Assembly: GCA_023382535.1 (NCBI GenBank) | Contig: JAHDWA010000096.1 | Location: 1-28,183, forward strand | DNA length: 28,183 bases | DNA from: Anaerolineae bacterium | GTDB taxonomy: Bacteria; Chloroflexota; Anaerolineae; 4572-78; J111 | Direction of reading: 5' to 3' | Shown: piece by piece, positions 1 through 28,183 of the stretch | Position numbering within the stretch: the first letter of the stretch is position 1 | Layout: each line of letters begins with the position of its first letter | The notes under the pieces: model-generated | Seen by the model: the letters and a program-made list of their open reading frames with translations, nothing else | The model's database searches: none | Told to the model about the DNA's origin: nothing | Made by a program: the position numbers and the translations under genes

Positions 1-101
1 TGGCCATGACTCACCTGAAGCAAGCGGTGACCATCTTCGCTGAAATTGGCGCGGAGGCCGGTGCGCCCCAGCCGGAAATCTGGAAATTGGTGGAATGGTA
101 G
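1..101 (+). CDS. C-terminal end of an unidentified protein (partial)
   Basis: The frame beginning at base 3 is open from the window edge to a TAG at 99-101 and encodes 32 residues, including LKQAVTIFAEIGAEAGAPQP and ending KLVEW. The helical, Ala/Glu-rich tail resembles the last repeat of tetratricopeptide-repeat proteins, but too little is present to be sure. The insertion sequence starts only about 10 bases after this stop codon, so the gene's own 3' untranslated region or terminator has probably been displaced. Confidence 0.45.
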   Translation, partial: AMTHLKQAVTIFAEIGAEAGAPQPEIWKLVEW

Positions 102-111
102 ATCTTAACTA

Positions 112-140
112 CCTAAGTTTTGCCCAAAATAATGACAACG
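112..140 (+). repeat. Left terminal inverted repeat of the insertion sequence
   Basis: The sequence pairs with the reverse complement of 1573-1601 with about six mismatches. It is the end distal to the transposase start, since the transposase runs on the minus strand. Confidence 0.75.
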
Positions 141-203
141 TTCCAGGGTGACAGCAGGGAACGTAAGGCCAGAGCTACGGGCTGGGCCATTGGATCAGCG
201 GGA

Positions 204-1553
204 TTAAGGACAAGCATACTTACCCGCTGGCTCTCGTCTAAAAAAAACGCCGCCGGGTATATGAAGTACATCCCGGATGAACCTTAACAGGCCCAATTGG
301 GTTACGGCGGGCCAACGCTGGGCTAACCATTGTTGGAACCAGATCAGTAGATTGTGGGCCAAAACATTCAAGTGGGTCAGCATTTGTTGGGCTGCGAAGG
401 ATTGCTTGTTGCGTTTGGTAATCCCCAGGCCTTGCTTATCTTCTTTGAGGCCGATTTCGATGCCTCCGGCGCGCAGGTCGTAAAAGTAGACATAGGCAAA
501 CATCTGGGCCAAGGGTTGAGCCATTTGCTCTGGGAGCAAGCCAGCTAAAGCACTGACGACCGCTGCGGATAGGGTGGACAGGACAATGCCGATGCCCCAC
601 TGCCCATTTTTCTTGCGAGTGCGGACGGCAATCCGGGAGATGGGACGAACATACTCGGTTGCGGGGAGCGTGACCCAACCGACTTGTCGGCCTGGGACTT
701 GCGGATCATCATACCAGGTCTTGACACTGGCGGCTAACTGTTGGGCCCGCCGCCAATTGCCTTCTTTGGTATGAAGTTGATACCCTTGGCCTAGCAGTTC
801 ATTGACCTGATTGAGACTGCCGCCGTGACCATCAATTCGCAGAATCGTTCGCTGTCGCCGGGCCAGGTCCAAAGCCAGGACTTGCTCGGCTTGCTTAAGC
901 AGTTCGGGTAAAACGGAGTGAAGGGTGATATTGCCCGGATAAATTTGATCCACCACAATCTCCTGATACCAGGTTGCCCAGACCCGGCCCAGTTGTCGTC
1001 CACGCCGGTTACGCTGATGGGCAAAATAGCCCTTGCTAGCAAAGGCGGCTTTGGGACCACATGGCTGACCACTAAGGTCAATATCCAGCAGTTGCCAGTG
1101 GTGCTGATAATCGTGACGATACCCGTCACTATGCTGGCGATATAACTCGCTTAAGGCTTGGCTCATTTGTTGCACATTCACGCTGGTACAAGCGTTAAAG
1201 GTTTCGCTAATGACCGACTGCTCAGCACACCGTTCTCGACCAAAGGCCCGTTGTAAAGCCCGGTCGGCCCGTACCCGCTTGTTTGCTTCGACCAAGCCTC
1301 GACCACCGGCTAAAATGGTTATCAAGGCATCCGTCAGTTTCTCAAGCGGACTATCTTTGACGGTTTTCTGGGCTATACTCACATAGCGACCAATGACCTC
1401 TATGACCTTGAGTTGTTCCATTTTGATACCCAGGGCCAGTAAGGTCGCCCGGCTGGTAAAGTGACAATTCGGCACAGTTATGTTATTGTTTGACACGGTG
1501 ATGAACCTCCTGCGATTTTGGTTTGGTTTTGGGTTGATCGTAGTCTGGTTCAT
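204..1553 (-). CDS. DDE transposase, IS4-superfamily type (IS1380/IS1634-like)
   Basis: A protein of about 449 residues filling the insertion sequence. Acidic candidates of a DDE active site are visible: Asp in LLDIDLSG, Asp in LRIDGHGGS, and Glu in YDLRAGGIEIGLKEDK. The last resembles the Y-R-E-K signature of IS4-type transposases and is followed by KRNKQSFAAQQM and an LNVLAHNLLIW helix, as in IS1380-like proteins. ATG at 1553 is directly preceded by a GTG at 1556, and either could be used. The frame has no internal stop, so the enzyme may be active. The exact family is uncertain, because the spacing between R and E is not the textbook one. A 6-bp duplication would suit IS1634 better than IS1380. 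Confidence 0.85.
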   Translation of the reverse strand: MNQTTINPKPNQNRRRFITVSNNNITVPNCHFTSRATLLALGIKMEQLKVIEVIGRYVSIAQKTVKDSPLEKLTDALITILAGGRGLVEANKRVRADRALQRAFGRERCAEQSVISETFNACTSVNVQQMSQALSELYRQHSDGYRHDYQHHWQLLDIDLSGQPCGPKAAFASKGYFAHQRNRRGRQLGRVWATWYQEIVVDQIYPGNITLHSVLPELLKQAEQVLALDLARRQRTILRIDGHGGSLNQVNELLGQGYQLHTKEGNWRRAQQLAASVKTWYDDPQVPGRQVGWVTLPATEYVRPISRIAVRTRKKNGQWGIGIVLSTLSAAVVSALAGLLPEQMAQPLAQMFAYVYFYDLRAGGIEIGLKEDKQGLGITKRNKQSFAAQQMLTHLNVLAHNLLIWFQQWLAQRWPAVTQLGLLRFIRDVLHIPGGVFFRREPAGKYACP

Positions 1554-1572
1554 CACCCTATTTATGCAAGTT

Positions 1573-1601
1573 CGTTGCCACTATTTTGGCCTAAATTTTG
1601 G
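1573..1601 (-). repeat. Right terminal inverted repeat of the insertion sequence
   Basis: This end lies upstream of the transposase start and matches the left end in inverted orientation. The outer boundary is set by the TAACTA repeat that follows at 1602. It is 36 bases from the sufE start codon, so any earlier sufE promoter was moved away or replaced. Confidence 0.75.
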
Positions 1602-1637
1602 TAACTACAATAACAAAATAAACGTAAAGGATAAAGC

Positions 1638-2084
1638 ATGAGTGAAGCAGTGGATAACATTCCTCCCCGGCTGGAGGAAATTGTCGAAGAGTTTGGCGAG
1701 GTGGAGGGGCAGGAAAAACTGGAGCTGTTGCTCGAATATTCCGAAAATATGCCGCCTTTGCCGGACTGGTTGAACAAAGGGACCAATATGGAGCAAGTTC
1801 ATGAATGTATGACCCCGGTCTTTGTCCATGCCGAGCAGGAAAACGGGGGCATGGTCTTTTACTTTGACGTACCGCCGGAATCGCCGACGGTGCGGGGCTA
1901 CGCTGCAATTTTGGGCGAAGGGCTGCGCGGTGTGCCGCCGGAACAAATTGTCACCATTCCCACGGATTTTTACCTGCGGATGGGACTGCACAAGGTTCTA
2001 TCCCAACAACGTCTCCGGGGGATTACCGCCCTCCTGGCCTATCTCAAGCGTTTGGCGCGAGAAAAACTGCAAGGGAACTCGTAG
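1638..2084 (+). CDS. sufE: SufE-family cysteine desulfuration protein
   Basis: 148 residues, the usual SufE length. SufE accepts persulfide sulfur from a cysteine desulfurase (SufS type) and passes it to the Suf scaffold for iron-sulfur cluster assembly in the cytoplasm. The family core is visible: an N-terminal PPRLEEIVEEFGEVEG helix, LPDWLNKGTNMEQVHEC with the expected acceptor Cys57, then MTPVFVHAE, and a C-terminal GLHKVLSQQRLRGITALLAYLK helix pair. No sufS lies next to it in the window. ATG at 1638 is preceded by a weak AAAGGA. The insertion sequence ends 36 bases upstream, which leaves little room for a native promoter. Confidence 0.88.
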   Translation: MSEAVDNIPPRLEEIVEEFGEVEGQEKLELLLEYSENMPPLPDWLNKGTNMEQVHECMTPVFVHAEQENGGMVFYFDVPPESPTVRGYAAILGEGLRGVPPEQIVTIPTDFYLRMGLHKVLSQQRLRGITALLAYLKRLAREKLQGNS

Positions 2085-2145
2085 AACTAAAGGAGCTAAA
2101 GGACTTGGTTCCCCCGCGTTCTTGCCAGTTCCCCGTTATTATCTT

Positions 2146-3231
2146 ATGTCTCAACAAACCTCAACTCAAACCCTCTACCCCTTTTCGGCAGTGGTCGGCC
2201 AGGAGGCGATGCAACTGGCCCTGCTGCTGAATGCCATTAATCCCGCAATTGGCGGCGTGCTCGTTCGTGGTCAAAAAGGAACGGCCAAATCAACGGCAGC
2301 GCGGGCTTTGGCGCTGCTGCTCCCGCCTCTTGAAAAAGCAGATTTGATGATTGAGATGAGAACTACGGGCCGGACGGACTCTATTCATTTCTCCCGGTCT
2401 GCTTCGACCTCTCGTTTTGTGGAACTGCCGGTGGGAGCCAGCGACGACCGGGTCGTCGGGACGCTGGACATCGAGCATGCTCTGCAGGCAGGCCAGCGCC
2501 GTTTTGAGCCGGGACTGCTGGCTCAGGCGCACGGCGGTATTTTATATGTGGATGAGGTCAACTTGTTGGCCGACCACATTGTGGACGTGCTGCTGGATGC
2601 CGCTGCTTCGGGGATTAATACGGTGGAGCGCGAGGGTATCAGCGTTAGCCATCCCGCCCGCTTTATTCTGGTAGGAACCATGAACCCGGAAGAGGGCGAC
2701 TTGCGCCCGCAACTTCTGGATCGCTTTGGTCTGGCCGTCGAGGTAGCCGGCCAGCCGGAGCCGGCCGTACGGGCCGAAATTGTCCGCCGCCGCATTGCCT
2801 ATGAGGTCAACCCTGCTGGATTTTACGAACGTTTTGCCGAGTCAGAGGAACTTTTGCGGCGGCGTATTGTCGAGGCACAGGCTTTACTGCCTCAAGTTAC
2901 CTTGAGTGAAGGGCTGCTGGAACTCATTACGCACATCTGCGCTGGCAGCGGAGTGGACGGTCTGCGGGCGGATATTACCATATACAAAACCGCTCTGACC
3001 CTGGCCGCCTGGGAAGGTCGCCGCCAGGTTACGGTGAAAGATGTGCGCCAGGCGGCCGAGTTAGCCCTGCTCCATCGCCGCCGCCGCCAACCGTTTGAAG
3101 AGCCGGGGCTGGATCAGCAGCAGTTGGATGACCTGATTCAACAGCATCGCCCGGAGAGCAGAGGAGCAGAGGAGCAAGGGAGCAGAGGAGATAAAGAAGA
3201 TACCTCCAATGACGATACGGAGGGTGAGTGA
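2146..3231 (+). CDS. ChlI/BchI-like AAA+ ATPase subunit of a magnesium/cobalt chelatase
   Basis: 361 residues. AAA+ ATPases of this family drive metal insertion into tetrapyrroles together with a VWA-domain subunit and a large H/CobN subunit. Visible motifs are FSAVVGQEAMQLALLLNAI, Walker A GQKGTAKST at residues 42-50, the ELPVGASDDRVVGTLDIE insert typical of ChlI, Walker B GGILYVDEVNLL near 128-139, GTMNPEEGDLRPQLLDRFGL, and a C-terminal SGVDGLRADITIYKTA lid helix. The frame is open further upstream, but ATG 2146 gives the canonical N-terminus. The last 35 residues come from a purine-rich GAGCAGAGGAGCAG-type repeat. The gene overlaps the next one by 23 bases, so the two are probably translated as a pair. 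No cobN or chlH is in the window. The cobalt context suggests cobaltochelatase, but this is inferred. Confidence 0.85.
   Translation: MSQQTSTQTLYPFSAVVGQEAMQLALLLNAINPAIGGVLVRGQKGTAKSTAARALALLLPPLEKADLMIEMRTTGRTDSIHFSRSASTSRFVELPVGASDDRVVGTLDIEHALQAGQRRFEPGLLAQAHGGILYVDEVNLLADHIVDVLLDAAASGINTVEREGISVSHPARFILVGTMNPEEGDLRPQLLDRFGLAVEVAGQPEPAVRAEIVRRRIAYEVNPAGFYERFAESEELLRRRIVEAQALLPQVTLSEGLLELITHICAGSGVDGLRADITIYKTALTLAAWEGRRQVTVKDVRQAAELALLHRRRRQPFEEPGLDQQQLDDLIQQHRPESRGAEEQGSRGDKEDTSNDDTEGE
3154..3196 (+). repeat. Purine-rich GAGCAG repeat at the end of the ChlI-like gene
   Basis: Tandem variants of GAGCAGAGGAGCAG fill this stretch and are translated as RGAEEQGSRG. The same flavour of repeat recurs, sometimes in inverted orientation, near 3518-3553, 17734-17753 and 18405-18437. 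Confidence 0.75.
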
Positions 3232-4144
3232 GGATACCTCACGAGAAGATCCTCAGCCCCCAGCCGGCGATGGCCGGCAGTCGTCACCTGACCAGACTTT
3301 TGCCCCCGGCGAACCTTTTACCATCCGCAAAATTGCGCCCCCTATCCCCGGACGGCAGCCGCAGCCGGGCCGGGGCCGGCGCAGCCAAACAATAGCGGTC
3401 AACCAAGGCGGTCACTATATTCGTGCTGCCGTGCCCCAGGGCAGCGTGCGGGATGTGGCGGTGGATGCCACTTTAAGAGCGGCTGCTCTTCGTTGTGTGG
3501 AGGGGAGAACAGTGGAGTCTCCCCCGCTCCCCCGCTCCTCTGCTCCCCTGCGCGTTCTCCCCACCGACTTGCGGACCAAAGTCCGCCGCGCCCGCACCGG
3601 AAATTTAATCTTGTTTGTCGTAGATGCTTCCGGTTCGATGGGGGCGCGCCAGCGGATGGTGGCGGTTAAGGGCGCCATGCTGAGCCTGCTGCTGGATGCC
3701 TATCAAAAGCGGGACCGGGTGGGTCTGATTGCTTTTCGCGGGCCAGGGGCGGAATTGCTGGTGCCGCCGACCAATTCGGTCGAACTGGCCGAGCAGTACT
3801 TGCGGCACATGCCCACCGGCGGGCGGACACCCCTGGCCGCCGGTTTGCAGTTGGCCGAACGGGTTTTGGTCAGTCACCTGCAACGGGATGCTGCTCTGAC
3901 GCCGCTGCTGGTCCTGCTAACCGACGGCCGGCCTAATGTCGGGACCCCGGCTCAACTCCGCTACGCGGCGCTGTCTCTGGCCCAAAAACGCATTGCCAGC
4001 CTGGTGCTGGATAGCGAGCAGGGTTTTGTCCGGCTGGGGGCGGCGCGCGAGGTGGCTGTCTGGCTCAACGCCGAATACCTGCCCCTGGAGCAACTGCGGG
4101 CCGGGGTGATCGCCGGGCGGGTTCGACAAAAGTTGAACGGTTAA
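3209..4144 (+). CDS. VWA-domain (ChlD/BchD C-terminal-like) chelatase subunit
   Basis: 311 residues. The C-terminal half is a von Willebrand A domain with a complete metal-ion-dependent adhesion site: DASGSMG (about residue 139), the Thr of GGRTPLAAG (about 205) and LLTDGRPN (about 236). This matches the C-terminal part of ChlD/BchD, which pairs with a ChlI-type ATPase. The N-terminal half is the Pro/Arg-rich, low-complexity part typical of ChlD linkers and contains ATLRAAALR. An inserted segment at about residues 98-118 (Ser/Pro-rich) is encoded by a GC-rich inverted repeat. ATG 3209 lies inside the 3' end of the ATPase gene, in another frame. The two genes together have the layout of a single long ChlD-type protein split in two. 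Confidence 0.82.
   Translation: MTIRRVSEDTSREDPQPPAGDGRQSSPDQTFAPGEPFTIRKIAPPIPGRQPQPGRGRRSQTIAVNQGGHYIRAAVPQGSVRDVAVDATLRAAALRCVEGRTVESPPLPRSSAPLRVLPTDLRTKVRRARTGNLILFVVDASGSMGARQRMVAVKGAMLSLLLDAYQKRDRVGLIAFRGPGAELLVPPTNSVELAEQYLRHMPTGGRTPLAAGLQLAERVLVSHLQRDAALTPLLVLLTDGRPNVGTPAQLRYAALSLAQKRIASLVLDSEQGFVRLGAAREVAVWLNAEYLPLEQLRAGVIAGRVRQKLNG
3502..3562. repeat. Inverted repeat with CT-rich core inserted in the VWA gene
   Basis: GGGGAGAAC at 3502-3510 is matched exactly by GTTCTCCCC at 3554-3562. The core holds CCCCCGCTCCCCCGCTCC, the reverse-complement flavour of the GAGCAG repeat. It is translated in frame as a Ser/Pro-rich loop between AALRC and the conserved LPTDLRTKV. Confidence 0.7.
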
Positions 4145-4150
4145 CTTGAT

Positions 4151-4178
4151 TTGCTTTTCTATTCTAACTTTATATAAT
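4151..4178 (+). promoter_or_regulatory. Candidate promoter for the riboswitch-cbiMNQO transcript
   Basis: A perfect -10 box TATAAT at 4173-4178 is preceded, 16 bases upstream, by a weak -35 TTGCTT at 4151-4156. Transcription would start near 4185, just before the riboswitch aptamer. Confidence 0.5.
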
Positions 4179-4204
4179 CCGATTATTCATTAACAAGATT
4201 CAGT

Positions 4205-4440
<236 letters not shown>

Positions 4441-4484
4441 AGGATTATCCTCTAATCTGATAGCCAAAGACACAGCTTCGATCC

Positions 4485-4524
4485 CCCGATCTGGCAAATG
4501 GAACAGGTCGGGCTTTTGTTTTTT
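4485..4524 (+). terminator. Intrinsic terminator / expression platform of riboswitch 1
   Basis: CCCGATCT (4485-4492) pairs with AGGTCGGG (4505-4512) with one G-U pair. It is followed by CTTTTGTTTTTT. Its position between the aptamer and cbiM makes it the likely switch-controlled terminator. Confidence 0.75.
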
Positions 4525-4674
4525 GGCTGAAGTCCCCAGCCCTGACCAATTGATCCAGACGACCTCTCTCTCTTCGCGATTTAGGCTGTCGAAGAGACGC
4601 GGGAGGGATGAACTTATGGTCTGATTTTACCTTACCTCATTTCACAAACTACCCAGAATAATATAGAGGTCGCT

Positions 4675-5478
4675 ATGTTTCAAAAATTGTCACTTAAAAG
4701 ATTACGCCAACAAAAAATGTTCACGCAACCCGGAAAAATTGGCTGGGGGTTGCTGGCGTTGCTGCTGCTTAGCGCTCAAATTGTCTGGGCAAACTCTAAT
4801 GCGGCCCCGCCAAAGATGCATATTATGGAGGGTTTCCTGCCCTTGGGGTGGGCCGTCTTTTGGTGGATAGTGGCTATTCCCTTCTGGGTAATCGGCTTTA
4901 TGAGAGTTCGTAAGGTGATTGCGGAAAAGCCCCAACAACGAATCATGCTGGGGTTGGCCGGCGGCTTCATTTTTGTGCTCAGCGCCTTAAAGATTCCCAG
5001 CGTGACCGGCTCAAGCAGCCATCCAACGGGCACAGGGCTGGGCAGCCTGCTGTTCGGACCGTTCATTACCGCCATCCTCGGTACCATCGCCCTGATCTTT
5101 CAGGCGCTATTGGTGGCGCATGGCGGCATATCTACCCTGGGCGCCAATGCCGTAAGTATGGCAATTGGGGGCCCTTTAATTGCTTACTACTTGATTTGGC
5201 TTCCGCTGAAAGGCAAAACACCAAGCTGGTTGAGCGTATTCGCTACTGCTTTTGTGGCCGACCTGGCTACCTATATGATTACTACCACCCAATTAGCTTT
5301 GGCCTTCCCGGATCCCGTAAGCGGTCTTATGGGTTCGTGGCTGACCTTTGCCGGTATTTTTGCGCTTACTCAAATCCCGCTGGCCGTTGCCGAGGGTATT
5401 CTCACCGTGCTGATCTTTAACGCTTTGCAGTCAACCGCAACGGCCGAGTTGCAAGAACTTGGTTTAGAGGGAGTATAA
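4675..5478 (+). CDS. cbiM: Cobalt ECF transporter S component CbiM
   Basis: 267 residues. CbiM is the membrane substrate-binding part of the CbiMNQO cobalt importer. Its diagnostic MHIMEGFLPLGWAVFWW starts at residue 48 and is followed by several membrane helices, a SSHPTGTGLGSLLFGP loop, and the LTQIPLAVAEG segment of the family. In CbiM the Met-His start of this motif normally forms the new N-terminus after signal cleavage. Here a signal-like segment (GLLALLLLSAQIVWA) is separated from Met-His by NSNAAPPK, so cleavage after WA would leave a short extension. ATG 4675 follows GAGGT. It is the first gene of a riboswitch-controlled operon, 1 base from cbiN. Confidence 0.95.
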   Translation: MFQKLSLKRLRQQKMFTQPGKIGWGLLALLLLSAQIVWANSNAAPPKMHIMEGFLPLGWAVFWWIVAIPFWVIGFMRVRKVIAEKPQQRIMLGLAGGFIFVLSALKIPSVTGSSSHPTGTGLGSLLFGPFITAILGTIALIFQALLVAHGGISTLGANAVSMAIGGPLIAYYLIWLPLKGKTPSWLSVFATAFVADLATYMITTTQLALAFPDPVSGLMGSWLTFAGIFALTQIPLAVAEGILTVLIFNALQSTATAELQELGLEGV

Positions 5479-5479
5479 A

Positions 5480-5821
5480 ATGAGTACACAGGTCCAACGC
5501 CAACCAACTAAGAGGTACAGTGTATGGGTCATCATTCCAGGTATTGTAGCAATTATCCTGCTCATGGTGATCCCGCTGTTGATCAATAAGGATAGCGAGT
5601 TCGGCGGCTCTGACGGCGCAGGGTCCGAGGCTATTACTACCATTGCCCCTGACTATAATTCAGAATGGACCACTAATTGGTGGAAGCCGCCAGGAGGCGA
5701 GACGGAGAGCGCCCTGTTTGCCCTGCAAGCCACCGTTGGCGGCATCTTGATTGGCTATTTCTTTGGCTACCTGCATGGTCGAAAAAGAGGCCGCCAAGAT
5801 GGTGCTGCGAATAACACCTGA
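5480..5821 (+). CDS. cbiN: Cobalt transport protein CbiN
   Basis: 113 residues with two membrane helices (about 15-36 and 80-98) and the family's loop signature DSEFGGSDGAGSEAI between them, followed by FALQATVGGILIGYFFGY. CbiN is a small auxiliary subunit that aids metal loading of CbiM. The start is 1 base after the cbiM stop, so the two are translated together. The Arg/Lys-rich tail (HGRKRGRQDG) fits a cytoplasmic C-terminus. Confidence 0.93.
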   Translation: MSTQVQRQPTKRYSVWVIIPGIVAIILLMVIPLLINKDSEFGGSDGAGSEAITTIAPDYNSEWTTNWWKPPGGETESALFALQATVGGILIGYFFGYLHGRKRGRQDGAANNT

Positions 5822-5854
5822 GCCTTACGAGTTTTGAGCTTCAAAATCGGTGGT

Positions 5855-5937
5855 CAAGCTGCCCATAGGGGCTTTTGGCTCGAAGAGTGAAAGGTTGGAA
5901 GGTTGGGTCAAACGGCATCCAGCCTTCCAATTGTTTT
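5855..5937. repeat. Dispersed repeat with hairpin between cbiN and cbiQ
   Basis: GCCCATAGGGGCTTTTGGCT and the following CGAAGAG...GGTTGGAAGGTTGG resemble, in reverse complement, the segment at 18445-18499 inside the cbiE-cbiT gene. TTGGAAGGTTGG (5895-5906) can also pair with CCAGCCTTCCAA (5919-5930), followed by TTGTTTT, so the element could act as a weak terminator or processing hairpin inside the operon. Confidence 0.65.
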
Positions 5938-5954
5938 AACAGGAAGAACCGCTT

Positions 5955-6734
5955 TTGCACATCATTGACCAGCATCCCCATCATAATCGTATCCGTAGTG
6001 TTGATCCAGCCTATAAAGTGGGGCTGGTTCTGACCGTTTTGCTGCTCTGTTTGGTACTCAACAAGCCGCTGGTAGGCATGGTTGCCGTAGGCTGGATGTA
6101 TCTGCTGGCCCTGCGGTTGGCTGGTTTAGGTTGGCGGACCTTTGGCCAGGTGGTGCTGGTTGAAGGAACTTTTATGATCCTCACCACTATAGGCGTAGTG
6201 GTCAGTGTTAGCCTGACCGACCCCGGAAATGTTTCTCCCTGGGCGCTGCGTTTGGGGCCGTTCTGGCTTTCCAGTTCGCCTGCCTCCCTTTACCAGGGGG
6301 TCACTCTGGTGGCTCGCGCCCTGGGAGCCGCTTCAGCCATGAATTTTCTGGCCCTGACCACGCCGCTGGTGGATATACTCGAGCTATTTCGTCGCTGGCA
6401 TATGCCGCTGATTCTGGTTGATATTATGGCTATTATTTATCGGTTCATTTTTGTGTTGCTGGAAAGCCTGAACACGATGTATGTGGCGCAGGATAGCCGT
6501 CTGGGCTATAACACCTCTTACTGGCGAACGATGAACAGCGCGGCCCTGCTGGGCAGCCGCCTGTTTATTGATGCCTTTCAGCGGAGCCGTCGCCTGCAAA
6601 TTGCCCTGGACTCCCGCGGCTATGAAGGTGGTGACTTACAGGTACTGCCGTCACCCTACAAGTCTGACTCCAGAATCGTATGGCTTGGCCTGGTGATCGC
6701 CACAAGCTTGTGGCTGGTATGGCTGATAGCATGA
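5955..6734 (+). CDS. cbiQ: Cobalt ECF transporter T component CbiQ
   Basis: 259 residues with about five to six hydrophobic helices. CbiQ is the transmembrane coupling subunit that links CbiM to the ATPase. The N-terminus MHIIDQHPHHNRIRSVDPAYK is typical of CbiQ. The cytoplasmic coupling motifs appear as SRRLQIALDSRGYEGG near residues 210-226, with the Ala-x-x-x-Arg-Gly pattern. The start is a TTG at 5955, chosen because AGGAAG at 5941-5946 is well spaced and the family N-terminus begins there. It is separated from cbiN by 133 bases that hold a dispersed repeat. It overlaps cbiO by ATGA. Confidence 0.93.
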   Translation: MHIIDQHPHHNRIRSVDPAYKVGLVLTVLLLCLVLNKPLVGMVAVGWMYLLALRLAGLGWRTFGQVVLVEGTFMILTTIGVVVSVSLTDPGNVSPWALRLGPFWLSSSPASLYQGVTLVARALGAASAMNFLALTTPLVDILELFRRWHMPLILVDIMAIIYRFIFVLLESLNTMYVAQDSRLGYNTSYWRTMNSAALLGSRLFIDAFQRSRRLQIALDSRGYEGGDLQVLPSPYKSDSRIVWLGLVIATSLWLVWLIA

Positions 6735-7543
6735 TCCCGATTTTTGAATTCAAAGATGTTTGCTACAAATATCCCACTCACGACGACCAACCGGCTCTGC
6801 AGGCTCTCAGCGTTATCCTACCGCAGGGCGAGAAAATTGCGGTGGTGGGCCGTAACGGGTCGGGCAAGTCAACCTTTTTTTTGCACTGCAACGGCCTTTA
6901 CCGGCCGCAGTCTGGCCAAGTGTTCTTCAAAGGGCAACCGCTGGCGTACGACCGTAAATCGCTCAAGTGGCTGCGGCAGCAGGTGGGTCTGGTTTTCCAA
7001 AATCCCGACGACCAGCTTTTCAGCGCCAGTGTGGCTCAGGACATCAGCTTTGGCCCACTCAACCTGGGCCTAACCGAAGGGGAAGCTCGCCGCCGGGTTC
7101 AAGCTGCGGCTGTGGTATGTGAGATTACACATTTATTGGAGCGACCCACTCACGCCTTGAGCGGTGGCGAAAAAGCTCGGGTAGCTCTGGCCGGGGTATT
7201 GGCGATGGAGCCAGAGGTGCTGGTCGCTGATGAGCCGATGGCCAGCCTGGACCCCTGGGTGCAACTGACCATTTTTGAAATTTTGCAGCGTTTCTATGAT
7301 CAGGGTAAAACTATTCTAATGGCCACTCATAACCTGTCCGTCGTTCGTTACTGGGCCAGTTATGTGGTGGTCCTGCAGACGGGCCAGGTAGTTTTCGCCG
7401 GTTCGCCCCAGGCCCTGTTAGCCGACCAGGCCGTCCTGGATAAAACGGGTTTGTCGAAGGTTTGGTGGAAGGTGGATACAGCTTTTCCAGAGGACGATGG
7501 TCAATGGAGGCAAATGCCTAATATCAATCCACCAACATCCTAG
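6731..7543 (+). CDS. cbiO: Cobalt ECF transporter ATPase CbiO
   Basis: 270 residues from ATG 6731, which overlaps the cbiQ stop as ATGA. An in-frame upstream ATG at 6680 would give a non-conserved 17-residue extension. All ABC ATPase motifs are present: Walker A GRNGSGKST (about 40-48), Q-loop FQNPDDQLFS, signature LSGGEKARVALAG (about 143), Walker B VLVADEPMASLD and H-loop MATHNL. The QNPDDQ form is typical of ECF-type ATPases. It powers cobalt import with CbiM, CbiN and CbiQ. Confidence 0.95.
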   Translation: MIPIFEFKDVCYKYPTHDDQPALQALSVILPQGEKIAVVGRNGSGKSTFFLHCNGLYRPQSGQVFFKGQPLAYDRKSLKWLRQQVGLVFQNPDDQLFSASVAQDISFGPLNLGLTEGEARRRVQAAAVVCEITHLLERPTHALSGGEKARVALAGVLAMEPEVLVADEPMASLDPWVQLTIFEILQRFYDQGKTILMATHNLSVVRYWASYVVVLQTGQVVFAGSPQALLADQAVLDKTGLSKVWWKVDTAFPEDDGQWRQMPNINPPTS

Positions 7544-7570
7544 GACACGCGAAGGAGACAACTTGCCGTG

Positions 7571-7598
7571 GGTACAGACCCGTCTGTTCTACCTTTTT
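7571..7598 (+). terminator. Weak candidate terminator after cbiO
   Basis: GGTA and CAGAC pair with GTCTG and TACC, with a 3-base bulge and a tiny loop, followed by TTTTT. The T-run overlaps the -35 box of the next promoter. The stem is imperfect, so this is only a candidate. Confidence 0.35.
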
Positions 7599-7625
7599 GA
7601 CAAGCAAAGGGAAGTTGGATATACT
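7597..7625 (+). promoter_or_regulatory. Near-consensus promoter of the cys-met block
   Basis: TTGACA at 7597-7602 and TATACT at 7620-7625 are separated by exactly 17 bases. Transcription would begin near 7632, leaving a leader of about 265 bases before cysK. That leader contains the Cys-rich reading frame and a terminator. Confidence 0.8.
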
Positions 7626-7691
7626 CCCCTAACCGATTTACTGCTCTACAGGCCGAATTCAATGTTTCAGTTAATTTTCTTTAAATTCAAC

Positions 7692-7739
7692 ATGTGTTGT
7701 TGCTCCTGTCTGTCGCGGAGGTGGTGGACTCCTCTTTAG
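7692..7739 (+). CDS. Cysteine-rich leader peptide of a putative attenuator
   Basis: A 15-codon frame, MCCCSCLSRRWWTPL, has four Cys codons in five and lies in the leader of cysK-cysE. An in-frame ATG at 7662 would lengthen it to 25 residues (MFQLIFFKFN added), with a weak ACAGG upstream. Neither start has a strong ribosome-binding site. Codons 9-12 (CGG AGG TGG TGG) sit in an RNA segment that can pair with 7766-7779. Such Cys-rich leaders are known in front of cysteine genes in mycobacteria. A similar sensing role here is inferred from position and composition. Confidence 0.65.
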   Translation: MCCCSCLSRRWWTPL

Positions 7740-7800
7740 TGCAGGAACAACCTGCGCATCAATGCCCACCACACTCCGCTTAATTAACGGTTGGGTGGGC
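7715..7800 (+). promoter_or_regulatory. Mutually exclusive leader stems (attenuator segments 1, 2 and 3)
   Basis: Segment 1 (7715-7727, inside the leader frame) can form 13 pairs with segment 2 (7766-7779, one bulged A at 7773). Segment 2 (7764-7770, GCCCACC) can instead pair with segment 3 (7794-7800, GGTGGGC). Segment 3 can also pair over five bases with CCACC at 7831-7835 in the terminator's 5' arm. This overlap of alternatives is the geometry of a translation-coupled attenuator. Confidence 0.6.
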
Positions 7801-7823
7801 TAAATTGCTTCATTTTGATGCTT

Positions 7824-7867
7824 AACAGCGCCACCGGGCCATTTACCAGTGACGCTGTTTTATTTTT
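7824..7867 (+). terminator. Intrinsic terminator in the cysK leader
   Basis: AACAGCG (7824-7830) pairs exactly with CGCTGTT (7852-7858). Inner CAC/GTG and GG/CC pairs extend the stem with two mismatches, and the run TTTTATTTTT follows. It lies 30 bases before the cysK start and after the Cys-rich leader frame, so it can only be regulatory. Confidence 0.78.
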
Positions 7868-7897
7868 CAAAATCAGAAGGGATCAAGCAAGGAAACT

Positions 7898-8830
7898 ATG
7901 AAAATCGCAAATGACGTAACTGAATTAGTGGGTAATACCCCCCTGGTGCGGATTCGTAAACTGACCGCCGGCGCCGTGGCCGATGTTGTCGCCAAGCTGG
8001 AATTTTACAATCCAGCCCACAGCGTTAAAGATCGGATTGGCCTCTCGATGATCGAAGCGGCTGAGAAGGCTGGCCTGATTAAGCCGGATACCATCATTCT
8101 GGAGCCAACCAGCGGCAACACCGGGATTGGGCTGGCTTTTGTCTGCGCGGCGCGGGGCTACAAATGTACCCTGGTCATGCCGGAGACAATGAGTAAAGAG
8201 CGGCGCGCCCTGCTGCGCGCCTACGGGGCCGAATTGGTGCTGACCCCCGGCAGCGAGGGCATGGGCGGCGCCATTCGCACCGCCGAAGAGATGGCCGCCG
8301 CCGACTCGCGCTATTTTATTCCACAGCAGTTCAAAAATCCGGCTAACCCTGAAATCCATCGAAAAACTACTGCCGAAGAAATCTGGCGCGACACCGACGG
8401 CAAAGTGGATATTTTGGTGTCGGGTATTGGTACAGGCGGGACTATTACCGGCGTGGGTGAAGTCATCAAAGCACGCAAGCCGTCGTTTCAGGCCATTGCG
8501 GTCGAACCGGAAGCTTCGCCGGTCCTGTCGGGCGGGCAAAAGGGACCGCATCCCATTCAGGGAATTGGGGCAGGCTTTGTGCCAGATGTGCTCAATACCG
8601 AAATTTACGACGAGGTCATCCGGGTGAAGAATGAGGATGCCTTTGATACAGCCCGGCGGATGGCTCGCGAAGAAGGTTTACTGGTTGGGATTTCTTCCGG
8701 CGCAGCCACCTGGGCGGCTGTTCAAGTAGCCCGCCGGCCCGAAAACGAGGGCAAGCTCATTGTGGTCATTATTCCCTCTTTCGGCGAGCGTTATCTGAGC
8801 ACGGCTTTGTTTGCCGGTCTGGCCGATTGA
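7898..8830 (+). CDS. cysK: Cysteine synthase (O-acetylserine sulfhydrylase)
   Basis: 310 residues, the usual length. The enzyme makes L-cysteine from O-acetylserine and sulfide using pyridoxal phosphate. The PLP lysine is Lys44 in [11 protein letters not shown]. The substrate loop [11 protein letters not shown], the glycine-rich phosphate loop [13 protein letters not shown] and the C-terminal [11 protein letters not shown] are all intact. ATG 7898 follows AAGGA. It is the first gene after the leader and is followed by cysE, which makes its substrate. The protein is more likely a cysteine synthase than a cystathionine beta-synthase, because it has no CBS extension. Confidence 0.95.
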
Positions 8831-8837
8831 ACACGGT

Positions 8838-8894
8838 CCCTCTCCCCAAGAGAGGGTGAAACGAACCCCAAACCCTCTCTATGCCGGGGAGAGG
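8838..8894. repeat. CCCTCTCC-type filler hairpins between cysK and cysE
   Basis: Two small inverted repeats lie side by side: CCCTCT with AGAGGG (8838-8856) and CCTCTC with GAGAGG (8874-8894). The sequence is a low-complexity filler. The strong ribosome-binding site AGGAGGT of cysE follows directly at 8896. Confidence 0.55.
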
Positions 8895-8910
8895 CAGGAG
8901 GTAAGGTAAG

Positions 8911-9615
8911 ATGTTTAAGACCATTAGCAACGATATTCAATCTGTCTTTGACCGCGATCCGGCGGCGCGGACCTGGCTGGAAGTGCTGCTGTGCTATCCG
9001 GGCCTGCATGCCATCTGGGGGCACCGGCTAACCCACTGGCTCTGGGTGCACGGGGCTAAACTGCTGGCTCGCTGGCTGTCGCAAATTATGCGCAGCCTGA
9101 CCGGCATCGAAATCCATCCAGGGGCCACGCTTGGTCCGCGCTTCTTCATTGATCACGGCATGGGCGTTGTCATTGGCGAAACGGCTGAAATTGGGGCTGA
9201 TGTCACCCTGTATCATGGCGTTACCCTGGGCGGCACCAGTTGGCAAAAGGGCAAGCGCCACCCGACCCTGGGAAATGGGGTAGTTGTCGGCGCAGGGGCT
9301 AAAATTTTGGGGCCGATTATGGTTGGCGATAACAGCCGGATTGGGGCTAATGCGGTCGTGGTCAAGCCGGTGCCGCCGGATTCTGTCGTGGTCGGGGTGC
9401 CGGGTGAAATTGTCAAGCGCAGCAGGCCGCGCCCGGTGACGGCGCGAGCCGATTTGGACCACGGCGCACTGCCGGATGTCATTGGCGACTCGCTGGTCGC
9501 GTTGATGGCTCGTGTAGAACAGTTGGAAGCTCATTTAAGCAATGGTCATGGCTTGAAACCTGCACCCTATACGTCCGATCGTGGGGTGTGGGTAGGCGAG
9601 GATTTTTCCATTTAA
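8911..9615 (+). CDS. cysE: Serine O-acetyltransferase
   Basis: 234 residues. It transfers acetyl from acetyl-CoA to serine, giving the CysK substrate. An N-terminal helical part ([19 protein letters not shown]) is followed by left-handed beta-helix hexapeptide repeats from about residue 65: [40 protein letters not shown], and [10 protein letters not shown]. The catalytic His pair is visible in FIDHGMG and LYHGVTLGG. The start has a perfect AGGAGGT eight bases upstream. The extra C-terminal 50 residues are not conserved in the short epsF-like class. It probably forms the cysteine synthase complex with the CysK next door. Confidence 0.94.
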
Positions 9616-9623
9616 AACCTTGA

Positions 9624-11006
<1,383 letters not shown>

Positions 11007-11026
11007 GCGCCAAGTGAAAGCCATAG

Positions 11027-11055
11027 TTGTCTTATGGCGAGTTAAGTTGCATAAT
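11027..11055 (+). promoter_or_regulatory. Weak candidate promoter before metX
   Basis: TTGTCT (11027-11032) and CATAAT (11050-11055) are 17 bases apart. Each matches four or five consensus positions. It would allow metX-metW to be expressed apart from cysK-metY. Confidence 0.3.
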
Positions 11056-11068
11056 ACAACGTAATGCC

Positions 11069-11124
11069 TAAAACGTAATGGTTCTAGCTGAAATTGGCGA
11101 ATACAGGTGAACCATTACGTTTTA
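11069..11124. repeat. Long perfect inverted repeat between metY and metX
   Basis: AAAACGTAATGGTT (11070-11083) pairs perfectly with AACCATTACGTTTT (11110-11123), with one more pair on each side. The loop is about 24 bases. AACGTAATG also occurs directly before it at 11059. It could be a terminator of the upstream unit, a mobile palindrome or an operator. Confidence 0.65.
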
Positions 11125-11158
11125 CATTTTATCTGTAGTTTGTTAGCGGGGTAAGAAA

Positions 11159-12358
11159 ATGGACTTAACTCATTCAGTTGGTTTGGTTGAACGTCAATAT
11201 TTTACTTTCGCCGAGAAAGAGCCGATGCGGCTGGACAGCGGTGAGACCCTCGGCCCGATTACCCTGGCTTACGAGACCTACGGCCGGCTCAACGACGACC
11301 GCAGCAACGCCATCCTCATTCTGCATGCCCTCTCGGGCGACGCTCATGCCGCCGGCTACCATTCGTTCAAAAATCCTAAAGCAGGCTGGTGGGATGATTG
11401 TATTGGGCCGGGCAAGGCTTTTGATACCGACAAGTACTTCATTATTTGCTCCAATGTGATTGGCGGCTGCCAGGGTTCCACCGGCCCCAGTTCGCTGAAT
11501 CCGGTTACGGGCAAACCCTATGGCTTGAGTTTCCCGGTAGTCACCATCGGCGATATGGTCCGCGCCCAGCGCTACCTGATTGATTACTTGGGTATTGAGA
11601 AGCTGCTGGCCGTGGCCGGGGGCAGCATGGGCGGCATGCAGGTGTTACAGTGGGCGGTCAGCTACCCGGGGCGAATCCGGGCCGCGCTGCCGCTGGCCAC
11701 AACTGCTCGCCATTCGCCTATGCTGATTGCCTTTAGCGAAGTGGGACGGCAGGCTATCTATGCTGACCCCCATTGGAACGGCGGCGACTACTACGATAAA
11801 GCCCGGCCTAATGCCGGCCTGGCGGTGGCGCGGATGGTCGGCCACATTACCTACTTGAGTGAAGAATCCATGCACCACAAGTTTGGCCGGCGGCTGCAAG
11901 AGCGCGAGCGTTTTGGCTACGATTTCACGACTGATTTTGCGATTGAGAGCTATCTTCGCTACAATGGCAACCGCTTCACCGAACGCTTCGACGCCAACAG
12001 CTACCTGTACGTGACCAAGGCAATGGATTATTTTGACCTGAGCAATGATTACGGCAGCTTAACCAACGCCTTTACCAGAAGTACCGACATCACTTATCTG
12101 GTCGTCTCCTTTACCTCGGATTGGCTCTATCCAACCTATCACTCCAAAGAGTTGGTCAGCGCCTTAACAGCGGTAGGAGCTGATGTTACCTATTGTAACC
12201 TTAAGTCAACCTGGGGCCACGATGCTTTTCTGTTAGAAGTTGAAACGATGACCAGCTTGATTGGCGACTTTCTGGAGCGGGTGACGCGGGAGTACAAAAT
12301 TCAACCGCCGGGGGAACCTGTAGCTAGCCCGGCGCCCGCTTTAGACTTTACGATCTAA
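11159..12358 (+). CDS. metX: Homoserine O-acetyltransferase
   Basis: 399 residues of the alpha/beta-hydrolase fold. It acetylates homoserine from acetyl-CoA, the first committed step to methionine, and feeds MetY. Landmarks are [24 protein letters not shown], the nucleophile Ser156 in [14 protein letters not shown], the acid Asp in [14 protein letters not shown], and the His in [12 protein letters not shown] 11159 is preceded by GCGGGG. The stop codon is directly followed by the metW start, the usual metX-metW arrangement, which supports methionine rather than haloalkane or serine roles. Confidence 0.95.
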
Positions 12359-12976
12359 ATGAAACAAACGATAACTGAAATATCCACTTTAACTCTTCGA
12401 CCTGACCTCCTGGCCATCGCCGAACTCATCCAACCCAGAGAGAAAGTGCTTGATCTCGGCTGCGGCGACGGGACACTGCTCCGTTATTTGTTGGATACCT
12501 ATCGAATAACCGGCCGCGGCGTTGAGTTATCCGAGGAAGGTGTACTGGCCTGCGTCGCCAAGGGGCTAAGTGTCCGCCAGGGCAACCTCCAGGAGGGCCT
12601 GGGAGATTATCCGGACCGGTCATTTAATACGGTCATTTTGAGCCAGACCTTGCCCTATCTGAATGATCCCGCCTTTATTATGTGTGAGATGCTGCGGGTG
12701 GGCAACCGGGCTATTGTCAGTTTTCCCAACTGGGGCCATTGGCGCTGTCGTTTGGGCTTGCTGCTAACCGGGCGTACGCCGGTCGCGCCCGACCTGCCCC
12801 AGCCTTGGGATGTTCCCCCGCGGGCGAGGCCGTTGACCATCCGCGATTTTGGCGAATTTTGTGCCCGGCAAGACATTCGGATTACAGCGGAGATTTACCT
12901 CCAGGGGCCACGCCGGATCCCGATGCGCCGTGATAAAAACTTGCGCGCGACGACGGCTATTTTTGAGTTGAAATAA
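12359..12976 (+). CDS. metW: Methionine biosynthesis protein MetW
   Basis: 205 residues of a class I methyltransferase-like fold with motif I VLDLGCGDGTLLRYL at about 30-44, GRGVELSEEGV and the MetW-typical FPNWGHWRCRLGLLLTGRTP segment. MetW is known mainly as a partner that supports MetX activity; its own substrate is not settled. The gene begins on the base after the metX stop, so translation is coupled and the two proteins are probably made in equal amounts. Confidence 0.93.
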   Translation: MKQTITEISTLTLRPDLLAIAELIQPREKVLDLGCGDGTLLRYLLDTYRITGRGVELSEEGVLACVAKGLSVRQGNLQEGLGDYPDRSFNTVILSQTLPYLNDPAFIMCEMLRVGNRAIVSFPNWGHWRCRLGLLLTGRTPVAPDLPQPWDVPPRARPLTIRDFGEFCARQDIRITAEIYLQGPRRIPMRRDKNLRATTAIFELK

Positions 12977-12992
12977 AGGGTGTCGGCCTGAT

Positions 12993-13020
12993 TTGACTTT
13001 TTTGTTTTTCTCACCATACT
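12993..13020 (+). promoter_or_regulatory. Candidate promoter of riboswitch 2 transcript
   Basis: TTGACT at 12993-12998 and CATACT at 13015-13020 are separated by 16 bases. The start point would be near 13027, at the beginning of the aptamer. Confidence 0.45.
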
Positions 13021-13033
13021 CATACCATCAGTT

Positions 13034-13290
13034 TAATAACCGGTGAAGTTGCGTCCCTATTTGCCGCCAAATCTGACGCCTGGGGGAAGTCCGGTGCAAG
13101 TCCGGCGCTGTCCCGCAACGGTAAGCAATAATCAATAATCAATTGTCATTTGTTAATTGTCAATGAGAACAGATAAACATTGACTATTAATTGTTGACCA
13201 TTGACCATTGACAATTAGCAAGCCCGATTACCCAGCTTTACCTTTGCTTGTGTTCTACCTTCGTGGACAGGAGGCCGAGCGTGAAATAAT
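13034..13290 (+). promoter_or_regulatory. Cobalamin riboswitch 2 (upstream of the biosynthesis operon)
   Basis: The core GGTGCAAGTCCGGCGCTGTC, continuing CCGCAACGGTAA, lies at 13093-13124 and is nearly identical to riboswitch 1. A B12-box-like AGCCCGATTACCCAGC is at 13221-13236, and an ACCTTCGTGGACAGGAGG arm near 13257-13274 parallels that of riboswitch 1. The variable region (about 13127-13217) is filled by an AT-rich repeat hairpin. An intrinsic terminator follows. It should repress the whole cobalamin synthesis operon when cobalamin is plentiful. Confidence 0.92.
13127..13217. repeat. ATTGACCATTGAC-type repeat hairpin inside riboswitch 2
   Basis: Copies of ATAATCA, AATTGTCA and, in the other sense, TTGACCA and CATTGACAATT fill the segment. 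AATTGTCAATG near 13154 is the exact complement of CATTGACAATT near 13206. The element sits in the same peripheral position as the AATCGTAAAT element of riboswitch 1, but its sequence is different. Confidence 0.8.
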
Positions 13291-13305
13291 TATTTCAAAC
13301 GCTCC

Positions 13306-13328
13306 CCGCCCGCTGGCGGTTTTTTTTT
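13306..13328 (+). terminator. Intrinsic terminator / expression platform of riboswitch 2
   Basis: CCGCC, a 4-base loop and GGCGG (13306-13319) are followed by nine T residues. Directly upstream, GAGCG and CGCTC flank the perfect palindrome TGAAATAATTATTTCA (about 13281-13296), a second stem that may take part in switching. Confidence 0.82.
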
Positions 13329-13359
13329 ACCTGAGCGGGGCTAGAAATTAGAGAAAAGG

Positions 13360-14196
13360 ATGAAAATAGCTGTCCTGGCCGATATTCACGGCAATTTCCC
13401 GGCCCTGGAAGCCGTAACGGTCCATCTTGAGCAGTGGCAGCCCGATTATGTCGTCGCCGCCGGGGATATTGTCAATCGCGGCCCGCGTTCGCTGGATTGC
13501 CTGCGCTTTGTGCAAAACAAGCAAGCTGCGGCAGGCTGGCTGACCATTCGGGGCAATCACGAAGATTATGTAATTAGCCAGGGGAAACCCGATTCTCCGC
13601 GCAGGGGTCCGGTTTTTGAAACTCATCGTAACACCTACTGGACTTACCAGCAGCTTGAGACTGAGGTGTCGGCCCTGGCGGCAATGCCCTTTAAGCAGCA
13701 GTTGCTGGGGCCGGATGGCAGCTTAATTTGCCTGACCCATGCTTCGCTGCGGGGTATTCGGAGTGGTATTTACCCATCAACGCCCGATGACGAGTTACAG
13801 CAAAAAATTGAACCGGCGGCGAGTCTCTTTTGTGTCGGCCACACCCACTGGCCCCTGCTTCGCCGCCTTAACGGAACCCTGGTGGTCAATGCCGGAGCGG
13901 TCGGTTTGCCGTTCGACGGCGATACGCGGACCTGTTACGCTCAGGTGCAGTGGCAGCACGGCAATTGGTCGGCCGAGATTATCCGGCTGGAGTATGACCG
14001 CGCCCAGGCCGAACGCGATTTTTTTGAAACAGGCTTCATGGACGACAGCGGCGGGCTGGCCCCGTTGATCCTGGATGAGTTTCGCACCGCTCGCTCCCAC
14101 TTGTACCAATGGTCAGAACTCTACCAGGCGCGCGTCCTGGCCGGCGAAATGACCATGGAGGACTCGGCTGACGCTTATATGGCCAGAGTCAAGTAG
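13360..14196 (+). CDS. Calcineurin-like metallophosphoesterase (riboswitch-controlled)
   Basis: 278 residues with all metal-binding blocks of the family: LADIHGN at the N-terminus, AAGDIVNRGP, IRGNHEDY, LTHAS and VGHTHWP, then NAGAVGLP. It resembles YfcE/serine-threonine-type small phosphoesterases. The C-terminal 60 residues are a helical extension. It is the first gene behind the second cobalamin riboswitch and is 35 bases from cbiX, so a role in cobalamin synthesis is likely by position. One possibility is dephosphorylation of alpha-ribazole phosphate or of the cobalamin 5'-phosphate, a step with several unrelated enzymes. The substrate cannot be read from the sequence. Confidence 0.85.
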   Translation: MKIAVLADIHGNFPALEAVTVHLEQWQPDYVVAAGDIVNRGPRSLDCLRFVQNKQAAAGWLTIRGNHEDYVISQGKPDSPRRGPVFETHRNTYWTYQQLETEVSALAAMPFKQQLLGPDGSLICLTHASLRGIRSGIYPSTPDDELQQKIEPAASLFCVGHTHWPLLRRLNGTLVVNAGAVGLPFDGDTRTCYAQVQWQHGNWSAEIIRLEYDRAQAERDFFETGFMDDSGGLAPLILDEFRTARSHLYQWSELYQARVLAGEMTMEDSADAYMARVK

Positions 14197-14231
14197 CAAT
14201 TAAAAATCCCTTGTAGGGTAAAGGAAAAACT

Positions 14232-15680
14232 GTGACACCTGTACCTCAAAACACTCAAAACGACGCCCTGCTCTTGATTGGCCACGGCAGCCGTGACGCC
14301 GAAGCCATCACCGAGTATAACCACTTTGCCGACACCCTGGCCGGCAGGCTGCAAATACCTGTCTACCCCTGTTTTCTGGAGTTTGCCGACCCGCCGATTG
14401 TCGAAGGTATTCGCGCCTGCGTTGAAGCAGGGGCGCGGCGGGTAGTCGCCCTGCCGCTCTTTTTAGGCCCGGCGGGACACCAAAAGAACGATGTTCCGGC
14501 TATTCTCAATTGGGCTAAAACCCAGTGGCCCCAGGTGCAGTTTAAATATGGTGTTCCGCTGGGAGCGCAGCCGCAAATTATCTCCGTGCTGGCCCAACGC
14601 GCCGCAGAAGCGATCGCGGGCAGCCGGGTAGACATTCCGGCCGCCGAAACAGCGCTGCTTGTCGTGGGGCGGGGCAGCCGTGACCCTGACAGTAATTCCG
14701 AAGTTTATAAAATTGCCCGCCTGCTCTGGGAAGGCCGGTATTACGGCTGGGTGGAATCCGCTTTTTACAGCCTGACCACCCCCACTGTGCCGGCTGCGCT
14801 TGAACGCTGCCTTCGCCTGGGCGCCCGCCGCGTAGTGGTCCTGCCCTACCTGCTGTTCACCGGCGCTATTTACCAGCGCATGGGCGACCAGGCCAGGGCT
14901 GTTCAGACAGCTCAGCCTGATGCGGAAATTTTGGTGGCCGAGCACTTGAGTGAACACCCGGAGGTGATCGAGGCCGTGGTTTACCGCTACCAGGAAGTGC
15001 TGGAGGGGACGGCCAGCATGACCTGCGACCTGTGCAAATATCGCCACCGCCTGGCCGGCTTTGAGGACGAGTATGGTCTGGCTCAAGTTTCCGATCACCA
15101 TCACGGCCTGCGCGGCGTACCGCACACGCACAGCCATCCGCATTCGCACGGCCAGAACTACGAGCAGACGCTGGAGATGCTCCTGCCCCCTCGCTATCAG
15201 CAGGGCCAGGAGGCCAGCCCGGTTCCGATGGCTGCCGCTCCATTAAAATATAACGCCGAGGGACAGGTCGCCTGGGACGAGATTTGGGCCGACTTCTGCG
15301 ATTTAGCCCTGGCCGGCGGTCCCGCCCATCGAGGAGACCTGCTGGAGCCGGTGCTGCCCGGCGCCGTCGCGGAGAACCCGCAGGGGTACGAACGGGTGCT
15401 GGCTGAATTGGAGCGCGGTTTCCGCCTGGTGACAGGAGTGCCCGTCGTGCGCAGCCAGTCACCGGGTTGGATTGGCCTCGAATGTGACAGCGAGCAGATG
15501 GCGTTGTGGCTGCTGCGAGCGATTGTGACCGAAAATGTCAGCGTGCGGCGGGAAGGCAAAACACTTTTTCTGCCGGCTGGCCCTGATTTTCGTCTGGAAG
15601 ACGAGATCAAGAATGTGATTACGGTAGTCGCTAAAACTTATCACTATTGGTCCGAACATATTGTGGCCATCAATGGCTGA
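14232..15680 (+). CDS. cbiX: Sirohydrochlorin cobaltochelatase CbiX, long form with His-rich stretch and extra C-terminal domain
   Basis: 482 residues, start GTG with AAGGA upstream. It inserts cobalt into sirohydrochlorin early in the anaerobic pathway. Two CbiX repeats are seen. The first (residues 12-130) has LIGHGSRD with catalytic His18 and a second His in GPAGHQKNDVP. The second (about 138-255) reads VGRGSRDPDS and lacks both His residues, so only the first is expected to be catalytic. Then come MTCDLCKYRHRL (Cys-x-x-Cys, about 262) and a His-rich metal-binding stretch VPHTHSHPHSHG (about 293-304). Residues 335-482 form a separate domain containing LALAGGPAHRGDLLEPV and CDSEQMALWLLRAI, of unknown function. 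The gene overlaps cbiC by 8 bases. Confidence 0.9.
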   Translation: MTPVPQNTQNDALLLIGHGSRDAEAITEYNHFADTLAGRLQIPVYPCFLEFADPPIVEGIRACVEAGARRVVALPLFLGPAGHQKNDVPAILNWAKTQWPQVQFKYGVPLGAQPQIISVLAQRAAEAIAGSRVDIPAAETALLVVGRGSRDPDSNSEVYKIARLLWEGRYYGWVESAFYSLTTPTVPAALERCLRLGARRVVVLPYLLFTGAIYQRMGDQARAVQTAQPDAEILVAEHLSEHPEVIEAVVYRYQEVLEGTASMTCDLCKYRHRLAGFEDEYGLAQVSDHHHGLRGVPHTHSHPHSHGQNYEQTLEMLLPPRYQQGQEASPVPMAAAPLKYNAEGQVAWDEIWADFCDLALAGGPAHRGDLLEPVLPGAVAENPQGYERVLAELERGFRLVTGVPVVRSQSPGWIGLECDSEQMALWLLRAIVTENVSVRREGKTLFLPAGPDFRLEDEIKNVITVVAKTYHYWSEHIVAING

Positions 15681-16332
15681 TCATATCCAAAACCCCGCCG
15701 TTATTGCCGCTGATTCGTTTGCCATCATCCGGGCCGAACTGCGGGCTGCCGGTTATCACTTTGCGCCGCCGCTGGCTGCTGTCGTGGAGCGAATTATCCA
15801 CAGCACCGCCGACTTCGACTTTGCCGGCATCACCCAAACCAGTCCTGGCGCGATTGAAGCGGGCGTCCAGGCGCTGCGAAGAGGCTGTCCCGTAGTCACG
15901 GATGTTAACATGGTCCGCGTCGGAATCAGCGCGCCACGCTTGGCCGCCTGGGGTGGGACAGTTCACTGCTTTGTGGCCGCTGACCTCGCCCGTGAGCGCG
16001 CCCAAATGGCCGAGATCACCCGCAGCGCAATGGGCATGCGCCTGGCCGCCGAGCAGGGGTTGTTAGAAGGAGGACTGGCCGTCATCGGCAATGCGCCGAC
16101 AGCCTTGTACGAGGTGCTGCACTGGATCAAGGAAGGTGTTCGACCGGCCTTGGTCATCGGCGTGCCGGTCGGCTTTGTCAGCACGGTGGAGAGCAAGGAA
16201 GCGTTGGTGCAGGTCAACAGCGTGCCCTGGATTGTGACTGCCGGCCGTAAGGGCGGCTCGACCGTAGCCGTCGCTATTGTCAACGCCCTACTGCGCTTGG
16301 CCGGGGATGCGGCAGCAAGTGAGATAGATTGA
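15673..16332 (+). CDS. cbiC: Cobalt-precorrin-8 methylmutase CbiC
   Basis: 219 residues. It moves the C11 methyl group to C12 to give cobyrinic acid. Conserved blocks are ERIIHSTADFDFAGI with the catalytic His, GCPVVTDVNMVRVGI, GLAVIGNAPTALYEVL, and PALVIGVPVGFVSTVESKE. ATG 15673 lies inside the cbiX 3' end. Further in-frame upstream starts would overlap more and are not conserved. Followed by a 56-base gap rich in GAGGCGAGG-type repeat before cbiD. Confidence 0.95.
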   Translation: MADHIQNPAVIAADSFAIIRAELRAAGYHFAPPLAAVVERIIHSTADFDFAGITQTSPGAIEAGVQALRRGCPVVTDVNMVRVGISAPRLAAWGGTVHCFVAADLARERAQMAEITRSAMGMRLAAEQGLLEGGLAVIGNAPTALYEVLHWIKEGVRPALVIGVPVGFVSTVESKEALVQVNSVPWIVTAGRKGGSTVAVAIVNALLRLAGDAAASEID

Positions 16333-16388
16333 AGAGGCGAGGCAGCGATGAGATTAATTTCTTCACCTCTTCGCCACGTTGAGACTTG

Positions 16389-17756
16389 ATGACAACCCAA
16401 AACCGAAAATCCACGCCCAAAAGGGCAGTCAAAAATCCAAAATATCCCGTTCCTCCCCGCAGCCGCAACGGTCAGCGCACCGGCTATACAACCGGCAGTA
16501 ATGCTGCCGCCGCCGCCAAAGCCGCCACCATCGCCCTGCTGACCGGCCGCTTTCCCGAAACGGTCACCATCACGTTGCCCATTGGCGAAACGGCGACCAT
16601 GACCCCGGTTGAGCGCCAGTTGACGGCCCGTGAACCTCTTTCGGCGATCAGTGAGGCGTACTGCTGCATGGTCAAAGATGCCGGCGACGATCCTGATGTG
16701 ACCCACGGCGCATTGATCTGCGCCCTTGTACGCTCCAGCCCGACGCCCGGCATCACCCTGGAAGGAGGCGAGGGAGTCGGGCGGGTGACACTGCCCGGCC
16801 TGGGTCTGGAAGTGGGCGGACCGGCGATCAACCCGGTTCCCCGCCAGCAGATTCGTGACAATGTGACCGACGCCGTGCGCGAAGTCAGGCCGGATGAACC
16901 GGATTTTCTGAAAAAGCATGGTTTGGAAGTAATCATCAGTGTGCCGGATGGGGCAGAACTGGCCCAAAAAACGCTCAATGCTCGCCTCGGCATCCTGGGC
17001 GGTATCAGCATTTTGGGCACCACCGGCAAAGTTTTTCCCTACAGCACCGCCGCCTGGCGGGCCAGTGTTATCCAGGCGGTAGAGGTCGCGGCCAAAAACA
17101 GCGTTGGCAAGGTGGTGCTGGCCACCGGTAATCGCTCCGAAGGCTTTGCCATGCAGATTTTTCCGGAACTGCCCGAAGTCGCCTTTGTGGAGCTGAGCGT
17201 TTTTACCGGCGATGCCTTGAAGACATGCATTGGCCACGGCGTGCAAGCGGTGGTTTTTGTGGGCATGATGGGCAAAATGGTTAAGACGGCCCAGGGCCAT
17301 ATGACCACCCACGTGGCCGGCAACCAGGTGGATTTTGCTTTTTTAGCCCAGGTTTGCCGTGAAACCGGCGCGCCCGACGAGTTGGTCCAGGCAGTCGCCG
17401 CCGCCAATACCGGGCGTCATTTTTTGGAGTTGTGCCAGCAGTGGGAATTTCACGTTCCCATCCAGCGAATTGTAGATTTAGCCCTGAGCAGTTGTGAAAA
17501 ATTCATTGAGGATAACGGCGGAGCGATGGAGCTGGAAGTCATCTTGGTTGATTTCGACGGCACGGTGTTGGCGCGAGCCAGGGGCGGCTATACGGCTGAG
17601 AACGGGACATCTCCTCTAAATGCCGTACCGCTGGTCCAACGCCTCAGCGCCGATCCGGCCCACTCCTACGATGATGAGAGTGTGATGGGAGAGCGACGCC
17701 AGCAGGGGACTGCCAGCCCGGAGCGCCAAGCGGGAGGAGCAGAGGAGCAGGGCTGA
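16389..17756 (+). CDS. cbiD: Cobalt-precorrin-5B C1-methyltransferase CbiD
   Basis: 455 residues. It methylates C1 of the ring in the oxygen-independent pathway, and its presence with CbiG marks that route. The diagnostic RTGYTTGSNAAAAAKAA is at about 34-50. Also present are GGEGVGRVTLPGLGLEVGGPAINPVPR, GILGGISILGTTGKVFPYS and TGNRSEGFA. The family core ends around residue 400. The last 55 residues are a non-conserved extension ending RQAGGAEEQG, encoded by the purine repeat. An N-terminal 25-residue basic extension is also non-conserved. The stop overlaps the next start as TGATG. Confidence 0.94.
   Translation: MTTQNRKSTPKRAVKNPKYPVPPRSRNGQRTGYTTGSNAAAAAKAATIALLTGRFPETVTITLPIGETATMTPVERQLTAREPLSAISEAYCCMVKDAGDDPDVTHGALICALVRSSPTPGITLEGGEGVGRVTLPGLGLEVGGPAINPVPRQQIRDNVTDAVREVRPDEPDFLKKHGLEVIISVPDGAELAQKTLNARLGILGGISILGTTGKVFPYSTAAWRASVIQAVEVAAKNSVGKVVLATGNRSEGFAMQIFPELPEVAFVELSVFTGDALKTCIGHGVQAVVFVGMMGKMVKTAQGHMTTHVAGNQVDFAFLAQVCRETGAPDELVQAVAAANTGRHFLELCQQWEFHVPIQRIVDLALSSCEKFIEDNGGAMELEVILVDFDGTVLARARGGYTAENGTSPLNAVPLVQRLSADPAHSYDDESVMGERRQQGTASPERQAGGAEEQG
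17734..17753 (+). repeat. GAGCAG repeat at the cbiD 3' end
   Basis: GGAGCAGAGGAGCAG forms the last coding bases of cbiD and encodes GGAEEQG. It is the same family as the repeats at 3154 and 18405. Confidence 0.65.
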
Positions 17757-19072
17757 TGAGCGAGCAAGCATCTTCTCCCCTGCGTCTTCTTGTAGTTGGT
17801 CTGACCGCCGGTGGCGCGGAGAGTCTGCCTTCTACCCTGCGAACACGAATCGCCACAGCGGATTTGTTGGCCGGCGGGCAGCGTCACTTGGGTTATTTTC
17901 CTGATTTTGCAGGCGAAAAACTGGTCATTTCCGCCCAGGTTGAGCCGGTTGCCCAGCGATTGCAGCAGGCCCTGGCTGCCGGAGAGCAAGCGGTGGTGCT
18001 GGCTTCGGGCGACCCGTTGTGGTATGGCATTGGCGCGACGTTGCGGCGTTACTTCCCCACCGATGTTTTGGAAATTATCCCTGCCCCCACCGCTTTCCAA
18101 CTTGCCTTTGCCGCCCTGGCCGAACCCTGGTCCGACGCGGCCCTGTTGAGCGCCCATGCTCGGCCTTTAGCCGCGGTAGTGGCCGGGGCGCTGGCTGTAC
18201 CCAAAGCGGCTGTTCTCACCGACATGCAGCACACGCCCGTCGTCGTTGCTCAGGCTCTGCTGGCCGCGGGTCTTCCGCCCGATACCCGCTGCGCCATCTG
18301 TGAAAACCTGGGCAGTCCTGAACAACGGGTGGTTCAAACCGAGTTAGGGCGGGTGGGTGAGGCGACTTATGCGCCGTTGAATGTGTTGGTGGTGTGGAAG
18401 AATGCGGGGGAGCAGCGGGGCAGAGGAGCAGGGGAGACTGTCTTTTCACCCTCCAACCTTCCAACTTTCGAGCCGAAGGCCCCTTATGGGCAACCTTCCA
18501 CCCCCCCCGGCCTGCCCGACCACGCTTTCTCTACCTCCGCCGGCCAGATTACCAAGCGCGAAGTCCGGCTGCTGGCGCTGGCCGAGCTGGCTCTGGGGCC
18601 GGGGGAAGTGCTGTGGGATATTGGCGCGGGCAGCGGCGCAGTGAGCATTGAAGCGGCTCGATCTCAGCCAAGCGCGGCTGTCTATGCGGTCGAAAAACGA
18701 GCAGAAATGAGCCGCCATTTTCAGGAGAATTTGCGGCGTTTCCCGGCGGCGAATGTTTGCTGGACAGAGGGAGTTGCCCCCACAGCGACTTATGAGTGGC
18801 CCGACCCGCATGCCGTTTTTGTCGGCGGCAGCGATAAAAAGCTGGCCGAAATTATTGATACCGTGCAGCAGCGACTCCATCCCCACGGCCGCCTGGTCAT
18901 CAACCTGACCACCCTGGAGAATCTGCACCTGGCTCACACGCTGCTGCCCCAGGCGCGGGTGACCCAACTGCAAGTCAGTCGCGGCGTGCCGATTCTGGAT
19001 ATGCTTCGCTTTGAAGCGCTCAACCCCATCTTTATGGTTACTTGGCACAAAGGAGGCGAGGAGGCGAAGTAG
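17756..19072 (+). CDS. cobL: Fused cobalt-precorrin-7 C5-methyltransferase / C15-methyltransferase-decarboxylase (CbiE-CbiT)
   Basis: 438 residues. The CbiE-type domain (1-210) has LLVVGLTAGGAESLP in the glycine-rich loop position and VVLASGDPLWYGIGATLRR; the fusion corresponds to CobL. The CbiT-type Rossmann domain (about 262-438) has ITKREVRLLALAELAL, motif I LWDIGAGSGAVSIEAA, VYAVEK, and HAVFVGGSDKKL. The linker (about 216-262) is low-complexity and is encoded by a GAGCAG repeat plus a second dispersed repeat. The start overlaps cbiD by one base. In the CbiE part, LTAGG replaces the common GPG form, which is a mild departure. Confidence 0.93.
   Translation: MSEQASSPLRLLVVGLTAGGAESLPSTLRTRIATADLLAGGQRHLGYFPDFAGEKLVISAQVEPVAQRLQQALAAGEQAVVLASGDPLWYGIGATLRRYFPTDVLEIIPAPTAFQLAFAALAEPWSDAALLSAHARPLAAVVAGALAVPKAAVLTDMQHTPVVVAQALLAAGLPPDTRCAICENLGSPEQRVVQTELGRVGEATYAPLNVLVVWKNAGEQRGRGAGETVFSPSNLPTFEPKAPYGQPSTPPGLPDHAFSTSAGQITKREVRLLALAELALGPGEVLWDIGAGSGAVSIEAARSQPSAAVYAVEKRAEMSRHFQENLRRFPAANVCWTEGVAPTATYEWPDPHAVFVGGSDKKLAEIIDTVQQRLHPHGRLVINLTTLENLHLAHTLLPQARVTQLQVSRGVPILDMLRFEALNPIFMVTWHKGGEEAK
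18405..18437 (+). repeat. GAGCAG repeat in the CbiE-CbiT linker
   Basis: GGGGGAGCAGCGGGGCAGAG and the following bases encode GEQRGRGAGE in the interdomain linker. It matches the repeat family at 3154 and 17734. Confidence 0.7.
18445..18499 (-). repeat. Second copy of the dispersed cbiN-cbiQ repeat, inside a coding region
   Basis: In reverse complement this reads GGTTGCCCATAAGGGGCC, TTCGGCTCGAAAG, TTGGAAGGTTGGAGGG. It aligns with 5858-5907 with a few substitutions and small gaps. It is translated in frame as part of the linker. Confidence 0.65.
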
Positions 19073-19097
19073 TTGATCTTGTCGCCTCCTCGCCTCC
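19052..19097. repeat. Perfect 16-bp inverted repeat spanning the cbiE-cbiT stop codon
   Basis: GGAGGCGAGGAGGCGA (19052-19067) is exactly complementary to 19082-19097. The 14-base loop contains the TAG stop codon. No T-run follows. The stem would be very stable and lies within the operon just before the cbiL ribosome-binding site. Confidence 0.8.
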
Positions 19098-19133
19098 TCG
19101 CGCCTTCGCCTCATTCTTGTGGAGGAAGATAAA

Positions 19134-19889
19134 TTGACTTCAGCCCTACTTACCGCCGTCGGCCTCGGCCCCGGCGACCCGGAATTAATTACGCTCAAAG
19201 GACTGCGGGCCATCGAGGCCGCCGATCTGGTTTTTGTGCCGCGCAGCCAGGATGGCGAGCAAAGCCTGGCCCTGAGGATTGCCCAGCCCTGGTTGCACCC
19301 TGAGCGCCAGCAGGTGGTCGAACTGGCCCTGCCGATGACGCGCAACCCCGCCCAATTGGTCCCGGCCTGGCAAGGCGCCGCCGATCACATTGCCCAGGGT
19401 TTGGCCGATCTGGCCAAACCGGAACCACGGGGCGTCTATCTCTTGCTGGGCGATCCCCTGCTCTACGGCACTTTTACCTACATTTGGAGGGAATTGGCGG
19501 CCCGCCACCCGCACATCAAAATCGAAATCCTACCCGGTGTGACCTCATTTGCAGCAGCGGCGGCCCGCGCTCAGTTCCTGCTTTGCGCTACCTCGGACCG
19601 GGTCGCCATCTTGCCGGCCAGTTACGAAACCGATGCGGCTCACTTGCAGCGGCTGCTAACCGATTATGAAACGGTCATTTTGCTCAAAGTCGGGCCGGTG
19701 CTGCCCCAAATTTTGGCCGCTTTGGAAGAGATGGATTTGCTGGACTCAACCCTTTACGCCGAGCGGGTCGGCATGCCGGAGGAATACATGGCTCTGGGTT
19801 CGGAGGTGCGCACTCTGCGCGATCAGCGCCGGCCCTACCTGTCGCTGCTGATCGTGCGGCGGGACGGCAAAGAAGCGAGGATAGGATGA
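19134..19889 (+). CDS. cbiL: Cobalt-factor II C20-methyltransferase CbiL
   Basis: 251 residues of the tetrapyrrole methylase fold; it uses S-adenosylmethionine to methylate C20. Landmarks are AVGLGPGDPELITLKGLRAI, YLLLGDPLLYGTFTYIWREL, EILPGVTSFAAAAARAQF and the C-terminal YAERVGMPEE. The start is a TTG at 19134, decided by GGAGG at 19121-19125 eight bases upstream. A GTG at 19119 would place that site inside the gene. The gene overlaps the next by ATGA. CbiL rather than the aerobic CobI is favoured by the surrounding anaerobic-type genes. Confidence 0.92.
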   Translation: MTSALLTAVGLGPGDPELITLKGLRAIEAADLVFVPRSQDGEQSLALRIAQPWLHPERQQVVELALPMTRNPAQLVPAWQGAADHIAQGLADLAKPEPRGVYLLLGDPLLYGTFTYIWRELAARHPHIKIEILPGVTSFAAAAARAQFLLCATSDRVAILPASYETDAAHLQRLLTDYETVILLKVGPVLPQILAALEEMDLLDSTLYAERVGMPEEYMALGSEVRTLRDQRRPYLSLLIVRRDGKEARIG

Positions 19890-21946
19890 AGCGAGGAGGC
19901 GAGAAGCTATATCAGACGCCTGTTACCGATGATGTGGCCGCCTCTTTGCCGCCGCGTTTCGTCGTTTCTCCCGGCACGGTTTACTTCATCGGCGCGGGAC
20001 CGGGCGCGCCCGACCTGATTACCGTGCGCGGGCGCGACATCATCGCCCAGGCTGATTTGATTCTTTATGCGGACAGCCTGGTCGAGGAAAGTGTCGCCAG
20101 CCTGGCCCGCCGGCCCGAAGCCCGGATTGTCGGCTCCTCCGGTTTGCACCTGGAACAGATTTTGGCCCTGATGGTCGAGACGGCTCAACGGGGCGGAGTT
20201 GTGGCCCGGGTTCACAGCGGCGACCCGGCCCTGTATGGAGCCATCCACGAACAGATGGCTCACCTGGAGGACCACCACGTGCCTTACGAGGTGATTCCAG
20301 GAGTAACGGCTGCCTTTGCCGCCGCCGCCCGCCTCAAAGTTGAGCTGACCATTCCCGATTTAGTCCAGACCATTATCTTGACTCGTACCGCCGGCCGGAC
20401 GACCATGCCGGAGGGCGAGGAGCTGCGCAAGCTGGCTGCGCCGGGCGCGTCTCTGGCCATTTACCTCAGCATCAGCCGGATTCGCCATGTGGTGGACGAT
20501 TTGCTGGCCGGCGGCGGTTACCGGCCGGAAACGCCAGTGGCCGTCTTCCATAAAGTTACCTGGCCGGATGAAAGTTACCTGGTGGGAACCTTGGCCGACG
20601 TTGCCGAAAAGGTTCGTGCCGCCGGTTACACCAAACACGCCTTGATCCTGGTCAGCCCGGCCCTGGAAGCCAGTCTGAAGGGTGCTGAGCGCCGCACCAG
20701 CAGCCACCTCTACGATAAAAGTTACACCCACCGCTTCCGCCAGGCCGAGGATTTCAAGCGGGGCAAAGAACGGCAGGAAGCTCACGCCCTGCCAGCCGGG
20801 TTGATTGCCGGGGAGAAACATCTTGGCAGCAGTTCCATTCGGAGCGGTACAGTGGTTATCGCCGTCACCCGGCGAGGGAGTGAATTAGCCGCCAGGTTAG
20901 CCAGGGAACTAGAAGCCGAATTCAAGGTTCCGGCCAAGCATTTTGGAGTCGGGTTGGCCGATTTTGGAGTTGAACCGGATAAATCCAAAATCCCTTATGC
21001 TGATTCCGCTCTGGCTGAAGTGCGCCGCTGCTGGGCCAGGTACAGCCAGCTTATCCTGGTTATGCCGGCCGGGGTGGCGGTGCGGGCGATTGCGCCGCTG
21101 CTGGGCCACAAAGCCAGCGATCCGGCGGTCATCTGCCTGGATGAAGCGGGCCAATCCGTCATTCCCCTGCTGGGCGGGCATCAGGCCGGGGCGAACGAAC
21201 TGGCGCGGCAGATTGCGGCCCTCACCGGGGGCCACGCGGCGATTACGACTGCCAGCGATGTGCAGGGCAAACCGGCATTCGACCAGCTCGGGCAGGCCGA
21301 AGGCTGGCGAATTGATGCTGCCAGCGCCCTGACTCACGCGAGCGCCAGCCTGGTCAACGATGAGGTGGTAGGCGTCTTCCTTGATCCGGCGCTCGCGGCG
21401 ATACGCCCGCAGATGACCGCCTGGTTTGATGGAGTGGATAATTTAGCGTGGGTTGAAAGTCTGGACGCGTTGGATGTTGACGCTTATGCCGCCGGCTTAA
21501 TCGTCAGCCACCGGATTTTGGCCGACCATCACCAGCACTTGCTGCGCAAAAGCGTGCTGTATCGCCCCCCGGTTCTGGTGGCCGGCCTCGGCTGCAAACG
21601 CGGCGTCCCCGCTGCCGAACTTGGCGCTTCCCTGGAAAGGACGCTGGCTGAGGCAAATTTGGCGGTGGAGAGTCTGGCTGCCCTGGCAACTGTTGACCTT
21701 AAAGCCGATGAACCAGGACTGCGTGAGCTGGCCGGGGAGTTGAAGCTGCCCTTGAAGATAGTGAGCCGCACCGAGTTAGCCCTTTTAGAACCGGCTGGCT
21801 TCAGCCCCAGCGCTGCCCAGGCTAAGTTTGATCTACCCGGTGTGGCCGAACCGTGCGCCGTGCTGCTGTCCGGCCCAAACGGCCAGTTGGTTGTGCCCAA
21901 ACGCAGTTTTGATCGCTGCACTATAGCGGTAGCCATGAAAGGATGA
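19886..21946 (+). CDS. Fused cobalt-precorrin-4 C11-methyltransferase / cobalt-precorrin-5A hydrolase (CbiF-CbiG)
   Basis: 686 residues. The CbiF (CobM-like) domain at about 28-275 has YFIGAGPGAPDLITVRGRDI, LYADSLV, VARVHSGDPALYGAIHEQM, EVIPGVTAAFAAAARL and LTRTAGRTTMPEGE. A linker follows. CbiG starts near 318 with VVIAVTRRGSELAARLA, continues through VMPAGVAVRAIAPLLGHK and VIPLLGGHQAGANELAR, and ends with the C-terminal domain VLVAGLGCKRGVPA (about 562-576). CbiG opens the delta-lactone ring and releases acetaldehyde, a step specific to the anaerobic route. The first residues, MKRGGEK, come from GAGGCGAGG repeat sequence. ATGA overlaps link it to cbiL and to the next gene. Confidence 0.94.
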   Translation: MKRGGEKLYQTPVTDDVAASLPPRFVVSPGTVYFIGAGPGAPDLITVRGRDIIAQADLILYADSLVEESVASLARRPEARIVGSSGLHLEQILALMVETAQRGGVVARVHSGDPALYGAIHEQMAHLEDHHVPYEVIPGVTAAFAAAARLKVELTIPDLVQTIILTRTAGRTTMPEGEELRKLAAPGASLAIYLSISRIRHVVDDLLAGGGYRPETPVAVFHKVTWPDESYLVGTLADVAEKVRAAGYTKHALILVSPALEASLKGAERRTSSHLYDKSYTHRFRQAEDFKRGKERQEAHALPAGLIAGEKHLGSSSIRSGTVVIAVTRRGSELAARLARELEAEFKVPAKHFGVGLADFGVEPDKSKIPYADSALAEVRRCWARYSQLILVMPAGVAVRAIAPLLGHKASDPAVICLDEAGQSVIPLLGGHQAGANELARQIAALTGGHAAITTASDVQGKPAFDQLGQAEGWRIDAASALTHASASLVNDEVVGVFLDPALAAIRPQMTAWFDGVDNLAWVESLDALDVDAYAAGLIVSHRILADHHQHLLRKSVLYRPPVLVAGLGCKRGVPAAELGASLERTLAEANLAVESLAALATVDLKADEPGLRELAGELKLPLKIVSRTELALLEPAGFSPSAAQAKFDLPGVAEPCAVLLSGPNGQLVVPKRSFDRCTIAVAMKG

Positions 21947-23256
21947 GGCAAAGGATGAAGCCTGAAAAAACGCAGCACGCTTTACTTTCCCTCATCGGCA
22001 TCGGCCCCGGCGATTTGCAGCAGATGACAATTGCTGCTCAAGCCTCTCTGCGCGCCGCCGAAACCGTTATTGGTTACGAAGTTTACATTGAACTGGTACG
22101 CCCGCTGTTGCAGCCGGGCCAGGAAATTGTGGTCAGCCCCATCGGCAGCGAGCTGGAGCGGGCGCAGCAGGCAGTAGATGCGGCTGTGTCGGGCCGGCAT
22201 GTGGCCCTGATCAGCAGCGGTGATATTGGCATTTACGCTATGGCCAGCCCGGTCTTTGAGATTTTGCGGCAGCGGGATTGGGCAGGCCAGGAGCCAGAGG
22301 TGGAACTCTTTCCCGGCATTAGCGCGGTACAGGCGGCAGCAGCCCGGCTGGGCGCGCCGCTCGGCCACGATTTTTGCACCATCAGCTTGAGCGACCTGCT
22401 GACTCCCTGGCCGGTGATTGAGCGGCGGCTGCAAGCGGCCGCCTGGGGTGACTTTGTGGTGGCTTTTTACAATCCTCGCAGCCAAAAGCGGGATTGGCAG
22501 CTACCACGCGCCATCGAAATTCTGCTGGCCTACCGCCCGGCGGCGACCCCGGTGGCGGTTGCGCACCATGTCACCCGGCCCGAAGAAGAGATTGTCCTGA
22601 CTACTTTGGGCCAGTTGGAGCCGGCTCAGGTAGATATGTTTACCCTGGTATTAGTCGGCAACAGCCAGAGCTACATTTTAGCCAGCCACCTGGTGACGCC
22701 GCGAGGGTATGAGGCGAAGGGACGAGGAGATGAAGAGGCGATGAATGGAGCGCCAGAAAGATCTGCTGCTAACCTTTCTGCTCCGCTGCCCGCTGGTTCT
22801 GATGTTTATCCAATAACTTTGACGGGTATAACCGGGCAGCAGGCCGTCGTCGTCGGCGGGGGGAAGGTGGGGCAGCGGAAAGTGCAGGGAGTGTTGGCGG
22901 CGGGCATGGCGGCCAAATTGGTCAGCCCGGAAGCGACGCCCCAGTTACAAGCCTGGGCCGAAGCGGGCCGTATCGGCTGGGTGCGCCGGCCCTATCAGTC
23001 GGGCGATGTAGTGGGAGCGGCTCTGGTTTTTGCCGCGACGAACCAGCGCGCGATCAATGCTCAAGTTGCGCAGGAAGCCCACGAATTGGGGTTGCTCTGT
23101 AATGTGGCCGACCAACCGACTGAGGGCAATTTTCACGTGCCGGCGGTGCATCGCCGGGCAGGGCTGGTGGTGGCGGTGAGCAGCAGTGGCGAAAGCCCGC
23201 GCCGGGCGCAAAATGTGCGCGATCAAATCGCGGCATGGCTGGAGGAGAACGAGTGA
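21943..23256 (+). CDS. Fused cobalt-factor III C17-methyltransferase CbiH and precorrin-2 dehydrogenase (SirC/CysG-N-like)
   Basis: 437 residues. Residues about 12-255 are CbiH: LIGIGPGDLQQMTIAAQASL, GYEVYIELV, LISSGDIGIYAMASP, ELFPGISAVQAAAARLGAPL, DFCTISLSDLLTPW and FYNPRSQKR. Residues about 288-437 are the NAD-binding domain that oxidises precorrin-2 to sirohydrochlorin: YPITLTGITGQQAVVVGGGK, VGQRKV, LVFAATNQRAINAQVA and LCNVADQPTEGNFHVPA. The linker (256-286) is low-complexity, partly made of GAGGCGAAGG repeat. One polypeptide thus holds an early step and a mid-pathway step. A second start at 21955 is possible. It is followed 15 bases on by cobA, which makes the dehydrogenase substrate. 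Confidence 0.92.
   Translation: MRQRMKPEKTQHALLSLIGIGPGDLQQMTIAAQASLRAAETVIGYEVYIELVRPLLQPGQEIVVSPIGSELERAQQAVDAAVSGRHVALISSGDIGIYAMASPVFEILRQRDWAGQEPEVELFPGISAVQAAAARLGAPLGHDFCTISLSDLLTPWPVIERRLQAAAWGDFVVAFYNPRSQKRDWQLPRAIEILLAYRPAATPVAVAHHVTRPEEEIVLTTLGQLEPAQVDMFTLVLVGNSQSYILASHLVTPRGYEAKGRGDEEAMNGAPERSAANLSAPLPAGSDVYPITLTGITGQQAVVVGGGKVGQRKVQGVLAAGMAAKLVSPEATPQLQAWAEAGRIGWVRRPYQSGDVVGAALVFAATNQRAINAQVAQEAHELGLLCNVADQPTEGNFHVPAVHRRAGLVVAVSSSGESPRRAQNVRDQIAAWLEENE
22710..22743 (+). repeat. GAGGCGAAGG repeat in the CbiH-SirC linker
   Basis: Variants of GAGGCGAAGGGACGAGGAGA encode EAKGRGDEEA. The same flavour occurs at 16336, 19052, 19889 and 23252, always at a gene or domain boundary. Confidence 0.6.
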
Positions 23257-23271
23257 GGCGAGGAGTTTTTC

Positions 23272-24051
23272 ATGGCAGGTAAAGCTTATTTGGTGGGGGG
23301 CGGGCCGGGCCGGGCCGACCTGATCACCGTGCGCGGGTTAAATTTGCTGCGCCGGGCTGAGGTGGTTTTGTACGATCGCCTGATTGCACAGGAGCTGCTG
23401 CAGGAAGTTCCTCCTGGAGCTGAGTTGATCTTTGTGGGCAAAGGCCCCGACCGCCACATGATGAGTCAGGAGCAGATTAACCACCTGCTGGTGGACCGGG
23501 TTAAGGCCGGCAAGCAGGTGGTCCGCTTAAAAGGGGGCGACCCCTTTGTGTTTGGCCGGGGTGGAGAAGAGGTACTGGCCCTGGCCGAGGCCGGCTTGTG
23601 TTTCGAGATTGTACCGGGGGTCTCTTCGGTGCTAGCGGCGCCGGCCTATGCCGGCATTCCCGTGACGCATCGCGGCCTGGTGACCGCTTTTGCCGTGGTG
23701 ACCGGTCACGAAGACCCGACGAAAGCGGAGAGCACGACCGATTGGGTGGCCCTGGCCCGCATTCCGACCCTCATTCTGTTGATGGCGGTCAAGCACATTG
23801 CCGACATCTGCACACAGTTAATCGAAGCCGGACGGTCGGCTGAGACTCCGGCAGCGGTCATCAGTTGGGCGACTACGGATTATCAGCGAGTTCAGCGTAC
23901 CACCTTAGCGGCGCTGCCCGAAACGATCAAACGCCACGAACTGCCCACCCCGGCGGTGATTGTGATCGGCGAGGTCGCCGCGCTGGCGGATCAACTGGCC
24001 TGGTTTCAGCCTGAAGGGGGGGCGTCGGGCTTTGCGCCAATAGAAGTGTAG
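23272..24051 (+). CDS. cobA: Uroporphyrinogen-III C-methyltransferase (SUMT)
   Basis: 259 residues, the single-domain length. It methylates uroporphyrinogen III at C2 and C7 to precorrin-2, the entry point to cobalamin and siroheme. Landmarks are [82 protein letters not shown] and VTHRG. ATG 23272 follows a GAGGCGAGGAG site. It is the last gene of the operon, followed by a stem-loop. Confidence 0.95.
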
Positions 24052-24064
24052 TCGTGTGTTAAGA

Positions 24065-24096
24065 GCGGAGTGAAAAAGTACACTTTTTCACTCCGC
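24065..24096. terminator. Stem-loop between convergent cobA and the M4 protease gene
   Basis: GCGGAGTGAAAAAG (24065-24078) pairs perfectly with CTTTTTCACTCCGC (24083-24096), with a 4-base loop. A-rich and T-rich arms let it act on either strand, although the T-tract lies within the stem. Its location between the ends of two converging genes supports a shared terminator. Confidence 0.65.
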
Positions 24097-24131
24097 CCAC
24101 CGTTAGAAGTACCTCTGTCGTAATGACCCGG

Positions 24132-26396
24132 CTATTTTTCAGGATTCCAGTTTGCCGGGCGGAGTAAAAATTCCCCGCTTGTTTCTTCAACCAAACCGGC
24201 AGAACTATCTTCATTTGTCTTTAAGACAGCATCTGCTTCCAGCAGCGCGGGAGAATCCGGCCCGGCGGTCTCCAGGAGGGTTGGTGTTGACTGGAAAGTG
24301 ACATCATCAATAAATAGGTTGCTATTAAGCGAGCCGTCGGTCTCGGCCCGAATTTGGAGCAGTACCAGTTGCCCGGCATAGGCGCTGAGATTGACCACAT
24401 GTTTGACCCAACCACCCGTGTTTTGGGATGAACACAAATTATAAACGTTCACTACGTTGCTGTTATTGATGATGACCCCGCCAAAATCATAGCCGCAGAT
24501 GTCCTGGGAGGCGATCCGGTGCCAGTAGGCCAGGTACGGCCTGGCGGCTGGGATAGTTACCTGTTGCTGGATATAGGATATGTCGTTTAATGCTCCGCCT
24601 AGCCAGACAGCCCAATTACCGCTGCGCGGGCTTACAGGCAGATTTGCGGCTGGGAGAATGAGGGTAAAGCCCTGCGATGAAAATTCGGTCCAGCCGGTTC
24701 GGCCGCTTTCAAAATTGCCGTTAACCAAACTACCCCCACTTGTCAGATTTTTAATAACCAGCGGCAAATAGACGTTGATAGAACCTGGAGTAAAGGGAAT
24801 CATTTCGACGGCCACGGTAGCATCGCGTACTTCCTGGCAGTTACCACTGGTGATACCGGCCTGGCCAATCAGGTTAAGGCACGCCTGGTACAGCCCGTTA
24901 CCCAGGTCGGCATAGTTGGAGGCAGAAGTCAACAGATTGGTCTGGGCTTCGTAATAGATCTTGGCTACTTTAGCCAGGCCCACAGCGGTGACCGTTATGC
25001 CGTTAAATGTCCCCCCATCGGTCATCAGGTAGACCGCCTTGTTATTCACCCCACTGTTCGTGTGGACACCCCCATTGTCATCTGGCCCGTGAGAGTACAA
25101 GGAACTGCTCATCTTATCAGGATCGCTAAATGCCGGCGGGTTTTCCATATCGCGGATCGCTCCCAGCCCTGTTATATCCTCACCCATTAACCAGCGTGCG
25201 CTCGCGCTATCGTTTCCCGCGCTGTTGGTCAGGTCAACAAACTCGCCCCATACATCTGAAAGCGACTCGTTAATCGCGCCGGACTGGTAAAAATAGACTA
25301 GACCGGACTCGTATTGGGTCACCCCATGGGTCAACTCGTGACTGACGACATCGTCGGCCAGCGGAAAGCCGAAAGCATCCCCATAAACCATCTGGTTGCC
25401 ATCCCAGAAAGCGTTGGCATAGTTGGAATCGAAATGAACGGTAGAGTCCAGGATCAATCCGGCGTTATCAATACTATTTCGGCCGTGGTTGTTAAAGTAA
25501 AAGTTGTAAGTATCCCCGGCGTATTTATGGGCCGCCACTTCATGGGTATCGCCCCCACTGCACGTTGGGTTGGCTTCATTACATCTTAACGTGCCGGGTA
25601 ACGTTTTGGTGTTATTGGCATCATAAGTGCGGCGATTAAGCACCGTGTCAATCTGGTTGAAGTTGAGCACCACGACACCCAGGTGGGCGTCAACCAAAAC
25701 AAGCTCTCTAAGCGGGAACAATTCGATGGAGGTAACTTCGGTCCGCCAGACCAGCGTGCTCACACGCGGCCCCGGATTGCCCAACAGCGCCGGATTGTAA
25801 ATCCATAGTTCGGGTTCGCTCGCCTTAAGCTGACCAGCCGCAAGGTGGTAATCCCCGCCTACTTTTACGAGCGCTGACTGCCGCGCTGTCTCGGCGGGAA
25901 CCGTTGGCCGGGTATCCAGCGTTAAATCGGGCAGGGTCTCCCCGTTGGCCGAGATAATATCCTGCCTGGCATCCGTCTGGACAATCAATTCTCCGCCAAA
26001 AATCGGGATACCCTGGTAGCGCTGTTGAAAGCGCACAAAAGCTCGCCCGTCGTCGAGCGTTCTCTCTTTCATAACGCTTAGGTCGCCGGCCGGGTTTTGC
26101 AGGCCAAACAACGGGCCGTACTGAGCCAGAAAACCCCTGGCCGCCGCTTCGGGGCGGGCATCTGCCGGCAATACACCGGGTTGAGTAATGGTATGCGCCG
26201 GGTCTGTGCCAATAAAAGTTACCTGGCCAGTTTCGGCGTGATAAGCGAGGCGAACTCGATTTTGGGTGGTCTGTTTTATTTGGTCAATCAACTGCTGGTT
26301 GGAGGGTTTTTGGGGCGGCGGGGCAGCGGCAGCCGGCCCGGTTAGCCCTATCAATAAGCTGGTCAGAATAAGAAAGCCATTAATTAATTTGAACAT
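24132..26396 (-). CDS. Secreted M4-family (thermolysin-like) metalloprotease with C-terminal beta-sandwich domain
   Basis: 754 residues. A signal peptide (about 1-24, ending GPAAAA) is followed by a propeptide with an FTP-like region (QRYQGIPIFGGELIVQTD) and a PepSY-like part. The catalytic domain holds the zinc site HELTH near 352-356 and the third ligand in GAINESLSDVWGEF near 372-385, all intact. A linker INVYLPLVIKN near 534-544 is a type common in exported Chloroflexota proteins. After it, about 545-700 is a beta-sandwich (NGNFESGRTGWTEFSSQG) that probably binds carbohydrate or the cell surface. It should be secreted and self-processed. The start is preceded by AAAGGGG. It is 67 bases downstream of the next minus-strand gene and probably co-transcribed with it. 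Confidence 0.93.
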   Translation of the reverse strand: MFKLINGFLILTSLLIGLTGPAAAAPPPQKPSNQQLIDQIKQTTQNRVRLAYHAETGQVTFIGTDPAHTITQPGVLPADARPEAAARGFLAQYGPLFGLQNPAGDLSVMKERTLDDGRAFVRFQQRYQGIPIFGGELIVQTDARQDIISANGETLPDLTLDTRPTVPAETARQSALVKVGGDYHLAAGQLKASEPELWIYNPALLGNPGPRVSTLVWRTEVTSIELFPLRELVLVDAHLGVVVLNFNQIDTVLNRRTYDANNTKTLPGTLRCNEANPTCSGGDTHEVAAHKYAGDTYNFYFNNHGRNSIDNAGLILDSTVHFDSNYANAFWDGNQMVYGDAFGFPLADDVVSHELTHGVTQYESGLVYFYQSGAINESLSDVWGEFVDLTNSAGNDSASARWLMGEDITGLGAIRDMENPPAFSDPDKMSSSLYSHGPDDNGGVHTNSGVNNKAVYLMTDGGTFNGITVTAVGLAKVAKIYYEAQTNLLTSASNYADLGNGLYQACLNLIGQAGITSGNCQEVRDATVAVEMIPFTPGSINVYLPLVIKNLTSGGSLVNGNFESGRTGWTEFSSQGFTLILPAANLPVSPRSGNWAVWLGGALNDISYIQQQVTIPAARPYLAYWHRIASQDICGYDFGGVIINNSNVVNVYNLCSSQNTGGWVKHVVNLSAYAGQLVLLQIRAETDGSLNSNLFIDDVTFQSTPTLLETAGPDSPALLEADAVLKTNEDSSAGLVEETSGEFLLRPANWNPEK

Positions 26397-26463
26397 GATT
26401 TTCCCCTTTGGTTGAACCTTTTTGTTGAAAACTGGACACGCAAATAGTTACTTTTACCTCAAG

Positions 26464-27753
26464 TCAGGGCCGGTAAGGCTTCACATAAAGTCCTTTCCTG
26501 CAATCTCGGTGACAGACCCAATCGGCGGCGATGACCGTTTCGTGGGGATAAACAATTTGGACCAGGTGGTTGGCGGAAAGACGGGTAAATTGTTTGCATT
26601 GAGCATTAAAACCATCCTCAAAACGAGGGCAATCGTAGCTGACCACCGTCAAAGTCCACCAACCCGCGGCATCGGTGGCGTTGGTAATAATGATGTCCCA
26701 CGCGCCATCCTTCAGGTCGGGATACCAATGACTGGCCCCGCTGGGATGTGACAGCACACTCCAGGTGCCGTTATCGGCCAGAACGCTGAAGCCGTTGACC
26801 GGACGCCCCTTTTCATCCTTAATAAAGCCTTTAAAGTGAACCACACTGGGGTTGTTTGAGGCGTTCCAGACAGCCGGGGTAAACTGATCGGTGTTGGCGA
26901 AGAGCTTGGTTCGCACCGTCCGGGTTGGGTTAGACGTAGCCGCCAGGGGTAGTGCGTCAGCCGGACCGGCGACCTGGACCAGGGGCGCGTAAATCCAGGC
27001 GTTGCCTGCTGCCGACGGATATTTAACTTGCAGCCAGGAACCATCCTTATTGCGGGCCAGCGCCGGGGCGGAGGTTCGCGCCGGGGCAAAGCCGATCATC
27101 GGATAATTCAGGCCGGGGTTAGCAAAAACATTCATTTTTTGTACCGTCGTAACCATCACCGCTTCTGTTGAAACAGTCGCCGCAGTTGCGACCGGACCGG
27201 GTGGGTCATACCAATCGCACAGATCAATCTCTTCCTTTGTCTCACCCCCCCGCACCCGAAAGGGTAGAGGGCGATGGTCCACGCAGATATCATTCAACCC
27301 GCACAGAACCGCTTTCGAGTAAGTCCCGGCCAGCTCTGTCCCAACAGTCAGGGCATAGGCAATGTACTCGCCCGGTGGCACGGTGAGTGTATACTGAGGT
27401 TTGTCTTGAGGAATGTCCAGTTCTATCAATGCTCTCGTGGTGGTATTTTCCAGATAGAGAATTATAGGTGGATTTTCCTGGCTGGGATAACAGACTGAAC
27501 CGCGCACGGTTCCCAGGGCGAGTGTCGGCGTAGGGGTGGGGGGAAGCGGTGTCGAGGTGGCTGTAGGGTTCGAGTTAAAGACCGGCGCTGCAGGCTTCAC
27601 GGCGATGGCGAGGGGTGGGAGGAAAGTTCCGCAGGACTGGCAGTTACAAACGGTCAAAAGCGCCAGCAGCCACACCGGTAATTTAAGAAAGCTCAAACAT
27701 ATTTCCTTCAAAACAGATTTTACTTCCTCCAGCGAAACAACACCTGCCCGCAT
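26464..27753 (-). CDS. Exported protein with Thr/Pro stalk, SH3b-like domain and Ig-like C-terminal domain
   Basis: 429 residues from ATG 27753. A TTG at 27696 with AAGGA seven bases upstream would start directly at a signal segment (LKLPVWLLALLTVCNC) and may be the true start. Next comes a low-complexity stalk, NPTATSTPLPPTPTPT. Residues about 85-185 are a beta-rich region with conserved-looking Cys (VCYP, VLCGLNDICVD). A bacterial SH3-like segment near 205-270 reads VFANPGLNYPMIGF and GSWLQVKYPSAAGNAWIYAP. A C-terminal FKGFIKDEKGRPVNGFSVLA resembles a carboxypeptidase-regulatory fold. No enzyme motif is seen. It is probably surface-attached, with a role in envelope binding inferred only. 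Confidence 0.78.
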   Translation of the reverse strand: MRAGVVSLEEVKSVLKEICLSFLKLPVWLLALLTVCNCQSCGTFLPPLAIAVKPAAPVFNSNPTATSTPLPPTPTPTLALGTVRGSVCYPSQENPPIILYLENTTTRALIELDIPQDKPQYTLTVPPGEYIAYALTVGTELAGTYSKAVLCGLNDICVDHRPLPFRVRGGETKEEIDLCDWYDPPGPVATAATVSTEAVMVTTVQKMNVFANPGLNYPMIGFAPARTSAPALARNKDGSWLQVKYPSAAGNAWIYAPLVQVAGPADALPLAATSNPTRTVRTKLFANTDQFTPAVWNASNNPSVVHFKGFIKDEKGRPVNGFSVLADNGTWSVLSHPSGASHWYPDLKDGAWDIIITNATDAAGWWTLTVVSYDCPRFEDGFNAQCKQFTRLSANHLVQIVYPHETVIAADWVCHRDCRKGLYVKPYRP

Positions 27754-27774
27754 TTTATCACGGTTATTTTATTA

Positions 27775-27803
27775 TTGACAGTTGACTTAGGTCATGTTAT
27801 AGT
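27775..27803 (+). promoter_or_regulatory. Near-consensus promoter of the FAH-family gene
   Basis: TTGACA (27775-27780) and TATAGT (27798-27803) are separated by exactly 17 bases. The start would be near 27810. It lies in the divergent gap from the minus-strand SH3b gene. Confidence 0.78.
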
Positions 27804-27814
27804 CCGACAAGAAG

Positions 27815-27825
27815 TGGTCTTACCA
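27815..27825. promoter_or_regulatory. Candidate GntR/FadR-type operator TGGTCTTACCA
   Basis: A palindrome TGGT-N3-ACCA sits just after the expected transcription start, in the pattern bound by FadR-like GntR regulators. A bound repressor there would block the promoter. No regulator gene is visible in the window. Confidence 0.4.
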
Positions 27826-27857
27826 ATTGACCAATTTATTGAGATGAGGTAAAGACA

Positions 27858-28183
27858 ATGAAACTTGTCAGATTTACGCGTGGCGAGAATGTTCGGCTTG
27901 GTTTGGTCCGGGGCGATGAGGTCGTTGACCTGACCAGCGCCAGTGAGGGTCATCTTCCTACCGATATGCTAACTTTTCTCCAGCAGGGCGAATCGGCGCT
28001 GGAAATGGCCCGGCAGCTTGAACAAAGCGCTCCGGCTGACCTGGCCTTGAGCGAGATCCAAATATTAGCACCCCTGGCCAATCCCTCTAAAGTTGTGGCC
28101 ATTGGCCTGAATTATATGGACCACTGCCGCGAACAAAAGGTTGACCCGCCCAAAGCGCCGCTCATCTTTGCCAAGTTTCCGAC
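27858..28183 (+). CDS. Fumarylacetoacetate hydrolase family protein (partial, N-terminal part)
   Basis: 108 residues are visible before the window ends. The N-terminal MKLVRFTRGENVRLGLVRGD and the downstream LANPSKVVAIGLNYMDHCRE followed by PPKAPLIFAKFP are typical of FAH-family enzymes, which cleave or decarboxylate acylpyruvate-type compounds using a divalent metal. The His of the YMDH motif is present. The metal-binding acidic residues lie beyond the window. ATG 27858 has GAGGT seven bases upstream. The exact substrate cannot be assigned from this part. Confidence 0.88.
   Translation, partial: MKLVRFTRGENVRLGLVRGDEVVDLTSASEGHLPTDMLTFLQQGESALEMARQLEQSAPADLALSEIQILAPLANPSKVVAIGLNYMDHCREQKVDPPKAPLIFAKFP

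Follow-up and report, generated by a model that had tools for sequence, protein, structure and literature searches.

The trp, his and leu attenuators of proteobacteria combine a leader peptide carrying codons for the product of the pathway with competing stems and an intrinsic terminator. In the Cysteine T-boxes of Firmicutes, termination of cys genes is controlled by charged tRNA-Cys, which is bound directly by the RNA with no leader peptide. The leader analysed here precedes the cysK-cysE genes in a 28,183-nucleotide stretch of DNA from an Anaerolineae bacterium (the window). It has the product-codon leader peptide, the competing stems and the intrinsic terminator in common with the trp, his and leu type. 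It differs from trp, where the stalled ribosome masks segment 1, in that a stalled ribosome would stand upstream and leave most or all of segment 1 free, so that the absence of translation should mean that the operon is on. As in the T-boxes, termination is predicted to be controlled via charged tRNA-Cys; T-boxes bind the tRNA without a leader peptide, whereas the window leader has one and matches no Rfam family.

Cysteine leader peptides were predicted in 2005 in Mycobacterium, P. acnes and B. longum (PMC1262725). Like the window, these species have leader frames with consecutive Cys codons, in their case ahead of cys or cbs genes. In the part of PMC1262725 that bears on them, they are without conserved hairpins that could be terminators and have their Cys codons near the stop codon, whereas the window has a covarying terminator and its Cys codons precede segment 1. 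In 2015, Cys-rich frames, one of them upstream of cysA2, were presented in a section of PMC4633059 as what would be the first bacterial cysteine-directed attenuation. Canestrari et al. 2020 is cited for translation attenuation in M. smegmatis in a passage of PMC13236596 and for regulatory Cys-rich sORFs in one of PMC9094748. As far as these passages go, the mycobacterial polycysteine leader ORFs resemble those of Chloroflexota in being Cys-rich frames before cysteine genes, and also before cysA2 (PMC4633059). They differ in being called leaderless (title of Canestrari et al. 2020) and in being described as translation attenuation, whereas the window has a promoter with a predicted 5' leader, mutually exclusive stems and a terminator. 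A passage of PMC3766115 states that in 2013 the amino-acid attenuators in Rfam covered four amino acids and may stem from gamma-proteobacteria. Neither a paper among those listed from the open-licence PMC literature nor an Rfam family was found for cysteine leader-peptide attenuation in Chloroflexi, an absence that is not proof. Leader-peptide attenuation as a kind and Cys-rich leaders in actinobacteria are known; new, as far as we found, are the lineage, the combination of cysteine and terminator, the reversed masking and the wide reach of the proposed regulon.

Promoter and leader frame

A sigma-70-type promoter (7597..7625, + strand) was confirmed where the preliminary description had placed it, with a -35 box TTGACA at 7597-7602, a 17 nt spacer and a -10 box TATACT at 7620-7625, matching 11 of the 12 consensus bases. 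It is also present in the closest relative, L001 (Anaerolineales bacterium H5_CFX7, 97% CysK identity to the window). Eight of the nine leaders of the window's form have an 11/12 promoter with a 17 nt spacer, and L089 has none in the stretch scanned. From the position of the promoter, transcription probably starts near 7632. This is about 30 nt before ATG 7662, which bears on the idea of a mycobacterial-type leaderless frame at the 5' end of the transcript.

The Cys-run frame ATGTGTTGTTGCTCCTGT...TAG occupies 7692-7739, as previously noted; however, the start of translation probably lies 30 nt earlier than was assumed, at the in-frame ATG 7662. The resulting 25 aa frame MFQLIFFKFNMCCCSCLSRRWWTPL (7662..7739, + strand) is more likely than the alternative start at 7692, because L001 and L089 also have an in-frame ATG ahead of the second one, at a distance of 10 and 9 codons respectively, and because inspection by eye showed no good -35 box that would serve a leaderless start at ATG 7692. 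Neither start is preceded by a strong Shine-Dalgarno sequence (by eye).

The putative regulatory codons Cys-Cys-Cys-Ser-Cys (TGT TGT TGC TCC TGT; 7695..7709, + strand) have their Cys codons conserved in relatives. This 15-base run occurs once in the window, and none of 100 shuffles contains one. As in trp-type transcription attenuators, codons for the product of the pathway are clustered in a short leader frame that is predicted to be translated.

Alternative stems and terminator

Segment 1 (7715..7727, + strand) lies within the leader frame and pairs with 7766-7779 in a stem of 13 pairs with one bulge, exactly as the preliminary description had it; three of these pairs are changed on both sides among nine sequences. 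Segment 2 (7764..7779, + strand) is the alternative partner of segment 1 or segment 3, and segment 3 (7788..7801, + strand), defined by the window folds, is the partner of segment 2 or of the terminator 5' arm. Stem 2:3 was found at the place described but is longer, with 12 pairs (7764-7778 with 7788-7800). The pairing of segment 3 with the terminator arm likewise has 12 pairs in the window (7789-7801 with 7827-7840) instead of the five proposed, and it is not conserved in all relatives. A small hairpin (7741..7755, + strand) directly follows the leader stop codon, with 91% of cells paired in nine sequences and no two-sided change; its role is possibly that of a pause hairpin.

The intrinsic terminator (7824..7867, + strand; stem 7824-7859, U-tract 7860-7867) was also verified, about 30 bases before the cysK ATG at 7898, and four of its pairs show two-sided changes. 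It stands between the leader frame and the first gene, as in trp-type attenuators. A simple terminator scan with loops of at most 8 bases did not list it, probably because of its internal mismatches. The fold of the leader (7632-7900) is better than those of all 200 shuffles (z -3.3), and the duplex energies are -27.1 kcal/mol for 1:2, -20.9 for 2:3, -20.1 for segment 3 with the arm and -16.2 for the terminator.

When the window leader was searched against Rfam at gathering score and at E <=1, with the T-box model included, no match was found in 7580-7900, and in 20 related loci the sole match at gathering score was one tRNA. For the families in Rfam, a known riboswitch or T-box acting before cysK is therefore extremely improbable, even with two cobalamin riboswitches in the same window.

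Folding with a ribosome on the leader

We consider it very probable, from the modelled folds and the conservation described below, that the leader is a ribosome-mediated transcription attenuator sensing charged tRNA-Cys. At low cysteine, the ribosome would come to a halt at the Cys codons (7695-7709). Segment 1, which lies further downstream, would be left free and would pair with segment 2; segment 3 would then be free to pair with the terminator 5' arm, and RNA polymerase would continue into cysK-cysE. With ample cysteine, the ribosome would arrive at the stop codon (7737) and cover segment 1, upon which 2:3 would pair, the terminator would form and the operon would be off. Segment 1 would be masked by the arriving and not by the stalled ribosome, unlike in trp, and an untranslated leader should consequently be on.

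For the folds, the first base left free by the ribosome was assumed to lie 13 nt downstream of the first position of the A-site codon. In the truncated transcript, the minimum-energy fold at edges 7708-7720 (all four Cys codons) consists of 1:2 and the pairing of segment 3 with the terminator arm, and from edge 7726 onward it consists of 2:3, with the terminator 7824-7859 left free. Segment 1 is free at the first three Cys codons; at the fourth, 7715-7719 is lost and the antiterminator state still forms. With this assumed 13 nt edge, the masking of segment 1 by a stalled ribosome that characterises trp was not observed, and the leader would thus represent a modified trp scheme. Minimum-energy folds of the full leader contain the terminator at edges 7720 (fourth Cys codon) and 7750 (stop); those made without a ribosome (7662) and at edge 7708 (first Cys codon) do not.

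With the ribosome at the first Cys codon, the terminator 5' arm is sequestered with a probability of 0.59; the value is 0.53 for the last Cys codon and 0.18 for the stop, and the drop from first codon to stop was matched by none of 30 shuffles. Terminator pairing at equilibrium starts from 0.41 at the first Cys codon and has reached 0.83 by the last, which is the value at the stop. The truncated window folds switch with the position of the ribosome as had been proposed, from 1:2 plus antiterminator at the Cys codons to 2:3 at the stop. The choice between mutually exclusive antiterminator and terminator by ribosome position was seen in the window and only partly in relatives.

Conservation in nine leaders of the same form

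Eight relatives carry the same leader form as the window (alignment A2, n=9), and L001 retains the promoter, Cys codons, stems and terminator. In this alignment, 93.7% of cells are paired, compared with 34-61% in controls with slid partners, and 15 cells show two-sided changes against a shuffled mean of 4.8, a value reached by none of 500 shuffles. The two-sided changes comprise three pairs of stem 1:2 and four pairs of the terminator. RNAalifold, given the alignment alone, predicts 1:2, the small hairpin and the terminator. Stem 2:3 is formed in all nine leaders with the ribosome at the stop, and its pairing ranks at or above position 8 of 300 shuffles in all nine. Conservation in close relatives had been named beforehand as a point on which the reading could fail; both the Cys codons and the stems are conserved, and 1:2 and the terminator covary.

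How well segment 3 pairs with the terminator arm varies more among the nine. The rank of this pairing among 300 shuffles is 5 in the window and in L097, 14 in L001, 22 in L089, 26 in L102 and 39 in L114, and 73-101, no better than chance, in L116, L117 and L140. When the ribosome was placed at the first Cys codon, full-length minimum-energy folds contained 1:2 in six of the nine leaders and 2:3 in L097, L116 and L117; the terminator was lost only in the window and L001 and kept in the other seven. In L001, of nearly identical sequence, arm sequestration hardly changes in cut transcripts (0.60 to 0.56); this leader does change in the equilibrium terminator test and in the full-length minimum-energy folds. 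The modelled switch is sharp in the window and less clear in several relatives, and relatives without the predicted folds may have either a kinetic choice, another antiterminator or a failure of the model. The absence of 1:2 from the predicted ON state of three relatives slightly reduces our confidence in the mechanism, which is still high.

The cysteine-attenuator reading of the preliminary description was largely right, given the switching folds in the window and the conserved Cys codons and stems, with the response to cysteine predicted from these. From the sequence, its conservation, the covariation of 1:2 and the terminator, and the mutually exclusive folds of the window, we infer the transcription start, the translation of the leader, the stalling and the response to cysteine.

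Cys leader frames before cysK across Chloroflexota

A total of 87 of 109 Chloroflexota cysK loci were scored, 22 being dropped for having no M.IA-like start or less than 300 nt upstream; the division between Chloroflexota and 50 other loci was made from record titles and search group. A CxC (or CCxC) leader frame was found within 350 nt of cysK in 62 of the 87 loci. In the same loci, 20 shuffles gave a mean of 11.6 and a maximum of 18, and the opposite strand gave 8. Corresponding frames for nine other amino acids that are encoded by one or two codons (F, Y, H, Q, N, K, D, E and W) showed no comparable excess, and the 50 loci titled otherwise had a CxC frame in 4 cases against 3.5 expected from shuffles. 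A promoter-like site with at least 10/12 bases precedes 36 of the 62 leader frames, and on the other strand 4 of 62.

No CxC frame was found within 350 nt in the remaining 25 of the 87 loci, which would agree with a constitutive terminator accompanied by a chance Cys-rich frame without any regulation, as would the fact that regulation itself is deduced. The enrichment, the strand specificity, the covariation and the gene association argue against this explanation, which we regard as very improbable.

In 38 of the 61 leaders scored (of 62), the 32 nt after the last Cys codon have a downstream complement that ranks fifth or better against 100 shuffles; the window ranked 8. At loci with several frames, preference was given to a higher number of Cys and to an Arg or Gly after them. 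In the equilibrium test, 50 leaders were scored (8 of 62 have no hairpin with a U-tract), and terminator pairing from the first Cys codon to the stop rose by more than 0.2 in 7 and fell as much in 2. At equilibrium the terminator is usually predicted to win whatever the ribosome position. Since no fold is more stable than the finished terminator, this test was of limited information for the majority of leaders, and a second test was made with transcripts cut before the terminator 3' arm. Among the 47 of 62 leaders scored in this way, 20 moved by more than 0.2 as predicted and 6 in the opposite direction, with a mean of 0.19 against 0.05 for shuffles.

The commonest form has the peptide C-x-C-x-[RG]-R-G, and its Arg-Gly codons GGCGGGG constitute segment 1. 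The partner of this segment, CCCCGC, often lies in the 5' side of the terminator, so that 1:2 would itself be the antiterminator. In other forms (e.g. L151 and L162), the terminator arm finds its partner directly in the end of the frame, and sequestration drops by 0.42 and 0.79, respectively. We read these as several structural forms with one logic, in which a ribosome finishing the frame would cover segment 1; the form predicted for the window has one extra step, segment 3.

Some further structures were seen by eye. In L034 and L115, an inner hairpin with its own U-tract is surrounded by a long outer stem (with GCAGCCAAC or ACAGCCAGCAG on one side), and the two may be nested terminators; L017, of the commonest form, also shows an inner hairpin. 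L023, L094, L100, L124 and L150 share a block like CGATGAGTCGCGCCGGTTGAGCG, complementary to a AGACTCATCG-like stretch of the terminator arm, which by eye may be read as a further antiterminator form.

The last Cys codon

Among the 62 cysK leaders, which were chosen by peptide only, 59 have TGT as their last Cys codon. TGT likewise stands at this place in all 85 matches (of 89) to the covariance model of the commonest form (R2, see below) that have both Cys codons in place, a count that is not independent since the model was trained on such leaders. The Cys codons of the downstream genes are TGC in 66 and TGT in 10 cases (n=76). The TGT bias at this position exceeds what a simple counting of codons would require.

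This bias (59/62 and 85/85 against 10/76 downstream) and the many leaders with only two Cys codons would fit arrest of the ribosome by a Cys-rich nascent peptide that responds to a thiol, a metal or the redox state, with charged tRNA-Cys not being the signal. Nevertheless, the position between the Cys residues is occupied by various amino acids (S, I, M, L, V, R, T and others), and the conserved Arg-Gly codons sit in segment 1, where they pair with segment 2 and so need not be peptide signals. We consider such nascent-peptide sensing unlikely.

The cysK-cysE operon and the rest of the window

The leader is followed on the + strand by cysK (cysteine synthase A, 7898..8830; NCBIfam TIGR01139, 476.5 bits, cut-off 351), cysE (serine O-acetyltransferase, 8911..9615; NCBIfam TIGR01172, 258.1 bits, cut-off 211) and a metY-like O-acetylhomoserine/O-acetylserine sulfhydrylase gene (9711..11006). 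The last was scored on 9720-11006 with the subfamily model TIGR01326 (668.9 bits, cut-off 495) and its protein does not reach the cut-off of either of the two equivalog models that score best. The metX gene was named by NCBIfam above the NF001209 cut-off. In 39 of the 47 relatives listed, cysE lies on the same strand 16-330 nt after cysK, and six others are short fetched stretches. No terminator-like site was listed on the coding strand of 8780-11250 by the simple scan (loops <=8 bases), which also misses the leader terminator; cysK, cysE and metY may therefore be on one transcript.

The start of metY appears by eye to be ATG 9711 rather than TTG 9633 of the mechanical frame. The cysE-metY gap contains a strong hairpin at 9629-9663 (CCTCTTGTGCC...GGCACAAGAGG, by eye) without a U-tract. 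In the metY-metX gap, a stem AACGTAATGGTTC/GAACCATTACGTT was seen by eye at 11060-11129; its loop is large and its tail T-rich, and a second copy of CGTAATG just upstream could compete for the stem; this element is possibly a second attenuator or a plain terminator.

Cobalamin riboswitches (Rfam RF00174) at 4190-4403 and 13029-13254 lie on either side of the cys-met genes. Downstream of the first is cbiM (Pfam PF01891), and the second is followed by CbiX, CbiD, CbiG and other cobalamin biosynthesis genes. Near the window edge, a transposase-like frame was found at 204-1556 on the - strand (Pfam DDE_Tnp_1_4, 34.9 bits, cut-off 34.7).

Covariance models and a probable sulfur regulon

The covariance model R2 was built from 19 cysK leaders of the commonest form. 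It matched 83 of the 396 genomes of the class at E <=0.01, 71 of them at E <=0.001. From 90 matches listed, 89 were classified, a second nearby match in one genome (G019) being left uncounted, and 4 of the 89 are training leaders. Downstream genes were assigned by tblastn to eight reference proteins and then by Pfam. When DUF4395 was counted, 86 of the 89 matches preceded cysteine or sulfur genes. By tblastn these were 43 cysM-like, 14 cysK, 11 rhodanese-type sulfurtransferase, 7 metY and 2 DUF4395 genes, and by Pfam 7 sulfite reductase and 2 sulfur transport genes. The cysA2 gene of mycobacteria presumably encodes a sulfurtransferase too. The two 'cysM-like' genes scanned score best against cysteine synthase B models, below the cut-offs, and one DUF4395 gene (L200) lies directly before cysK on the same contig. 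For L211, L232 and L264 the gene is 600-1015 nt downstream of the match, and for 3 of the 89 (L269, with Bmp, L282 and L287) no sulfur gene was recognised by tblastn, or by Pfam for L269 only.

As controls, R2 matched 3 of 195 genomes in the Massilia family (best E 0.0035) and 1 of 198 genomes in the phylum of the Acidimicrobiaceae-titled genome (L288, E 0.002). None of these four matches reached E <=0.001.

A U-tract was found between the R2 element and the gene in 68 of 75 matches scored, and in 13 on the opposite strand. This bears on translation attenuation as in mycobacteria, in which the Cys leader would control exposure of the cysK ribosome-binding site and not termination. The cysteine genes of M. 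smegmatis are described in this way in a passage of PMC13236596, and a few pairs do reach about 7888 in the fold of 7632-7900. However, the named alternative stems of the window end at 7859, 39 nt before cysK, the terminator covaries, and the U-tract before the gene is widespread; translation attenuation is thus quite unlikely, and we continue to read the leaders as transcription attenuators.

The window's own form, modelled as R1, gave 14 matches in 12 of the 396 genomes; 8 of the matches, in 7 genomes, are the training cysK leaders. Among the non-training matches, L192, L193 and L195 precede sulfurtransferase-like genes and L196 a peptidase gene; L194 is without a CxC frame and L198 runs off its contig. 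Apart from one match at E 1.4, R1 recovers just the cysK leader from the genomes of L001 and L089.

The preliminary description, confined to cysK-cysE, had missed the spread of such leaders, which occur class-wide before sulfur genes. On balance we favour a class-wide cysteine regulon in Chloroflexota, with terminator-based attenuators of several forms over cysK-cysE, cysM, sulfurtransferases, metY, sulfite reductase and sulfur transport. In this regulon, the coding stretch after the Cys codons would be half of the antiterminator system, a finished leader would mean off and the untranslated default on, and the final UGU, fixed against codon bias, would be part of the sensor.

Conclusions

A cysteine attenuator with a full set of stems would provide cysteine control for a class that is known largely from metagenomes. 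The leaders constitute a candidate new RNA family to annotate, and with it a reversed-masking form of attenuation that is open to test.
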